Below the pieces are notes generated by a model. It was not told where the DNA came from and did not search any database. It was given only the letters and a program-made list of their open reading frames with translations. Positions 1 through 64,000 of a DNA stretch of 64,000 bases are shown here, one piece after another. The DNA lies in the NCBI GenBank assembly GCA_001592145.1, contig BCWJ01000006.1:62001-126000 (forward strand), written 5' to 3'. Source of the DNA: Xylanimicrobium pachnodae JCM 13526 = NBRC 107786. GTDB lineage: Bacteria; Actinomycetota; Actinomycetes; Actinomycetales; Cellulomonadaceae. Each line of letters starts with the position of its first letter. The stretch's first letter is position 1. The translations under genes were made by a program, and so were the position numbers.

Positions 1-8
1 CCTGCCCA

Positions 9-46
9 GGACGGCCCGGCCACCCAGCGCGGTGGCCGGGCCGTCC
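9..46. terminator. Strong hairpin terminator of a gene left of the window
   Basis: Perfect 16-bp inverted repeat (arms 9-24 and 31-46) with a 6-nt loop CAGCGC. There is no gene on its left inside the window, so it most likely ends transcription of a neighbour just outside. It lacks a clear U tract, as is usual for actinobacterial terminators. Confidence 0.75.
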
Positions 47-357
47 GGCGTTTCAGGAACCTCCCAGCACGCCTCGTGTCGTGCGTCACACGGGTGCGGG
101 CTTTCCGGACACGGGCGTCATGATGCGTCGCCTCGACGGCGGGTTCCGGGTAACGAGGTGACACCCCGTGGGTCGGTGTCGCGACCTGCCGTGACGTGCT
201 CGCATCTGCGGCCGTACGGGGCTGTACCCGGCCCTGGCGCGCGTTAGGCTGCGCTTACCGAGCACGAGAGGACCTGTCCACGATCTGTCGCGCGTCGCGC
301 CGTCCGATGGCGCGTTGCGGTCCGGTTGGTGGCAGGTCGAGACGGGAAAGGCCTCCC
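47..357. other. Intergenic region upstream of ctaC
   Basis: No convincing gene. A possible -10 element TAGGCT lies at 245-250 (+), about 110 nt before the ctaC start; no good -35 is visible. The open frames crossing this stretch are extensions of ctaC or antisense shadows. Confidence 0.4.
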
Positions 358-1278
358 TTGCAGTCGAAGCATCCGACCCGCGCCATGCGGGCCAGTCTGC
401 GCGCGACGGTCATCGCCGGCGCTGTCGCCGTGCTGGCCTCGGGCTGCGCAACTGACACGGTCAAGCGTGGTTACATGCCTGGGTATGCCGACGGGGAGGT
501 GACCAACAAGACCGGAGAGCTCACGCACTTCTGGGTCGGTTCCTGGACCGCCCTGCTCGTCGTCGGCGTCATCGTCTGGGGCCTGATGCTGTGGTGCTTC
601 GCCGCCTACCGCAAGCGGCGCGACGACGACCAGCTCCCCGTGCAGACGCGCTACCACGTGCCGCTCGAGATCATGTACGTGATCGTGCCGCTCGCGATGA
701 TCCTGGCGCTCTTCTACCACTCCGACAAGGTCGTCACCGACGTCACCACCGTCAAGGGCGACGCCGACGTGCACATCCAGGTGATCGGCAAGCAGTGGAG
801 CTGGGACTTCAACTACCTGGACGACGACGTCTACGACACTGGCCAGCACCTGATCGACCCCGGCAGCCAGACGGCGGCCGACGAGGTCGACGGCGCACCC
901 GGCACGTCCACCGCGCTGCCCACCCTCTACCTGCCGCAGGGCGAGAAGGTCCAGTTCATCCTCGACTCGCGCGACGTCGTCCACTCGTTCTGGGTGCCCG
1001 CGTTCCTGTTCAAGCTGGACGTCATCCCCGGGCACACCAACAGCTTCGAGATCGTCCCCGAGCGGATCGGCACCTACGCAGGCAAGTGTGCGGAGCTGTG
1101 CGGTGAGTGGCACTCCGGGATGCTCTTCAACGTCAAGGTCGTCAGCCCCGCCGACTACCAGGCCCACATGGACAAGCTCCGTGAGGCCGGCCAGACGGGT
1201 GAGCTCGGGCTCGACCTGAACCGCCAGCAGCACCCGCAGGCCGTAGGTGCCGCCAACACCGAGGAGGCTGCAGACTGA
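358..1278 (+). CDS. ctaC: Cytochrome c oxidase subunit II (aa3 type)
   Basis: CuA subunit of the aa3 terminal oxidase; receives electrons from the bcc complex and passes them to subunit I. With the TTG start at 358 the protein is 306 aa. A basic N-terminus and hydrophobic stretch end in lipobox LASGC (Cys30), so a lipoprotein signal peptide is likely. Two membrane segments follow, then the periplasmic cupredoxin domain. CuA ligands are visible in [12 protein letters not shown] (C244, C248, H252, M255), with the upstream His in DVVHSFW. TTG 358 is preceded by a GGGAAAGG-like ribosome site; ATG 385 is the alternative and would still keep the lipobox. The stop overlaps the ctaD ATG by 1 nt, so the two are co-translated. 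Confidence 0.95.
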
Positions 1279-3002
1279 TGGCCGTCACCACATCCCACGA
1301 CGTCGCGCTGGTGCCAGGGCTTCGGCCCCAGCGGCAGAACCTGGGCCGCACGGTCGTCAGGTGGATCACCTCCACCGATCACAAGACGATCGGCTACATG
1401 TACCTGATCACCTCCGTGGTCTGGTTCTGCATCGGTGGTGTGCTGGCACTCGTCATGCGCGCCGAGCTCTTCGCGCCCGGCCTGGAGATCGTGCAGAGCA
1501 AGGAGCAGTACAACCAGCTCTTCACCATGCACGGCACGATCATGCTGCTGCTCTTCGCGACGCCGCTGTTCGCCGGGTTCGCGAACGTCCTCATGCCGCT
1601 GCAGATCGGTGCGCCCGACGTCGCGTTCCCGCGGCTGAACATGTTCGCGTACTGGCTGTACCTGTTCGGCGGACTGATCGCCGCGGCCGGGTTCTTCACG
1701 CCGCAGGGTGCCGCGTCCTTCGGCTGGTTCGCCTACGCGCCGCTGTCCAACACGACATTCAGTCCGGGCCTCGGTGGAGACCTGTGGGTGTTCGGCCTTG
1801 CTCTGGCCGGGTTCGGGACCATCCTCGGTGCCGTCAACTTCATCACCACGATCATCACGATGCGTGCGCCCGGCATGACGATGTTCCGGATGCCGATCTT
1901 CACGTGGAACACCCTGATCACCAGCATCCTGGTGCTCATGGCGTTCCCGCCGCTGGCGTCCGCGCTGTTCGCCCTCGGCGCGGATCGTAGGCTCGGTGCC
2001 CAGGTGTTCAACCCGGACAACGGGGGAGCGATCCTGTGGCAGCACCTGTTCTGGTTCTTCGGCCACCCCGAGGTGTACATCATCGCGCTGCCGTTCTTCG
2101 GCATCGTCTCCGAGGTGTTCCCGGTGTTCAGCCGCAAGCCCATCTTCGGCTACAAGGGCCTCGTGTACGCGACGGTCTCGATCGCGGCGCTCTCCGTCAC
2201 CGTGTGGGCACACCACATGTACGTGACCGGTGCCATCACGCTGCCGTTCTTCTCGTTCATGACCATGCTCATCGCGGTGCCCACCGGTGTGAAGTTCTTC
2301 AACTGGATCGGCACGATGTGGCGAGGCAAGCTCACGTTCGAGACACCGATGCTCTGGGCGATCGGGTTCCTCGTGACGTTCCTCTTCGGCGGCCTCACCG
2401 GCGTCATCCTGTCGAGCCCCGCCATGAACTTCCAGGTCTCCGACACCTACTTCGTCGTCGCCCACTTCCACTACGTGGTCTTCGGCACCGTCGTCTTCGC
2501 CATGTTCTCCGGCTTCTACTTCTGGTGGCCCAAGTTCACCGGGCGGATGCTGGACGAGCGCCTCGGGAAGATCCACTTCTGGATGCTGTTCCTCGGGTTC
2601 CACATGACGTTCCTCATCCAGCACTGGCTCGGCGTCATCGGCATGCCCCGGCGATACGCGGACTACATGGCGGACGAGGGATTCACCTGGATGAACCAGG
2701 TCTCGACGGTCGGGTCCTTCATTCTGGGTGCCTCGATGCTGCCGTTCTTCTGGAACGTGTACACCACCTGGCGTCGTGCGCCGCGCGTGACCGTCGACGA
2801 CCCGTGGGGTTACGGCCGCTCGCTCGAGTGGGCCACGTCGTGCCCGCCGCCGCGGCACAACTTCACCTCCCTGCCGCGGATCCGCAGCGAGTCGCCCGCC
2901 TTCGACCTGCACCACCCGGAGGTGGCGGCCATGGAACGCCCCGACCTCTACCCGCACCTTGTAGGGGCCTCGTCGACCAACGCTGAAGGAGCCGACAAGT
3001 GA
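1278..3002 (+). CDS. ctaD: Cytochrome c oxidase subunit I
   Basis: Catalytic heme a/heme a3-CuB subunit, 574 aa, about 12 membrane helices, the normal family length. Metal ligands are visible: heme a His in FTMHGTIML, the CuB His-Tyr pair in [14 protein letters not shown], the CuB His-His in WAHHMYVTG, and the heme a3/heme a histidines in [10 protein letters not shown]. The ATG overlaps the ctaC stop and the stop overlaps the ctaF GTG (GTGA), so ctaC-ctaD-ctaF form one transcript. ctaE is not in this operon but heads the qcr operon on the other strand, as in other actinobacteria. Confidence 0.98.
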
Positions 3003-3400
3003 AGATCGAAGCGAAGCTCTTCCTCCTCGTCGCGCCCTTCTTTGTGCTGGTCGGCGTGGTCTACGGGTTCGCCGTCGACTGGAACGAGCCGGTGGGTTAC
3101 CTCGGGTTCCCGGCGCTGGCCGCACTGATGGCCATGATCGGTGCGTACCTCGCGCTGACCGCGCGTCGCATCGACGAGCGACCCGAGGACGACGAGGACG
3201 GTGAGATCGCCGATGGCGCCGGCGAGCAGGGTGTGTACGCACCCTGGTCCTGGTGGCCGCTCGTGATCGGCGCCGCAGCCGCCGTGACCTTCCTGGGCCT
3301 CGCCGTCGGGTGGTGGGTGCTCTACCTCGGCTTCGTGCTCGGCATCATCGGCCTGGTGGGCTGGGTGTTCGAGTTCAGCCGCGGTCAGCACGCGCACTGA
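2999..3400 (+). CDS. ctaF: Cytochrome c oxidase subunit IV (actinobacterial type)
   Basis: Small accessory subunit of the actinobacterial aa3 oxidase, 133 aa. It has an N-terminal helix ([19 protein letters not shown]), a second helix after VGYLGFPAL, an acidic loop around residues 60-72 (RPEDDEDGE), then two C-terminal helices. This four-helix layout with an acidic mid-loop is characteristic of CtaF. GTG start at 2999 overlaps the ctaD stop by 4 nt. Last gene of the ctaC operon; a strong hairpin follows at 3469-3502. Confidence 0.93.
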
Positions 3401-3468
3401 CGCCGCACACGCACCGGTGCCGCACACGCACTGACGCAGTACGGAGCCGCGCTCCATGCGCGCGGTGG

Positions 3469-3502
3469 AACGGGTCCGCCCCCTCGTCGGGGCGGACCCG
3501 TT
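3469..3502 (+). terminator. Terminator of the ctaCDF operon
   Basis: Perfect 14-bp inverted repeat (3469-3482 / 3489-3502) with a 6-nt loop, 69 nt downstream of the ctaF stop. The right arm ends ...GTT followed by GTGCG, so there is only a weak U tract. Confidence 0.75.
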
Positions 3503-3828
3503 GTGCGTGCCGGATCGCATCCCTGGCGCTTCTGTCACCGCGGGTGCGATCTCGGTCCGATCCGATGCCGCCCGGATCTTCCTCGGTGCCCCAGCCGGCC
3601 GATCATCCGGGCGAACTGGATGACCGGCCAGCCACGAGCGGATCGGCCGGTCTTCTTCCCCGTCGGGGGAGCAGCGTGCGAGATCGGTGACAGACCACCA
3701 TCCGCTACGCCCATGCGGGTCCCACCTCTCCGGCCTCGCGAGAGAGGGCGATTACCGGTGGCGTTCCGGCCCTCGGGACTCGTGGAACAGGGGTGAAGTG
3801 CCGTTCCGGCACGACTCACGCAACGGGA
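3503..3828. other. Non-coding gap with competing hairpins between ctaF and sodA terminators
   Basis: No believable ORF. CCGGCCGATC (3595-3604) pairs perfectly with GATCGGCCGG (3641-3650), and the latter is followed by the T-rich run TCTTCTTCCCC. The same left arm can instead form a nearer hairpin using CATCC (3604-3608) and GGATG (3618-3622) flanked by GGCC/GGCC. The two foldings are mutually exclusive. This could be a small RNA, a second terminator or fortuitous structure. Confidence 0.35.
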
Positions 3829-3870
3829 AAGTGCCCCACCCCGGCCCTTCTAGGGCGGGGTGGGGCACTT
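3829..3870. terminator. Terminator of sodA
   Basis: 14-bp perfect arms AAGTGCCCCACCCC (3829-3842) and complement (3857-3870), extended inward by GCCC/GGGC around loop TTCTA. It lies 40 nt beyond the sodA stop on the minus strand and could work in both directions. Confidence 0.75.
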
Positions 3871-3909
3871 CGCGCACGGGGTGTCATCCCCCCGCGCGGT
3901 GCAGAGCAA

Positions 3910-4539
3910 TCAGACGGTCGGGACGATGAGTCCTGCGGTCTGCGACTTGGCGCGGGCGAGGCGTGCGTCCGCGTCCGCCCAGTTCACGACGTTCCACCAG
4001 GCGGAGACGTAGTTGGCGCGCACGTTCTGGTAGTCCAGGTAGTACGCGTGCTCCCAGCAGTCCAGCAGCACGATCGGCACCAGGCCGAGCGTGATGTTGC
4101 CCTGCTGGTCGTAGAGCTGGACGATGACGAGCTTCTGGCCGATCGAGTCCCAGGCGAGGATCGCCCAGCCCGAACCCTGAACCCCCGCTGCGACGGCGGC
4201 GAAGTGGGCCTTGAACTTCTCGAACGAGCCGAAGTCCGCGTCGATCGCTGCGCCGATGTCACCGGTCGGTTCGCCGCCGCCCTCGGGGGAGAGGTTGGTC
4301 CAGAACGCCGAGTGGTTGACGTGGCCACCGAGGTTGAAGGCCAGGTTCTTCTCGTGAAGGTTCACGGCCGCCAGGTCGCCGGCATCGCGGGCCTCGGCCA
4401 GCTTCTCGAGAGCCGTGTTCGCGCCGGCCACGTAGGCGGCGTGGTGCTTGGAGTGGTGCAGCTCCATGATCCGCCCCGAGATGTGGGGCTCGAGCGCACC
4501 GTAGTCGTAGCTCAGGTCAGGCAGGGTGTAGACAGCCAT
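3910..4539 (-). CDS. sodA: Superoxide dismutase (Mn/Fe family)
   Basis: Dismutes superoxide to H2O2 and O2; 209 aa, normal length, no signal peptide, so probably cytosolic. The N-terminal helical hairpin has the first ligand in MELHHSKHH, followed by [10 protein letters not shown] (second His), and the C-terminal domain has [11 protein letters not shown] (Asp and His ligands). Metal preference cannot be decided safely by eye. Start ATG 4539 chosen over TTG 4542 because AGGAGGAAGTTG sits immediately upstream at ideal spacing. It is a single-gene unit between two strong terminators and interrupts an otherwise respiratory neighbourhood, where it may protect against superoxide leaking from the chain (inference). 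Confidence 0.95.
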
Positions 4540-4591
4540 CAACTTCCTCCTGTCGGGGAGCCGTGAGCCGGTCGGCCCACGGCGGGAAACG

Positions 4592-4641
4592 GACGGAGGT
4601 CCGTGCTCTACCCGCGTCAGGGTAGGGCACGGACCTCCGTC
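4592..4641 (-). terminator. Terminator of the ctaE-qcrCAB operon
   Basis: Long hairpin: GACGGAGGTCCGTGC (4592-4606) pairs perfectly with 4627-4641, and the stem continues inward with TCTACCC/GGGTAGG (one mismatch). It lies just past the qcrB stop and before the sodA start. Confidence 0.8.
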
Positions 4642-4655
4642 GGCGGGGTCAGAGT

Positions 4656-6371
4656 TCAGCGCTCCAGGTCGGCCGAGTGGCTGGACGCGGTAGCGAGCTC
4701 GCCGCCGCGCTCATCGGCGGCAGCCAGCGCGTCGTGCGTCGTGTGCGCCGCGGCCAGCTCGGTGGGCGTGACGGGCTCCACCCGGTCCTCATAGAAGAAC
4801 CTGGACAGCTGGTGCCAGCGCTTCTCGGAGGCGTACCCCTTGCGCTTGACGCCACGAGCGTCCGCCGCGGGGGCGAGCTCGAGTGGGCGGGTCGCCTCGT
4901 AGTTGACACGGAGCCAGCGCTCCTGGTCGCTCAGCGGCGTGTGAACCTCGACGTACTCACCCGAGGCGAACCGCACGATGCGGCCGGACTCGTGTCCGTG
5001 CAACACCAGTTCGCGGTCCTTGCGCTGCAGGCCCAGGCAGATGCGCTTGGTGACCTGGAACGTGAACCACGGGCCCACGAACAACAGCACACGGAACACC
5101 CACGTAATGGCGTTGATCGAGAGGTGGAAGTGTGTCGCGATGAGGTCGTTCGAGCCCGCCAGCGCCAGAATGACGAACGCGGTCAGGAACGCCACGCCCA
5201 GCCCGGTACGCACCGGGACGTTGCGGGGCCGGTCAAGCACGTGGTGCTCCCGGCGGTCCCCGGTCACCTTCGCTTCCAGGAAGGGATACGCGAGCAGGAA
5301 GGTAAACAGCAGCCCCGGGATGACGACGGCAGGGATGAGCACGTTGAGCGAGAGCGTGAAGTCGCCCCACGTCACGATCTCTGCCTGCCCGGGCATCAGA
5401 CGCAGCGAGCCCTCGAGGAAGAGCATGTACCAGTCCGGCTGGGCACCCGCGCTGACGGGCGACGGGTCGTACGGCCCGTAGTTCCACACCGAGTTGATCG
5501 ACAGGGTCGCACCCATGAGTGCCAGCACCCCGAAGATGAAGAAGAAGTTCCCACCCATCTTGGCCACGTACACGGGGAATGCGGGGAAGCCGACCACGTT
5601 CTTGTCGGTGCGGCCGCCGCCCGGGTACTGGGTGTGCTTGTGCAGCACCATGAGGAACAGGTGCAGGCCGATGAGCGCCAGGATCAGGCCGGGTACCAGC
5701 AGGATATGGACGGTGAACAGGCGGGCGACGATGTGCTCACCCGGGAACTCGCCGCCGAAGATGAAGTAGGACATGTACGACCCGATGATCGGGATCGACT
5801 TGACCACGCCGTCGGTGATGCGCAGTCCGTTGCCGGACAGCACGTCGTCGGGAAGCGAGTAGCCGGAGAAGCCCGCGGCGAGGCCCAGGATCATCAGCGT
5901 CATGCCCACGAGCCAGTTGAGCTCGCGCGGCTTGCGGAACGCGCCCGTGAAGAACACGCGCAGCATGTGCACCACGATCGAGGCCATGAAGATGAGCGCC
6001 GACCAGTGGTGGATCTGCCGCATGAGCAGGCCACCGCGCACCTCGAAGGAGAGGTCCAGCGTCGAGGCGAACGCGGCGGACATGAGCTGCCCGTGAAGCT
6101 GCGGCAGATCACCCTCCCAGCGCACCAGCGCCATCGAGGGCTGGAAGAACAGTGCGAGGAAGACTCCCGTGATGAGTAGCACCACGAACGAGAACAGCGC
6201 GATCTCGCCGAGCATGAACGACCAGTGGTCGGGGAACACCTTCCGCGCGAACTCCTTGACGGCTACACCGATGCTGGTGCGCTGGTCGAGGTAGTCCGCA
6301 GCCTTGCCGGCAGGGGTCTTCGGGTCGGTGTACTTCTTGAGATCCTTCGGGTTCGAGGCCGTGGTGCTCAC
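4656..6371 (-). CDS. qcrB: Cytochrome bc1 complex cytochrome b subunit
   Basis: Di-heme cytochrome b of the menaquinol:cytochrome c reductase (bcc complex), 571 aa. N-terminal cytochrome b6-like helices include [10 protein letters not shown] and [17 protein letters not shown] (heme His ligands); the Qo-site region contains [22 protein letters not shown]. The long basic cytoplasmic C-terminal tail of about 130 aa (from VTKRICLG) is typical of actinobacteria. GTG start at 6371 overlaps the qcrA stop (GTGA); the much longer open frame upstream is an artefact. Last gene of ctaE-qcrC-qcrA-qcrB. Confidence 0.95.
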
Positions 6372-7408
6372 CGCAGTCGCTCCCAGTAGCTCGGGCCGAT
6401 CGGCTCGGCGAAGTCGTCCTCGGCGATGAGGTAGCCCTCGTCGTCGACGGAGATGGGCAGTTGCGGCAACGGCCGCTTGGCCGGCCCGAACACGACCTTG
6501 GCACCGTCGGCGACGTCGAACGTCGACTGGTGGCACGGGCACAGCAGGTGGTGCGTCTGCTGGTCGTACAGCGCGACCGGGCAGCCGACGTGGGTGCAGA
6601 TCTTGGAGTACGCGACGATCCCGTCGTACGACGAGCCGGGGCGCTGCTCGGAGCGGATGTCCTCGGGATCGAGCTTGACTAGCAGGATGACGGCCTTGGC
6701 CTTCTCCGAGATCCACTCGCCGCTCTCGCGTACCTCGGTGCTCACGTCGGGCATCATGTGCGCGACGGAGCCGACGGTGAGGTCCGCCGCCTTGAGCGGG
6801 CGGCCGTCGGGGTCGGTGGCCAGCCGCATGCCCTTGCGCCACAGGGTGTGACGGAACTTCGAGACGTTCCAGTCGTCGCCGACGGAGCTGATGAGTGGCA
6901 CGGCCACTGCGAGCGGGAAGAGTGCCAGCGAACCGAGCATGGCACCCTTGAGCACGCCGCGGCGTGCGATGCCGGAGTCCTCGACGCCCTGCTGGAGGGC
7001 GACGACCGCGACCTCACGCACCTCCGGGGAGGACGGGATCGGGTGGCGTTCGTCGACGTACTCGCGGTTGGACATGAGCGACTTCGCCCAGTGGATCGCC
7101 GCGAACCCGATGCCGAGCAGCGAGATCGCCAGGGTGACGCCGAGCCAGAGCGTGGAGGCGCGGACACCAGGGACGGTCCCGTCGGGACGTACCGCGAAGT
7201 ACGCGACCAGGCTGCCGATGGTGCCCAGGACCGACAGGACGAACAGAATCGTCACGATTCGTTCGGAACGCGCGGCGGCCTTGGGATCGGTGTCGGTGAG
7301 GCGGGGCTTGTGCTCTGGCACGCCCGGGTCGGCAAACCGATCCGTGGTGGCCAGTTCGCTGCCGTCCACAGGCCCGATCTCCGTCGAGGGGGTCTTGCTG
7401 TCGCTCAC
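6368..7408 (-). CDS. qcrA: Cytochrome bc1 complex Rieske iron-sulfur subunit
   Basis: Rieske protein of the bcc complex, 346 aa. Actinobacterial form with three predicted membrane helices (IVTILFVLSVLGTIGSLVAYF; TLWLGVTLAISLLGIGFAAIH; GAMLGSLALFPLAVAVPLI) before the soluble [2Fe-2S] domain. Cluster ligands are CTHVGCP and CPCHQSTF. GTG 7408 chosen because it overlaps the qcrC stop as GTGA, matching the rest of the operon. Two residues after the start, the DSKTPST sequence begins a long hydrophilic N-terminal segment. Confidence 0.95.
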   Translation of the reverse strand: MSDSKTPSTEIGPVDGSELATTDRFADPGVPEHKPRLTDTDPKAAARSERIVTILFVLSVLGTIGSLVAYFAVRPDGTVPGVRASTLWLGVTLAISLLGIGFAAIHWAKSLMSNREYVDERHPIPSSPEVREVAVVALQQGVEDSGIARRGVLKGAMLGSLALFPLAVAVPLISSVGDDWNVSKFRHTLWRKGMRLATDPDGRPLKAADLTVGSVAHMMPDVSTEVRESGEWISEKAKAVILLVKLDPEDIRSEQRPGSSYDGIVAYSKICTHVGCPVALYDQQTHHLLCPCHQSTFDVADGAKVVFGPAKRPLPQLPISVDDEGYLIAEDDFAEPIGPSYWERLR

Positions 7409-8241
7409 GAGGACTTCGCTCCGATCCAGACTGCGCCGCCGATCATGACGGCAAGGCCGAGTACCCACGCCCACAGGCCCTCGGCGACGGGGCCGAGGCC
7501 GCCGAGCGGGTTGCCACCGGCCGAACCCTTGTCCTGCTCGGTGAGGAAGGCGATGATGTCGCGCTTGCCCTCGGCGGTGATGACGGCGTCGTTGAACACC
7601 GGCATCGGTCCGGGACCCGTCTCCATCGCCTGGAAGATGTTCCGGTCAGACGTGTTCATGAGAGACGGTGCGGCCTTGCCCGAGGACAGGGCGCCCCCGG
7701 CACCGACGGCGTTGTGGCACATCGCGCAGTTGGTTCGGAACAGGGCCATCCCCTCGGCGGCGTCGCCCTGGGTCGGGTCGACCTGGTCGTCCGTCGGGAT
7801 CGCCGGGCCAGCACCGAGCGAAGCGACGTACGCCGCGAGCGCCGCGGTCTGCTCCTCGTTCATCTGCGGCGGCTTGGCGGGCGCCTGCGGGCCGTCCATC
7901 GCCATCGGCATGCGACCGGTCGAGACCTGGAAGTCCACTGCGGCGGCGCCGACGCCGACGAGGGACGGTGCGATGTCCGTCCCCTCCGCGCTCGGGCCGT
8001 GGCACGTGGCGCAGTTCGCCTGGAACAGCTTCTTGCCGGTCTCGATGTCCGCAGTGCTGGCTGTCGCGGCCTGGGCCGGACTGGGGGCGAAGGCGGCGTA
8101 CACGCCGCCCACGGCCAACAGCGCCATCAGCAGCAGCACGACCGGGGCAGCCCGGTGGTGGCGGCGGGCGGCGAGTGCCTTCACGAAAGTGACCTCGTCT
8201 CGTGGCTTTGTGGGTGGGGTCTGTGGCACCTGCTCCGTCAC
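7405..8241 (-). CDS. qcrC: Cytochrome bc1 complex di-heme cytochrome c subunit
   Basis: Membrane-anchored di-heme cytochrome c replacing a soluble cytochrome c in actinobacteria; 278 aa from GTG 8241. An N-terminal signal-anchor ([18 protein letters not shown]) is followed by heme site CATCH (C77, C80, H81), the linker, heme site CAMCH (C172, C175, H176), and a C-terminal helix [18 protein letters not shown]. Two CXXCH motifs in one protein allow direct electron transfer to CuA of CtaC. The start overlaps the ctaE stop (GTGA). A GTG near 8193 is an alternative start that would trim a short hydrophilic head. Confidence 0.94.
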
Positions 8242-8885
8242 TGGAGCAGGTAGATAACTGCGAAGAGGGCGAGCCAGATGACGTCGACGAAGTGCCAGTA
8301 GTACGACGTGACGATCGCCGTGGTGGCCTCGTGGTGGCCGAACCGCTTGGCGGCGAAGGAGCGGCCGAGCAGGAAGAGGAAGGCGATGAGTCCGCCGATG
8401 ACGTGGAGGCCGTGGAAGCCCGTGGTCAGGTAGAAGACGGATCCGAACGCACTCGACGAGATGGACACTCCCTCGTGGACCAGGGCGGTGTACTCGTAGA
8501 CCTGCCCGCCGATGAACACGGCACCCATGAGGAAGGTCAGGGTGATCCACTCGTTCATGCCCCATCGCGTGACCTGCCAGAGGCGGCCGGTGCGTACGGG
8601 GCGGAAGCGTTCGGCGGCGACGACGCCCGCCTGGCAGGTGACGGAGGACAACACCAGCACCGTGGTGTTCGCGAAGGCGAACTTGACGTTCAGCAACTCG
8701 GTCGCTGCCGCCCACTCCGCGGGGTCCATCATCGCGCGGACCGTGAAGTACATGGCGAAGAGGCCGGCGAAGAACATCAGCTCGGACGCGAGCCACACGA
8801 TCGTCCCGACCGACACCGGATTCGGTCGGTTGACGCTCACGTGGGGGTGGGCGGTCGGCGCAGCGGCCGTGGCGGAGGTGGACAC
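8238..8885 (-). CDS. ctaE: Cytochrome c oxidase subunit III
   Basis: Third core subunit of aa3 oxidase, 215 aa with five predicted helices, the short actinobacterial form. Family sequence is clear in [17 protein letters not shown] and in [10 protein letters not shown] and [14 protein letters not shown] 8885 is chosen: no ribosome site precedes it, but an AT-rich AATAAT box lies 6 nt upstream (8892-8897), fitting a leaderless mRNA. First gene of the ctaE-qcrCAB operon; its placement with the bc1 genes reflects the obligate bcc-aa3 supercomplex. Confidence 0.95.
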
Positions 8886-9161
8886 GGGGCCATTATTGCC
8901 GACTGGCACACACTTCGGGCCACGCCGAGTAGCACTTCCGCGACATCGGGTTGCCAAGAACCGCGAGTTCGTGCCGAAGTGCTCTTGCTTGCTGACGATC
9001 ACTGAGTGATCGCCACGAAAAGACCACGCCAAGGTGGGTGTCGTCGTGACGCTGCTGTGTCAAGATGCCAGCAAAACGGGGGCCGTCGGGTCGTGCGGCA
9101 CGCTTTGTCGCATGAGCTGGCCCGGACAGGGCGCGTGCCCGGACGAGGAAGGCTGGACGCA

Positions 9162-9560
9162 ATGGCGAGTGCTGGATCGGTCACGGGACCACGGATCCTT
9201 CTCTACAGCGACGACCGCACCGTGCGTGAGCAGGTGCGGCTCGCGGTGGGTCCACGGCTGCGCGCGCACGCGCCACAGATCGAGTGGCACGAGGTCGCGA
9301 CGCCGTCGGCCGTGATCGCGGCGGCGGACGCCGAGCGGTGGGATCTCGTGGTGCTCGACGGCGAGGCAGACAAGTCCGGCGGGATGGGACTGGCGCGCCA
9401 GCTCAAGAACGAGGTCTACGAGTGCCCGCCCCTGGTCGTGCTCACCGGCCGCGCCGACGACGCGTGGCTCGCGTCGTGGTCGCTCGCCGACGCCGTCGTC
9501 GCCCGGCCGCTCGACCCGATGCGCGTCCAGGGCGCCGTCGCCGGGCTCCTCGCCGCGTAA
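9162..9560 (+). CDS. Receiver-like (pseudo-response-regulator) protein
   Basis: 132 aa, one CheY-like fold and no output domain. Acidic pair in RILLYSDD, phosphoacceptor-position Asp in WDLVVLDGEAD, and the switch Thr in VVLTGRADD are all present, but the conserved Lys before the final Pro is Arg (VVARPLDP). It may therefore be a degenerate or differently switched receiver. ATG 9162 has GAGGAAGG 9 nt upstream. It sits divergent from ctaE and ahead of trpD, with no histidine kinase nearby. Function unknown. Confidence 0.75.
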   Translation: MASAGSVTGPRILLYSDDRTVREQVRLAVGPRLRAHAPQIEWHEVATPSAVIAAADAERWDLVVLDGEADKSGGMGLARQLKNEVYECPPLVVLTGRADDAWLASWSLADAVVARPLDPMRVQGAVAGLLAA

Positions 9561-9695
9561 AGGCACACGCGCGCCGGTCCGGCAGGCGATAGATCACGTG
9601 GCGGGAGGTACCACCACCGTCGAGTGTGGAGCGGGTAGCGTGCACCGTGCCCGCAGTGAGGGCAATCTCTGCCGGAACCTAGCGAAGGACCTGCG

Positions 9696-10781
9696 TTGAC
9701 CCAGCACGCCGTCGAGAACGCTCCTGCGACCGACCCCACGCTCGCGTGGCCGTACGTGCTCAACCAGCTCGTGGCGCGCCAGGACCTGACCGCGGACCAG
9801 ACGGCCTGGGCGATGGACCAGGTCATGTCGGGTGAGGTGTCGGCGGCCCGTCTCGCGGGGTTCCTCATGGGCCTGCGGTCCAAGGGTGAGACGGTCGACG
9901 AGCTGGGCGGGCTCGCCGCCGCGATGCTGCGCCACGCGACGCGGATCCAGGTCCCCGGTCGCACCGTGGACCTGGTGGGCACAGGCGGCGACCGCGCCCA
10001 CACCGTGAACATCTCGACCATGGCTGCGATCGTCGTCGCCGGGGCGGGCCTACGAGTGGTCAAGCACGGCAACCGGGCCGCGACGTCGGCCTCCGGTTCT
10101 GCGGACGTGCTCGAGGCGCTCGGCATCCGGCTCGACCACACGCCCGAGCGGGTCGCCCAGATCGCGCTGGAGGCCGGCATCACGTTCTGTTTCGCGAGCG
10201 TGTTCCACCCGTCGATGCGACACGCCGGCGTCGCGCGCAAAGAGGTTGCGGTGCCGACGGCGTTCAACTTCCTGGGTCCGCTGACCAACCCTGCCCAGAC
10301 GAGCGCCACGGCCGTCGGCTGTGCGGACGCGCGGATGGCCGGCCTCATGGCGGGCGTGTTCGCGGAGCGCGGCACCTCAGCACTCGTGTTCCGCGGTGAC
10401 GACGGTCTGGACGAGCTCGCGGCGACGACGTCGAGCACCGTGTGGGAGGTGCGCGACGGTGCTGTCGCGAAGGAGCGGATCGACGCGGCCGCCGACCTCG
10501 GCCTGCAGCCGATCGAGGTGGCCGACCTTCGGGGCGCGGACGCGGCGCACAACGCGCGCGTGGCGCTCGGTGTGCTCGACGGGAGCGACCGCAGCCCCGT
10601 GCGTGAGACGGTGCTGCTGAACGCGGCTGCGGCCTTCGCCGCGGACGGCACCCTGCCCGGCACCGCGGAGGGGACGCTCGTCGAACGCCTGGCCGCGGGG
10701 GTGGCACTGGCGGGTGCGACCGTGGACGACGGCGCGGCCCTGGCGACCCTGGAGCGCTGGCGGGCTGCGTCGGCCGCCTGA
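9696..10781 (+). CDS. trpD: Anthranilate phosphoribosyltransferase
   Basis: Transfers phosphoribosyl from PRPP to anthranilate (tryptophan pathway, step 2); 361 aa. Signature PRPP-binding loop [14 protein letters not shown] and [21 protein letters not shown] region near residues 90-145, and [18 protein letters not shown] start at 9696, preceded by GAAGGA at 7 nt spacing. It stands alone, away from other trp genes, and this position beside ctaE/qcr is shared with mycobacteria (Rv2192c, from memory). No Trp-rich leader peptide is visible upstream. Ends in a 7-bp hairpin overlapping its stop. Confidence 0.96.
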
Positions 10782-10791
10782 CCGTCAGGCG
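10775..10791. terminator. Convergent hairpin between trpD and the RAM-domain gene
   Basis: CGCCTGA-CCG-TCAGGCG, a 7-bp stem that includes the trpD stop codon. Position between convergent genes suggests bidirectional termination; it is short, so only moderate support. Confidence 0.45.
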
Positions 10792-10817
10792 ACCGGCGCG
10801 CGCCGTGGGTCCAGCGG

Positions 10818-11099
10818 TCAGTCCTCGAGGCCGAGCGCGAACGCCTGGTCGAGGTCCACGCTCGAGTACGCCCTGAAGGCGATGAGCGTCTCGGTGCGCA
10901 GCACGCCCGGAATCTTGTTGACGCCGTCGGCGATGGCATCCGCGAGCTCCTCGTGGCCACGCACCCGCACCATGGCCACCAGGTCGGCCTTGCCGGTCAC
11001 CGAGTAGACCTCGCTGACGCCCTTGAGGTTGACCACCTGGTCGGCAACCTCGGGGATCTTGTTCGGTTCGGTGTCGATGAGGACGATCGCGGTCAGCAT
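10818..11099 (-). CDS. Stand-alone Lrp/AsnC ligand-binding (RAM) domain protein
   Basis: 93 aa, containing only the alpha/beta effector-binding half of Lrp/AsnC regulators (VVNLKGVSEVYSVTGKADL; MVRVRGHEELADAI; TLIAFRAYS) without the DNA-binding helix-turn-helix. Such stand-alone RAM proteins bind amino acids and oligomerise; the partner here is unknown. ATG 11099 overlaps the end of the upstream nuclease gene by 7 nt and also has a TACGAT box 6 nt upstream (11106-11111), so it may be read from both an operon and a leaderless transcript. Proximity to trpD raises an amino-acid-sensing role (inference only). Confidence 0.85.
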   Translation of the reverse strand: MLTAIVLIDTEPNKIPEVADQVVNLKGVSEVYSVTGKADLVAMVRVRGHEELADAIADGVNKIPGVLRTETLIAFRAYSSVDLDQAFALGLED

Positions 11100-12832
11100 G
11101 AGGCCATCGTAGTGAGCCGTGAGCGGACCTCGCCGGAGACACCCGCGAGATCGGCGTGCGCGAGCGCCGAGCGGACGGGCACGCACCACGGCTCGCTCGT
11201 GTGCACCAGACGGACGCCGGGGGACTCCAGCCAGTCGAGCACCAGTGCCGCCTCTTCGGGGTGGCAGGCGGGTGCCGGAGGTACGGGGGCGTCGACGTGC
11301 TCCGCGGTGGCGCGCAGGGCGTCGACCACCGGCAACGGGTCCTCACCGGGACCGGTCACCGCGGTGGCCGCCAGGCGCGCGTGCCGCACCACGACGAGCT
11401 CCCACCCGCCGGGGCGGGTCGGCCTGGCGGCCACCAGCTCTGCGCACGTGGACAGCGGGGTGAGGCGTTGCGCCCGGGCCGCGCCCTGGACGTAGGCGCG
11501 CAGGCGTCCCGTCACGAGGCCCGCCTCCTCGAACCGCTCCGCGGCGGCCAGCCGCCCGATGCGTTCGGCGAGGGCGTGGACAACCGGGGAGGGGTCGCCA
11601 GTCAGCGCCGCGGCTGCGGCGTCCGCAACCGCGGCATAGGCATCGTCGGGTACGTCGACGGCAGTGCACGGCGCCGAGCAGCGCCCGAGGCCCGCGAGCG
11701 CGCACGGGCTGCCAGAGGTCCGAGCGACGGCGGGTAGGCGCCCCGTGCACTGGCGCAGCGGCAGGGCGTCGTGGAGGGCTTCGACGGCGTCGGCCGCGGC
11801 TCGCCGCGAGGGGAACGGGCCGATGTGGGGTGAACCGGCCCGCACGTCGCGGACCACCGAGAGACGTGGGTAGGCCTCGTCGGTCAGGCGCACCCAGGCC
11901 TGCCGTTCGGGGTGCTTCGAGCGGCGGTTGTAACGCGGCTCGTGCGCGGCGATCAGGCGCAGCTCGCGGACGGCTGCTTCCAGCGGGGTCGCGCACACCA
12001 CAGGCGTGACCTCGTGTGCGATGCGGACCATCTCCGTGATGCGCCGCCGCTTCTCGGCCGCCGTGAAATAGGAGCGGACCCGCTTGCGGATGTTGGTCGA
12101 CGTGCCCACGTAGAGGACCTCGTCACCCGGTCCCTTGAACAGGTACACCCCCGGTGCCTCTGGCAGCCCGTCGGCCAGGCCGCGCTTCTTGCGGACCTCG
12201 GGCGGGACCGGGTCGGCCGCCGTTGCGAGGTCCTCCAGATGCGTCACACCCATCGGCCCCAGGCGGTCGAACAGTGCGTGCAGCACGTCGACCGTCGCGC
12301 GGGCATCGGCCAGCGCGCGGTGCTCGGGCGTCACACGCGCGTGGAAGAGGTTCGCGAGGGTGGACAGCTTGTGGTTGGGAGCTTCGTCGCGGGGGACGAC
12401 ACGGCGTGCGAGCGGCACCGTGTCGACCACGGGGAAGCCCGGCCACGGGTACCCGAGCGAGGCGGTCGCTGCCTTGAGGAACCCGACGTCAAAGGGGGCG
12501 TTGTGCGCGACGAGGACGCAGCCGTGAGCCCACTCGAGGAAGGACGGCAGCACCAGGTCGATTGCCGGTGCCGTCGCGACCATGGCCGTGGTGATCCCGG
12601 TGAGCCGGGCCACGAACGCCGGTACCTCCCTGCCTGGGTTGACCAGCGACTGGAACTCGCCCAGCGTCTCGCCCCCGCGCACCTTCACGGCGCCGATCTC
12701 CGTGATACCGGCGTCCGCAGCACGAGTGCCGGTGGTCTCCAGGTCGACGACGACGAAGGTGACGTCGTGCAGCGGGGTGCCGAGGTCCTCGAACGAGGGT
12801 TGCAGCATCCCCGTGGCCGTCGTGCTGGTCAT
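11093..12832 (-). CDS. DEDDh 3'-5' exonuclease fused to a UvrC-type GIY-YIG domain
   Basis: 579 aa, two nuclease modules. N-terminal DnaQ/epsilon-like exonuclease (residues about 20-185): Exo I VVVDLETTG, Exo II HNAPFDVGFL, Exo III HRALADARAT, so all DEDDh residues are present. The second module (about 215-300) is a GIY-YIG nuclease (PGVYLFKG...VLYVGTSTNI) with a UvrC-like C-terminal part. Mycobacterial Rv2191 has the same architecture (from memory). It probably acts in DNA repair or proofreading; exact substrate unknown. ATG 12832 has TAGCGT 6 nt upstream (12839-12844) and no ribosome site, fitting a leaderless mRNA. Confidence 0.88.
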   Translation of the reverse strand: MTSTTATGMLQPSFEDLGTPLHDVTFVVVDLETTGTRAADAGITEIGAVKVRGGETLGEFQSLVNPGREVPAFVARLTGITTAMVATAPAIDLVLPSFLEWAHGCVLVAHNAPFDVGFLKAATASLGYPWPGFPVVDTVPLARRVVPRDEAPNHKLSTLANLFHARVTPEHRALADARATVDVLHALFDRLGPMGVTHLEDLATAADPVPPEVRKKRGLADGLPEAPGVYLFKGPGDEVLYVGTSTNIRKRVRSYFTAAEKRRRITEMVRIAHEVTPVVCATPLEAAVRELRLIAAHEPRYNRRSKHPERQAWVRLTDEAYPRLSVVRDVRAGSPHIGPFPSRRAAADAVEALHDALPLRQCTGRLPAVARTSGSPCALAGLGRCSAPCTAVDVPDDAYAAVADAAAAALTGDPSPVVHALAERIGRLAAAERFEEAGLVTGRLRAYVQGAARAQRLTPLSTCAELVAARPTRPGGWELVVVRHARLAATAVTGPGEDPLPVVDALRATAEHVDAPVPPAPACHPEEAALVLDWLESPGVRLVHTSEPWCVPVRSALAHADLAGVSGEVRSRLTTMASC

Positions 12833-12845
12833 GGCGGCACGCTAA

Positions 12846-12887
12846 GGGCCGCCACCGACAGACCCGTGATGGTCCCCGTGGCGGCCC
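12846..12887 (-). terminator. Probable terminator of the acyl-CoA synthetase gene
   Basis: 10-bp perfect arms GGGCCGCCAC (12846-12855) and GTGGCGGCCC (12878-12887) with a 22-nt loop, between the end of the acyl-CoA synthetase (12911) and the promoter of the nuclease gene. Confidence 0.5.
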
Positions 12888-12910
12888 GCAGCGGTCCCCG
12901 GGACGAACTC

Positions 12911-14755
12911 TCAGACGTGCATCGACTCGCGATCCTGCGTCGGGGCGTAGAGCTCCTCGATGCGCTCGGCGAACGACCGGAGCACCTGTGCGCGCTTGAA
13001 CTTCAGCGAAGGCGTCAGGAACCCGTTCTCCACCGTGAAGTCCGTGTCGAGCACCGCGAACTTGCGGATCGACTCGGCCCGTGACACGGCCTTGTTCGCA
13101 CGGGTCACCGCCTCGTCGAGCGCGGCGAGCACGTCGGGGTCGGTGCGGGCCTCCGCCACGGACATGGCGGGCTTGCCGTGCATCGACAGCCAGCCCGGCA
13201 GGCCCTCGGCGTCGATGGTGATCAGAGCCCCGATGAAGGGCCGGTTGTCGCCGACCACGACGCATTGGCTCACGAGCGCATGCGCGCGCAGGCGGTCCTC
13301 CAGGACGGCCGGGGCCACGTTCTTGCCCGCCGCCGTCACGATGATCTCCTTCTTGCGCCCGGTGATGCTCAGGAAGCCGTCGTCGTCCAGCGCGCCCAGA
13401 TCGCCCGTGCGGAACCACTCGCCGTCGAACGCGTCCGCCGTGGCCTGCGGGTTGTTGTGGTACCCGCGGAAGATGTGGTGGCCCTTGAGCAGGATCTCGC
13501 CGTCGGCGGCGATCCTGACGCCGCAGCCCGGGAGCTGGAGACCGACGCTGCCGATCCGGATCGCGTCGGGCCGGTTCACGCACGTCGGCGCGGTCGACTC
13601 GGTCAGTCCGTAACCCTCCAGGATGGTGACGCCGAGGCCCCGGTAGAAGTGGCCCAGGCGTTCCCCGAGCGGCCCCCCGCCTGAGACTGCGTATCGAACC
13701 CGGCCGCCCAGCTTGGCGCGCAGCTTGGAGTACACGAGCTTGTCGGCGATCGTGTGCTGGACCGACACCCACGCGGACGGACCCGCTGCGGAGTCCTTGG
13801 CACGGGACCAGGCGATCGCGGTCTCCGCCGCCCAGCGGAAGATCTTCAGCTTGCCGCCGGCCGCCGCCGTCTGCTCGGCCGAGTTGTACACCTTCTCGAA
13901 CACGCGCGGCACCGCGAGGATGTACGTGGGGCGGAACTCGCCGAGATCCTCCACCAGCGTCTTGACGTCGGGAGAGTGCCCCAGGACGGTGCCGGCCTGG
14001 ACCGCGAGGACCTCGACGTACCGGGCGAACACGTGGGCGAGCGGGAGGAACAGCAGCGTGCGGCCGCCCGGTATCGCGAAGACGTCCGGAACCTCCGGCA
14101 CGGTGTTCGCGGTCAACGAGACGAAGTTGCGATGGGTGAGCTCCGCACCCTTGGGGCGGCCGGTGGTCCCCGAGGTGTAGATGATCGTGGCGAGGTCGTC
14201 GAGCTGGGCAAGTCGGCGGCGGCGGGTGATCTCGGCGTCCGGGACGTCCACCCCGGCACGGGTCAGGGCGTCGATCGCGCCTTCGCGCCGTCCTGACCCT
14301 GTCGAAGGGTCGATGACCAGGACCTCGCGGCAGTCCGGCGCCGCGTCACGCACCTCCGCGACTGTCGCCGCGTTCCCCGCCGTCTCGACCACGACCACGC
14401 GCACCGCGGCGTCGGACAGGATCCACTGCACCTGCTCGGCGCTGGACGTCTCGTAGATCGGCACGGGGACTGCCCCGGCGGCCCACGCCGCGAAGTCGAG
14501 CAACGTCCACTCGTACCGCGTGCGGGACATGATGCCGACGCTGTCGCCCGGTTCGATCCCGAGCGCAACCAGGCCCTTCGCGACGGCGACGACCGCGGCG
14601 TCGAACTCGCGTACCGTCACCGGCCGCCAGGCGCCGTCCGTTCGGACCTCGGCGAACACACCGTCGGGTCCCGTGCGCAGGCGCTCCGTGAGGACGTCGT
14701 TGAGGTTGGTGTCGATCGGCGTATCGACACGGAGCGGACGCGTGCTCTCGTCCAT
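12911..14755 (-). CDS. fadD: Long-chain acyl-CoA synthetase (AMP-forming)
   Basis: Activates fatty acids to acyl-CoA via acyl-AMP; 614 aa. ANL-superfamily P-loop motif YTSGTTGRPKGAELTHRN, the A5-like motif EGYGLTESTAP, and the hinge/A8 region GEWFRTGDLGALDDDG are present. The C-terminal Lys region is VENGFLTPSLKFKR. Resembles mycobacterial FadD15, which has the same neighbourhood. ATG 14755 has TTGGAG 6-9 nt upstream; an 18-codon extension from TTG is less likely. Odd feature: nt about 14285-14310 encode a short Gly/Arg-rich insertion (STGSGRREGA) whose DNA is palindromic and looks like a Micrococcales intergenic repeat. Confidence 0.93.
   Translation of the reverse strand: MDESTRPLRVDTPIDTNLNDVLTERLRTGPDGVFAEVRTDGAWRPVTVREFDAAVVAVAKGLVALGIEPGDSVGIMSRTRYEWTLLDFAAWAAGAVPVPIYETSSAEQVQWILSDAAVRVVVVETAGNAATVAEVRDAAPDCREVLVIDPSTGSGRREGAIDALTRAGVDVPDAEITRRRRLAQLDDLATIIYTSGTTGRPKGAELTHRNFVSLTANTVPEVPDVFAIPGGRTLLFLPLAHVFARYVEVLAVQAGTVLGHSPDVKTLVEDLGEFRPTYILAVPRVFEKVYNSAEQTAAAGGKLKIFRWAAETAIAWSRAKDSAAGPSAWVSVQHTIADKLVYSKLRAKLGGRVRYAVSGGGPLGERLGHFYRGLGVTILEGYGLTESTAPTCVNRPDAIRIGSVGLQLPGCGVRIAADGEILLKGHHIFRGYHNNPQATADAFDGEWFRTGDLGALDDDGFLSITGRKKEIIVTAAGKNVAPAVLEDRLRAHALVSQCVVVGDNRPFIGALITIDAEGLPGWLSMHGKPAMSVAEARTDPDVLAALDEAVTRANKAVSRAESIRKFAVLDTDFTVENGFLTPSLKFKRAQVLRSFAERIEELYAPTQDRESMHV
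14285..14316. repeat. REP-like palindrome inside the acyl-CoA synthetase gene
   Basis: GACCCTGTCGAAGGGTC (14297-14313 region) is a near-perfect dyad. It resembles the CCTTCGACAGG-type intergenic repeats common in Micrococcales (from memory). It stays in frame, adding a few Ser/Gly/Arg residues. No second full copy was found in the window, so repeat status is an inference. Confidence 0.35.
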
Positions 14756-15006
14756 GCTGACTCCAATGGCAGGTGACGGTTCGTCTCCAAATGATACTCG
14801 GTCGCACAACCTGTGTGACCACCGTCACCGGGCGGGGTTCCGCGCCGGTGGGTAGGCGTCGCGCCGGCGCCCGCGCCGTGTGCGGGCGGCTGCCTCGATA
14901 GGCTGGCCCGACGCGACGTACCCCCGGTGCGTGGCGAACCACGTGCCGCCGGGCATACCGGCGCGCCGGACGGCCCATGACCCAGACACAGATGAGGAAC
15001 CAGGAC

Positions 15007-15951
15007 ATGCACGCGATCGGCGTCGACATCGGTGGCACCAAGATCGCGATCGGCGTCGTCGACGCCGAAGGGCAGATCCTCGAGCAGGTCCGGGTGGAGA
15101 CCAACCCCGACGACGCCGCGAGCATCGACCGCGCCATCGCGGACGCCAGCAACGCGCTCGCTCGACGGTACGAGATCGGCGCGATCGGTGTTGCCGCCGC
15201 CGGGTTCGTCAGCTCGGACCGCACGACCATGGCGTTCGCGCCCAACATCGACTGGCGCGACTACCCGCTCGGCTCCAAGATCGCCGAGCTCGTCGAGGCG
15301 GACGTGCCCGTCGTCGTCGAGAACGACGCGAACGCCGCCGGATGGGCCGAGTTCCGGTTCGGCGCGGGGCGCGAAGCGCGCGACATGCTCATGCTCACCA
15401 TCGGCACCGGCCTGGGCGGCGCCATCGTCGTCGACGGCAACCTGGTGCGGGGCCGGTGGGGCGTCGCCGCCGAGGTGGGGCACATGCGTGTGGTCCCCCA
15501 CGGGCACTACTGCGGGTGCGGGCACGAAGGCTGCTGGGAGAAGTACGCGTCGGGCAGCGCTCTCGTGCGCGACGCCAAGGCCGCCGTCGTGGCGCTGCCG
15601 CACCTGGCCGACCGGATCCTCGAGCTTGCCGACGGTGACCGCAGGAAGATCACAGGGCCGGCCATCACCCGAGCCGCCCAGGAGGGCGACGAGCTCGCCG
15701 TGTCGCTGGTCGCGAAGCTGGGGCGGTGGATCGGTGAAGGGGCCGCCTCGGTGGCCGCGCTGCTCGACCCCGAGCTCGTCGTCGTCGGGGGCGGCGTCGC
15801 CGCTGCCGGCGACCTGTTGCTGCTCCCCGCACGAGCGGGCTTCGAGTCGGCACTCTCCGCGCTGGGGCACCGGCCCGTCGCTCGCATCGAGCTCGCCGAA
15901 CAGGGCAACGAGGCCGGGATCGTCGGCGCTGCCGACCTCGCCCGTCGCTGA
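15007..15951 (+). CDS. ROK-family glucokinase
   Basis: Phosphorylates glucose (family inference), 314 aa. N-terminal phosphate-binding motif GVDIGGTKIAIGVVD, the second phosphate site LTIGTGLGGAIVVDG, and the ROK zinc signature CGCGHEGCWEKYASG (His and three Cys ligands) around residues 172-186. ATG 15007 is chosen over ATG 14977 or 14992 because GAGGA lies 8 nt upstream. TAGGCT at 14899-14904 may be the -10 element. No DNA-binding domain, so a kinase rather than a ROK repressor. Neighbouring pfp suggests a role in sugar-phosphate entry to glycolysis. Confidence 0.9.
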   Translation: MHAIGVDIGGTKIAIGVVDAEGQILEQVRVETNPDDAASIDRAIADASNALARRYEIGAIGVAAAGFVSSDRTTMAFAPNIDWRDYPLGSKIAELVEADVPVVVENDANAAGWAEFRFGAGREARDMLMLTIGTGLGGAIVVDGNLVRGRWGVAAEVGHMRVVPHGHYCGCGHEGCWEKYASGSALVRDAKAAVVALPHLADRILELADGDRRKITGPAITRAAQEGDELAVSLVAKLGRWIGEGAASVAALLDPELVVVGGGVAAAGDLLLLPARAGFESALSALGHRPVARIELAEQGNEAGIVGAADLARR

Positions 15952-15967
15952 GCCGTACAGCCCGCGA

Positions 15968-15985
15968 GAGGGTCGGAGGACCCTC
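15968..15985. terminator. Convergent hairpin between ROK kinase and membrane protein
   Basis: GAGGGTC-GGAG-GACCCTC, 7-bp stem, between the convergent kinase and hypothetical membrane gene. It overlaps the stop codon of the latter. Short but well placed. Confidence 0.5.
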
Positions 15986-16517
15986 AGACGACGGCGCCGT
16001 CGTCGTGGTCGTCCGGGTCGCGGCGGGTCGGCATGCGCCAGACGAGGATCCCGACGGCTGCGAGGAACGCGGCGGCGCCTGCGAAGCCCGACCAGCCCGG
16101 CAGGTGCAGCGTGGGCAGGGCCGGGCGCAGGACGAGGGCCAGCACGGTGAGGATCGGGACGCCGATGGCGACCGCCCAGGCGAGCGTGAGCAGCGGGTCG
16201 CGCCCGGTGACCACCGGGCCGGGGTCCGGCGGGACGTAGTGGCTCTCGGCGTCCTCCAGCGCCTCGACCTCAGGCGTCATCGGCCAGTCACGCGGCCCGG
16301 GGGTGCGCGCCACGACGCGGCCGGGAGCGGGCGCGTCCGGCGCCGTCGGCGGCGTGTCCAGGTCCCCGAGCTGGGAGACGAGCTCGGCCCAGCGGGTGTC
16401 GACATCGGCGTCGGGCAGCGGCTCGGAGGCGCGCTCCGGGTGGCGCTCATCACCCTGCTCGTCGCGCTGCGCGTCGTCGTCGCGGCCCGTGTCGCCGCCT
16501 GTGCTCGTCCCGGGCAT
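15984..16517 (-). CDS. Hypothetical membrane protein, acidic N-terminus
   Basis: 177 aa. The first about 110 residues are hydrophilic and rich in Asp, Pro and Glu, without recognised domains; then two membrane helices (LLTLAWAVAIGVPILTVLALVL and FAGAAAFLAAVGILVW) and a short charged tail. ATG 16517 has TAAGGT 6 nt upstream (16524-16529), the leaderless arrangement. Function unknown; located between the ROK kinase and plsC. Confidence 0.7.
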   Translation of the reverse strand: MPGTSTGGDTGRDDDAQRDEQGDERHPERASEPLPDADVDTRWAELVSQLGDLDTPPTAPDAPAPGRVVARTPGPRDWPMTPEVEALEDAESHYVPPDPGPVVTGRDPLLTLAWAVAIGVPILTVLALVLRPALPTLHLPGWSGFAGAAAFLAAVGILVWRMPTRRDPDDHDDGAVV

Positions 16518-16632
16518 GCCAACACCTTAGAGTTCTTGAGATGCCGTGCGCTGCGCGCCTCTCTCATTCGTCGCCCACGGTGGGCCGTGGGCCGTCGGCG
16601 GGTGGTGGGCTGATTCGTACCGAGGAGGACGC

Positions 16633-17418
16633 TTGTTCTACTGGCTCATGAGGCACGTCTTGGGGGGACCGCTCCTCAAGGCGTACTTCCGCCCCTGGAC
16701 GAAAGGGGTCGAGCACGTGCCCGCGGAGGGCGGCGCCATCCTCGCATCGAACCACCTGGCGGTGATCGACTCGTTCGTGCTGCCGCTGGTTCTCGAGCGC
16801 CAGGTCCAGTTCCTCGGCAAGTCCGACTACTTCACGGGTACGGGCATCAAGGGCCGGTTGGTCGCCGGGTTCATGCGAGGGGTGGGCACCATCCCCGTGG
16901 ACCGCGCCGGCGGCAAGGCGAGCGAGGCCGCGCTCAACACGGGCCTGCGCGTGCTCGAACAAGGGGGCCTGTTCGGCATCTACCCCGAGGGGACCCGTAG
17001 CCCCGACGGGCGGCTGTACCGCGGCAAGACAGGCGTGGCGCGGCTCGCGCTCGAGTCAGGCGCCCCCGTCATCCCCGTCGCCATGGTGGGTACGGACACG
17101 GCGCAGCGCGTGGGACAGGTGATCCCCAAACCGATCCCGATCGGCGTCGTCATCGGTGAACCACTGGACTTCTCTCGGTACCGGGGCATGGAGAACGACC
17201 GGTTCGTGCTGCGCGCCGTCACCGACGAGATCGTGTACGCCATCCTGCGCCTGTCGGAGCAGGAGTACGTGGACGTCTACGCCGCGACGGCAAAGGCGAG
17301 GATCGCGGCGCAGAAGGTGGCAGAGCGCCCCGTGCAGGAGCGCGGGGAAGGGGTGGCGCAGCGCCGCGGGGCCGACGCCCCTGCGCCGGATGAGCCTGGC
17401 CCCGCCGCCGAGGCTTAG
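16633..17418 (+). CDS. plsC: 1-acyl-sn-glycerol-3-phosphate acyltransferase
   Basis: Acylates lysophosphatidic acid or a related lipid; 261 aa. Motif I NHLAVID (NHX4D catalytic pair), motif II-like GKSDYF, motif III YPEGTRSPDG and motif IV VIPVAMVGTD are all present in order. TTG 16633 is chosen because GAGGAGGA (16622-16629) precedes it; ATG 16648 is the alternative. The C-terminal 40 residues are a low-complexity charged/Ala tail. Mycobacterial Rv2182c occupies the equivalent position (from memory). Confidence 0.92.
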   Translation: MFYWLMRHVLGGPLLKAYFRPWTKGVEHVPAEGGAILASNHLAVIDSFVLPLVLERQVQFLGKSDYFTGTGIKGRLVAGFMRGVGTIPVDRAGGKASEAALNTGLRVLEQGGLFGIYPEGTRSPDGRLYRGKTGVARLALESGAPVIPVAMVGTDTAQRVGQVIPKPIPIGVVIGEPLDFSRYRGMENDRFVLRAVTDEIVYAILRLSEQEYVDVYAATAKARIAAQKVAERPVQERGEGVAQRRGADAPAPDEPGPAAEA

Positions 17419-17460
17419 GATCGACCCAGCCCACCCTTACCCCACCGAAAGGTGCCTGAC

Positions 17461-18687
17461 ATGGCTGTTCGTCGCGTGGCCCTCCTGACCGCCGGCGGCT
17501 TCGCCCCGTGCCTCTCGTCCGCTGTCGGCGGACTCATCGAGCGGTACAACGAGCTTGACCCGTCGATCGAGATCATCGCCTACCAGTACGGCTATCACGG
17601 TCTGCTGACGGGCACGAAGATCGTCATCGGCGAGGAGGGTCGCAAGCAGGCAGGGACCCTGCACCGGTTCGGTGGCTCGCCGATCGGCAACTCGCGCGTC
17701 AAGCTCACCAACGCGGCCGACTGCGTCAAGCGCGGCCTCGTCAAGGAGGGCGAGAACCCGCTGACCGTCGCTGCCGAGCAGCTCAAGTCCGACGGCGTCG
17801 ACGTGCTTCACACCATCGGTGGCGATGACACGAACACCACGGCCGCCGACCTGGCCGCCTACCTGCACGACAACGGCTACGAGCTGACCGTCGTCGGCCT
17901 GCCCAAGACGATCGACAACGACGTGGTGCCGATCCGCCAGTCGCTCGGTGCCTGGACGTCGGCCGAGCAGACGGCTCTCTTCGGCGAGAACATCATCGGC
18001 GAGCACCGCTCGGGCCCGCGCATGCTCATCGTTCACGAGGTCATGGGGCGCCACTGTGGTTGGCTGACCGCTGCCTCGGCGGCTGCCTACCGCAAGCGAC
18101 TCGCCGCCAAGGAGTTCGCCCCCGCGCTCGGCCTCACGAAGGAGCGGTGGGACATCCACGCCGTGTTCCTGCCCGAGCTCGCGATCGACATCGACGCCGA
18201 GGCCGCGCGCCTCAAGGCGGTCATGGACGAACAGGGCAACGTCAACATCTGGCTCTCCGAGGGTGCCGGCATGCACGAGATCGTCGAGCAGCTCGAGGCA
18301 GCCGGCACCCCGCCGGCCCGTGACCCGTTCGGTCATGTGCGCCTCGACGAGATCAACCCGGGCCAGTGGTTCGCGAAGCAGTTCGCGCAGAAGCTGGGGG
18401 CAGAGAAGGTCATGGTCCAGAAGTCGGGCTACTTCTCCCGTGCGGCGGCGGCCAACGCCGAGGACCTGCACCTCATCAAGTCGATGACCGATCTGGCCGT
18501 GGAGTGCGCACTGCGCGGCGAGTCCGGCGTGATCGGCCATGACGAGGAGGACGGTGACAGGCTCAAGGCGATCGCGTTCCCGCGCATCGCCGGTGGCAAG
18601 GCGTTCAACGTCAACCAGGAGTGGTTCACCGGCCTGCTCGCCGAGATCGGCCAGCCGTTCCGGCCGGCGGCGCCCGCAGCGCACTGA
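17461..18687 (+). CDS. pfp: Pyrophosphate-dependent 6-phosphofructokinase
   Basis: Interconverts fructose 6-phosphate and fructose 1,6-bisphosphate using PPi; 408 aa. Phosphofructokinase motifs are GGDDTNTTAAD (second Asp typical of PPi enzymes, where ATP enzymes have Gly), PKTIDNDV (Lys typical of PPi enzymes), and MGRHCGWLT. ATG 17461 has GAAAGG 8 nt upstream; an in-frame GTG at 17452 lies within that site and is unlikely. TAGGAT at 17416-17421, overlapping the plsC stop, is a possible -10. The reaction is reversible, so the flow direction cannot be read from sequence. Confidence 0.94.
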   Translation: MAVRRVALLTAGGFAPCLSSAVGGLIERYNELDPSIEIIAYQYGYHGLLTGTKIVIGEEGRKQAGTLHRFGGSPIGNSRVKLTNAADCVKRGLVKEGENPLTVAAEQLKSDGVDVLHTIGGDDTNTTAADLAAYLHDNGYELTVVGLPKTIDNDVVPIRQSLGAWTSAEQTALFGENIIGEHRSGPRMLIVHEVMGRHCGWLTAASAAAYRKRLAAKEFAPALGLTKERWDIHAVFLPELAIDIDAEAARLKAVMDEQGNVNIWLSEGAGMHEIVEQLEAAGTPPARDPFGHVRLDEINPGQWFAKQFAQKLGAEKVMVQKSGYFSRAAAANAEDLHLIKSMTDLAVECALRGESGVIGHDEEDGDRLKAIAFPRIAGGKAFNVNQEWFTGLLAEIGQPFRPAAPAAH

Positions 18688-18693
18688 TCGCGC

Positions 18694-18802
18694 CCGGTGG
18701 TTGAGCCGGCCCCACCCCTGGCGCCCTCTCGCCGCACGGAGGGTCGCCGGGGGACCTGGGAGTCGAGACCACCCGTAAGGTTTCGGCAGGCTCAACCACC
18801 GG
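18694..18802. repeat. Long inverted repeat between pfp and aroG
   Basis: CCGGTGGTTGAGCC (18694-18707) and its exact complement GGCTCAACCACCGG (18789-18802) flank 81 nt that contain smaller internal complementary segments. The arm sequence resembles the GGTTGAGC...GCTCAACC intergenic repeats familiar from Micrococcales genomes. The right arm ends inside the aroG ribosome-binding stretch (GGAAGG about 18801-18806), so folding could mask it. Confidence 0.6.
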
Positions 18803-18815
18803 AAGGCACCACCAG

Positions 18816-20177
18816 ATGAGCACTGCAGTAGACGCGCCCTCGCCCGCGGTCGCGGCCGACCTCGACAGCTTCCGCGCATTGCCTGCGCTCCAGCAGCCCA
18901 CCTGGCCCGACGCCGCGGCGCTCGCGGCGGCCACGCAGCGGCTCGGGCAGGCGGCACCGCTCGTGCTGCCAGCGGAGGCTGACTCGTTGCGGGCCAAGCT
19001 CGCCGCGGCGAGCCGCGGGGAGGCGTTCGTGCTCCAGGGTGGTGACTGCGCGGAGATCTTCGCGGAGGCCAACGCCACCCGGATCCGCAACAAGATCCGC
19101 ACCATCCTCCAGATGGCGGTGATCCTCACCCACGGCGCCTCGCTGCCGGTCGTGAAGATCGGCCGGCTCGCCGGCCAGTACGCCAAGCCGCGCTCGTCGA
19201 ACGACGAGACGCGTGACGGGGTCACCCTGCCGGCCTACCGCGGCGACATGATCAACGGCTTCGAGTTCACGCCCGAGGCTCGCACCCCCGACCCGGCGCG
19301 ACTGGAGCAGGCGTACCGGATCTCCGCGGCCACGGCGAACGTGGTGCGCGCGTTCACCCAGGGTGGGTACGCGGACCTGCGGCAGGTGCACGAGTGGAAC
19401 CGCGGCTTCATGCGCAACCCCACGTTCGCTCGCTACGAACGCACCGCGGCCGAGATCGACCGGGCGATCCGGTTCATGGCGGCGTGCGGCGCCGACTTCG
19501 ACGCGCTGCGCCGCGTGGACCTGTTCCTGTCCCACGAGGCGCTGGTGCTCGACTACGAGCGAGCGCTGACTCGGGTGGACGCTCGCACCGGGGACGCGTA
19601 CGACACGAGCGCGCACTTCCTGTGGATCGGTGAGCGCACCCGTCAGCTGGACGGCGCCCACGTCGAGTTCCTCTCCCGGGTCGCCAACCCGATCGGCGTC
19701 AAGCTCGGCCCGACGACCTCGCCCGACGACGCCCTGGCTCTCGCGGCAAAGCTGAACCCCGCCAACGCCCCCGGGCGTCTCGTGTTCGTCGCTCGGATGG
19801 GCGCCGGCAAGGTGCGGGACGTGCTGCCGGGCCTGGTGGAGAAGGTCACGGCGCAGGGGGTCGCGGTCACCTGGATGACCGACCCGATGCACGGAAACAC
19901 CATCACGTCCGGGACCGGCTACAAGACGCGGCGCTTCGCCGACGTGCTGGACGAGGTCCAGGGCTTCTTCGAGGTGCACCGCGCGCTCGGCACCGTGCCC
20001 GGGGGCCTGCACATGGAGCTCACGGGCGACGACGTGACCGAGGTGCTCGGGGGCGCCGGGCAGATCGACGAGGCCGGTCTGGCTCGCCGTTACGAGACCC
20101 TCGTGGACCCGCGCCTGAACCACCAGCAGTCGTTGGAGACCGCGTTCCTCGTCGCCGAGATGCTCCAGGATCGGTAG
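18816..20177 (+). CDS. aroG: Class II 3-deoxy-D-arabino-heptulosonate 7-phosphate synthase
   Basis: First step of the shikimate pathway: PEP plus erythrose 4-phosphate to DAHP; 453 aa, usual class II length. Family sequence includes VLQGGDCAEIFAE (metal-binding Cys), KIGRLAGQYAKPRS, RGDMINGFEFTP, LGPTTSPDDAL and TDPMHGNT. GGAAGG lies 10 nt before ATG 18816, at the edge of the intergenic inverted repeat. Convergent with pknL. Rv2178c (aroG) holds the corresponding mycobacterial position (from memory). Confidence 0.96.
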   Translation: MSTAVDAPSPAVAADLDSFRALPALQQPTWPDAAALAAATQRLGQAAPLVLPAEADSLRAKLAAASRGEAFVLQGGDCAEIFAEANATRIRNKIRTILQMAVILTHGASLPVVKIGRLAGQYAKPRSSNDETRDGVTLPAYRGDMINGFEFTPEARTPDPARLEQAYRISAATANVVRAFTQGGYADLRQVHEWNRGFMRNPTFARYERTAAEIDRAIRFMAACGADFDALRRVDLFLSHEALVLDYERALTRVDARTGDAYDTSAHFLWIGERTRQLDGAHVEFLSRVANPIGVKLGPTTSPDDALALAAKLNPANAPGRLVFVARMGAGKVRDVLPGLVEKVTAQGVAVTWMTDPMHGNTITSGTGYKTRRFADVLDEVQGFFEVHRALGTVPGGLHMELTGDDVTEVLGGAGQIDEAGLARRYETLVDPRLNHQQSLETAFLVAEMLQDR

Positions 20178-20182
20178 CCGAC

Positions 20183-20214
20183 CCGACTGCAGCGGTGTTG
20201 GGCGTTGCAGTCGG
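20183..20214. terminator. Convergent terminator between aroG and pknL
   Basis: 9-bp arms CCGACTGCA (20183-20191) and TGCAGTCGG (20206-20214) with a 14-nt loop, filling the 42-nt gap between two convergent genes. Confidence 0.65.
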
Positions 20215-20219
20215 CCTGG

Positions 20220-22271
20220 TCACCAGACGGTGATCCTCACGGTCGACCCCTTGGGGGCTGTCGTTTCCGGTTCCTGGAACCGCACGGTGTCCAGGATGCC
20301 GCCCAGGTACTTGACCGTGTCGACCTTGAACCCGGCGTCCTTCAACGTCTGCTGCGCCGCGGCTGTCCGCTGACCGACGACGTTCGGCACCTCGATGATC
20401 GGCGGCCCCGAGGAGACTGTCAGCGTGACGGTGTCGAGCCGGTGCGCCTGCGTCCCGCTCTCGGGTGTCTGACGGATGACCCGGCCAGCGGGCACCGTCT
20501 CGGAGGCTTCGTCGTCGGTGAAGGCCACGGCGAAGCCCAGGTCCTCCAGCGCCGCCTGAGCGTCGGCCCTGTCGCGGCCGACCTGTTGGGTCACCGTCGC
20601 CGGGGCAGGTCCGCCCGACACCGTCAACGTGACCTTCGTGGTGTGGGGGACCGACGTTCCCCCGTCGTGCGAGACGTCCATCACCTCGCCCGTGGGGACG
20701 GTGTCCGACCATTCCTGATCGACCGGTCCCGCGGTCACGTCGGCGGCCGTCAGCGCCGCCTCGGCATCCGCCTGCTGGAGACCGACGAGTCCGTCGGGGA
20801 CCGTGACCATCCGGATCCCAAGAGACACGACGAGCTTGACGGTGCCGTCCCGGCGTATCCGTGCACCCTCGTCCGGCGTCAGTGACACGACGGACCCCTG
20901 CGGGACCGTGTCGTCGTTCGCCTCGGTGCGGGCAGTGTCGAGGCCGTGCTCGGCGAGGATCGCCGCGGCGTCGTCGTACGGAACGGATGCCAGTCCGCTG
21001 GGCACCGTCGTCCACGCGCCCGGTCCGTCCTCGAACCACCACCACGCGCCATACCCGATGCCTCCGGTGACGACGGTGAGGGCGAGCACCCACGCCATGA
21101 CCCGCGGCCAGCGGCGGCGTCTTTGGCCTGCGTCGCCAGCCGGCATCGTCTCGAGCACGGCGACGGGCGTGGTGTCCCGCTCGATGAGGCGTTCGGTGGG
21201 ACGTGCACCGCCGTCGACGAGGTGCCCGGTCACGTCCAGGTCGGTGTCGGGGGCCGGCGTGACGGCCGTCATCGGGATCGCGTCGATCTCGTCACCGTCC
21301 AGTGACGACCCTCCCGTGGGCGGCGCGGCGCCGTCGGACGTTGCCTCCGACGAGGGTGCCACGAACCCGGCCGGCGGGTCCGCGCGCCGGACCAGGATCT
21401 CCGGGTCGTGGGCCTCGAGCTGAGAGCGCACGGCGCGCAGGTCCTCGAGCGCGGCGGCGCCGTCCGCGGGTCGCTGCCGCGGGTCGCGAGCCGTGAAGCG
21501 CAGGACGAGCGCGCAGACCTGGGGCGGCAGCCAGTCCACCCGCTCGGCGGGTGATGCGATGTCCTCGTGGACGTGCTGGAAGGCGACCTGGATCGGCGTC
21601 GACCCGTCGTGAGGAAGCGCGCCCGTGAGCATCTCGTACGCGAGGATGCCCACCGAGTAGATGTCGGTGCGGGCGTCGCAGGCGCCCGTCGTGATGACCT
21701 CCGGGGCCAGGTACGCGATGGTGCCCAGAATGGTGCCGGTGGCCGTGCTCGTGACCTCGGTGACGGCGCGAGCCAGGCCGAAGTCCGCGACCTTGACCCG
21801 CTGCTCCTCGGCGGTGATGAGCACGTTCTCCGGCTTGATGTCCCGGTGGACCAGGCCCTTGCGGTGTGCTGCGGCGAGCGCCCCCAGCACCTCCTCCAGC
21901 ACGTCGAGCGCGCGCCCCAGATCGAGGGTGCCCGTCGCGCGAAGCTCCCGGCGCAGGTTGGTGCCGGGGACGTACTCCATGGTCAGGTAGCTGGTCTCGC
22001 CGTCCAGACCCTGGTCGTAGACGGCGACGACGCCGGGGTGCGCCAAGCGGGCGGCCGCGCGGGCCTCCCGGCGGAAACGGGACACGAACGCGGCGCCCTC
22101 GACGCCGTCCGCGAGGTGCGCGTGCATGACCTTGAGCGCGACGTCCCGGTCGAGCCGGCGGTCGCGTGCCAGGTAGACGGTTGCCATCCCGCCGCGCGCG
22201 ATGCGTGCCGAGATCTCGTAGCGACCGTCCACGAGGCGGCCGAGCAAGGGGTCGGTCGTCATCTGGGCCAC
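20220..22271 (-). CDS. pknL: Membrane Ser/Thr protein kinase with PASTA domains (PknL-like)
   Basis: 683 aa Hanks-type kinase. Cytoplasmic kinase domain (about 15-280): Gly loop ARGGMATVYLA, VAIB Lys in DVALKVM, catalytic HRDIKPEN, DFG in VADFGLARA, APE as LAPEV. Pro/Asp-rich juxtamembrane linker, one helix (VMAWVLALTVVTGGIGYGAWWW), then about four extracellular PASTA repeats to the C-terminus. PASTA domains sense peptidoglycan fragments in PknB-type kinases. Unlike mycobacterial PknL, which lacks PASTA repeats (from memory), this one has them. GTG 22271 has TAGACT 6 nt upstream (22278-22283), fitting a leaderless mRNA; ATG 22262 is the alternative. Divergent from the Rv2175c-like gene, a known PknL substrate in mycobacteria. 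Confidence 0.93.
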   Translation of the reverse strand: MAQMTTDPLLGRLVDGRYEISARIARGGMATVYLARDRRLDRDVALKVMHAHLADGVEGAAFVSRFRREARAAARLAHPGVVAVYDQGLDGETSYLTMEYVPGTNLRRELRATGTLDLGRALDVLEEVLGALAAAHRKGLVHRDIKPENVLITAEEQRVKVADFGLARAVTEVTSTATGTILGTIAYLAPEVITTGACDARTDIYSVGILAYEMLTGALPHDGSTPIQVAFQHVHEDIASPAERVDWLPPQVCALVLRFTARDPRQRPADGAAALEDLRAVRSQLEAHDPEILVRRADPPAGFVAPSSEATSDGAAPPTGGSSLDGDEIDAIPMTAVTPAPDTDLDVTGHLVDGGARPTERLIERDTTPVAVLETMPAGDAGQRRRRWPRVMAWVLALTVVTGGIGYGAWWWFEDGPGAWTTVPSGLASVPYDDAAAILAEHGLDTARTEANDDTVPQGSVVSLTPDEGARIRRDGTVKLVVSLGIRMVTVPDGLVGLQQADAEAALTAADVTAGPVDQEWSDTVPTGEVMDVSHDGGTSVPHTTKVTLTVSGGPAPATVTQQVGRDRADAQAALEDLGFAVAFTDDEASETVPAGRVIRQTPESGTQAHRLDTVTLTVSSGPPIIEVPNVVGQRTAAAQQTLKDAGFKVDTVKYLGGILDTVRFQEPETTAPKGSTVRITVW

Positions 22272-22374
22272 CCGGAGAGTCTACGAACGACCTGCGCGCC
22301 AGCGCGGGAGGTGGGCAGCGGCGTGGCTTGCCGATCGACGTGGTCGTTCGCCGCGCACCCCGTAGGCTCGGTGG

Positions 22375-22746
22375 GTGAGTACCGACCTCGACCGTCTCAT
22401 CGACGGCTGGCTGACCCTTCCCGACCTGGCCGAACGGCTGGAGACCGACATCTCGTTCGTGCGCGGCCTGGTCCGTGACCGGGCGGTGGTGGGCGTCAAG
22501 CGGGGGGAACGCACCACCTTCCAGGTCCCGGAAGCCTTTCTCGTCACGGGCGAGGACGGCGCCGAGCACGTGCTGCCCACGGTTCGGGGGACGGTCATCG
22601 TGCTGGGCGACCAGGGGCTGAGCGATCCGGAGATCCTCGCCTGGTTGTTCAGCCCGGAGGACTCGCTGGGCGTCGCGCCCATCGAGGCGCTGCGTGCGGG
22701 GCGCCGGGCCGAGGTGCGCCGTACGGCGCAGACGTTGGGGTTCTGA
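22375..22746 (+). CDS. Rv2175c-like helix-turn-helix DNA-binding protein
   Basis: 123 aa. N-terminal winged/helix-turn-helix module (WLTLPDLAERLETDISFVRGLV), then a C-terminal region with RAGRRAEVRRTAQTLGF, as in Rv2175c-type proteins. In M. tuberculosis the homologue is phosphorylated by PknL, encoded next door, and loses DNA binding when modified. The divergent pairing is retained here. GTG 22375 follows TAGGCT (22363-22368) by 6 nt, a leaderless arrangement. Confidence 0.88.
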   Translation: MSTDLDRLIDGWLTLPDLAERLETDISFVRGLVRDRAVVGVKRGERTTFQVPEAFLVTGEDGAEHVLPTVRGTVIVLGDQGLSDPEILAWLFSPEDSLGVAPIEALRAGRRAEVRRTAQTLGF

Positions 22747-22752
22747 CCGGGA

Positions 22753-23850
22753 TCAGGCCGCCCGTTCGACAGCAGCGTGGGCCAGGTCGAGGAGCACGCC
22801 ACGTCCGGGATCGCTCAGCTGCGCCGCCTGCAGCCGTGAGATCGCGTCGTCAGCCAGCGCGTCGATGACTGCCTCGACGCTGTCCAGGGCGCCGGAGGCG
22901 ACGACTGCGGCGCGTAGGGCTGCCACATCGTCGTCAGTGAGGTGTGGGTCTCCGAGCCGCGCGGTGAGCAGCGCGCGTTGCTCCGCGGTACCGGCGGCCA
23001 TGGTCCGGGCCGCCAGGACCGTGCGCTTTCCCTCCCGCAGGTCGTCACCCGCGGGCTTCCCGGTCACCTGAGGGTCACCGAACACGCCGAGCACGTCGTC
23101 GCGGAGCTGGAACGCCTCGCCGAGCGGCAGCCCCGCGGCGGCTACGACGGCAACCTGCGCGTCAGCGGCTCCCGCGAGGAGTGCGCCCATGACCAGGGGC
23201 TGGCGCACGGAGTAGCTCGTGGTCTTCGCCCGGATCACCGCGCGGGCCCGGGTCTCGTCCGCGGCGGGGTCCACCCCCCACGGCTCGGACTGGACCAGGA
23301 CGTCGAGGTACTGGCCCACGATCACCTCGGTCTGCATGGCGTCGAACGCGGCGCGCACCGCGGTGGCTCTCTCGCGGGGAAGCGGTGCGAGCGCCTGGGC
23401 GATCTCCTGCTGGGCGGCGATGAGACACAGGTCGCCGAGGAGGATCGCGGCCGCCTGCCCGAACCGTGCGGACTCGCCCGCCCAGCCCTCTGCGGCGTGC
23501 CTCGCCTCGAAGGCGCGGTGGGCGGTGGGAAGGCCGCGACGGGTGTCGGAGGCGTCCATGACGTCGTCGTGCAACAGGGCCGCGGCCTGGAAGAGCTCGA
23601 GTGCGGCACCCGTGCGGATCGCCGCTTCCCGCTCCGGGCCGTCCGGGCCACCTCCGTGCGCGCGGAACGACCAGTAGGCGAACGCGGCCCGCAGCCGCTT
23701 GCCGCCGCTGAGCAGCTCGGCCGCCTGGGCGGTCAGGGCGGTCGCCTCGGGGCCCAGCGCAGCAACCTGCGCGGTCAGCGTGTCGAGATGGCGGGTCACG
23801 GCCGCGTCGACGTCACAGCGCAGGTTCTCGATGTCGACGACCGCAGGCAT
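22753..23850 (-). CDS. idsA: Polyprenyl (geranylgeranyl-type) diphosphate synthase
   Basis: Condenses IPP with allylic diphosphates; 365 aa. First Asp-rich motif LLHDDVMDASDTRRG (FARM) and second FQLRDDVLGVFGDP with following KPAGDDLREGK. GGKRLR substrate motif near the N-terminus. Product chain length cannot be assigned safely from the residues before the FARM. ATG 23850 has TAGGCT 6 nt upstream (23857-23862). Likely consumer of the IPP made by the mevalonate operon at 37764-44113. Rv2173 (idsA2) is the positional counterpart (from memory). Confidence 0.93.
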   Translation of the reverse strand: MPAVVDIENLRCDVDAAVTRHLDTLTAQVAALGPEATALTAQAAELLSGGKRLRAAFAYWSFRAHGGGPDGPEREAAIRTGAALELFQAAALLHDDVMDASDTRRGLPTAHRAFEARHAAEGWAGESARFGQAAAILLGDLCLIAAQQEIAQALAPLPRERATAVRAAFDAMQTEVIVGQYLDVLVQSEPWGVDPAADETRARAVIRAKTTSYSVRQPLVMGALLAGAADAQVAVVAAAGLPLGEAFQLRDDVLGVFGDPQVTGKPAGDDLREGKRTVLAARTMAAGTAEQRALLTARLGDPHLTDDDVAALRAAVVASGALDSVEAVIDALADDAISRLQAAQLSDPGRGVLLDLAHAAVERAA

Positions 23851-23883
23851 GGCGGCAGCCTATGCCAGCGTCCGCAGCCGAGG

Positions 23884-24429
23884 TCAGCCCTGCGGCGCCT
23901 GGACCGCTCCGCTGACCGAGACGAGGCGTCGCGCACCGTCGTCGAGGACGCCGACGAGCACGGTCTCGATGAGCGGTCCCTCGGGACGGTCGGTGCGGCG
24001 CGACCACGCCGTGAGCGCGGTCAGCCCCGACGTGGCATCGGGGTTCTCGGGTGTGAAGCCGGCTGCAGCGAGCGGCGCGCCCACCTCTGCCATGACCTCC
24101 TCGGTGGTGTGCATGGAGGACGCGTTGAGCGAGATGCGGACCAACGCATCGGCCGGCTCGGCCGAGCTGGCGATCAGCTCGGCCTCCGGTGGCAGGGGGA
24201 TGAGGTCCTGGGGAAAGCCGTCGGCGAGCTCGCCGACCGCGGTGGATGCGTCGAACGTCGGCAGGTCCGTCACGGTCGACGGCGGGGAGGGCTGGACCGT
24301 CGGCCCGTGCAACGGTGCGGTGTCGAGGCGACCTGAGGGCGCCGGGGTGCAGCCCGCCGACGACACCATGGCCAGCACCGCCGCCAGGGCTGCGGTCGCG
24401 AGGGTGGCAGCGCGGGATCGACGGGGCAC
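23884..24429 (-). CDS. Hypothetical lipoprotein
   Basis: 181 aa. Arg-rich N-terminus, hydrophobic core and lipobox VSSAGC predict a lipoprotein signal; a Pro/Ser/Thr stretch follows. The remainder (about 60-181) has alternating Ala/Leu/Glu and SMHTTEEVMAEVG but no domain I recognise. GTG 24429 follows TACGGT by 6 nt (24436-24441), leaderless type, which supports this start over the longer open frame. Probably co-directional with idsA. Function unknown. Confidence 0.78.
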   Translation of the reverse strand: MPRRSRAATLATAALAAVLAMVSSAGCTPAPSGRLDTAPLHGPTVQPSPPSTVTDLPTFDASTAVGELADGFPQDLIPLPPEAELIASSAEPADALVRISLNASSMHTTEEVMAEVGAPLAAAGFTPENPDATSGLTALTAWSRRTDRPEGPLIETVLVGVLDDGARRLVSVSGAVQAPQG

Positions 24430-24568
24430 CGGGACACCGTAGCGGCCCGGGTGGCCTCCCACGTCTGCGGCCCCCGACGCCGACCACGACGCCGTCCCCT
24501 GCGCGGCCGTGCACAGGTGTCCCCGTCCGCGGGCTCCGCGGCGGTTCGACCCCGGTGTGATCGCAGGC

Positions 24569-25744
24569 ATGACAGACACCGCCTCGCCCTCCGTGGCCTC
24601 CCCAGTACGGGTGCGTGACACCCGTGACCTGCTGTCCGTGGTCCCGTACCTTCTCGGATACCGGCCCACCGAGTGCGTCGCCGTCGTGTGCGTGCGGCCG
24701 GGCGGCGGGCTCGGGCTCGTCGCCCGCACCGATCTCTCGGACCTGCTCAGGCCGGCACGCCGCACCGAGATCGCCGACCTTGTGGCCCGGCGGGCGGCAC
24801 AGGACGGGACCGTCGCCGCCTGGGTGGTGGTCTACACGGACGAGGTCACCGGGCCCGGCTCGACCGTGCGCGCGGTGTCCGACGCGTTCGCGGCGGCCCT
24901 CGACGCCGTCGTGCCCGAGCATGAGTCGTGGGTCGTGGGCCGGGAGCGCTATCGATCGCTGGACTGCGCCGACCCGTTGTGCTGCGCGCCGGAGGGATAC
25001 CCCGTCGACGGGCTGGAGTCCACCGCGCCCGGTGCCGAGCTGGTGCTCGCGGGTCGCGCTCCGCTGCCCACACGCGACGCCCTGTACCGCATCCCGCGGG
25101 CCGAGCAGAACCGGCGCGACCTGGCCGGCCGGGCGGCGGGGCGATGGGATCGGGCCCGGGCGGTCGCCGTGGACGCTGGCCCACACGATGCCGCGAGCTG
25201 GCGTGCGCGCGCGTTCGACGACTGGCTCACGGCGACCCGGACGGCGAGCGCCGACGGCACGGTCGCCCCGGCGCTGCTGGGTCGGCTCGCTGTCGCGCTC
25301 GACGACCGGTCCGTACGCGATGCCGTGCTTCTGTGGGCCACGCCGGGTGGTGCGGGCTGTGCCGCCGCCGTCGCTCGAGGCGACGACGACGGCGATACCG
25401 ACAGTGCGGTCGCCGCAGCCATGGCGGCCGTGGTCGGCGGTGATGCCGCGTGCCCACCCGACGAGGGGCTCTTGCAGACCTGCGTCACGGTGCTCGAGGA
25501 CGTCGTCGCACACGCGCAGCGGGGGCGCACCACGGCGCCGCTGACGCTGCTCGCGTTCCTGGCGTGGTGGTCCGGTGAAGGGGCGCGGGCGGGGTTTCGG
25601 TGTGCGGAGGCGCAGGCGGTCGACCCTGGATACCGCCTGGCCGGGCTGGTGGGCGCTGCGCTGGACGCGGGACTGCCCCCGGGATGGGTCCGGGCGCGCA
25701 GGATCGGCGGTGTCGCAGCGGGGTACGGGGGAGACCTCGGGTAG
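24569..25744 (+). CDS. DUF4192 family protein
   Basis: 391 aa, DUF4192, an actinobacteria-specific family of unknown function. Typical opening LLSVVPYLLGYRPTECVAVVCV and later YPVDGLESTAPGAELVLAG and LTLLAFLAWWSGEGARA. No signal peptide or membrane helix. ATG 24569 lies 7 nt after TGTGAT, a weak -10-like box; no ribosome site is visible. The C-terminal part with LLAFLAWWSGEG and a long helical run may be an interaction domain. Stop overlaps the promoter of the downstream universal stress protein. Confidence 0.85.
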   Translation: MTDTASPSVASPVRVRDTRDLLSVVPYLLGYRPTECVAVVCVRPGGGLGLVARTDLSDLLRPARRTEIADLVARRAAQDGTVAAWVVVYTDEVTGPGSTVRAVSDAFAAALDAVVPEHESWVVGRERYRSLDCADPLCCAPEGYPVDGLESTAPGAELVLAGRAPLPTRDALYRIPRAEQNRRDLAGRAAGRWDRARAVAVDAGPHDAASWRARAFDDWLTATRTASADGTVAPALLGRLAVALDDRSVRDAVLLWATPGGAGCAAAVARGDDDGDTDSAVAAAMAAVVGGDAACPPDEGLLQTCVTVLEDVVAHAQRGRTTAPLTLLAFLAWWSGEGARAGFRCAEAQAVDPGYRLAGLVGAALDAGLPPGWVRARRIGGVAAGYGGDLG

Positions 25745-25754
25745 CGTGCGACTC

Positions 25755-26123
25755 ATGACGGTCGCGGTCTCCTACTCGAGCAACCCCGAAGGTCGGCACG
25801 CGCTCGCCACCGCCACGGCGGAGGCGCAGGCGCGGGGCTCGCGGCTCGTGGTCGTCGCCTCGGCACCACGCGACGAGGCCGCACAGAGCGCGGGGCTCGG
25901 CGAGCTTCGTGATCGTCTCGTGCGGCTCGGCCTGGACCATGAGGTGGTCGAGGTGTCCGGGGATCTCGCGGAGGGTCTGGTGACCGTGGCCGCGCAGGCC
26001 GACGCCGAGCTCATCGTCATCGGGCTGCGCCGCCGCAGCCCGGTGGGCAAGCTGGTGCTCGGCGCAGGGGCCCAGCGCATCCTGCTCGAGTCACCGTGCG
26101 CGGTACTTGCCGTCAAGTCGTGA
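25755..26123 (+). CDS. Universal stress protein (UspA family)
   Basis: 122 aa, a single Usp domain. Start MTVAVSYSSNPEG; ATP-binding type loop near the C-terminus GLRRRSPVGKLVLGAGAQRI (GX2GX9G(S/T)-like) and LLESPCAVLAV. ATG 25755 is placed 7 nt after TAGCGT (25742-25747), which overlaps the DUF4192 stop, so it has its own leaderless promoter. Role in stress response is inferred from the family. Confidence 0.87.
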   Translation: MTVAVSYSSNPEGRHALATATAEAQARGSRLVVVASAPRDEAAQSAGLGELRDRLVRLGLDHEVVEVSGDLAEGLVTVAAQADAELIVIGLRRRSPVGKLVLGAGAQRILLESPCAVLAVKS

Positions 26124-26128
26124 CGGGT

Positions 26129-26146
26129 CGGTCGCGGGAACGACCG
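26129..26146 (+). terminator. Weak hairpin after the universal stress gene
   Basis: CGGTCG-CGGGAA-CGACCG, 6-bp core that can extend with a bulge to TGACG/CGTCA. Immediately past the stop codon; weak evidence for termination before the sigA promoter. Confidence 0.35.
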
Positions 26147-26308
26147 TCAGGGGGTTCGCGGGAATGATCGCCGGGGTCGCGACGTTGACCCGGTGTCCGC
26201 ACACCTCGGGGTTGCGCGTGCCGTCCGACCGCCGCCGAAACGGTTCGAACGTGTCGCGTGGATCCCACTCGGTGCGCCGTCGCAGCCTGGGTCCACAGGT
26301 TACGACGG

Positions 26309-26314
26309 TATAAT
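26309..26314 (+). promoter_or_regulatory. -10 element of sigA, exact consensus TATAAT
   Basis: A perfect TATAAT hexamer in a very GC-rich surround, followed by a predicted start near 26321 and a 5' leader of about 90 nt before the sigA GTG. No good -35 at 17-18 nt (CCTGGG). The 26147-26308 stretch holds no other gene. Confidence 0.75.
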
Positions 26315-26412
26315 ATCCGCGTCCGCCGGAGCTTCGACGGTCCGTCCAAAGCCTCCGGGCCTCTTCACCTCTCCGGCGGGACACCGCCCCCCTGATGCCG
26401 AAAGGTCGGTTT

Positions 26413-28056
<1,644 letters not shown>

Positions 28057-28074
28057 GCGGTCGCCGACCACGAG

Positions 28075-28120
28075 CGAAGGCCCGCACCTCACGGGATGTT
28101 TCCCGGGGTGCGGGCCTTCG
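28075..28120. terminator. Strong bidirectional terminator after sigA
   Basis: Perfect 14-bp stem CGAAGGCCCGCACC (28075-28088) with 28107-28120, and an inner CGGGA/TCCCG extension. It lies between the convergent sigA and DUF7455 genes. Confidence 0.85.
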
Positions 28121-28160
28121 TCGTCCCGGCGGGGTGGCCGGAGGTCGGGGTGCGGTCGGC

Positions 28161-28367
28161 TCAGCGGGCCCCGTGCTCCGCGAGCAGGCGGTCGGTCTCG
28201 TCCTGCACCGATGTGGCGACGCTTGAGTAGGCGGGGGCGTGTTCGCGTGCGTGGTGGCCGCAGAAGAGAAGCTCTCCCACCGGCAGGACCACGCGAACGT
28301 ACGCCTGCGCCCCGCAGCGGTCGCAGCGGTCGACGGCGGTCAGCGTGTCAGTCGTCAAAGTGGTCAC
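28161..28367 (-). CDS. Small zinc-ribbon-like protein (DUF7455 type)
   Basis: 68 aa with two Cys/His groups: RCDRCGAQAYVRV and LFCGHHAREHAP, likely binding one zinc. Commonly found beside sigA in actinobacteria; function unknown. GTG 28367 chosen from the family's short N-terminus (VTTLTTDTLTAVDRCD); the longer open frame upstream is antisense to parE. A role in nucleic acid binding is only a guess. Confidence 0.8.
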   Translation of the reverse strand: MTTLTTDTLTAVDRCDRCGAQAYVRVVLPVGELLFCGHHAREHAPAYSSVATSVQDETDRLLAEHGAR

Positions 28368-28508
28368 GTGACAATCCAACCAGCCGCGCGGCCCATGATT
28401 CCCCTGGAACGCCCGGGTTCGCCACGGGCGTAGCGCGCGGGAGGCCGCACGCCGCGGGGCGGAGCGTCGGCGGTCACCGTGTCGGTACCGTCGTCTACCC
28501 TGCAAGGC

Positions 28509-30641
28509 GTGACCACCACCGCCTCCCCGGAATCGAGCTACACCGCAAGGCACCTCTCCGTCCTCGAAGGGCTGGAGGCCGTGCGCAAGCGGCCGGGCAT
28601 GTACATCGGGACCACGGACTCCCGCGGCCTCATGCACTGCCTGTGGGAGATCATCGACAACTCGGTGGACGAGGCGCTGGGCGGGTTCGCCACGAAGATC
28701 GGCGTGGTGCTCCACGCCGACACGTCGGTGACCGTGACCGACGACGGGCGCGGCATCCCGGTGGACGTCGAGCCGAAGACGGGACTGAGCGGCGTCGAGG
28801 TCGTGTTCACCAAACTGCACGCCGGTGGCAAGTTCGGTGGCGGGTCGTACACCGCCTCGGGCGGTCTGCACGGGGTCGGGGCGTCCGTGGTCAACGCGCT
28901 GTCCGCCCGGCTCGACGTCGAGGTGGACCGCGGTGGCAAGACCTATGGGATGTCGTTCCGCCGTGGTGAGCCGGGATCGTTCACCGACACCGCGGCCGGC
29001 GCGTCGCCCGAGTCGCCGTTCGAACCCTTCGTCGAGCGCAGCGAGCTCGCCGTCGTCCGCAAGGCCAAGCGGGGGCAGACGGGGACCCGGGTGCGGTACT
29101 GGGCCGACCGGCAGATCTTCCCCAAGGCCGCCGTGTTCAGCTATGACGAGCTGGTCACGCGCGTGCGCCAGACGACGTTCCTGGTGCCCGGCCTGGAGAT
29201 CACGGTGCGCGACGAGCGTCGCCTGCCGGGCACCCCGGGGGCCGACGGACCGCACGAGGAGGTGTTCGTGCACCACGGCGGCGCCGCCGACTTCGTCGAC
29301 TTCCTGGCGCCGGACACGCCCGTGACCGCCACCTGGACGCTGCGCGGCCAGGAGACGTTCACCGAGACCGTCCCGGTGCTCGACGAGCGCGGGCACATGA
29401 CGCCGCGTGAGGTGCAGCGCGACTGCGAGGTCGAGGTGGCGCTGCGCTGGGGCTCCGGGTACGACACCGAGGTACGCACCTTCGTCAACATCATCGCGAC
29501 GCCCAAGGGCGGCACCCATCTGACCGGGTTCGAGCAGGGCCTGGTCAAGACGGTCCGCAAGCAGGTCGAGGCCAACGCGCGGCGGCTCAAGATCAGCGCG
29601 AAGGACGCCGGGGAGCGCATCGAGAAGGACGACATCATGGCGGGCCTCACCGCCGTCGTCACCGTGCGGTTGGCCGAGCCCCAGTTCGAGGGCCAGACCA
29701 AGGAGGTGCTGGGCACCGCGCCCGTGCGCGCCATCGTCACGCGCACGGTGGACAAGCAGCTCGGCGCGATCCTGACCTCCACCAAGCGGGACGACAAGGC
29801 GCAGGCGTCGCTGCTGCTCGACAAGGTGGTCGCGGAGATGCGGGCCCGCGTCTCGGCCCGCAAGCAGAAGGAGATCTCGCGGCGCAAGAACGCTCTGGAG
29901 TCGTCATCGTTGCCGGCCAAGCTCGCCGACTGCCGCTCCGACGACGTGGAGCGCTCGGAGCTCTTCATCGTCGAGGGCGACTCCGCGCTCGGTACCGCGA
30001 AGCTCGCGCGGTCGAGCGACTTCCAGGCCTTGCTGCCGATCCGCGGCAAGATCCTCAACGTCCAGAAGGCCTCGATCAGCGACATGCTGCGCAACGCCGA
30101 GTGCGCGGCGATCATCCAGGTGCTCGGGGCAGGTTCGGGCCGCTCGTTCGACCTGGAGGCCGCGCGGTACGGCAAGGTCGTGCTCATGACCGACGCCGAC
30201 GTCGACGGCGCGCACATCCGCACCCTGCTGCTCACGCTCTTCTACCGGTACATGCGCCCGCTCGTGGAGGCCGGACGGGTGTTCGCCGCGGTGCCGCCCC
30301 TGCACCGCGTCGAGGTCTACGGTGCGCGGGGCAAGGGCACCGAGTACATCTACACGTACTCGGAGGCCGAGCTGCAGGCCACGCTCAAGCGGCTCGACCG
30401 CGCCGGCAAGCGGTACAAGGACGACATCCAGCGGTACAAGGGCCTGGGCGAGATGGACGCCGACCAGCTGGCCGAGACCACCATGAACCCGCGACACCGA
30501 ACCCTGCGCCGCGTCACCGCCGCGCACGCCGAGGCGGCGGAGCGGGTGTTCGAGCTGCTCATGGGATCCGACGTGGCGCCCCGCAAGGACTTCCTCATCG
30601 CGGGCGCGGAGCTCTTGGACCGCTCGCGTATCGACGCCTGA
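28509..30641 (+). CDS. parE: DNA topoisomerase IV subunit B (GyrB/ParE family)
   Basis: 710 aa ATPase subunit of a type IIA topoisomerase. GHKL ATPase motifs: EIIDNSVDEAL, VTDDGRGIPV, GGLHGVGASVVNALS; transducer Lys loop QTKEVLGT; TOPRIM motifs EGDSALGTAKLARSSDFQAL and TDADVDGAHI. Assigned to ParE rather than GyrB by its place beside sigA, remote from oriC genes (inference). The partner ParC/GyrA gene is not adjacent. GTG 28509 follows TACCCT (28496-28501) by 7 nt, a leaderless layout; a GTG at 28479 is the alternative. Confidence 0.92.
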   Translation: MTTTASPESSYTARHLSVLEGLEAVRKRPGMYIGTTDSRGLMHCLWEIIDNSVDEALGGFATKIGVVLHADTSVTVTDDGRGIPVDVEPKTGLSGVEVVFTKLHAGGKFGGGSYTASGGLHGVGASVVNALSARLDVEVDRGGKTYGMSFRRGEPGSFTDTAAGASPESPFEPFVERSELAVVRKAKRGQTGTRVRYWADRQIFPKAAVFSYDELVTRVRQTTFLVPGLEITVRDERRLPGTPGADGPHEEVFVHHGGAADFVDFLAPDTPVTATWTLRGQETFTETVPVLDERGHMTPREVQRDCEVEVALRWGSGYDTEVRTFVNIIATPKGGTHLTGFEQGLVKTVRKQVEANARRLKISAKDAGERIEKDDIMAGLTAVVTVRLAEPQFEGQTKEVLGTAPVRAIVTRTVDKQLGAILTSTKRDDKAQASLLLDKVVAEMRARVSARKQKEISRRKNALESSSLPAKLADCRSDDVERSELFIVEGDSALGTAKLARSSDFQALLPIRGKILNVQKASISDMLRNAECAAIIQVLGAGSGRSFDLEAARYGKVVLMTDADVDGAHIRTLLLTLFYRYMRPLVEAGRVFAAVPPLHRVEVYGARGKGTEYIYTYSEAELQATLKRLDRAGKRYKDDIQRYKGLGEMDADQLAETTMNPRHRTLRRVTAAHAEAAERVFELLMGSDVAPRKDFLIAGAELLDRSRIDA

Positions 30642-30738
30642 CCTGCACGTACCGAACGGTGGGCCCTGCGCGGGGAGGGCGTGCACCTCGGTGCGCCCGG
30701 GACGCCGTCGTTGCGGGCGACGTCCCAGGCGCCGGTGG

Positions 30739-31254
30739 TCAGAGCACCGGGGTGATGTGGTGGTAGCCCCGGTCGTGGAACACGAGCGGCGCGGCGTTCG
30801 CGAACCGGCGGTGCCACAGCGCTTCGACCGTGACAAGGTGGCTGGAGCCGACGGCGATGCGGCCGGTGATCCGTGCGTGCAGCCAGGCGGACGCCCCGTC
30901 GATGACCGGCTCGCCCGTGTCGAGACGGTGCCAGCCGCCCGCTGCGAACCGGTCGATGCCGCTCGTGGCGAACCGGGTGGAGACCTCGGCCTGGCCGGCG
31001 GCGAGGAAGCTGACGGCCACAGTGTCGGCGGCCGCCACGGCGGGCCAGGACGACGAGGAAGCCGCGAGCGAGAAGGCCAGCAGAGGCGGGTCTGCCGACA
31101 CCGAGATGACCGATGTGGCGGTGAACCCCACCGGCCGGTCTGCGTGCGTGGTGGTGATGACGGCGACGCCGGCCGGGTGGGCGCGGAACACGGACCGGAA
31201 CGCGTCGGGGGTCACGGCGTCCAGGGCCGTCGGCTGGGGGTGCGTCGTCGTCAT
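30739..31254 (-). CDS. Flavin reductase family protein
   Basis: 171 aa, flavin reductase (FMN-binding split-barrel) fold: RAHPAGVAVITT, PVGFTATSVISVSADPPLLAFSL, and a C-terminal PLVFHDRGYHHI that matches the family's HxGxYH-like end. Expected to reduce FMN/FAD with NAD(P)H to supply a monooxygenase. ATG 31254 overlaps the FMN reductase stop by 4 nt (ATGA), so the two are translationally coupled. No monooxygenase gene is in the immediate cluster. Confidence 0.9.
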   Translation of the reverse strand: MTTTHPQPTALDAVTPDAFRSVFRAHPAGVAVITTTHADRPVGFTATSVISVSADPPLLAFSLAASSSSWPAVAAADTVAVSFLAAGQAEVSTRFATSGIDRFAAGGWHRLDTGEPVIDGASAWLHARITGRIAVGSSHLVTVEALWHRRFANAAPLVFHDRGYHHITPVL

Positions 31255-31808
31255 CGGGACCTCCGGGGTGCTGACGAGGTGGCGAGCGTGGGGACCGGCA
31301 CGATCGCCTGCTCCCCGAACGGGAGCTCGTCAAGCCACAGGTCGGTGTGCACGCCGGCGTCGGAAAGCTCTGGCTCGAGCAGCGCGAGCGCGACATCGGG
31401 CACGGTGGCACCCAGCTCGGCGAGCAGCGGTACCAGGTGGGCCTCGCCTGCGCTCTGGTGCGCAGGGCTCGCTGAGACGACGAGCGGCACCGTCCGGAGC
31501 CCGTGCAGGGCGCCAGGTCCGTACAGGTCGAGGAACGCCTTGAGCAGCCCCGTGTAGGACCCCTTGTAGACAGGGGTGGCGACGATGAGCAGGCGGGCGC
31601 CGGCGACGGCGCGCAGCGCGTCGTCGACCCGCGGGTGCGTCGGTGCGAGGACCTCGTCGGCGACGTCGGCCAGGTCGATCGTCACGTGCGTGTCCGGGAT
31701 GTCCAGTCGGGCTGCGACCCGCCGCGCGACAGTCTCCGCGGCGGCCCTGGTCCGGGACCGGGCGCGCGGGTTGCCCACCAGCACCACGACGCCGCTCCGC
31801 GCGGTCAT
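31251..31808 (-). CDS. NADPH-dependent FMN reductase (SsuE/MsuE-like)
   Basis: 185 aa flavodoxin-fold reductase: N-terminal GNPRARSRT phosphate loop, then VATPVYKGSYTGLLKAFLD, a hallmark of SsuE-type enzymes that supply FMNH2 to alkanesulfonate monooxygenases. ATG 31808 overlaps the TGA of an upstream in-frame-unrelated ORF (ATGA). Expressed behind a 156-nt leader carrying a Cys-containing tiny ORF (31981-32052), which suggests sulfur control. Substrate pathway is an inference. Confidence 0.9.
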   Translation of the reverse strand: MTARSGVVVLVGNPRARSRTRAAAETVARRVAARLDIPDTHVTIDLADVADEVLAPTHPRVDDALRAVAGARLLIVATPVYKGSYTGLLKAFLDLYGPGALHGLRTVPLVVSASPAHQSAGEAHLVPLLAELGATVPDVALALLEPELSDAGVHTDLWLDELPFGEQAIVPVPTLATSSAPRRSR

Positions 31809-32157
31809 CGGGTGCCCCGGGTGCGGGTGGCCGTAGGTGCCGCGTCCGAGAGTGTGTCCGTGCACGGGCGCACCAGGGTTGCGTCGGCGGTGCGGAGGGC
31901 ATGGCGAAGCGAAGGCATGAGGGTTTGCTCCATCAGGTGGTCGCGCCCGCGTGGGACGGGCAGTGGTCGTGTGATCGGGGTCAGCCGCGACAACGACAGC
32001 CGAGGGCCAGGGACCGTCGGCGTGCGGCGAGGAGTCGACGCGTGGAGCGCATGCCGACGACCGTACGACCAACTGAAGCGAAATGCTCCACAAAGAGGGG
32101 CGGTCTTACCCAGTGAGACGGCCCTCGTGTGCCGCGGGATGACGGCCGGCGCCGGCT
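31809..32157. promoter_or_regulatory. Leader and promoter region of the flavin reductase operon
   Basis: Gap between Rrf2 gene end (32158) and FMN reductase start. It holds the leader ORF (31981-32052) with its -10, a short GCCCG/CGGGC dyad downstream at about 31948-31964, and a second longer frame (31805-31993) ending on the FMN reductase start that I do not accept as a gene. Confidence 0.5.
31981..32052 (-). CDS. 23-aa Cys-containing leader peptide upstream of FMN reductase
   Basis: ATG 32052 to TGA 31981, 23 residues, Arg-rich, ending LALGCRCRG with two Cys codons close to the stop. TACGGT (32060-32065) sits 7 nt before ATG, the same leaderless spacing seen at many genes here. No annotated frame is needed to explain it otherwise. 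Polycysteine leaderless ORFs attenuate sulfur operons in mycobacteria; here Cys content is lower, so homology of mechanism is unproven. Confidence 0.5.
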   Translation of the reverse strand: MRSTRRLLAARRRSLALGCRCRG

Positions 32158-32664
32158 TCAGGCAGGGTCGCGCTGGGCGTCGCGCGCCATCTCACGCAGG
32201 TGCGGGCGGGTGCGCCAGGCGTCGTCCGAGGCGAGGAGCTGCGCGACGGGCGCCGGGATCTGACCCGCGACCACGTCGGCGAGCGTGACGACGTCGAGCA
32301 CGGACCGCATGGCGCACCGCAGGGCGACCCAGACGTCACGCAGGGGTGCGGACGCCCCCGGGAACGTGACGTCCTCCACGAACCGGCCGCCCACGCTGGC
32401 GAGCGGCCCGTCGATGGCCCGGATCACGTCGGCCACCACGATCTGGTCCGGGGGAGCGCTCAGTCGGGCGCCGCCGTCGGCGCCACGCCGCGTCTCCACG
32501 ATCCCCGCCTGCTTGAGGGTGTTCAGGATGACCAGGACGTAGTTCGCGGGCACCTGCTGCGCCGCCGCGAGCTCGTCCGACTTGGAGTAGCGCTCGTCGT
32601 CGAACCGCGCGGCGAGCTCCACGCAGAGCCGGACGGCGTAGTCGATCTTGGCGGTGATGCGCAC
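32158..32664 (-). CDS. Rrf2 family transcriptional regulator, no Fe-S cysteine triad
   Basis: 168 aa. N-terminal winged helix (ITAKIDYAVRLCVELAA; SKSDELAAAQQVPANYVLVIL; GGARLSAPPDQI) typical of Rrf2. The C-terminal half lacks the three-Cys cluster used by IscR/NsrR/RsrR, having only LRCAM, so it is more like CymR, a cysteine-metabolism repressor. GTG 32664. Just upstream of the Cys-leader and flavin reductases, it is a candidate sulfur regulator of them (inference). Confidence 0.88.
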   Translation of the reverse strand: MRITAKIDYAVRLCVELAARFDDERYSKSDELAAAQQVPANYVLVILNTLKQAGIVETRRGADGGARLSAPPDQIVVADVIRAIDGPLASVGGRFVEDVTFPGASAPLRDVWVALRCAMRSVLDVVTLADVVAGQIPAPVAQLLASDDAWRTRPHLREMARDAQRDPA

Positions 32665-32723
32665 GATCGGAGTCTTTCACGATGACGGCGACGGTGGCTC
32701 TCGCGGCCGCGTGCGCCCCGGTG

Positions 32724-34385
32724 CTATGCGGGTGTCGAGGCGATCAGGTTCTCCCGGACGACGCGACGCATGACCTTGCCGATGGCCGAGTGCGGCAGCT
32801 CGGGGACGACGACGAGGCCGCGTGGCAGCGCGTACCGAGCCATCTGCGTGGCCGCCCATTCGCGCACCGTGGACAGGTCGAGCGAGGTGACCCCCTGCGC
32901 GAGCACGATGGCGGCGATGACCCGCTCGCCCAGGTCGCCGCCCGGAACTCCGACGACGGCGACGTCGGCGATCTGCGGCATGGCGCGCAGCTGCTCCTCG
33001 ACCTGCGACGGGTACACCTTGAACCCGCCGGTCACGATCACCTCCTTGGACCGGTCCACCAGGGTGACGAACCCGTCGTCGGCCACGGTCACGATGTCGC
33101 CGGTGCGCAGCCAGCCGCCGGGCAGCAGCGCCTGTGCGGTCTCCTCGGGGCGGTGCCAGTACCCGTCGAAGACCTGTGGCCCGGAGATGAGCAGCTCGCC
33201 GCGCTCGCCCACCGGGACCTCGTGGGTGGGGTCCTCCGGATCGACGACGCGGATCGACGTCGACGGGAAGGGCAGGCCCAGGGCACCCGGGCGGCGGCGC
33301 TCGTCGAGCGGGCTGCCCAGCGCCACGGGTGACGTCTCCGTCATCCCGTAGCCCTCGATGACCAGGCCGCCGGTCAGGTCCTCCCACTCGCGGGCGGTCT
33401 CGGCGGGCAGCGCCATCGACCCCGAGATGGCGATGCGGAAGCTGGACAGGTCGGTGCGGGTGGCACGGGCCGCCTCGGTGAGCCGCGCGAGCATGGGCGG
33501 GACGGCGGGCAGGAACGTGCCCGGGCGACGCCGCTGGGCGGCCAGCACGGTGCGCGCCCCGAACTTGGGCAGCACCACCACGGTCGCGGCGATCGTCGTG
33601 GCGTACACGAGGCAGAGCTGGAGCCCGAACGCGTGGAAGTAGGGGAGGATCCCGTACACGACCTCGGGTCGGGCCGGGTCGTGGCCGGTCCAGGCCTGGC
33701 CCTGCACGGCGTTGACCGCGATGTGCCGGTGCCGCAGCATCACGGCCTTGGGGTCGCCGGTGGTGCCGCCGGTGTAGATGAGCACCGCCAGGTCGTCCGG
33801 CGTGGGCAACGGGTGGTCGGCGGGGAGGGCCGGGGCCCGGGACACGAGACCGTGCCACTGGGCGCGCTGCTCGGTCCCCCGTCCGGCACCCACGAGCGCT
33901 GCGCGCTGGGCGCGCGCCGAGCGCACCGGCAGGCGCAGGGCCCACTGCTTGAGCCGCGGTAGGTCGCGGCTGATGTCGACGGCGACGACGTCGGACAGGG
34001 GGGACGCGATGGCGATGTCGGGGGCCGTCTTGGCCCAGGCGAGGACGACGTGCGCCTCCGAGTCCGCGATGAGGCGCGCCGTCTCCACGGCTCCGAGCGT
34101 CGGGTTCAGCTCGACGACGACGGCGCCGAGCCGGAGCACGGCCCAGAAGGCGACCACGTGGCTGGGGCTGTTGGGCAGGGTGACGGCGACCCGGTCGCCG
34201 CGGCGCACGCCCCGCGCCTCGAGGGCGCTCGCGGCGCGCCGGACGGTGTCCGCGAGGTCGCGGTACGTCGTGGTGGCGCCCAGGAAGTCGAGCGCGACGC
34301 GGTCGGGGTGCGCGTCAGCGGCGCGGTCGAGAACCGCAGGAAGCGGCCAGTCGGGAGTGGCGACGGTCTGCGGCGTCTGGTGCAT
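32724..34385 (-). CDS. AMP-dependent acyl-CoA synthetase/ligase
   Basis: 553 aa ANL-superfamily ligase: P-loop YTGGTTGDPKAVMLRH, A5 region EGYGMTETSPVALG, adenine-site GWLRTGDIVTVADDG, C-terminal catalytic Lys in HSAIGKVMRRVV. Related to fatty-acid/aryl CoA ligases; substrate unknown. ATG 34385. Tandem dyads at 34393-34429 overlap its -10 (TAGGTT), implying a dedicated repressor. No TetR-type gene is adjacent in the window. Confidence 0.9.
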   Translation of the reverse strand: MHQTPQTVATPDWPLPAVLDRAADAHPDRVALDFLGATTTYRDLADTVRRAASALEARGVRRGDRVAVTLPNSPSHVVAFWAVLRLGAVVVELNPTLGAVETARLIADSEAHVVLAWAKTAPDIAIASPLSDVVAVDISRDLPRLKQWALRLPVRSARAQRAALVGAGRGTEQRAQWHGLVSRAPALPADHPLPTPDDLAVLIYTGGTTGDPKAVMLRHRHIAVNAVQGQAWTGHDPARPEVVYGILPYFHAFGLQLCLVYATTIAATVVVLPKFGARTVLAAQRRRPGTFLPAVPPMLARLTEAARATRTDLSSFRIAISGSMALPAETAREWEDLTGGLVIEGYGMTETSPVALGSPLDERRRPGALGLPFPSTSIRVVDPEDPTHEVPVGERGELLISGPQVFDGYWHRPEETAQALLPGGWLRTGDIVTVADDGFVTLVDRSKEVIVTGGFKVYPSQVEEQLRAMPQIADVAVVGVPGGDLGERVIAAIVLAQGVTSLDLSTVREWAATQMARYALPRGLVVVPELPHSAIGKVMRRVVRENLIASTPA

Positions 34386-34392
34386 CACACCA

Positions 34393-34429
34393 CCGTAACC
34401 TACGGATGCGTAACCTACGGTGGCGTAGG
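34393..34429 (-). promoter_or_regulatory. Tandem CCTACG-N4-CGTA operator over the ligase promoter
   Basis: Two dyads of form CCTACG-N4-CGTA: about 34399-34414 (CCTACGGATGCGTAAC) and 34414-34429 (CCTACGGTGGCGTAGG), a 15-bp period; CGTAACCTACGG is itself repeated at 34394-34405 and 34409-34420. On the minus strand this places TAGGTT boxes and repressor sites 8-44 nt before ATG 34385. Resembles TetR-family operators in actinobacteria. Confidence 0.7.
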
Positions 34430-34519
34430 GAGTGGATCGGGTGATGATCGTGCCGGATCTGCGAGCCCGGCATGCGGTGACGGACACCGATGCGGCCCAT
34501 GCCCGGTAGCGTCGGACGG

Positions 34520-34900
34520 ATGGATCGCATCGACCTCACGCTCGCCAAGCTCGACTCCGCACTGGGCAACACGGGCACCAGCATGGACGCTGCCGTGTGG
34601 AAGGCGCCCACGGGGAGCCCCGTCAGCCCGGACGTGCGCCGTGAAGCGCGCGCGGCTGCCCGGTCCGGGGATCTGCTCACCGCCGCGCGCCTGCTCCTCG
34701 TCGCGGCGGCCGACGCCGGAGCGTCGGTACCCGGCGCGCTGCTCGACGAGGTCGAGACAGGCGTGGCGGGCCTCGGCGAGGCGGGGGACGGGGTCGGCGA
34801 GTCGGGAGCGCGTGAGGCGATCGCGGACGCGGTGGAGCGCCTGCGCAACCCGGCACCCCCGGCGTCCCGGAGGCGTGGGCTCGCGTTCTGGCGGCGCTGA
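34520..34900 (+). CDS. Hypothetical small protein, helical
   Basis: 126 aa, Ala/Asp-rich and helical, ending in a basic tail RRRGLAFWRR that could contact membrane or nucleic acid. No recognised domain, signal peptide or Cys. ATG 34520 sits 7 nt after TAGCGT (34507-34512), leaderless. Divergent to the acyl-CoA ligase. Function unknown. Confidence 0.65.
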   Translation: MDRIDLTLAKLDSALGNTGTSMDAAVWKAPTGSPVSPDVRREARAAARSGDLLTAARLLLVAAADAGASVPGALLDEVETGVAGLGEAGDGVGESGAREAIADAVERLRNPAPPASRRRGLAFWRR

Positions 34901-34929
34901 CCGGTGACGCCGGCGTACCGTCGGTGGTG

Positions 34930-35014
34930 TCCCTGTCGACAGGGATGGAACGCATCCGTAGAATCGGATAAATAGCCCCATATGGGGCACTCGCGGATCC
35001 CTGTGTCGCAGGGA
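34930..35014 (+). promoter_or_regulatory. Palindrome-decorated promoter of the EIIB gene
   Basis: -35 TCGACA (34936-34941), 17-bp spacer, -10 TAGAAT (34959-34964). The -35 lies inside a perfect 16-bp palindrome TCCCTGTCGACAGGGA (34930-34945). A 14-bp palindrome GCCCCATATGGGGC (34975-34988) covers the predicted start point, and TCCCTG-TGTCG-CAGGGA (34998-35014) repeats the first motif downstream. The layout suggests repressor or activator sites. Confidence 0.7.
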
Positions 35015-35117
35015 CCCGTCCGAGCGGCTCGAACGCATCACGGTGCGTGCGCGACGCGGCTCGGGTTCTGCGCCCCATGGACGGCACGTGCCACGCACGA
35101 GCCCGAGGGGAGAAGCG

Positions 35118-35174
35118 TTGATCGACACCAGGCACGATGCGCCGCCGACGGCGGCGGCGCGGAGGCCGCGATGA
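35118..35174 (+). CDS. Possible 18-codon upstream ORF coupled to EIIB
   Basis: TTG 35118 with ribosome site GAGGGGAG upstream, encodes a short Ala/Arg-rich peptide whose TGA overlaps the EIIB ATG (ATGA). Could promote translation of EIIB by coupling. TTG start and tiny size make this uncertain. Confidence 0.3.
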   Translation: MIDTRHDAPPTAAARRPR

Positions 35175-35431
35175 ACCTCGCCGAAACTCTGCTGAAGCAC
35201 CTGGGCGGCGCGGCGAACGTCCGGCTCATGACGCGCTGCTGGGTCCGTCTGCGGTTCGTCCTGCACGACTATGCGGCGGTGGACCAGGCGGGACTCGAGG
35301 CGATGCCCGACGTCGCGCTGGCCGCGGTGCGGCACGGGCAGTTCCAGATCGCCCTGCACGGCGGACTGGGTGACACCTTCGACCACCTGGCACACCTGCT
35401 GATCGGCGGCCCGGACGACGGTCGGGCCTGA
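35171..35431 (+). CDS. Orphan PTS EIIB-like domain protein (glucose family)
   Basis: 86 aa, EIIB of the glucose family fold: NVRLMTRCWVRLRFVLHD gives the phospho-Cys, then YAAVDQAGLEAM, close to the VDQAGLKKL of E. coli PtsG. Usual EIIB has CXTRLR; here the residues are CWVRLR. No EIIC, EIIA, HPr or EI gene is beside it. ATG 35171 has GGAGG 5 nt upstream. It may accept a phosphate from a distant PTS, or be regulatory. Sits behind a complex promoter and ends convergent with the AAA ATPase. Confidence 0.8.
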   Translation: MNLAETLLKHLGGAANVRLMTRCWVRLRFVLHDYAAVDQAGLEAMPDVALAAVRHGQFQIALHGGLGDTFDHLAHLLIGGPDDGRA

Positions 35432-35462
35432 CCGTGCTCGGCCGGTGCGGGGCCTGGCGGCG

Positions 35463-36695
35463 TCAGCCGATGCGCGGCCACGACGTGGTCAGGTACGCCT
35501 CCACCGCGCGGTGCCGGAACGTGTAGGGGCGACCGCGCTCGACGATGCCGCGGATCGTGTCCAGGCGCTGCGCCGTCGTGCCGAGCTGCGTCGCCTCCGC
35601 GAAGCCCATGCGCTGCGCGATCGTGGTCAGTGTGCGATCCGCGGGATCGAGAGCGGCCATGACCTCGACGAACCGGCGCTCGCGCTCCGGCAGGCGTTCG
35701 AGGATGCGTTCCACGTGCAGCGACGCCTCGCCGACGACACCGGCCCAGCCCTCGCGGACGTCGTCGGCGGTGATGTGCGACGACGCCCCCGCGTACCAGG
35801 CGCGCTCGCCCGCGAGCTGGAAGAGGAACGGCTCGCCGTGGCACAGGGCCACGATCTGCGCGGCGGCCTCCGGCGTCATCCAGACCCGCGTGGTGCCGCC
35901 GTCGCCGTCCGGGACCTCCCAGCCGTCGGTGACGAACGGGCGCAACGACATGGTCAGGTCGTCGTCGTCGATGGGGGTGAGCACCGTCGTGGCGAAGCGG
36001 CGGGCGAACGTGGCGCCCTTGCGCGCCCCGGCCAGGTCCGCGAAGTCCGGCAACCCCGTGAGGTAGACGGCGATCGGCAGCGCCCGTGAGAGCTCCACGC
36101 CGCCCGGGGCCACCACGGGCTCCTCGTGGGTGAGCGCGTCGCCCAGGGCGATGAGGAGCTGGCTGAGCTCGTTCTCCCCGGTGACGTTCTGCATCTCGTC
36201 CAGGTGCACCAGCACCGCGCGCTCGGCCCTCATCGCCGCGATGCCCACCTCGACCAGGAGCTGCGACAGTGCGTGGTACGGCTCGGGCCCCTCCGCGCGG
36301 TCGAGGGTCAGCGACATGCCCTGCACGGCGACGGCGCGCACCCGGTGGAGCAGGTCCCGGATCCGCTTCTCGCGGGACACGGCCAGGCCTGCCGTGTCGG
36401 CGAGGGCGAGCACCGCTGCGGCCACGGCCTTGAGCGAGTCGGTGCCCGCGGGGATGCGGAGCTGCGGGGTCACCCAGTCGCCCTGCCGCTCGGCGGTGGC
36501 CGCGATGAGGCGCACCAGCGACGACTTGCCCAGGCCGGCCTCGCCCAGAATCGTGCGGCCCCGCTCCGGCAGGCCGCTCAGGCGCCGGGGGCGCACCACG
36601 CGTTCCCAGTCGGTGAGCTGGGCGATGCGGCCGGCCCACACCACCGGGACGGTGTCCGAGCCGGGGGTGAAGGGGTTGTTGATCGCGGTGCGCAT
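35463..36695 (-). CDS. AAA/STAND-type ATPase of unknown function
   Basis: 410 aa from ATG 36695. Walker A GEAGLGKSSL near residue 50, Walker B VLVHLDEMQN, then a helical domain and a winged-helix-like C-terminus (LTTIAQRMGFAEATQLGTTAQRL; YTFRHRAVEAYL). Resembles Orc1/STAND-like ATP-binding proteins sporadic in actinobacteria. No trans-membrane segment. Paired palindromes lie immediately upstream and separate it from the divergent ribokinase. ATG 36725 is an alternative start that would place one palindrome in coding sequence. Function not known. Confidence 0.75.
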   Translation of the reverse strand: MRTAINNPFTPGSDTVPVVWAGRIAQLTDWERVVRPRRLSGLPERGRTILGEAGLGKSSLVRLIAATAERQGDWVTPQLRIPAGTDSLKAVAAAVLALADTAGLAVSREKRIRDLLHRVRAVAVQGMSLTLDRAEGPEPYHALSQLLVEVGIAAMRAERAVLVHLDEMQNVTGENELSQLLIALGDALTHEEPVVAPGGVELSRALPIAVYLTGLPDFADLAGARKGATFARRFATTVLTPIDDDDLTMSLRPFVTDGWEVPDGDGGTTRVWMTPEAAAQIVALCHGEPFLFQLAGERAWYAGASSHITADDVREGWAGVVGEASLHVERILERLPERERRFVEVMAALDPADRTLTTIAQRMGFAEATQLGTTAQRLDTIRGIVERGRPYTFRHRAVEAYLTTSWPRIG

Positions 36696-36698
36696 GGC

Positions 36699-36739
36699 GA
36701 TAAGGTTACCGCGGCGCAGCGCCATTTGGTAAGGTTATC
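36699..36739. promoter_or_regulatory. Paired palindromes between AAA ATPase and ribokinase
   Basis: GATAAGGTTACC (36699-36710) and GGTAAGGTTATC (36728-36739) are two GNTAA-N2-TTANC dyads centred 29 bp apart. They sit in the divergent gap and could be bound by one regulator acting on both genes. The intervening bases are unlike promoter sequence. Confidence 0.6.
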
Positions 36740-36799
36740 GCCTGCTGTTGATCCCCGGCGCCCCGGTCCGGCGCCGCGTCCTCGAATGCGAGGCCCCAC

Positions 36800-37732
36800 G
36801 TGAAGCGCATCGTCGTCGTCGGCTCGATCAACGCCGACATCGTGACCCGGGTCCGCGCTCATCCTGCCCCCGGCGAGACCGTCGTGGGGGAGTCCCTCGC
36901 CGTGCTCCCCGGTGGCAAGGGAGCGAACCAGGCCGTCGCCGCTGCGCGGCTCGGTGGTGATGTCGCCATGGTCGGGGCCGTCGGCAGCGACGAGTTCGCG
37001 GCACCGGCCACGTGCGGTCTGACGGAGTCGGGTGTCGACGTCGACGCGGTGGACCGGGTGCCCGGCGAGACCGGGGTGGCGATCGTGACCGTGGCGGCGG
37101 ACGGCGAGAACGCCATCGTCGTCGTCCCCGGCGCGAACGGGACCGTTGACGGGTCCGCCGTCGGCCGGCATCGCGCGCTCATCGGGACCGCAGGCGTCGT
37201 CGTCGTTCAGGGCGAGATCCCGCGGTCCGGGGCGGAAGCGGCGGCTCACGCGGCGCGCGGCCGGTTGGTCCTCAACCTGGCCCCGGTCATCGACATGGAC
37301 GCGGAGGTGCTCCGCAGGTCCGACCCGCTCGTGGTCAACGAGCACGAGGCTCGCGGGGCGCTCGCGTTGCTCGGTGGTCACGCGCTGGACGACACGGCGG
37401 GGGACGGTCACGAAGCGGTGGCGCGAGCTCTGGCGGCGGCCGGCGTGAGATCCGTGGTGGTGACGCTTGGCCCCGCGGGAGCACTCGTGGCCACGCCCGG
37501 TGCCGATGGGACCCCACAGGTCGAGGCGGTCCCCGCGCCGCTCGTCGACGCCGTCGACACCACGGGCGCCGGGGACGCGTTCGTCGGCGCTCTCGCTCTT
37601 CGGCTCGCGAGGGGAGAACCGCTGCTGGCCGCTGCCCGCTTCGCGGCGCGGGTGGGCGCGTTCACGGTGACCGGCCGGGGGACACAGGCCTCGTACCCGT
37701 CAGTGCACGATCCGCTTCCTGACGTGCCCTGA
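36800..37732 (+). CDS. rbsK: Ribokinase (PfkB family)
   Basis: 310 aa carbohydrate kinase. N-terminal GSINADIV and GGKGANQAVAAARLG substrate motif, and C-terminal DTTGAGDAFVGAL (anion hole and catalytic Asp). Phosphorylates ribose or a similar sugar. GTG 36800 has GCGAGG about 6 nt upstream. Paired dyads lie upstream at 36699-36739. No rbs transporter genes are adjacent, so the sugar is inferred from the family. Confidence 0.9.
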   Translation: MKRIVVVGSINADIVTRVRAHPAPGETVVGESLAVLPGGKGANQAVAAARLGGDVAMVGAVGSDEFAAPATCGLTESGVDVDAVDRVPGETGVAIVTVAADGENAIVVVPGANGTVDGSAVGRHRALIGTAGVVVVQGEIPRSGAEAAAHAARGRLVLNLAPVIDMDAEVLRRSDPLVVNEHEARGALALLGGHALDDTAGDGHEAVARALAAAGVRSVVVTLGPAGALVATPGADGTPQVEAVPAPLVDAVDTTGAGDAFVGALALRLARGEPLLAAARFAARVGAFTVTGRGTQASYPSVHDPLPDVP

Positions 37733-37763
37733 GTGCCGTCCGGCATGCGGGGACGTGCGGGAC

Positions 37764-38921
37764 CTACGCGCCCGGCACGTACTGGCGGGCACCGCTGCGC
37801 ACCCCGGCGAACCGGAAGGGGGTGCCGCTGGCCACGGGGACCTCGACGTCGACGTCGCTGCGGTGCACCGCAGCGGTGTGCAGGTCGCGGTAGCGCCGCA
37901 CGTCGACCGGCTTGCGCTCGTCGAGGGCCTTCGCGTGCCGCTGCGCGCGCTCGGCGGAGCGGTAGCCGGGCTCGACGACGCCGGTGAAGAGTTCTCCGAC
38001 GCTGCCCGAGCCGTAGCTGAACAGGGCGACCCGGCGGCCCGCGAGGTCGTCGTCGTGGTCGAGCAGGGACGCCAGGCCCGCGTACAGCGACGCCGTGTAG
38101 CTGTTGCCGAGCCGGCGGTTGTAGCGGCTCGCGTCCGTCAGGTCGTCGTCGCTGAACGCCGCACCGACGTGCTGGGCGAGCTTGCGGTGCGCCTTGACGG
38201 ACATGCGGGTGAACGGCTGGTGGTAGCACCAGCGGTCGATCTGCTCGACGGGCACGCCGCCGCGCGCCGCGAAGTCGTCCCACGCGCCCGTGAGCGCGTC
38301 CACGTAGGCGCTGACGGACAGGCGTCCGTCCACGAGGGCGGTGGTGCGGTCCGTGGGCCGCCAGAAGTCGTCGACGTCGGCGGTGCGCACCCCGGTGACC
38401 GGTTCGATCGTCACCAGGTCCGGGTCGGCGCCCACCAGCATCGCGACGGCACCGGCGCCCTGCGTGGGCTCGGCGGCGGAGTCGAGGTCGTAGCGGGCGA
38501 CGTCGGCGGCGATGAGCAGCACCTGCTCGCCTGGGTTGCGGGCCACGATGCCCAGCGCGGCCTGGAGTCCCGCGGTCGCGGAGTAGCACGCCTGCTTGAG
38601 CTCGACGACGCGGCAGCCGGGGTTCAGGCCGAGCAGCCGGTGCACCCACACGGCCACGGCCTTCGAGGCGTCGACCCCCGACTCGGTCGCCACCAGGAGG
38701 GTGCGGATGCGCTCGGTGCCGTGTGCCTGCACGATCGGCAGCGCGGCCGACGCCGCCAGGGTCACCACGTCCTCGTCCGGGGCGAGCACGCTCATCTGGT
38801 CCAGCCCGAGCCCGACGTGGTACTTGCCCGGGTCGGTGCCGTTGAAGGCGGCGAGCTCGTCGAGGTCGAGCACGTGCTGGCCGGTGGCCATCGACAGGTC
38901 GTGGATGCCGACGCGGGTCAT
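37764..38921 (-). CDS. mvaS: Hydroxymethylglutaryl-CoA synthase
   Basis: Condenses acetoacetyl-CoA with acetyl-CoA to HMG-CoA; 385 aa. Catalytic Cys in VVELKQACYSATAGLQAAL; His in WCYHQPFTRMSVKAH; downstream GNSYTASLYAGL. ATG 38921 overlaps the mvaA stop (ATGA). Last gene of the mevalonate operon on the minus strand; gene order matches the Streptomyces CL190-type cluster (from memory). Confidence 0.95.
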   Translation of the reverse strand: MTRVGIHDLSMATGQHVLDLDELAAFNGTDPGKYHVGLGLDQMSVLAPDEDVVTLAASAALPIVQAHGTERIRTLLVATESGVDASKAVAVWVHRLLGLNPGCRVVELKQACYSATAGLQAALGIVARNPGEQVLLIAADVARYDLDSAAEPTQGAGAVAMLVGADPDLVTIEPVTGVRTADVDDFWRPTDRTTALVDGRLSVSAYVDALTGAWDDFAARGGVPVEQIDRWCYHQPFTRMSVKAHRKLAQHVGAAFSDDDLTDASRYNRRLGNSYTASLYAGLASLLDHDDDLAGRRVALFSYGSGSVGELFTGVVEPGYRSAERAQRHAKALDERKPVDVRRYRDLHTAAVHRSDVDVEVPVASGTPFRFAGVRSGARQYVPGA

Positions 38922-39955
38922 GCCTGGTTCCTCCGCTCGAGGCGAACATGGGCGGCCATGAGCTCACCCGGATTGGTCTGCGCGGCAAGAAGCGACAGTT
39001 CGCCGCACAGCACGCTGGCAGCGATCAATGCTGCCAGTCGTCGCGCGTTGACGCCCGGCGCACGATCCTCGCGGCAGCCGAGCCGTTCCAGCGCGGCTTC
39101 CACGACGGGCAGGTTCTTGCCGTTACCTACCGTACCCACGATGAGGTTGGGCAGTGTGCAGGAGAAGTAGAGGTCCTGCCCACGTGCCTCCGCCCACGTG
39201 ATGCCCTGCGAGCCCTCGACGATGTTCGCGGCGTCCTGCCCGGTGGCCAGGTAGAAGGCGAGCAGCATGTTGGCGTAGTGCGCGTTCGCGGTGCGCAGCG
39301 ACCCCGCGGCGATGCCCCCGAGCAGGTTCTTGCGGGCGTTGAGGTCCACGATCCGTTGCGCGGTGGTGCGCAGCTGCTTCGCGACGACGTCGGCCGGGAT
39401 GACGATCTCCGCGACGACGTTCTTGCCGCGGCCGAGCAGGCCGTTGACCGCGCTGGTCTTCTTGTCGGTGCACAGGTTCCCGGACACGGAGCCGTACTCG
39501 AGGTCCGGCTGGTGAGCGAGCACGTCGGCCAGGATCGCGTCCGCGGCGGCGGTGACCATGTTGTGGCCCGAGGCGTCGCCCGTGGTGAACGCGAGCCGCA
39601 GGTAGAGCAGGTTGCCGATGATCTCCGGCCTGACCTCGATGAGCTTCGCGAACCGGCTCTGCGCGGCGACCAGCGCCTGCAGGTCGGCCAGCCGCTCCGC
39701 GGTCGCGTGCGCGGCCGCGACCGCGGTGGCGGCGTCGGGGGCGACGAGCAGGACGGAGCGGGCCATGCGGTCGTCCACGACCGTGACCTGGATGCCGCCC
39801 TCGACCTGGCGCGAGACGCGGGCGCCGCGGCCCACGGACGGCCACAGCGGCGACTCGTACGTCGCGAGCGGCACCTGGTGCTCACCCTCGACGGCGTTGC
39901 CGCTCACGCGGATCGGACCCACCCAGCGGGTGGGGATCGGGGTCTCTTCGGTCAC
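38918..39955 (-). CDS. mvaA: Hydroxymethylglutaryl-CoA reductase
   Basis: Reduces HMG-CoA to mevalonate, the committed step; 345 aa, class I-like catalytic domain without membrane anchor. Motifs: EVRPEIIGNLLYLRLAF, SGNLCTDKKTSAVNG (catalytic Asp/Lys region), NIVEGSQGITWAEA, and TVGNGKNLPV. GTG 39955 has AAGGA 7 nt upstream. Cofactor specificity (NADPH or NADH) is not decidable by eye. Confidence 0.95.
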   Translation of the reverse strand: MTEETPIPTRWVGPIRVSGNAVEGEHQVPLATYESPLWPSVGRGARVSRQVEGGIQVTVVDDRMARSVLLVAPDAATAVAAAHATAERLADLQALVAAQSRFAKLIEVRPEIIGNLLYLRLAFTTGDASGHNMVTAAADAILADVLAHQPDLEYGSVSGNLCTDKKTSAVNGLLGRGKNVVAEIVIPADVVAKQLRTTAQRIVDLNARKNLLGGIAAGSLRTANAHYANMLLAFYLATGQDAANIVEGSQGITWAEARGQDLYFSCTLPNLIVGTVGNGKNLPVVEAALERLGCREDRAPGVNARRLAALIAASVLCGELSLLAAQTNPGELMAAHVRLERRNQA

Positions 39956-39982
39956 GGCAATCCTTGGGTCATCGAGTCGAGC

Positions 39983-41047
39983 TCAGCGGGAGCGGCGGGC
40001 CAGCGCACCGGTATCGACCCCGCGCAGGCGGGCGAACTCCAGCACGCGACCATGCAGCAGCACGTCGGTGGTGGTCAAGTCGGCGGGGGTGGCGGCCCCC
40101 ACGAGGGCGTGGATGGCGGTCAGGTGCTCGTGCCAGCGCCGCAGCTCGGCGACCGTGGCCACCTCGTCGCCGTCGACGGCGACCGCGAGGAACGCCCCCG
40201 CGACGCTCACCGCCCGCGCGCCCAGCGCGAGCGCACGCACCACGTCCAGCGGATGGCGGACGCCACCCGACGCGAGGACCTGGGGCGCGGGGTCGGGCAC
40301 GTCGAGCAGGCAGCACACCGCGGACTGCCCCCAGCCGGCCAGGTAGGCGTAGTCGCGTCCGGCACGCCGCGCGTTCTCCACCGCCGCGAAGTCGGTTCCG
40401 CCGCGGCCCGCGACGTCGGCGAGACGCACGCCCAGGGCGTGCAGGCGGGACAGCGTGCGCCCGCTCAGGCCCGACCCGACCTCCTTGACGATCACGGGCA
40501 CCTCGACGGCGTCGACGATGGCCTCGATGTTCGCCGCCCACCGGTCGAACCCGCGGCTGCCCTCGGGCATCACGGTCTCCTGGGCGGCGTTGACGTGCAC
40601 CTGGAGGCCGTCGGCGCCCAGCAGGTCGACCACGCGGCGGGCGTCGTCGGGCGAGCGCTCCGCGCCCAGGTTCGCGAACACGATGCCGTCGGGGTTCTCG
40701 TCGCGCAGCACGCGGAACGTCGCCAGGGTGTCCGGCTCGTCCAGGACGACGCTCATGGAGCCCGACGCGATGGGCGTGCCCGTCTCGCGCGCGGCGATCG
40801 CCAGGGCGCGGTTGATGCGGCCCGTCGACTCGCTGCCGCCCGTCATGCCGCTGATGAGCAGCGGGGCCGCCCACCGCCACGGGCCCACGTCGGTCGCGAG
40901 GTCCACGCGCGCCGGGTCGATGCCGTCGAGCGCGTGGTGCACGAGCTCGACGTCGTCGAAGTCGTTGGGGCGCAGCGGCTGCTCGCGACGCGACTCCATG
41001 ACGAGCTGCACGTGCTCGTCCTTGCGGGCCGAGCGGACGGACGTCAT
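39983..41047 (-). CDS. fni: Isopentenyl-diphosphate delta-isomerase, type 2
   Basis: FMN- and NADPH-dependent interconversion of IPP and DMAPP; 354 aa. Start MTSVRSARKDEHVQL typical of type 2. Motifs HHALDGIDPARVDL, LISGMTGGSESTGRIN, GSMSVVLDE, QVHVNAAQE and VKEVGSGLSG. ATG 41047 overlaps the mvaK2 stop (ATGA). Placed within the mevalonate operon, which needs an isomerase because only IPP is produced. Confidence 0.95.
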   Translation of the reverse strand: MTSVRSARKDEHVQLVMESRREQPLRPNDFDDVELVHHALDGIDPARVDLATDVGPWRWAAPLLISGMTGGSESTGRINRALAIAARETGTPIASGSMSVVLDEPDTLATFRVLRDENPDGIVFANLGAERSPDDARRVVDLLGADGLQVHVNAAQETVMPEGSRGFDRWAANIEAIVDAVEVPVIVKEVGSGLSGRTLSRLHALGVRLADVAGRGGTDFAAVENARRAGRDYAYLAGWGQSAVCCLLDVPDPAPQVLASGGVRHPLDVVRALALGARAVSVAGAFLAVAVDGDEVATVAELRRWHEHLTAIHALVGAATPADLTTTDVLLHGRVLEFARLRGVDTGALARRSR

Positions 41048-42153
41048 CGGGTTGCCTCCCTGGCAGGGTCGTCGGTGCGCGGCGCGACGCCGAGCGCGAG
41101 GGGGTCGATGCCGTGCTCCCGCCATCCTGCCTCGATCGCCGCGATGTCCGCTCCGGCAGGCGCCAGGGCGAGACCGCAGTCCCCGCCGCCCGCGCCCGAG
41201 GACTTCGCCGCGGCCCCCTGGGCCTGCGCGACGTCGCACAGGCTGCGCAGCAGGTCCGTCTCGATGACCACGCCGGTCGCGGCGGCGTGCGTGGCCAGCG
41301 CCGCCCGCGCCGTGCCCAGCGCCGCGCGGCACGCGTCGTCGTCACCGGCCAGGAGGCCGGCGGTCAGGCGGTCGACGGCGGAGCGGCTCGCGGCCAGGAA
41401 CGCGCCCCGGTCGACGGCGGTGGCGCGCGCCCGGGCCACCTGGGCGTCGGTCGAGGCGGGCGTCCCCGTCCAGCCCACCAGGAGGCGCAGCGTGCGCGGG
41501 CCGGGCAGCGGCGTGAGCTCCAGGCCGGGCCAGGGTGCGGCCAGCAGGTCGGTGAGCGTCTCGCGGCGCAGGCCACGGCCGGGATCCCCGTCGAGACGCG
41601 CGAGCAGGGCGGCCCGGTCCGGGGCGGCGTAGCGCAGCCAGCCGCCGAACGTGCTCGCCGCGACGTCGCCGCCCGAGGCCGCGGGGGAGACGCGGATCGT
41701 CGCCAGCAGTGCGAGGCGGTACACCTGCTCCGGGCTCAGGCCCAGGGCGTGGAGCTCGCCCAGCGCCCGGACGGTCGCCACCGTGACGGCCGCCGACGAG
41801 CCCAGCCCGTACTTGCGGCCCGAGGCGTCGTCGAGACCCGACTCGATCAGCAGGCGGGCGTGCCGCACGGGCAGGCCGCGCTCGGCACGCAGCTGCTCGA
41901 CCACGCCGATCGCGGCCAGCACATGCCCGAAGGCGCGCTCCGGGTCCGCGGCACACACCCCGCCGTCGGTCACGCGCCACGTCACCGGGCGCGCGGCCCG
42001 GCCGGGGGAGTCCACGGACCCGTCGTCGCCCGATGCCGTGAGTCGCACCGTGACGTACCGGTCCACGGCGACCAGGACCGCGGGCTGCCCGGGCTCGACC
42101 ACGGCGAACTCCCCGGCCACGAACAGCTTGCCGGGGGCGTGGGCGACGATCAC
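41044..42153 (-). CDS. mvaK2: Phosphomevalonate kinase
   Basis: GHMP kinase converting mevalonate 5-phosphate to the diphosphate; 369 aa. N-terminal VIVAHAPGKLFVAGEFAVV, ATP-binding GLGSSAAVTVATVRAL (motif 2), and C-terminal AKSSGAGGGDCGLAL (motif 3). GTG 42153 overlaps the mvaD stop as GTGA. Assigned by operon position between mvaD and fni and by the AGEF start. Confidence 0.92.
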   Translation of the reverse strand: MIVAHAPGKLFVAGEFAVVEPGQPAVLVAVDRYVTVRLTASGDDGSVDSPGRAARPVTWRVTDGGVCAADPERAFGHVLAAIGVVEQLRAERGLPVRHARLLIESGLDDASGRKYGLGSSAAVTVATVRALGELHALGLSPEQVYRLALLATIRVSPAASGGDVAASTFGGWLRYAAPDRAALLARLDGDPGRGLRRETLTDLLAAPWPGLELTPLPGPRTLRLLVGWTGTPASTDAQVARARATAVDRGAFLAASRSAVDRLTAGLLAGDDDACRAALGTARAALATHAAATGVVIETDLLRSLCDVAQAQGAAAKSSGAGGGDCGLALAPAGADIAAIEAGWREHGIDPLALGVAPRTDDPAREATR

Positions 42154-43145
42154 GCCGTGGGTCCCGCCACCAGGCGCACCCCGGGGCCGGCGTGCGCCAC
42201 GGTCACGGGGGCCAGGTCGGCGAGCGCGTCCGCGACCCGCTGGGCGTCGCCCGGACGGCACACCGCCACCACGTTGGGTCCGGCATCCGCGGTGCCCCAC
42301 ACGTCGATGCCGTCGCCGCGCAGCTCGGCGATCCGGTCGAACAACCGCACGCTCGTGGGTGCCAGGTAGCGCACGGGCGGGTCGCACGCCTGGATCGCGG
42401 CATGCATCCGCATCGCGTTCGTCTCCGTGATCCTGCCCAGCGCCGTGAAGTCTCCCGCCTCGCACGCGGCGAGCGCCGCCACCAGCGTCTCGCGCGTCGA
42501 GGTCACCCAGGCCGGGTAGTACGGGGAGGTGTCGGCGCTGCGCCGCATCGCCTCGCGGCTGGAGACCGCCTTGGGTCCGGCGTCCACCGTCGCCACGACC
42601 ATGGCGACCGCCGGCCCGGTCACGGGCACCGCGTACGACGACGTGTCGTCACCCTCGTGCCAGGCGGCCAGTCCCGGGAGGATCGAACGGGACGCCGACC
42701 CGGACCCGCGGCGCGCCAGCCGCGAGAGGGAGACGGCGTCGGTGGGCAGCCCGTAGGCGGCGCTCGCCGCAGCGGCCAGTGCTGCGAACCCTGACGCCGA
42801 CGACGCCAGCCCGGCCCCCGTGGGCACGGTGTTGCGCGAGACGACACGGGCGTGCGTGCTGCGCCCCGCCCGCTCGCGCACCAGGTCGAGGAACCGGCGT
42901 ACGCGGTCCAGGGGGGTGCCGTGCGCCGGGGCGCCGTCCAGCTCGAGGGTGTCGGCAGTCAGGTCGTCGTCCAGCGTGACCGTCGTCGTCGTCGGGAACA
43001 CGTCGAGCGTGAGGGACAGGCTGCCCGTCTCGGGCAGGTTCACGGTGGCGTCGGACTTGCCCCAGTACTTGACCAGCGCGATGTTCGGGTGGGCGACTGC
43101 CGTCGCGGTACCCGCGGGCGTCGTCGCCGTGGACAGGTCGCTCAT
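42150..43145 (-). CDS. mvaD: Diphosphomevalonate decarboxylase
   Basis: ATP-dependent decarboxylation of mevalonate diphosphate to IPP; 331 aa. Motifs AVAHPNIALVKYWGKSD, GAGLASSASGFAALA (phosphate loop), RGSGSASRSILPG, and GTADAGPNVVAV (catalytic Asp). The usual S-x-x-GG-x-VEW segment after SRS is SILPGLAAWHEG here, a small divergence from common bacterial enzymes. ATG 43145 overlaps the mvaK1 stop. Confidence 0.94.
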   Translation of the reverse strand: MSDLSTATTPAGTATAVAHPNIALVKYWGKSDATVNLPETGSLSLTLDVFPTTTTVTLDDDLTADTLELDGAPAHGTPLDRVRRFLDLVRERAGRSTHARVVSRNTVPTGAGLASSASGFAALAAAASAAYGLPTDAVSLSRLARRGSGSASRSILPGLAAWHEGDDTSSYAVPVTGPAVAMVVATVDAGPKAVSSREAMRRSADTSPYYPAWVTSTRETLVAALAACEAGDFTALGRITETNAMRMHAAIQACDPPVRYLAPTSVRLFDRIAELRGDGIDVWGTADAGPNVVAVCRPGDAQRVADALADLAPVTVAHAGPGVRLVAGPTA

Positions 43146-44113
43146 GCCGCGATCACCTGGGCGCGTGCCGTCAGGGCAACGGTCCAGGTGGCCGGGGAGC
43201 CGGCCGCGCGAAGCCGCGCAGCGATCCGCTCGGCGGCCTCGACGTCGTCCGCCAGAGCGATCACGCAGCCGCCGCGGCCGCCGCCGGTGAGCTTCGCCCC
43301 GAGCGCTCCGGCACGGCGCGCGTGCCGCACCAGGTGGTCCAGGGCAGGGCTGCTCACCGCCAGTGTCGTGAGCAGGTGGTGGGCCTCGTTCATCGCGGCG
43401 CCGACGGCGTCCAGGTCGTCGGCGGCCAGGTGGTCGCGGGCGCCGGTCGTGAGCACGGCCAGCGCGTCGATCGTCGCGTCGACCACCCGGGGTGCTTTCT
43501 CGCGCAGCACGCGTACCCCCGCGACGGCGTCGAGCGTGGCGGCGGCGGACCCGGTGTCGGCGAGGATCACGGCACCTCGGGTGCCCATCGGGAGGTCGTC
43601 GGCGACGCCCCCGTGGAACCAGACCGGGCGGGTGGACACTACGGTGCGCGCGTCGAGCCCGCTCGGTGTGCCGTGGGCGACGCGCTCGGACTCCATGACC
43701 GCGTGGTGGCGCGCCTCCGGGCCGAGGCGCGCTCCGAACGCCGCAGCGACGGCGTCGGACACCGCGGCGGCGACGGCGGCGCTCGACCCGAGCCCGCGCC
43801 CGGCGGGGATCGCGCTGTCGACGTGCAGGTCCACGCCGTCGAGCCCGGTGCCGTCGGCGACCTCGCCCAGGGCGGTGAGCGTCGCGCGGACGGCCGCCAC
43901 CGTGGAGGCGACGGCCGGTGGTGCGCCCATGACGGGGCCGTCGTACAGCCCCGTGGCCAGACGTGCGCCGTCGGCGACGCGGCGTGCGCGGGCGCGCACG
44001 GTCAGCGCCGGGACGGGAAGGGCGATCGCGGGCGCACCGTAGACCACGGAGTGCTCCCCGAGAAGGATGGCCTTGGCGCAGGCCGATCCGATGCCGTAGG
44101 GCGCGAGTGTCAC
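43142..44113 (-). CDS. mvaK1: Mevalonate kinase
   Basis: GHMP kinase phosphorylating mevalonate at C5; 323 aa. Motif 1 SACAKAILLGEHSVVYG, motif 2 PAGRGLGSSAAVAAAV, GTPSGLDA segment, motif 3 KLTGGGRGGCVIAL. GTG 44113 has TTTAAT 6 nt upstream (44120-44125), the leaderless layout, so this is the promoter-proximal gene of the six-gene operon to mvaS. The longer open frame upstream is not used. Confidence 0.95.
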   Translation of the reverse strand: MTLAPYGIGSACAKAILLGEHSVVYGAPAIALPVPALTVRARARRVADGARLATGLYDGPVMGAPPAVASTVAAVRATLTALGEVADGTGLDGVDLHVDSAIPAGRGLGSSAAVAAAVSDAVAAAFGARLGPEARHHAVMESERVAHGTPSGLDARTVVSTRPVWFHGGVADDLPMGTRGAVILADTGSAAATLDAVAGVRVLREKAPRVVDATIDALAVLTTGARDHLAADDLDAVGAAMNEAHHLLTTLAVSSPALDHLVRHARRAGALGAKLTGGGRGGCVIALADDVEAAERIAARLRAAGSPATWTVALTARAQVIAA

Positions 44114-44256
44114 CCGAAGATTAAACCCGCCTCTCGCCCCAAGTCCCAAGCCGTGGGGGCCAACCGTCGGCGTCAGCGGCGTGCTGGGCACCCCCGGAGC
44201 AGCGTGCGGCGGGGACGCTCGGGGCGTGACCGGCGTCACCCTCCTGGCGCCCTGAA

Positions 44257-44280
44257 TTGCGTGATAACTTCCTTGCGTAA
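44257..44280 (+). promoter_or_regulatory. Direct repeats upstream of the DUF2249 operon
   Basis: TTGCGTGA (44257-44264) and TTGCGTAA (44273-44280), 16-bp period, inside an AT-richer patch bounded by GAATT and AATTC. Likely regulatory or promoter site for the small-protein/DUF2249 pair; no clean -10 could be fixed. Confidence 0.4.
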
Positions 44281-44312
44281 TTCATTTCGGGTACCCGGAC
44301 CGGAGGGCATAC

Positions 44313-44534
44313 GTGCAGGTCGACGACGATTTCGAGGCGCTGCTCAACCTGTTCATCAAGTCCCTGCGGAAGCTGGGCGAAGCGGGGCGCGCCGACGATG
44401 CCAACCGGCTTGCGGCGCGGGGCTGGTCCGCGTTGCGCCACCACCAGCCCGTGGCGGCCGAGCGCATCAACGGCACCATGCACTACCTCGCGAGGCTGCC
44501 CGAGACCGTCAGCACCCCACCCACCAAGGAGTAG
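44313..44534 (+). CDS. Small helical hypothetical protein
   Basis: 73 aa. One helical module (LLNLFIKSLRKLGEAGRADDA) with a His/Ala-rich second half. GTG 44313 has GGAGGG (about 44302-44307) 5 nt upstream. Two nt gap to the DUF2249 gene implies an operon. No recognised domain. Confidence 0.7.
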   Translation: MQVDDDFEALLNLFIKSLRKLGEAGRADDANRLAARGWSALRHHQPVAAERINGTMHYLARLPETVSTPPTKE

Positions 44535-44536
44535 CC

Positions 44537-44776
44537 ATGCCCGCAGCAGACCTTCAGCTCGACGTCCGCACCGAGCCGCCGGCACGTCGGCACCAGCTGA
44601 TCTTCGAGACCTACACCGGCCTGGGCGCCGGCGAGGGGTTCGTGCTCATCAACGACCACGACCCGAAGCCGCTCTACTACCAGTTCGAGGCGGAGAACGC
44701 GGGCGAGTTCACCTGGGACTACCAGGAGCAGGGTCCCGAGGTGTGGCGGGTGCGCATCGGCAAGACCGCCGCCTGA
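44537..44776 (+). CDS. DUF2249 domain protein
   Basis: 79 aa, one DUF2249 domain: RRHQLIFETYTGLGAGEGFVLINDHDP and LYYQFEAENAGEFTWDY, ending WRVRIGK. The family is found in redox and nitrogen-oxide contexts, function unsettled. ATG 44537 has AAGGAG (44526-44531) about 5 nt upstream. Followed by a strong hairpin. Confidence 0.85.
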   Translation: MPAADLQLDVRTEPPARRHQLIFETYTGLGAGEGFVLINDHDPKPLYYQFEAENAGEFTWDYQEQGPEVWRVRIGKTAA

Positions 44777-44788
44777 GACTCGGCAGGG

Positions 44789-44823
44789 CGGGCGGGTCGG
44801 CACGGACGGTGCCTGCCCGCCCG
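44789..44823 (+). terminator. Terminator after the DUF2249 gene
   Basis: CGGGCGGG (44789-44796) pairs with CCCGCCCG (44816-44823), GGCAC (44799-44803) with GTGCC (44809-44813), 2-nt mismatch between, 5-nt loop. Ends just past the stop of DUF2249. Confidence 0.7.
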
Positions 44824-44874
44824 TTGCGCGCCCCCGGCGTCGCCGCCGTGCCCCGTACCCGATAGCCTCCGCGC

Positions 44875-45945
44875 ATGCCAGTTGGGTCGAACGTCCCGGA
44901 CGTCGCGCCGCGCGCGTTCCTCGGCAGGGTCGCCGTGGCGGTCGAGTCGCTGACACCCGGGTACTTCGCGCTCGTGATGGCCAGCGGGATCATCTCCGTG
45001 GGGATGAACCTCGAAGGGTTCGTGGTCCTGTCCCGTGTGCTGCTCGCCGTGTGCGCCGCGGCGTTCGTCATCCTGCTGGCCCTGACGCTGTGGCGGTTCG
45101 TCGCCTACCGGGCTGCGGCGGTCGACGACTTCATGGACCCGCGGCGCGCCTTCGGGTACTTCACCTTCGTGGCGGGCACCAACGTGTTCGGGGTGCGCCT
45201 GGCCGCGGCGGGCCACCACACCGCCACCGCCGTCCTGCTCACGCTCTCCGGACTGGCCTGGCTGGTGCTGGGGTACGTGGTGCCCTGGACGGCCGCCCTG
45301 GGCCGCGAGGAACGGCCCGTCGTGGTGCGGGCCAACGGCACCTGGTTCATCTGGGTGGTGGCCAGCCAGTCCGTGGCCGTCGCGGCCGCCACCATCGAAC
45401 CCCTCCTGGGGGCCCGCCGCGAGCTCGCCGTGCTCGCCATAGTCTCGTGGTCCGTGGGCGTGTTCCTCTATGCCGCCACCGGGATCCTGGTGACGCTGCG
45501 GCTCATGCTGTACAAGTTCGGGCCCGAGGAGCTCACCGCGCCGTACTGGGTGTCGATGGGAGCAGTGGCCATCACCATCCTGGCCGCCGCCCGCATCGTC
45601 GAGATGGCCGACGCGCCCATGGTCGCCGCGACCCGCGGCCTCATCGCGGGCGCCGCCGTGGTGTTCTGGGCGTTCGCCACCTGGCTGATTCCCGTCCTCG
45701 TGGCCGCCGGCTGGTGGCGGCACGTGCGACGCCGCATCCCGCTGCGGTACGACGCGACGCTGTGGAGCATCATCTTCCCGCTCGGGATGTACGCCGTCGC
45801 CAGCATCTACCTGGGCCGCGCCGACAGCCTGCCGATCGTGGAGCACGTGGGCCGGGCCTGGATCTGGGTGGCGTTCGCCGCGTGGGTGGTCGTGTTCGCG
45901 GCCATGTGCCGGCACGTGTACCGGACCGTGGTGCGGGCGTCGTGA
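44875..45945 (+). CDS. TDT/SLAC1 family transporter (TehA-like)
   Basis: 356 aa integral membrane protein, about 10 helices, TDT family (tellurite-resistance/dicarboxylate and SLAC1 anion channels). Opens with SLTPGYFALVMASGIISVGM, the family's first-helix signature; conserved Phe gate position not verified. ATG 44875 follows TAGCCT (44863-44868) by 6 nt, so leaderless. Substrate (C4-dicarboxylate, sulfite or other anion) cannot be told. Confidence 0.88.
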   Translation: MPVGSNVPDVAPRAFLGRVAVAVESLTPGYFALVMASGIISVGMNLEGFVVLSRVLLAVCAAAFVILLALTLWRFVAYRAAAVDDFMDPRRAFGYFTFVAGTNVFGVRLAAAGHHTATAVLLTLSGLAWLVLGYVVPWTAALGREERPVVVRANGTWFIWVVASQSVAVAAATIEPLLGARRELAVLAIVSWSVGVFLYAATGILVTLRLMLYKFGPEELTAPYWVSMGAVAITILAAARIVEMADAPMVAATRGLIAGAAVVFWAFATWLIPVLVAAGWWRHVRRRIPLRYDATLWSIIFPLGMYAVASIYLGRADSLPIVEHVGRAWIWVAFAAWVVVFAAMCRHVYRTVVRAS

Positions 45946-45973
45946 CCGGGCGGCACCGCACCACCACCTAGCC

Positions 45974-46366
45974 CTACTCGCGGATCTGCTCCGGCGTCCG
46001 CACCAGGTCGGCGACGCTCACGGCCAAACCCCAGACTGCGGCCGGTGCGAAGATGCAGCCCACCACGACGGCCCACGTTTCGCCGGACGTGAGCAGCCAG
46101 TAGGCGGGGTAGGTCAGCAGTAGCCCCACTACGGAGCGGGGTCGTCGTCGCCAGAACGCGTCGGGCGCGCCCCACCCGAGTCGCACGAGGTACCCGACCG
46201 CGCTCAGGGCCGCCGCTGCGATGACGGCGCCGATCACTGCCGCCCACGTCGAGCGTGCGACCAGCACGAAGGAGAGACTCATGAGCGCCAGGGCGAGCGT
46301 CACCCAGCCCTCCCCCTGACGCTTCCAGAAGGGCTGTCGTTTCTCCGTAGGCACTTCTGTCGCCAC
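45974..46366 (-). CDS. Hypothetical membrane protein
   Basis: 130 aa with about four helices (WVTLALALMSLSFVLVA; WAAVIGAVIAAAALSAVGYLV; SVVGLLLTYPAYWLL; WAVVVGCIFAPAAVWGLAV) and a cytoplasmic basic start. GTG 46366 follows TAGCGT (46374-46379) by 7 nt, leaderless. No domain recognised. Confidence 0.75.
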   Translation of the reverse strand: MATEVPTEKRQPFWKRQGEGWVTLALALMSLSFVLVARSTWAAVIGAVIAAAALSAVGYLVRLGWGAPDAFWRRRPRSVVGLLLTYPAYWLLTSGETWAVVVGCIFAPAAVWGLAVSVADLVRTPEQIRE

Positions 46367-46678
46367 GCGCCGGACGCTACTCGCTACCCGCGAGAACGCA
46401 ACGTGGACACCGCTTGTGAGCGTCGGCGGCGTCGTGAGGCGTCGGGGCAGGTGGTGGGCGTGTCGAGGCCCTTCCGATGATGGATGCTGTGGCGCCACAC
46501 GCCTGGTGCGGTGCGCTGGTGACCATTTCTGTTCGCGGCTGAATGCAATCAACGGGTGGTTGAACCCGCTGGGCGAACGGCCATTGACAGCCAGCAAATG
46601 CTGCCCCTACGTTCGCCGGTCAGCAGGCGATTGCTGCAAGGTTCCACGGGTGATCGCGGCACGGCTAAGGAGACGTGT
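46367..46678 (+). promoter_or_regulatory. Intergenic promoter region of the oligosaccharide locus
   Basis: Consensus -35 TTGACA (46584-46589), 18-bp spacer, -10 TACGTT (46608-46613), predicted start about 46620. A TCAAC-N5-GTTGA dyad lies upstream (46549-46563), a candidate operator for a sugar-responsive regulator, not encoded nearby in the window. Confidence 0.65.
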
Positions 46679-47653
46679 ATGACGGTGGTGCCCGGTGCGG
46701 TGAATGCTGCGCGAACTGCGGCGATGGTGCGCGGCATGGAGCGAAAGATCCCGCTGTGGACCCGTGTGCGGCGCGACAAGGTGCTGCTCGCCATGATCAT
46801 CCCGGGATTCTTGTACTTTGCGGTTTTTCAATGGCTCCCGCTGCTCGGAAATGTCATCGCATTTCTCGACTACCAGCCGTATCTCGGGTTCGTCGACAGC
46901 GCCTGGGTCGGATTCGCGAACTTCGCTGAGGTGTTCGGTGACCCGACCTTCTACGAGGCGGTGAGCAACACGCTGGTCATCACCGTGCTCCAGCTCGTGC
47001 TCTTCTTCCCGGTGCCGATCGCGCTGGCGTTGCTCATCAACAGTGTCATGAGCACGGCGCTGCGGCGGTTCGTCCAGTCCGTGGTGTACCTGCCGCACTT
47101 CATCGGCTGGGTGCTGCTGGTCTCGATCTTCACCCAGCTCCTCGGCCCGCTGGGCGTGCTGCCCCACGTGCTCCAGGCGCTCGGGCTGCCGGCGTTCTCG
47201 GCGACGACGACGCCGGAGTTCTTCCCGTTCCTCATGGCGATCGAGACCATCTGGAAGGACGCCGGATGGGGGACCATCATCTTCCTCGCGGCGCTCGCCA
47301 ACATCAACGGCGAGCTGCTGGAGGCGGCCGCCATGGACGGTGCCGGGAAGTGGCGCCGCACGTGGCACGTCTACCTGCCGGGCATCATGCCCGTGATCAT
47401 CCTGCTGCTCATCTTGCAGGTCGGGCAGATCCTGTCCGTCGGGTTCGAGCAGATCATCCTCCAGCGCGACGCTGTGGGGCCCGCGGCGGCCGAGGTGCTC
47501 GACACGTGGGTCTACTACCACGGCATCCAGGACGGCGCGTGGGGTCCCGCGGCCGCCGTCGGCCTGGTCAAGGGGTTCGTCGGGTTCGCGCTCGTCCTCG
47601 GCTCCAACAAGCTCGCGCACCTTGTCGGCCAGGACGGGATCTACCGGGCATGA
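46679..47653 (+). CDS. Sugar ABC transporter permease (LplB/YteP-like)
   Basis: 324 aa, six-helix permease of the carbohydrate CUT1 type; EAA-like loop EAAAMDGAGKWRRTWHVYLPG contacts the ATPase. AAGGAGA (46667-46673) precedes ATG 46679 at 5 nt. Codons for residues about 40-65 are rich in T/A third bases (ttg, ttt, gtt, aat), unlike the rest of the gene. The ATPase partner is not encoded here and is probably a shared MsiK-type protein. Confidence 0.92.
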   Translation: MTVVPGAVNAARTAAMVRGMERKIPLWTRVRRDKVLLAMIIPGFLYFAVFQWLPLLGNVIAFLDYQPYLGFVDSAWVGFANFAEVFGDPTFYEAVSNTLVITVLQLVLFFPVPIALALLINSVMSTALRRFVQSVVYLPHFIGWVLLVSIFTQLLGPLGVLPHVLQALGLPAFSATTTPEFFPFLMAIETIWKDAGWGTIIFLAALANINGELLEAAAMDGAGKWRRTWHVYLPGIMPVIILLLILQVGQILSVGFEQIILQRDAVGPAAAEVLDTWVYYHGIQDGAWGPAAAVGLVKGFVGFALVLGSNKLAHLVGQDGIYRA

Positions 47654-48630
47654 CGGCGACGATGCGCACCGCGCCAACCACGACCCCGCCGACCGGCCCA
47701 CGCCGGCTTCGCCGCCCCGGCACGCGCCGCCACGATCCTCGCCGGCACAGTGCCCGGCCCGTCTGGGACGAGGAGCCGGGCGCGGCGGGCAAGGCGGGCA
47801 AGGCCCTGCTCCTGGCCCTGATCTGCTTCCTGGCGACGTACCCCATGATCGCGGTGCTCGCCACGAGCCTGTCCTCCCAGCGGGAGATCGCCGCGAAGAA
47901 CGGGCTCGTCCTGTGGCCCGGCCACCCCACGCTCGCCGCGTACCGGCAGATCCTCAGCGGCGGCGTCGTCACCGACGCGCTCCTGCGCAGCGTCGGCATC
48001 ACGGTGGTGGGCACCCTTGCCTCCGTCGTCTTCACGGTGCTGATGGCCTACGGCCTGTCCCGGCCCCGCGTGGTCGGGGGCCGGTTCTGGCTCCTGACGG
48101 TGCTTTGCACCATGTTCTTCTCGGCCGGGATCATCCCGAACTTCCTGGTGGTCAGCGCGCTCGGCCTGCGCGGGCACTACGCGGCCGTGATCCTGCCCAC
48201 CCTGATCTCCGCGTTCAACCTCGTGGTGGTGCGCAGCTTCTTCATGGGGCTGCCGCGTGAGCTGTTCGAAGCCGCCAGGATCGACGGGGCGGGCGACCTG
48301 CGCATCCTGTGGACGATCGTGCTGCCGCTGTCCAAGGCCGTCATCGCCGTCATCGCGCTGTTCTACGGCGTCGCGTACTGGAACTCCTTCTTCACCGCCA
48401 TGCTCTACCTCGACATGGACCAGTGGCCGCTGTCGATGATCCTGCGCCAGTACGTCCTGCTCGGCCAGCCCGTCGCCGACGACGCAGGCCTGTCGGCCGA
48501 GCTCTCCGCGCCCACCCAGGCCATCCAGATGGCCGTCGTCGTGATCAGCCTCGTCCCGATCCTGCTCGTCTACCCCCTGCTCCAGCGCTACTTCACCAAG
48601 GGCGTCATCACGGGCGCGGTCAAAGGCTGA
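47650..48630 (+). CDS. Sugar ABC transporter permease (YtcP-like)
   Basis: 326 aa, second CUT1 permease. Basic cytoplasmic N-terminus (about 45 aa), then six helices; EAA loop ELFEAARIDGAGDLRILW. ATG 47650 overlaps the first permease stop (ATGA). Forms the heterodimer channel with it. Confidence 0.92.
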   Translation: MTATMRTAPTTTPPTGPRRLRRPGTRRHDPRRHSARPVWDEEPGAAGKAGKALLLALICFLATYPMIAVLATSLSSQREIAAKNGLVLWPGHPTLAAYRQILSGGVVTDALLRSVGITVVGTLASVVFTVLMAYGLSRPRVVGGRFWLLTVLCTMFFSAGIIPNFLVVSALGLRGHYAAVILPTLISAFNLVVVRSFFMGLPRELFEAARIDGAGDLRILWTIVLPLSKAVIAVIALFYGVAYWNSFFTAMLYLDMDQWPLSMILRQYVLLGQPVADDAGLSAELSAPTQAIQMAVVVISLVPILLVYPLLQRYFTKGVITGAVKG

Positions 48631-48671
48631 CCGCACCCGCGACCGCCGTCACCACTCGAAGGGACCAGCAC

Positions 48672-50327
48672 ATGCCACAGCAGCACCCCGGCGCAACCCC
48701 CGGCGCCCTGCACCACGACTTCTCCCGGCGCGGCTTCCTCGCGCTGACCGGGGCGAGCGCCCTGGCCGCGACGCTCGCCGCGTGCGGTGCGCCGTCGTCG
48801 GCCACCACGAGCAAGGTCTCGTCCGCGAAGGACGCCCTGCTGCCGACGTTCGTGGCGGCGCAGGGTCCCGCCCCGGACCTCCCGGGCAACGCCGCGGGTG
48901 TCCCGGCCGGCTTCCTGAAGTACCCGAAGCCGTTCCGTTCCGTCACGAAGCCGCCGCTCTCCGGGGAGACCGTCAGCGGGCTCGCCATGTTCTTCTCGAC
49001 CGTGCCCACGGCGCGCGGCGACAACCCGGCATGGCAGGAGCTCGAGAAGCGGCTCGGCGGCACGCTCGAGATCGACGCCGTCTCGGACGCCGACTTCCCC
49101 TCGCGGTTCGCCACCACCGTCGCGGGCGGCACGCTGCCCGACCTGATGATGTATCCGGCGTCCGCCGCCCAGCAGAACCACGCCGACTTCCTCGCCAAGG
49201 CGTGCGCAGACCTCACCCCGTTCCTGGGCGGGGACGCCGTCAAGGACTACCCGAACCTCGCCGCGATCCCGCAGCTCTTCTGGGAGCAGTGCGTCGCCGC
49301 GGGCAAGCTGTACTACCTGCCGCTGCCGCGCGCCGTCACGGCCGGCGCGGGGTTCTGCAACGCGAAGCGGTTCGCGGAGGTCGGGGTGGCGGACCCCACG
49401 ACGATCGCCGATGCCGACGACCTGTTCAGCGTGCTCGGTGAGCTCACGGACCCCGCGCACGACCGGTGGGCGCTCGGCTCCACCGACTTCGGGCTGCCGC
49501 CGTTCCTGAACATGTTCCGGGTGCCGTACGTGTGGCGCAACGACGGCGGCAAGCTGACCAAGGACTTCGAGACCGACGAGTACAAAGCCATGGTCGAGTT
49601 CGTGGCCAAGGCGCGCCGGGCCGGCTACTTCGTGCCCGGCTCGGAAGCCTGGCAGAAGAACCAGATGGTCAACCAGTTCACGGCCGGCCAGACGGCGCTC
49701 ATCTACGACGGCCTGCCCGGGTTCGCCACCTACGCGCCGTCGACGAGCGACTCGTTCGTCCCCGCCCCGTTCGTGCCGATCGGGCACGACGGCGGCAAGG
49801 GACAGACGTACCAGGACAACCTGATGCTCAGCCCCGTCATGGTCAAGAAGGGCGACAAGAAGCACGTCGAACAGGTGCTGCGGGTGGCCGACTTCCTTGC
49901 CGCACCCTTCGGCTCCGAGGAGTACCTGCTGCTCAACTACGGCGTCGAAGGCGCCGACTACACGATGGACTCCGACGGGAACCCCATGCCGACCGAGAAG
50001 GGTCCGGCCGACGTCGCCGTGCCGTGGAAGTTCCTGGCCGCCCCCCAGCGTGCCGTCTACTACCCCGGCCACGAGGACCAGACGAAGACGGTGCACGCCG
50101 CCTACTCGACCCTGATCCCGATGTCCGTGGCAAACCCGGTCGCCACGGTCTACAGCCCCACCGACACCAACAAGGGGGCCACCCTGACGCAGGCCGTCAC
50201 GGATGCCACCAAGGAGGTCATCGCGGGCCGCAAGACCATGAAGGACCTGGACGCCGCCGTCGCCACCTGGCGCTCCCAGGGCGGCGACACCATCCGCGGC
50301 GAGTACGAGGCCGGACTGAGCGCGTGA
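48672..50327 (+). CDS. Oligosaccharide ABC transporter binding lipoprotein (Tat)
   Basis: 551 aa extracellular solute-binding protein. Signal sequence HDFSRRGFLALTGASALAA then LAAC: a twin-arginine motif SRRGFL plus lipobox, so exported folded and lipid-anchored. Mature domain has the CUT1/LplA-type features (TTVAGGTLPDLMMYP; QTALIYDGLPGFATYAP). Long form of 551 aa resembles LplA/YtcQ binding proteins for pectin or complex glycan oligosaccharides. Stop overlaps the next gene (GTGA). Confidence 0.9.
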   Translation: MPQQHPGATPGALHHDFSRRGFLALTGASALAATLAACGAPSSATTSKVSSAKDALLPTFVAAQGPAPDLPGNAAGVPAGFLKYPKPFRSVTKPPLSGETVSGLAMFFSTVPTARGDNPAWQELEKRLGGTLEIDAVSDADFPSRFATTVAGGTLPDLMMYPASAAQQNHADFLAKACADLTPFLGGDAVKDYPNLAAIPQLFWEQCVAAGKLYYLPLPRAVTAGAGFCNAKRFAEVGVADPTTIADADDLFSVLGELTDPAHDRWALGSTDFGLPPFLNMFRVPYVWRNDGGKLTKDFETDEYKAMVEFVAKARRAGYFVPGSEAWQKNQMVNQFTAGQTALIYDGLPGFATYAPSTSDSFVPAPFVPIGHDGGKGQTYQDNLMLSPVMVKKGDKKHVEQVLRVADFLAAPFGSEEYLLLNYGVEGADYTMDSDGNPMPTEKGPADVAVPWKFLAAPQRAVYYPGHEDQTKTVHAAYSTLIPMSVANPVATVYSPTDTNKGATLTQAVTDATKEVIAGRKTMKDLDAAVATWRSQGGDTIRGEYEAGLSA

Positions 50328-52285
50328 CCAGGGAGCTGAGGCTCCCGCACGCAGACCGTCGTCTGAGCCCGGTGACGGGCTGGACCCGCAGCCACTGGAC
50401 CGCTGTCGCGGACCACTGGCTCGGCTGGGTCGAGGACCACTCGTCCCCGGGAGGCGCCCTGCCGCGCCTCCCGGGCCGGGTCTCGCGCGACGGCGAGCGC
50501 CGGGAGTCGATGGAGACGGTGTGCCGCGCCATGATCCTGGCCGCGGCCAGGATCGCCGCGTCCGACGCCGACGACGCTGCCGCGGACCGGCTGGCCGCCC
50601 GGTTCCGGGCGGCGCTCGTCGCCGGCACCACCGAGGGCGGACCGGAGCAGTGGCCGCTCGGCGTCACCGGCAAGCGGCCGCTCGTCGGCCTGACACAACC
50701 CCTGGTCGAGGCCGCCAACGCGGCGTTCGCGCTCCACCTCGCGACGGCGCGCCTCTGGGATCCGCTGGCGCCGGGCGAGCAGGCCCAGGTGGCCCGCTGG
50801 CTGCGCCACCACGCCCGCCTGGACACCTGGCCGAGCAACTGGCAGCTCTTCCCCGCGATGGCGGAGGGCTTCCTGCGGTCGGTGGGATGGGAGGACACCG
50901 GCAAGGGTGCCCGGCACGTGGCCCGGGTCGAAGGGTGGTACGCCGGTGACGGCTGGTACACCGACGGACCCGAGCACCGGTTCGACTACTACTCGGCCTG
51001 GGCCATCCACCCCTACCTGTGGGCCTGGTACCGCATGACCGACGCGGTGCACACGCCCGCCGGGCAGCGACACCTCGAACGCCTCGCGGCGTACGTGGGG
51101 TCCTTCGACCGCTTCGTGGCGCCCGACGGCTCCCTGCTCCACGTCGGACGGTCCCTGACCTACCGCACCGCGGCGCTCGCGGCGGGCTGGTGTGCCGAGA
51201 TCTCGGGCGTCTCGCCCCTGCGGCCGGGGCGGTGGCGCCGGCTGGCCTCCGGCGTGCTGCGCCGCTTCGTGGACCACGGCGTCGGCGTCGACGGACCGCC
51301 GTCGCTCGGCTGGTACGGGCCGCACGACGGCACCACCCAGGAGTACAGCGGGTTCGGTTCCCCGTACTACGCCGGCATCGGGTTCCTGGGCCTGGCGCTC
51401 CCGGCCGACGCCGCGGCGTGGCGTAGCACCGAACCGGAGGACGGCGCCCACCAGGGTGCCACCGCGATCCCGGCGGCGGGGTGGACCGTGGTGCGCGCCG
51501 GCGGGATCAGCAGGCTGGTCAACCACGGCACGGAGCACGTCACGATGGCGTTCGAGACGTATCCCGACGTCGACGACCCGCACTACGCGAAACTGTCCTA
51601 CTCGACCCACACGGCCCCGGAGACGGGTGCGGCGTTCGTGCGGAACGTGGACAGCCACCTGGCGCTGCTCGCCCCGGACGGCCGGGCGACACGGCGCACC
51701 GGCCTGCGCGGTGTGCGGGTCGACGGCTCCGTGAGCGGCTCCGTGCACCTGCCGCACCTGGACGGTGGTCCGCTGCCCGGCACCGCCGTGTGCACCGTCA
51801 GCGTGGTGCACGGCCCCTGGGAGGTGCGGTGCCACCTGGTGCGCGCCGCCCGGGAGGGCGCCCTCCGTGACGGTGCGCACGCCGTCGCCGCCCCCGAACC
51901 ACCCGAGTCGGGGGCGTGGGCCGGCGGCCCCGGCCGGTGGGTGCGTGGCGCCGACGGGGTGCTCGCCGCCATCGCGCCGCTGCACGGGTATCACGCCGGG
52001 GGAGTCGAACGGAGCCAGGGGACCAACGCGCTCGGCCGCCACTCGGCGACGCCCTACCTGACGGGCGTGCAGCCCGTGGGGGAGCACGTGCACGTCTCGC
52101 TGCACCTGCTCCGGCTCGACCGTGTCCCCGACCGTCCGCTGCCGCACCCGCAGGACGTGGTCGGCGTCGTCGTCGACGGCACCGCCGTCACCGTCCGCTG
52201 GGCGGACGACGGCGCCGAGACCTGCACCGACCTCGCCACGTTCGTGCCGTGGGACGGCGCCACCGCCGCGGGACCGGTCCGGTGA
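50324..52285 (+). CDS. DUF2264 family protein, probable glycan-active
   Basis: 653 aa. DUF2264 domain over the first about 370 residues: SPGGALPRLPGR, WPSNWQLFPAMAEGFL, DGWYTDGPEHRFDYYSAWA, an (alpha/alpha)6-barrel-like helical pattern. A beta-rich C-terminal part follows. Family members occur in polysaccharide utilisation loci; biochemical role unsettled, lyase-like or hydrolase. No signal peptide, so cytoplasmic, matching an imported substrate. GTG 50324 overlaps the binding-protein stop; its stop overlaps the next GTG. Confidence 0.82.
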   Translation: MTRELRLPHADRRLSPVTGWTRSHWTAVADHWLGWVEDHSSPGGALPRLPGRVSRDGERRESMETVCRAMILAAARIAASDADDAAADRLAARFRAALVAGTTEGGPEQWPLGVTGKRPLVGLTQPLVEAANAAFALHLATARLWDPLAPGEQAQVARWLRHHARLDTWPSNWQLFPAMAEGFLRSVGWEDTGKGARHVARVEGWYAGDGWYTDGPEHRFDYYSAWAIHPYLWAWYRMTDAVHTPAGQRHLERLAAYVGSFDRFVAPDGSLLHVGRSLTYRTAALAAGWCAEISGVSPLRPGRWRRLASGVLRRFVDHGVGVDGPPSLGWYGPHDGTTQEYSGFGSPYYAGIGFLGLALPADAAAWRSTEPEDGAHQGATAIPAAGWTVVRAGGISRLVNHGTEHVTMAFETYPDVDDPHYAKLSYSTHTAPETGAAFVRNVDSHLALLAPDGRATRRTGLRGVRVDGSVSGSVHLPHLDGGPLPGTAVCTVSVVHGPWEVRCHLVRAAREGALRDGAHAVAAPEPPESGAWAGGPGRWVRGADGVLAAIAPLHGYHAGGVERSQGTNALGRHSATPYLTGVQPVGEHVHVSLHLLRLDRVPDRPLPHPQDVVGVVVDGTAVTVRWADDGAETCTDLATFVPWDGATAAGPVR

Positions 52286-54477
52286 GCCGGGGCGCCGTCG
52301 TCATCACGGCGGAGCCGGACGAGCCGCTCGCACGAGCCGCCGACCGGCTGGCGGCGGCGCTCGCCGACGACCCGGGGCGCGCTGTCGAGGTCCGGCTCGC
52401 CCCCGGGACGTACCGGCTGTCCGCTCGTCTGCGGCTCGGGGGCGAGCACTCCGGTACCGCGCGGCATCCGGTGACGTGGATCGGTGCGGGCGCGATGCTC
52501 AGCGGGGGTGTGCCGCTCGTCTGGCAGGCGGGCGGCGACGGTCGCTGGGTGGCGACGGTCCCGGACGGCGTCGTCCCGGCGGACCTGTTCGTCGGCGGCC
52601 GGCGCAGCCCGCGTGCGCGGACCGCGCCGCAACCGGCGGACGTCTGCCACGCGGTGCCGCACGGCCTGACGGGCGCGCGGGCGGTGGGCCTGGACCGGTG
52701 GGCGCGCCCGGAGGCGGTGACGTGCGTCGCCACGGTGCGGTGGCGGGCGTACCACCTCCCGGTGAGCGGGGTGGTGGGTGACGTCGTCACGTTCCCGGAG
52801 CCGTGCTGGACGAACGCCCGGGGCGGGACGGGGAGGGTGGGCCCGCACTGGGACACGACGGCGCTGGACGGGTCCCAGTTCGCGGGCGGCGTCGTGTTCG
52901 AGAACGCGATCGAGCTGCTGGCCGAACCGGGAGACCATGTGTGGGACCCGGTGGCGCGGACCATCACGTACCAGCCGTTGCCGGATCAGGACCCAGCACG
53001 GTGCGAGGGCGTGATCCCGGTGTGCGAGAACCTGCTGGTGCTCGACGGCGCACAGCACGTGCGGTTCGCGGGCCTGACGTTCCGCCACTCCGCGTTCACC
53101 CAGGTCACGACGCCGGGCGGGTACGTGGGCGCTCAGGCGGGGCTCACGCTCACGGGCGCTGACGGCCCCCGGGAGGCGGCGGGGCGGTTCTACACGAAGC
53201 CGCCCGCAGCGCTCGTGGTGCGCCGCGGCAGCGACGTCACCGTGGAGGGGTGCGACTTCCGTGGGCTCGCCGGGGCCGGGGTGGTGCTCGAGCACGGCAG
53301 CCGCGACTGCGACGTGACCGGCTCGACGTTCGAGGACCTGGGCTCGGGCGCCGTCTACCTCGGGGACACCGACCCGCACCCGCCCGTCGAGCAGAGGTCC
53401 TGGCGCAACACCGTCAGCCGATGCGTCGTGCGGCGGTGCGGAGCCCGGTACACCGACGCCGTCGCCATCTGGGCCGGGTACGTGAGCGCGACGACGATCG
53501 ACCACAACACCGTCGAGGACGTGCCGTACTCCGGCATCTCGATCGGCTGGGGCTGGAACCAGCCGGAGGCCCGCGCGAGCGTGCTCCACGACAACCGCGT
53601 GACGGCCAACCGCGTCGTGGACGTGATGCGCCCGGCGAGCGGCATGCACGACGGCGGGGCGATCTACGTCCAGGGGGCACAGCCGGGCACCGTGATCGCG
53701 TGCAACTACCTGGACCGGTCAGGGTACGGCGGCACCCAACGCGACGGGAACGGCATCTACCTCGACGAGGAGTCGTCGTTCGTGCTCGTGGAACGCAACG
53801 TGGTCACGCGGGTCGGGTACAAGTGGGTGTCGAACTGGGCGGCCTACGGCATCGCGAACCGGCTGGACGGCAACTGGACGGACACGGACGCGCCCCCGCT
53901 GGGCGGAGCCGGCTCCGGGACCGTGGGTGACCACGTGCGCCTGCCCGTCCTGCCCCCCGAGGCGATCGCGGTCGCCGCCGCCGCGGGTGCCGAACGGGTG
54001 GCCCCCGTGTGGGGCGGCGACATCGACCTGGCCCGGGGCCGTCCGGCCACGCAGTCCACGGTGGCGGCGACCGCCGCGCGGACCACCGAGGACCTGTCCC
54101 GGCTCGGCGACGGGCAGGTGGACGCCATCGTGGCGGCGCAGCTGCCCCCGGTGGCCGCCGCGATCGCGGTGGACGGCAACACCTGCACCGACACAGCGAC
54201 CCGCGACGAGCCGGACTCGTGGTGGCGCGTGGACCTGGGTGCCGAGCGGTCGATCGGCGTGGTCGAGCTGTGGAACGCCGAGTCGATGATCAGCCGCGAC
54301 GTCGTCGTCGAGGTGACCGACGCCGCGGGACGCACCACCGCGTCGATCACGGTCGCAGGGCCGGTGCGCCGGCCGAGCCTTGTCGCGGTGGCCGCGCGGG
54401 GCCGTCATCTGATCGTGCGGCGCGCCGGCGGGGGCATCGCCCTGGCCACGGTGGTCGTCCACCCGGCCTGCGAGTGA
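52282..54477 (+). CDS. Right-handed beta-helix glycan enzyme with a C-terminal lectin-like domain
   Basis: 731 aa. N-terminal beta-helix (residues about 1-560) with inserted beta-sandwich near LFVGGRRSPRARTAPQ, resembling GH141-type glycosidases; short beta-helix repeats follow (VTVEGCDFRGLAGAGVVLEHG, TTIDHNTVEDVPYSGISIGW). C-terminal segment ARGRPATQSTV, AVDGNTCTDTA and DSWWRVDLG suggests a discoidin/F-type lectin (FTP) domain, a fucose-binding fold in some proteins. No signal peptide, so cytoplasmic. GTG 52282 overlaps the DUF2264 stop. Actual substrate unknown. Confidence 0.75.
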   Translation: MSRGAVVITAEPDEPLARAADRLAAALADDPGRAVEVRLAPGTYRLSARLRLGGEHSGTARHPVTWIGAGAMLSGGVPLVWQAGGDGRWVATVPDGVVPADLFVGGRRSPRARTAPQPADVCHAVPHGLTGARAVGLDRWARPEAVTCVATVRWRAYHLPVSGVVGDVVTFPEPCWTNARGGTGRVGPHWDTTALDGSQFAGGVVFENAIELLAEPGDHVWDPVARTITYQPLPDQDPARCEGVIPVCENLLVLDGAQHVRFAGLTFRHSAFTQVTTPGGYVGAQAGLTLTGADGPREAAGRFYTKPPAALVVRRGSDVTVEGCDFRGLAGAGVVLEHGSRDCDVTGSTFEDLGSGAVYLGDTDPHPPVEQRSWRNTVSRCVVRRCGARYTDAVAIWAGYVSATTIDHNTVEDVPYSGISIGWGWNQPEARASVLHDNRVTANRVVDVMRPASGMHDGGAIYVQGAQPGTVIACNYLDRSGYGGTQRDGNGIYLDEESSFVLVERNVVTRVGYKWVSNWAAYGIANRLDGNWTDTDAPPLGGAGSGTVGDHVRLPVLPPEAIAVAAAAGAERVAPVWGGDIDLARGRPATQSTVAATAARTTEDLSRLGDGQVDAIVAAQLPPVAAAIAVDGNTCTDTATRDEPDSWWRVDLGAERSIGVVELWNAESMISRDVVVEVTDAAGRTTASITVAGPVRRPSLVAVAARGRHLIVRRAGGGIALATVVVHPACE

Positions 54478-54511
54478 GGCGGGTGCGCCGCACATGTACT
54501 CAACCGTTCCC

Positions 54512-54955
54512 TCAGCCCCGCGCGGCGGCGGTGATGAGCGCCGTGACGCGGGCCTGCACCGCCGGTGACCAGGTGGTGATCGCGAACGACACGGGCCACA
54601 TGTCGCCGTCGTCCAGCGCCGACGCCTCCTGGAACTCCAACGTGCAGTAGCGCGAGCCGAACTTGCCCGCGTTCTTGAACGCGACCAGCAGCCTGCCGTC
54701 CGACGTGGTGTAGGCCGGCATGCCGTACCACGTCTTGGTCAGGACCTCCGGGACGGTCGAGGTGATCGTCGCGTGCACGCGCTCCGCGAGCACCCTGTCG
54801 GCTGGGGCCATCTCCGCGATCTTCGTCAGGGCTGCCTGCAGGTCGTCGGCCTTGCGCTCGCCCTTCTTGCCCTCGGCGCGCAGCTCCGCCGAGCGCGCCT
54901 TCATCGCCGCGCGCTCCTGCGCGCTGAACGTCCCCTGCTGGGTCTCGGTGGTCAT
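54512..54955 (-). CDS. DUF1801 (YdhG-like) protein
   Basis: 147 aa. Ala/Lys/Glu-rich helical start, then the YjbR/CyaY-like DUF1801 fold: TKTWYGMPAYTTSDGRLLVAF and WPVSFAITTWSPAVQARV. ATG 54955 has AGGAGC 7 nt upstream. Convergent to the preceding gene. Role unknown. Confidence 0.85.
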   Translation of the reverse strand: MTTETQQGTFSAQERAAMKARSAELRAEGKKGERKADDLQAALTKIAEMAPADRVLAERVHATITSTVPEVLTKTWYGMPAYTTSDGRLLVAFKNAGKFGSRYCTLEFQEASALDDGDMWPVSFAITTWSPAVQARVTALITAAARG

Positions 54956-55096
54956 GGCCTGCTCCTTCGTCCCGTGCTCGCCTCGCCGCGGGTGCGGCGG
55001 TCTCTCGCCAGGCTAGGGGCGGCCCTGGCGTGGTGGCTTCTTCGATCCTGCTCGCTTCTTCGGGCCGACGCCGGTGCGCGGTGCGACCCTGGTCGT

Positions 55097-56716
55097 ATGA
55101 GCGGCGCGGCGGACCACACCGACGGGGGTCGGCCAGGCTCGGGCCGGTCACGCCGGGGGTGGGCGGCGCTCGCGGGTGTCGTCTCCGCGGCGGCCGGGCT
55201 CGGGGTCGCGGAGCTGCTCGCCGCGTTCGTGGACCCCGCGTCGAGTCCTGTCGTGGCGGCGGGCGGCGCCGTCGTCGACGTCGTACCGGGGTGGCTCAAG
55301 GAGACGGCGATCGCCCTGTTCGGCACCGCGGACAAGGCCGTGCTGCTGATCGTCATGGGCGGCGTCCTGGCCGGGGGAGCGGCACTCGCAGGCATGATCG
55401 AGGTACGGCGTCCGCCGTGGGGCGCGGTGCTGCTGGCCGCCGTGGGGGTGGCAGGCGCGGCCGTGGCGGCCACCCGGCCCGGGGCGACCTCGACCTGGGC
55501 GGTGCCGGGCGTCGTCGGCGTCGTCGTGGCCGTGCCGCTCCTGCGGGTGCTGGCGGCGACCGTGCGCCCACCGGAGGCGACCGGGGCGCGGACGGCGACT
55601 GCCGCCGCTTCTGCGCAGGCGCAGGCAGTCGACCGGCGCAGGTTTCTCCAGCTCGGCGCGATCGCGACGGCGGGCGCGGTGCTCGCCGTGATCGCGTCGC
55701 GTGCGGTGGGCGCCGGAGCGCGTGCCGTGGAGGCGGTCCGCGCGACCCTGCACCTGCCCGCCCCGGCTCTCCCGGCACCCGCCGTCCCGGCAGGCGCCGA
55801 CCTGCACATCGCGGGGCTCGCACCCTACCTCACGGCGAACTCCGGCTTCTACCGCATCGACACCGCGCTCCGGGTCCCTGCGGTCGACCCCGAGGAGTGG
55901 ACGCTGCGCGTCTCAGGTCTGGTCGACGCTCCGTTCGAACTGACATGGGCCGAACTGCTCGCGCTCCCGCTCCAGGAGCATCACGTCACGCTCGCCTGCG
56001 TGTCCAACGACGTCGGCGGGGACCTGATCGGCAACGCCCGCTGGCTCGGCTACCCGGTGCGGGAGCTGCTCGCGCGGGCCCGCCCGCGACCGGGTGCCGA
56101 CATGGTGCTCTCGCGCAGCGTGGACGGCTTCACGGCCGGCACCCCGCTGGACGTCCTGCTCGACCCGGACCGCGCGTGCCTGCTTGCGATCGGGATGAAC
56201 GGCGAGCCGCTGCCCGCCGTGCATGGTTTCCCCGCCCGGCTGGTGGTGCCCGGCCTGTACGGGTACGTCTCCGCCACCAAATGGGTCACCGAGCTCACGG
56301 TCACGCGGTTCGCCGACGACGTCGCCTATTGGACGCAGCGCGGCTGGTCCGCGCGCGGGCCGATCAAGCTGGAGTCGCGCATCGACGTGCCCCGGGCCGG
56401 CGCCGGGGTCACGCCGTCCGGCGACGGCACCGTGGTGATCGCGGGGGTCGCGTGGGCGCAGCACACCGGGATCAGCGCCGTCGAGGTGCAGGTGGACGAC
56501 GGACCCTGGGTGGCGGTGACCCTCGCCGACACCGTGGGGCCCGACACGTGGCGGCAGTGGCGGTACGCCTGGGACGCGGCCGGCGCCGGCGCGGGGGAGC
56601 ACACGCTGCGGGTGCGCGCGACCGACGCGGACGCCGTCGTGCAGACCGCCGACGTGGCCCCGCCCGCCCCGGACGGGGCGAGCGGCTGGCACACCGTCTC
56701 GGTGTCTGTCCGCTGA
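55097..56716 (+). CDS. Membrane-anchored molybdopterin-dependent oxidoreductase
   Basis: 539 aa. N-terminal membrane part with about four helices (WAALAGVVSAAAGLGVAELL; KAVLLIVMGGVLAGGAALA; AVLLAAVGVAGAAVAA; VPGVVGVVVAVPLLRVLAA), then RRRFLQLG, a Tat-like motif before a fifth helix, then the extracellular sulfite-oxidase-fold domain with molybdenum-ligand Cys in TLACVSNDVGGDLIG. A C-terminal Mo-co dimerisation (Ig-like) domain follows. YedY/sulfite-oxidase family; electron acceptor unknown. ATG 55097 chosen; only a weak GACCCT box precedes it. Confidence 0.85.
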   Translation: MSGAADHTDGGRPGSGRSRRGWAALAGVVSAAAGLGVAELLAAFVDPASSPVVAAGGAVVDVVPGWLKETAIALFGTADKAVLLIVMGGVLAGGAALAGMIEVRRPPWGAVLLAAVGVAGAAVAATRPGATSTWAVPGVVGVVVAVPLLRVLAATVRPPEATGARTATAAASAQAQAVDRRRFLQLGAIATAGAVLAVIASRAVGAGARAVEAVRATLHLPAPALPAPAVPAGADLHIAGLAPYLTANSGFYRIDTALRVPAVDPEEWTLRVSGLVDAPFELTWAELLALPLQEHHVTLACVSNDVGGDLIGNARWLGYPVRELLARARPRPGADMVLSRSVDGFTAGTPLDVLLDPDRACLLAIGMNGEPLPAVHGFPARLVVPGLYGYVSATKWVTELTVTRFADDVAYWTQRGWSARGPIKLESRIDVPRAGAGVTPSGDGTVVIAGVAWAQHTGISAVEVQVDDGPWVAVTLADTVGPDTWRQWRYAWDAAGAGAGEHTLRVRATDADAVVQTADVAPPAPDGASGWHTVSVSVR

Positions 56717-56826
56717 GGTCGTCAGGTCCGGACCCGTCCGTGACTGCGCGGGCGATGTGACCTGTGGCACCCTCGTGGAGCCGTGCGCCGACCGTTCGAC
56801 CGCGGCGCGCCACCTGAGGGAGAACC

Positions 56827-58407
56827 ATGAAGCACACCCACCGACGGGTCACCGCCGTCGTCGCCGTCGTGACCCTGACCGCCGTGACCCTGACCGCGGC
56901 GTGCACCCCTGACGGAGACGTGCCAGAGCCCCCGGTGACCGCGTCGACGTCGGCGTCGGCGTCGCAGCCACCCACCGCCGACGATGTCGTCGAGACCCGG
57001 GAGGTGACCATGGGCGCCGGTGAGGTGCGGATCGGGCTGCACCCGCTCGTGCGGGTGGGGGACTACCTCGTGCTCACCGCCGATCTGACGCCGAGCTCGC
57101 CGCCCGCCGACGGATCCATGCTCACCACCGGCTGGTTCGACCTCTACACCACCCCGGACGTGTACGACGGCGGCGGTGCGTTCCGGCTCGTCGACCCGGT
57201 CGGCCTGCGCATCCACCTGCCCGCCTACGACGACGCCGACCACGCCGTGGGCACGCACACCTCGTCGTGGATCGCGTTGCGCGCCGAGGGCACCCGACTC
57301 CAGCGCGTGTACGCCGCCCCCGACGACGACGCCGCGCTCGGACTCGTCATCCCCGGCGGGTACGTCGAGTCCCTGCCCGTCATCGACGGCGCACCGCCGG
57401 CGCCGACCCTGCCCGGCTCCGACACGATCGCAGAACCCCTCGACCTCACCGCCGTCGCCGAGGCGCCCGTGCGCACGCTGGAGAGCTTCAGCCGCCAGCT
57501 CGACGGCGCCGTCCAGGTGCTCACCACCAGCACCGACGTGCAGATCGACCTCGCCGGCGACGTGCTGTTCGACTTCGGGTCCGCGGACCTCACCGTGCAA
57601 GGTGCCGCCGCGATCGACATGGCCGCCACCGCGCTCAGCGCGAACGACGGCGGCGTCGTCGACATCGTGGGCCACACCGACGACGTCGGGGACGACGCGT
57701 TCAACCAGACCCTCTCCGAACAGCGCGCCGCCACCGTGCAGGCGGCGCTCGCGGACCGCATCGACCCGTCCGCGTTCGACCTGCGCACCTCGGGCAAGGG
57801 TGAGACCGAACCGGCCGTCCCGAACGACTCCGACGAGAACCGTGCCAAGAACCGGCGCGTCACGCTCACGCTGACCACGCAGGCGGTCACGCGCAGCGAG
57901 ATCCCGGTCTCCGGTGACCTCCCTGCCTTCACCGACGACGGCCCTGTTGCGACCGGTGCCGACGGCGTCGACCTCGACCTCCGCGTCGCCGGCACGTTCC
58001 ACGTCTCGGTCGCATCCGCTCACCGTGTCGGCGGCATGCTCGTGGTCGCGGTCGACGCCACCCGTGCCGGCGACGACCCCTACGAGCCCGCCTTCGCGAT
58101 GAACCTCTCCTCGACCGTCTGGTCGTACCGCGGCTCGGACGCCGACTCCGGGCTCTACCCCTTCGCCCCGCAGGTGCTCGTCGGGTCGACCGCGGTGTAC
58201 CCGCTCGACTACCAGATCTCGACCACCGGCTCCGGGACGACGTCGTGGCGGCTCGTCGGGCAGAACGACGCCCAGGTGGGCGCCGCCGGGGGTCAGACGC
58301 TGCGCATGATGGCCTACTACCCCGACGTCGCCGACGCCGAGACCATCACCATCGAGAACCACGGGCTGACCAGCACGTTCCGTCTCACGGACGTCCCGGT
58401 CGAGTAG
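56827..58407 (+). CDS. OmpA-domain lipoprotein
   Basis: 526 aa. Signal peptide with lipobox LTAAC, then a Ser/Ala linker. Residues about 60-200: unknown beta-rich domain. Residues about 235-345: OmpA/MotB peptidoglycan-binding domain (DVLFDFGSADLTVQG; IVGHTDDVGDDAFNQ; NRAKNRRVTL), including the Asp-Arg pair that binds diaminopimelate. C-terminal about 180 aa: another unknown domain with LSSTVWSYRGSDADSGL. ATG 56827 has GAGGGAG 6 nt upstream. Likely an envelope-attached protein in an outer-membrane-less actinomycete. Confidence 0.85.
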   Translation: MKHTHRRVTAVVAVVTLTAVTLTAACTPDGDVPEPPVTASTSASASQPPTADDVVETREVTMGAGEVRIGLHPLVRVGDYLVLTADLTPSSPPADGSMLTTGWFDLYTTPDVYDGGGAFRLVDPVGLRIHLPAYDDADHAVGTHTSSWIALRAEGTRLQRVYAAPDDDAALGLVIPGGYVESLPVIDGAPPAPTLPGSDTIAEPLDLTAVAEAPVRTLESFSRQLDGAVQVLTTSTDVQIDLAGDVLFDFGSADLTVQGAAAIDMAATALSANDGGVVDIVGHTDDVGDDAFNQTLSEQRAATVQAALADRIDPSAFDLRTSGKGETEPAVPNDSDENRAKNRRVTLTLTTQAVTRSEIPVSGDLPAFTDDGPVATGADGVDLDLRVAGTFHVSVASAHRVGGMLVVAVDATRAGDDPYEPAFAMNLSSTVWSYRGSDADSGLYPFAPQVLVGSTAVYPLDYQISTTGSGTTSWRLVGQNDAQVGAAGGQTLRMMAYYPDVADAETITIENHGLTSTFRLTDVPVE

Positions 58408-58527
58408 GCGTTCTCAGTCCCACCCGAGCATGAACCAGTCGCTCTCCGCGGACGGGGTCCATGCCCGTTCGTTGATGTCGCGCGTCGCCAGGACCTCGCT
58501 GACGGATCGGCTGAAGTGACCCACTGC

Positions 58528-58549
58528 CAGCCGCATGATCCTGCGGCTG
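58528..58549. terminator. Terminator at the metH 3' end
   Basis: Perfect 8-bp stem CAGCCGCA (58528-58535) and TGCGGCTG (58542-58549), loop TGATCC, immediately beyond the metH stop and convergent to the OmpA gene. Confidence 0.6.
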
Positions 58550-58556
58550 ACGCCGC

Positions 58557-61500
58557 CTACACGCTGAAGTACTTGGCCTCCGGGTGGTGGAACACCAACG
58601 CGTCGGTGGAGGCCTCCGGGTGGAGCTGGTACTCCTCGGAGAGCACGACGCCGATGCGTTCGGGGCGCAGCAGCTCGATGACCTTGTCGCGGTCCTCGAT
58701 GTTGGGGCAGGCCGGGTAGCCGAGGGACATGCGCGCCCCGCGGTACTCGAGCTTGAACAGGCCCTCGGTCTCGGCGGGCTCCTCGGCGGCAAAGCCGAGG
58801 TCGGCCCGGATGCGGGCGTGCCAGTACTCGGCGAGCGCCTCGGTGAGCTGGACGGACAGCCCGTGCATCTCCATGTAGTCGCGGTACTCGTTCGCGGCGA
58901 ACATCGCGGCGGTGTGCTTGGCAGCCTCGGCCCCGAACGTCACGAGCTGGACGGGCAGCACGTCGAGCTGCCCGGTCTCCTCGACCCACGAGCGGGGCTT
59001 GAGGAAGTCGGCCAGGCACAGGTGCCGGTCGCGGCGCTGGCGCGGGAACGTGAACCGCAGCCGTTCGGTGCCGGGCTCGCCGCCCGATCCGCCGTCGGGC
59101 CCGGCGTGGTGGGCGATGACGACGTCGTCGCCCTCGGACCAGGCGGGGAAGTAGCCGTAGACGACGGCGGCGTCGGCGATGCGCTCGGTGCGGATGCGGT
59201 CGAGCCACATGGCCAGGCGTGGCAGGCCTTCGCGCTGGCGCAGCTCCTCGTACGACGCGCCGTCCTCGCCGCGGCCGGGCTTGAGGCCCCACTGGCCCAG
59301 GAACACGGCCCGCTCGTCGAGGTAGGCGGCGTAGTCGGCCAGGGCGATGCCCTTGACGGTGCGCGTGCCCCAGAACGGCGGGGTGGGCACGTCGTTGTCG
59401 GCGGCGACGTCGGACCGGGCCGGCATGTCCTCGGGTGCGGTCTCGGTGACCGTCACCACGGCGTGGCGGCGCTTCTTGAGCGCCGGCAGGCCCACGGAGT
59501 CGGGGTCGGCGCCGCGCGCGATCGCCACGAGGGGCTCCATGAGCCGCAGGCCCTCGAAAGCGTCGCGGGCGTAGCGCACGGTGCCGGGGAACAGCCCGGC
59601 CAGGTCGTCCTCGACGTAGGTGCGGGTCAGGGCGGCGCCGCCGAGCAGCACGGGCCAGCGGTCCGCGTAGCCCCGGGCGGCGAGCTCCTGGAGGTTCTCC
59701 TTCATGACCACGGTGGACTTCACGAGCAGCCCGGACATGCCGATGACGTCGGCGTCGTGCTCGATGGCGGCCTCGATCAGGGCGCTGATGGGCTGCTTGA
59801 TCCCGATGTTGACGACCTGGTAGCCGTTGTTCGTCAGGATGATGTCGACGAGGTTCTTGCCGATGTCGTGCACGTCTCCGCGCACGGTGGCCAGCACGAT
59901 GGTGCCCTTGGTGGACCCGCCCTCGACCTTCTCCATGTGCGGTTCAAGCAGCGCGACGGCGGACTTCATCACCTCGGCGGACTGGAGCACGAACGGGAGC
60001 TGCATCTGGCCGGAGCCGAACAGCTCGCCCACCACCTGCATGCCGGCGAGCAGGTGGTCGTTGACGATGTCGAGCGCCTTCATCCCGGCGGCGAGCGCCT
60101 CGTCGACGTCGGCTTCGAGCCCCTTCTTGTTGCCGTCGATGATGCGGCGCGCCAGGCGTTCGCCGATGGGCAGGGCGGCCAGCTCGGCCTCGCGCGCGTC
60201 GCGCAGGGCGGCGGCGTCGACCCCCTCGAACAGGGAGAGCAGGTGCGCGAGCGGGTCGTGCGTGAGGTTCCCGGCGTCGTCGTACCGGCGCTTGTCCCAC
60301 ACGAGGTCGAGCGCGGCCTCCCACTGCTCGTCGCCGATGGCGGTGCGCGGCAGGATCTTGGCCGCGTGCACGATGGCGGAGTCGAGCCCGGCCTCGACGG
60401 CTTCGTGCAGGAACACCGAGTTGAGCACGGTGCGGGCGGCCGGGTTGAGGCCGAAGGACACGTTCGACACGCCGAGCGTGGTGTGCACGCCCGGGTACTT
60501 CGCGGTGATCTGGCGGATCGCCTCGATGGTCTCGATGGCGTCGCGTCGCGTCTCCTCCTGCCCGGTGGCGATGGGGAACGTCAGGGCGTCCACGATGATG
60601 TCGTCGACCCGCATGCCCCACTGCTCGACCAGCGTGTCGATGAGGCGCGAAGCGATGGCCACCTTGTGCTCGGTGGTGCGCGCCTGGCCCTCCTCGTCGA
60701 TCGTCAGGGCGACGACGGCGGTGCCGTGCTCCTTGACCAGCGGCATCACGCGGGCGAACCGCGACCCGGGCCCCTCGCCGTCCTCGAAGTTGACGGAGTT
60801 GACCACGGCGCGGCCACCGACGAGCTCGAGCCCGGCCTGCACGACCTCCGGCTCCGTCGAGTCGATGACCAGCGGCAGGGTGGAGGCGGAGGCGAGGCGG
60901 GAGACCACCTCGCGGATGTCGGCCACACCGTCACGGCCCACGTAGTCCACGCACACGTCGAGCAGGTGCGCGCCCTCACGGGTCTGCGCGCGGGCCAGGT
61001 CCACGATGTCGTCCCAGCGGCCCTCCAGCATGGCCTCGCGGAACGCCTTGGAGCCGTTGGCGTTGGTGCGCTCGCCGATGGCCAGGTAGCTGAGCTCCTG
61101 GGTGAGGTCGGTGGGGGAGTACAGGGAGGCGACGGCGTTCTCGCGCTGCGGGGTGCGGGCGGCCAGCGCCTGCCCGCGCACCGCGGCGACCACGGCGCCC
61201 AGGTGCTCCGGGGTGGTGCCGCAGCAGCCGCCCACCAGGCCGAGCCCGAACTCGCGGACGAACTGCGTGTGGGCCGCGGCGAGCTCCGTGGGGGTCAGGG
61301 GGTAGACGGCGCCGTTCGCCCCGAGCTCGGGCAGGCCCGCGTTCGGCATGCACGTCACCGGCATCTCGGAGTGCTGGGACAGGTAGCGCAGGTGCTCGGA
61401 CATCTTGTCCGGCCCGGTCGCACAGTTCAGGCCGATGGTGTCCACCCCGATGGACTGCAGCGCGGTCAGCGCGGCACCGATCTCGGAGCCCATGAGCATG

Positions 61501-62138
61501 GTGCCCGTCGTCTCCACGGTCACCGAGACCATCACCGGGACGCGCCGACCCACCGCGCCGAACGCGTCGTGCGCACCCGTGACCGCCGCCTTGGCCTGCA
61601 ACAGGTCCTGCGACGTCTCGATGAGCAGCGCGTCCGCACCGCCCTCCAGCAGGCCGGCCGCCTGCTCCGCGAACGTCGCCCGCAGGTGCGCGTACGTGGT
61701 GTGACCCAGCGAGGGCAGCTTGGTGCCCGGGCCCATCGAACCCAGCACCCAGCGGGGGCGCTCCGGCGTCGCGAACGTGTCCGCGCGCTCGCGCGCGATC
61801 GCGGCGCCCGCCCGGGCCAGCTCACGGATGCGGTCGTCGATGCCGTAGTCCGACAGGTTCGACCAGTTCGCGCCGAACGTGTTCGTCTCGATCGCGTCGA
61901 CCCCCACCTCGAGGTAGGCGTCGTGCACCGCGGCGATGATGTCCGGGCGCGAGACGTTGAGCACCTCGTTGCAGCCCTCGTGGCCCTGGTAGTCCTCCAG
62001 GGTGGGGTCCTGCGCCTGGATCATCGTGCCCATCGCGCCGTCGGCGACGACGACGCGCGAGCGCACCGCCTCCAGCAGGGCCGCGGCGCGGGCGTCGGCG
62101 GCGGTCGGATCGGCAGTGCGGGCGTCCACGGTGGTCAC
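58557..62138 (-). CDS. metH: Cobalamin-dependent methionine synthase
   Basis: Transfers methyl from methyltetrahydrofolate to homocysteine via cobalamin; 1193 aa. Domains in order: homocysteine-binding barrel (VADGAMGTMIQAQ; zinc Cys-Cys near VGGCCGTTP), pterin-binding barrel (GERTNANGSKAFREAM), cobalamin cap (MKALDIVNDHLLAGM), B12-binding with RGDVHDIGKNL (axial His in DVHDIG), and C-terminal SAM activation domain (GYPACPNIED). GTG 62138 follows TACGAT (62145-62150) by 6 nt: leaderless. No cobalamin riboswitch is visible upstream. Confidence 0.96.
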   Translation of the reverse strand: MTTVDARTADPTAADARAAALLEAVRSRVVVADGAMGTMIQAQDPTLEDYQGHEGCNEVLNVSRPDIIAAVHDAYLEVGVDAIETNTFGANWSNLSDYGIDDRIRELARAGAAIARERADTFATPERPRWVLGSMGPGTKLPSLGHTTYAHLRATFAEQAAGLLEGGADALLIETSQDLLQAKAAVTGAHDAFGAVGRRVPVMVSVTVETTGTMLMGSEIGAALTALQSIGVDTIGLNCATGPDKMSEHLRYLSQHSEMPVTCMPNAGLPELGANGAVYPLTPTELAAAHTQFVREFGLGLVGGCCGTTPEHLGAVVAAVRGQALAARTPQRENAVASLYSPTDLTQELSYLAIGERTNANGSKAFREAMLEGRWDDIVDLARAQTREGAHLLDVCVDYVGRDGVADIREVVSRLASASTLPLVIDSTEPEVVQAGLELVGGRAVVNSVNFEDGEGPGSRFARVMPLVKEHGTAVVALTIDEEGQARTTEHKVAIASRLIDTLVEQWGMRVDDIIVDALTFPIATGQEETRRDAIETIEAIRQITAKYPGVHTTLGVSNVSFGLNPAARTVLNSVFLHEAVEAGLDSAIVHAAKILPRTAIGDEQWEAALDLVWDKRRYDDAGNLTHDPLAHLLSLFEGVDAAALRDAREAELAALPIGERLARRIIDGNKKGLEADVDEALAAGMKALDIVNDHLLAGMQVVGELFGSGQMQLPFVLQSAEVMKSAVALLEPHMEKVEGGSTKGTIVLATVRGDVHDIGKNLVDIILTNNGYQVVNIGIKQPISALIEAAIEHDADVIGMSGLLVKSTVVMKENLQELAARGYADRWPVLLGGAALTRTYVEDDLAGLFPGTVRYARDAFEGLRLMEPLVAIARGADPDSVGLPALKKRRHAVVTVTETAPEDMPARSDVAADNDVPTPPFWGTRTVKGIALADYAAYLDERAVFLGQWGLKPGRGEDGASYEELRQREGLPRLAMWLDRIRTERIADAAVVYGYFPAWSEGDDVVIAHHAGPDGGSGGEPGTERLRFTFPRQRRDRHLCLADFLKPRSWVEETGQLDVLPVQLVTFGAEAAKHTAAMFAANEYRDYMEMHGLSVQLTEALAEYWHARIRADLGFAAEEPAETEGLFKLEYRGARMSLGYPACPNIEDRDKVIELLRPERIGVVLSEEYQLHPEASTDALVFHHPEAKYFSV

Positions 62139-62248
62139 CGCGGCATCGTACGGTGCACGCGCGCGGCGCGGCCTGGGCGTCTCGCGAGATCGCGTGCGCA
62201 CCAGAGCGCCTGTGACGCGGATTACGCGACAGATTCCGCAACGGCTGG

Positions 62249-62267
62249 TGAGGTGAGGCAAACCTCA
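62249..62267 (+). promoter_or_regulatory. IdeR/DtxR iron box upstream of feoAB
   Basis: TGAGGTGAGGCAAACCTCA, matching the 19-bp consensus TTAGGTTAGGCTAACCTAA at 15 positions. It overlaps the expected -35 position of the feoA promoter (-10 TAGCGT, 62272-62277), so the iron-bound regulator would block transcription when iron is plentiful. Confidence 0.75.
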
Positions 62268-62271
62268 GGAG

Positions 62272-62277
62272 TAGCGT
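62272..62277 (+). promoter_or_regulatory. -10 element of feoAB
   Basis: TAGCGT, 7 nt before GTG 62285. Together with the iron box this defines a leaderless, iron-repressed promoter. Confidence 0.65.
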
Positions 62278-62284
62278 CCCAGCC

Positions 62285-62521
62285 GTGGACCTGAGACTGT
62301 GCCCCGCGGGTACCTCGGTGGAGGTGAGCTGGGTCGAGCTGGACGACGCCGAGCGCGCGCGGCTGCGTGAGCTGGGGCTCCGCGAAGGGGCCGTGGTGCA
62401 CGTGGTGCACTGCTCCGCGTTCGGTGGTCGCGTCATCGCCGTCGGCTCGGACCGGCTCGCGATCGACGGGCGCACCTGCGCCTGCATCGGCGTGACCCCG
62501 CTCGCCGCGGCGCTCGCATGA
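62285..62521 (+). CDS. feoA: FeoA family ferrous iron transport protein
   Basis: 78 aa, SH3-like FeoA: LRLCPAGTSVEVSWVE, LRELGLREGAVVHV, and SDRLAIDGRTCACIGVTP. Contains three Cys (C6, and CAC near 72-74) that are unusual for FeoA. GTG 62285 and TAGCGT -10 7 nt upstream mark a leaderless start. Stop overlaps the feoB ATG (ATGA). Confidence 0.88.
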   Translation: MDLRLCPAGTSVEVSWVELDDAERARLRELGLREGAVVHVVHCSAFGGRVIAVGSDRLAIDGRTCACIGVTPLAAALA

Positions 62522-64000
62522 GCTGCCACGACGCCGCCCCGGGAGCCACCCTCGCCACGGGCACGCCCGCGATCGCGTTGGTCGGCAACCCCAACGCCGG
62601 CAAGTCCACCCTGTTCAACACGCTCAGCGGTGCCCGCCAGAGCGTCATGAACGCCCCCGGCACCACCGTCGAGCTCCAGACCGGGACGTGGCGGCGGGGC
62701 GGGCGCCGCCTCGGGCTGGTCGACCTGCCCGGCACCTACAGCCTCACCCCGCGCTCACCCGACGAGCAGGTGGCCGCTGACTACGTCGCGGGGCGCGGCG
62801 ACCTCGCCCGCCCCGACGTCGCCGTCGTCGTGCTCGACGGCTCGGCCCTCGCCCGCTCCCTGTACCTGCTCGCCCAGGTCTGCGAGACCGGTACCCCCGT
62901 CCTCGCCGCCGTCACCATGCTCGACGTCGCCTCGTCCCGCGGGGTCACCCCCGACCTGGACGCGCTCGCCGCCGCCGCGCAGGTGCCCGTCGTCGCCGTC
63001 GACCCGCGCACGGGCGCCGGGGTGGAGGGGCTCGGGGTGGCCGTCGAAGCGTTGCTCGGTGCCCGAGCCGGGACCTGCGACTGCGCGCAGGACGAGACCG
63101 ACGGCGGCGCCCGTGCGCGGGACGACGGGGCGTGCGCGTGCGGGCGCGGGTGCTCGTGCTCGGGGCCCGCCGTGAGGTCCGACGAGGAACGGTTCGCCTG
63201 GACCGAGCGCGTCCTCGCCGCCGCCGTCCCGGCGCCGCCCGCCGTGCCCGTGCGCTCCACGTCCGACCGGCTCGACCGCGTGCTGCTGCACCCGTGGCTC
63301 GGCGTACCCGTGTTCCTCGCCGTCATGTGGGCCATGTTCGAGCTCACGACCGTGGTGGCCACGCCACTGGTCGACGCCGTCGGGAGCTTCTTCTCCGGGC
63401 CGCTCGCGACATGGTTGCACGGGGCCATCCCCGGGCCCGCCTGGGTCTCGGGCCTGCTCGTGGACGGCGTGCTCTCCGGGGTGGGCACCGTGCTGTCGTT
63501 CGTGCCGCTGCTCGCGCTCGTGTTCGTCGCCATCGGCATCCTGGAGGACTCCGGGTACCTGGCCCGGGCCGCGTTCGTGGCCGACCGCGCGCTACGGGCC
63601 ATCGGCCTGGACGGGCGCGCCATGGTGCCGCTCGTCATCGGGTTCGGGTGCAACGTGCCCGCCATGGTCGCCACCCGCACCATGCCCGACGCGCGCCGCC
63701 GCCTGCTGACCGGCCTGCTCGTCCCGCTGACCTCCTGCCCCGCGCGGCTGACCGTCTACGTGCTCGTCGCGGGCACGTTCTTCCCGCAGTCGGCCGGGAC
63801 CGTCGTGTTCGGGCTCTACGTGCTCTCGGGCGTCCTGGTGATCCTGGGCGGGTACGCGCTGCGGATGACGGCGTTCCGCGACCTGCGCCAGACCCGGCCG
63901 CTCGTGCTCGCCCTGCCCGCCTACCACGTGCCCCGCCTGCGGCCCATGCTGCGCTCCACGTGGACCCGCGTCGCCGCGTTCGTGCGCGGCGCCGGCGGCA
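62518..64000 (+). CDS. feoB: Ferrous iron transporter FeoB, 3' end outside window
   Basis: 494 codons visible, no stop before the window ends. N-terminal GTPase domain: G1 GNPNAGKST, G2 APGTTVE, G3 DLPGTYS, and TMLD at the G4 position where NxxD is usual. A Cys-rich linker (residues about 185-215) has three CxC pairs: C187/C189, C206/C208, C212/C214. Then the membrane domain with the gate motif GFGCNVPAMVATRTM and SCPARLTVYV. ATG 62518 overlaps the feoA stop. Imports Fe2+ across the inner membrane. Confidence 0.93.
   Translation, partial: MSCHDAAPGATLATGTPAIALVGNPNAGKSTLFNTLSGARQSVMNAPGTTVELQTGTWRRGGRRLGLVDLPGTYSLTPRSPDEQVAADYVAGRGDLARPDVAVVVLDGSALARSLYLLAQVCETGTPVLAAVTMLDVASSRGVTPDLDALAAAAQVPVVAVDPRTGAGVEGLGVAVEALLGARAGTCDCAQDETDGGARARDDGACACGRGCSCSGPAVRSDEERFAWTERVLAAAVPAPPAVPVRSTSDRLDRVLLHPWLGVPVFLAVMWAMFELTTVVATPLVDAVGSFFSGPLATWLHGAIPGPAWVSGLLVDGVLSGVGTVLSFVPLLALVFVAIGILEDSGYLARAAFVADRALRAIGLDGRAMVPLVIGFGCNVPAMVATRTMPDARRRLLTGLLVPLTSCPARLTVYVLVAGTFFPQSAGTVVFGLYVLSGVLVILGGYALRMTAFRDLRQTRPLVLALPAYHVPRLRPMLRSTWTRVAAFVRGAGG

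Follow-up and report, generated by a model that had tools for sequence, protein, structure and literature searches.

In the 64-kb window (the whole stretch of DNA analyzed), a short open reading frame (ORF) on the minus strand lies between an upstream gene for a CymR-like Rrf2-family regulator and a downstream gene pair encoding an FMN reductase and a flavin reductase. With a probability of roughly two in three, this ORF is a leaderless, cysteine-responsive regulatory leader of the reductase operon, situated below a CymR-like operator. That the leader is real and linked to cysteine is very probable. The leader is conserved in place, the genes downstream are linked to sulfur, and the regulator is of a sulfur-sensing type; taken together, these make it a probable ribosome switch for cysteine shortage. 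The features of the locus are listed in Table 1.

Table 1. Positions in the window of the leader ORF, its neighbors and the candidate regulatory elements
Feature	Position	Strand	Remarks
Leader ORF MRSTRRLLAARRRSLALGCRCRG	32052-31981	minus	23 codons, ATG start; same-length ORF in G008, G010, G001, G002
Leader landmarks	ATG 32052; TGT 31998-31996; TGT 31992-31990; TGA 31983-31981	minus	
-10-like TACGGT	32065-32060	minus	7 nt before leader ATG, leaderless spacing
Imperfect 17-bp inverted repeat TGGAGCATTTCGCTTCA	32074..32090	minus	over -35 region; possible Rrf2 operator
Second inverted repeat GTCTCACTGGGTAAGAC	32103..32119	minus	possible second operator
Predicted hairpin with both Cys codons and stop codon	31966..31997	minus	RNAalifold pairs 56-59:86-89 and 62-65:78-81
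Rrf2-family regulator, CymR-like	32664-32158	minus	upstream of leader, codirectional; TIGR00738 101.9 bits
Second short ORF, 37 aa	31918..31805	minus	ATG 31918 behind GGAG 31931-31928; stop overlaps FMN-reductase start (ATGA)
FMN reductase, SsuE-like	31251..31808	minus	PF03358 79.1 bits
Flavin reductase	30739..31254	minus	PF01613 119.9 bits; ATGA overlap with FMN reductase

A short Cys-tailed ORF and its relatives

Read on the minus strand, positions 32065-31981 begin TACGGT-CGTCGGC-ATG and end GGC TGT CGT TGT CGC GGC TGA. The initial annotation had described a 23-residue ORF ending in C-R-C-R-G, and its sequence, tail and coordinates were all borne out, on the minus strand. The -10 element that it placed at leaderless spacing is likewise present as TACGGT, 7 nt before the ATG; because a sigma-70 consensus scan of 31700-32300 found no promoter, this is best regarded as a weak -10 match without a recognizable -35. 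Rfam returned no match for 31700-32200 at E values up to 1.

The rarity of such an ORF was gauged by a scan of both strands for ORFs that start with ATG, span 6-40 codons and have TANNNT 5-8 nt before the start. Two ORFs in the window carry one or more Cys among their last six residues, and only the leader carries two or more; the same scan of 57 loci of relatives (319,897 bases), used as background, gave one and none, respectively. TGT makes up 18 of the 152 Cys codons in 39 long ORFs of the window, and the leaders use mostly TGT, a preference left unscored because the leaders are mutually related. The tail pattern occurs twice in the source genome, in the leader and once within a long ORF. 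Order-wide, it has no discriminating power, matching 48 of 396 genomes compared with about 49 matching the reversed control. At 30 loci drawn from the order-wide list, an in-frame ATG within 100 nt was found only in the window, two Oerskovia loci and locus L164, and the L164 match lies in a frame that is open for 244 codons.

Relatives were searched in 149 genomes at E values up to 0.001, a threshold at which many matches are distant. FMN-reductase matches were obtained in 125 of these genomes and Rrf2 matches in 66. By their listed coordinates, the two genes lie side by side in the window, in G008, G010, G001 and G002, and in G043, which belongs to another genus and has no leader in the gap. 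G008, G010, G001 and G002 are the only same-genus genomes with synteny among ten, four of the ten being less than 80% complete. In each of the syntenic four, the gap between the Rrf2 and FMN-reductase genes contains a leader of 23 codons with one or two Cys (MRSSRRLVAARRRHLALGCRRRG, MRSSRRLIAARRRHLALGCRCRG, MRTSRRFVSARRRHVAAGCRRRP and MRASRRTNPTRQRHLTVGRRCCS), and length, start and stop are identical across the five syntenic loci, window included. Across the genus, no single Cys position is shared by every leader. The leader ORF of G002 is still open with Cys19 lost (codon 19 is Arg), and its operon (L145 2933-4146) looks decayed, with the FMN reductase in several frames and the flavin reductase and Rrf2 gene partly matched; given this break-up of the reductase genes across frames, the G002 leader may be drifting. 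Purifying selection on the peptide was not detected among the five same-genus leaders, amino-acid changes being at the null expectation in each of the ten comparisons (P 0.49-0.86). Of the 147 pairwise base differences, 80 lie at the first codon position rather than the third.

Leaders were also found in Oerskovia; the DNA of three members of genus g23 is 100% identical to that of named Oerskovia loci. A DNA search detected them in six of seven genomes, and a homologous Rrf2 gene (53-57% identical) lies upstream in all four that were checked (G090, G079, G032 and G051). In these four, the leader reads MHTE[P/L]THRA...APGC[R/C]CRPV and starts seven nt after TAGCGT or TACCGT. The Oerskovia tail, GC[R/C]CRPV, resembles that of the window and the remaining residues are unrelated; similar Cys tails are thus attached to N-terminal parts that have nothing in common. 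Oerskovia leaders have either 22 or 25 codons, and the 9-nt difference preserves the frame. Only two bases vary within the tail of the six sequences, one causing an Arg/Cys exchange and one synonymous, and CCC is present in four of the six. Nine leaders, five from the genus and four from Oerskovia, all passed a scan that requires T[A/T]NNNT at a distance of 5-8 nt from the ATG; the spacings observed were 6-8, and a -10-like hexamer is also visible in G463 and G464.

Conserved Cys codons near the stop had been named at the outset as the feature to look for in relatives. The ORF is kept and so, for the most part, are the Cys, with the first tail Cys kept in 10 of 11 leaders and a Cys at the third tail position in 9 of 11, although two same-genus leaders (G008 and G001) have one Cys only. 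Among 30 Rrf2 loci fetched from the best matches of the 66 genomes, a leader follows the Rrf2 gene at 8 of the 17 with at least 53% identity (window included) and at none of the 13 below 52%; counting the partial Rrf2 gene of G002, the total is 9 of 31.

Regulator, candidate operators and downstream genes

Members of the Rrf2 family that hold an Fe-S cluster have three Cys at about 92-110. The regulator encoded upstream of the leader contains just two Cys, at positions 14 and 117, and is without this cysteine cluster. Among solved structures, it is best matched by 3lwf, a putative regulator, and by CymR 2y75, and at 71.3 bits it does not reach the cut-off of 195 for the CymR equivalog NF047409. 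The description of the protein as a CymR-like Rrf2 regulator without Fe-S cysteines can therefore be retained, but not the statement that it follows the reductase genes, as its gene precedes the leader, in the same orientation.

Several homologous Rrf2 genes have sulfur-type neighbors. In G067 these are the same reductase pair, an NtaA/DmoA-family monooxygenase that scores above its cut-off and an SsuA-family binding protein that scores below its own; G019 carries a sulfate-binding protein (below cut-off). A SAM-IV riboswitch (76.9 bits) is located in G020 (L150 2539-2635) between the homologous Rrf2 gene and an ORF ending CCR, with NtaA/DmoA-family genes downstream. No recognizable sulfur gene was seen by eye alongside the Rrf2 homologues of G053, G034 and G081 (58-62% identical). 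In G090, the one Oerskovia operon checked by profile, best matches for the genes behind the leader include fumarate-reductase-like flavoproteins, and the sulfonate-transporter matches all fall below cut-off (SsuA 93.1 bits against 163.5, SsuC 237.5 against 347 and ATPase 231.2 against 395). Separately, we observed in G067 (L118/L148) a short ORF, MTTHPTRHRSSCRPARTAAPPPPPRETP, behind the Rrf2 gene, with a -10-like hexamer close upstream and a stop that appears by eye to overlap a start of the sulfonate-type binding-protein gene as ATGA.

At the position corresponding to the 17-bp inverted repeat over the -35 region, Oerskovia carries the dyad TGGACCGTTTCGGTCCA or a version one base off. Related dyads occur behind other homologous Rrf2 genes, and those of G043, G052 and G067 are of TTGAGC-N5 type; not all copies of these -35-region dyads are perfect, and several were recognized by eye only. 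The exact 17-bp pattern is found at four places in the source genome, the other three inside ORFs. Allowing one mismatch, the same genome has 27 and 27 matches compared with 134 and 139 in the reversed control, and a dyad that is not enriched, and indeed rarer than its control, permits no statement on a wider regulon. The second dyad, GTCTCA-N5-TRAGAC, begins 29 nt further up. It is exact behind the Rrf2 gene in G010, G001 and G002 as well, and recognizable by eye in G008. Exact copies exist at three places in the source genome, one before an O-acetylhomoserine sulfhydrylase gene and one near a siderophore-type gene (by eye), and with one mismatch there are 14 and 11 matches against 4 and 6 in the control.

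Downstream, the gene pair expected behind the leader is present, with matches to PF03358 and PF01613, and flavin-reductase matches adjoin the FMN reductase at most loci compared. Calling the FMN reductase SsuE-type is justified as a resemblance but not as a family assignment, given a TIGR03567 score of 76.7 bits against a cut-off of 164. Ribosomes probably enter at the ATG at 31918 and not at the FMN-reductase ATG at 31808. The arrangement of the 37-aa ORF is alike in G008 and G002 (with a TTG start in G002), and in G010 and G001 the equivalent of the 31918 start is in frame with the FMN reductase.

Proposed mechanism and alternative readings

In the favored reading, the CymR-like regulator probably binds the -35-region dyad, so that transcription would be set by sulfur status, and the spacing of the -10-like hexamer suggests a transcript that starts at or beside the leader ATG. 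When Cys-tRNA is scarce, the ribosome would pause on Cys codons two to five codons before the stop and cover the 5' arm of the hairpin that contains the Cys and stop codons, allowing more entry at 31918 and, by coupling, at 31808. When cysteine is plentiful, the ribosome would run off, the hairpin would form and expression would fall. We infer the pausing, the sign of the effect and the output, be it translation or Rho-type termination.

The RNAalifold pairs of this hairpin are kept in five of five same-genus sequences. In stability, none of the five goes beyond shuffled sequences (z = -0.44 for the window, and -1.34, -0.64, -0.36 and +0.74), and z ranges from -1.21 to -3.05 in six Oerskovia sequences. 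Accessibility of the GGAG was modeled for three states (ribosome absent, P site at Cys19, P site at codon 23), giving values of 0.18/0.44/0.17 for the window, 0.03/0.19/0.07 for G008, 0.01/0.15/0.02 for G010, 0.27/0.28/0.30 for G001 and 0.29/0.29/0.28 for G002, in which codon 19 is Arg. Opening of the GGAG by a ribosome at Cys19 was rejected as a model, the rise being confined to three of the five sequences and absent from G001 and G002. A clamp between GCTCCA at the 5' end of the leader and a downstream TGGAGC was rejected as well; by eye it is attractive in the window and G008 and has mismatched pairs in G001 and G002, and it scored no better than other windows or shuffles, with a weak exception for the window sequence, which ranked 2 of 102 (shuffles 0.077; G001 was left unscored). 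As candidates for mutually exclusive structures, the predicted hairpins do not exceed shuffles or other windows, and the search for intrinsic terminators in 31700-32300 returned 0 terminator-like sites. The proposal of a cysteine attenuator in the initial annotation is upheld in part: the conserved leader, the Cys tail in Oerskovia, the CymR-like regulator and the sulfur neighbors speak for it, and the lack of a convincing RNA switch and of purifying selection speaks against it.

An unlikely, though not negligible, alternative is that the region combines a promoter, operators of the Rrf2 and GTCTCA types and a structured 5' leader RNA, the ORF being incidental or serving for ribosome loading and Rrf2 alone sensing sulfur. 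Dyads at like places, the fully kept hairpin pairs, the unconstrained peptide and the presence in G043 of the same regulator without a Cys leader would all agree with this. Such an arrangement does not, however, explain why ATG spacing, frame and stop are preserved in every leader found, why the Cys tail stays though other residues differ, or why the Oerskovia leaders differ in length by whole codons. In another reading, the region encodes the N-terminus of an extended FMN reductase in the +1 frame (a 280-aa TTG ORF); in the window this frame is open from 32093, and base differences are concentrated at what would be its third position. We consider this highly improbable, as 2-nt indels just past the leader stop shift the frame among relatives, TGA is present at the GGAG site in G008 and G001 (by position), G002 has stops within the stretch, and a start codon preceded by a ribosome site was not seen. 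Finally, with 7 to 9 Arg among 23 residues of the same-genus peptides, and codons partly conserved in the genus, a leader responsive to arginine might be imagined, but the Oerskovia leaders have only 3 or 4 Arg and keep the Cys tail, and the neighbors are of the sulfur type, leaving this reading with next to no credibility.

Mini-leaders and known cysteine leaders

Outside the window, contig C31 of the source genome (19084-19310; L230; L221 1501-1725) contains a leaderless mini-leader, MTRRMCS, under a GTCTCA-N5-TGAGAT dyad. The gene behind it encodes an O-acetylhomoserine sulfhydrylase (NF005872, 710.7 bits, cut-off 703), an identification made by profile in the source genome only and by an N-terminal motif in five loci. 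A DNA search with this region produced matches in 53 of 59 genomes at E values up to 0.1, many of the weaker ones chance-like. Thirty similar loci were fetched and five left out, and an [R/C]RMC mini-leader is present in 21 of the 25 that were scripted, also in other genera; as the loci were chosen by similarity and the script demanded the RMC codons, 21 of 25 is not a frequency. Folding from the ATG gave z no higher than -2.0 in 17 of the 21 (range +0.79 to -6.49), and a hairpin spans the Cys codon and stop, mostly by pairing of the RMC codons with a conserved CGCACGTTCG after the stop. In a possible competing hairpin, the GCGCACG part would pair instead with a CGTGCG(C) further down; this partner occurs in 19 of 21, a count for which no null was computed. 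Phylum-wide, the strict exact mini-leader pattern matched only the source genome's own copy (1 of 396 genomes). The canonical RRHVDL leader had no exact match in the source genome, and nine matches with one mismatch compared with four in the control.

Mycobacterial polycysteine leaderless short ORFs (Canestrari et al. 2020) are described as having Cys codons near the C-terminus and preceding sulfur-linked genes (PMC9031893, PMC9094748, PMC4633059), and a further report states that no conserved terminator hairpin was found for mycobacterial cys leaders (PMC1262725). Against these descriptions, the leader reported here is similar in the location of its Cys codons and in the sulfur-linked genes that follow, and its -10 spacing suggests that its start may be leaderless as well. 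It differs in its one or two Cys, non-contiguous in the window, in its Arg-rich body, and in its placement behind a CymR-like Rrf2 gene and dyad and before an FMN reductase. The contiguous Cys codons named in PMC9031893 are not found in the window (C-R-C), nor in G008 or G001 (one Cys). A short Cys-ending leader is likewise the subject of NCBIfam NF042934 (putative leader peptide) and NF042936 (Ms4527A family), yet the NCBIfam leader models gave 0 families for the five same-genus peptides at E values up to 10, and the cut-offs of these two were not reached. In Kribbia (L044), a leader ahead of an FMN-reductase homologue gives matches to both NF042936 and NF042934 that stay below cut-off. The leader of the window would act in the manner of the mycobacterial ones, but as the contiguous-Cys feature and the NCBIfam profiles both failed, we file it as a variant, not a member, of the mycobacterial polycysteine leaders.

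The metL leader of Streptomyces lividans is reported to be leaderless, ends CMCRRMCAF, is without a typical terminator, precedes metNIQ and was assigned to methionine by its authors (PMC8079986). It shares with our leader Cys near the end and the lack of a terminator, and probably the leaderless start, whereas the downstream genes are different and the sequence is otherwise unrelated. With CymR of Bacillus and Staphylococcus, the regulator has in common the Rrf2 family and CymR structures among its best solved matches; it differs in falling below the NF047409 cut-off and in adjoining a leader peptide. Unlike a classical transcription attenuator, the locus has no intrinsic terminator after the leader (31700-32300). 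Among the papers listed by literature searches, none of those examined for the names mentions Cellulomonas or Oerskovia and, by title, none deals with such leaders beyond the papers cited.

We tentatively propose, as a possibility that currently falls short of even odds, that Cellulomonadaceae and their neighbors possess a two-layer sulfur regulon. GTCTCA-N4/5-TGAGAC or CymR-like dyads would drive leaderless transcripts that open with very short Cys-tailed ORFs, with a GC[R/C]CR tail before organosulfur genes and RRMC mini-leaders before O-acetylhomoserine sulfhydrylase. Sulfur status would then be sensed in series, first by the transcription factor and then by the ribosome, through as little as one Cys codon. 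If true, cysteine attenuation would operate without runs of Cys codons, leaders could evolve by retaining a short tail as the remaining residues are replaced, and Cys leaders would be tied to a CymR-like regulator in Actinobacteria. Such leaders would also provide a simple test of the minimum number of Cys codons required for sensing.
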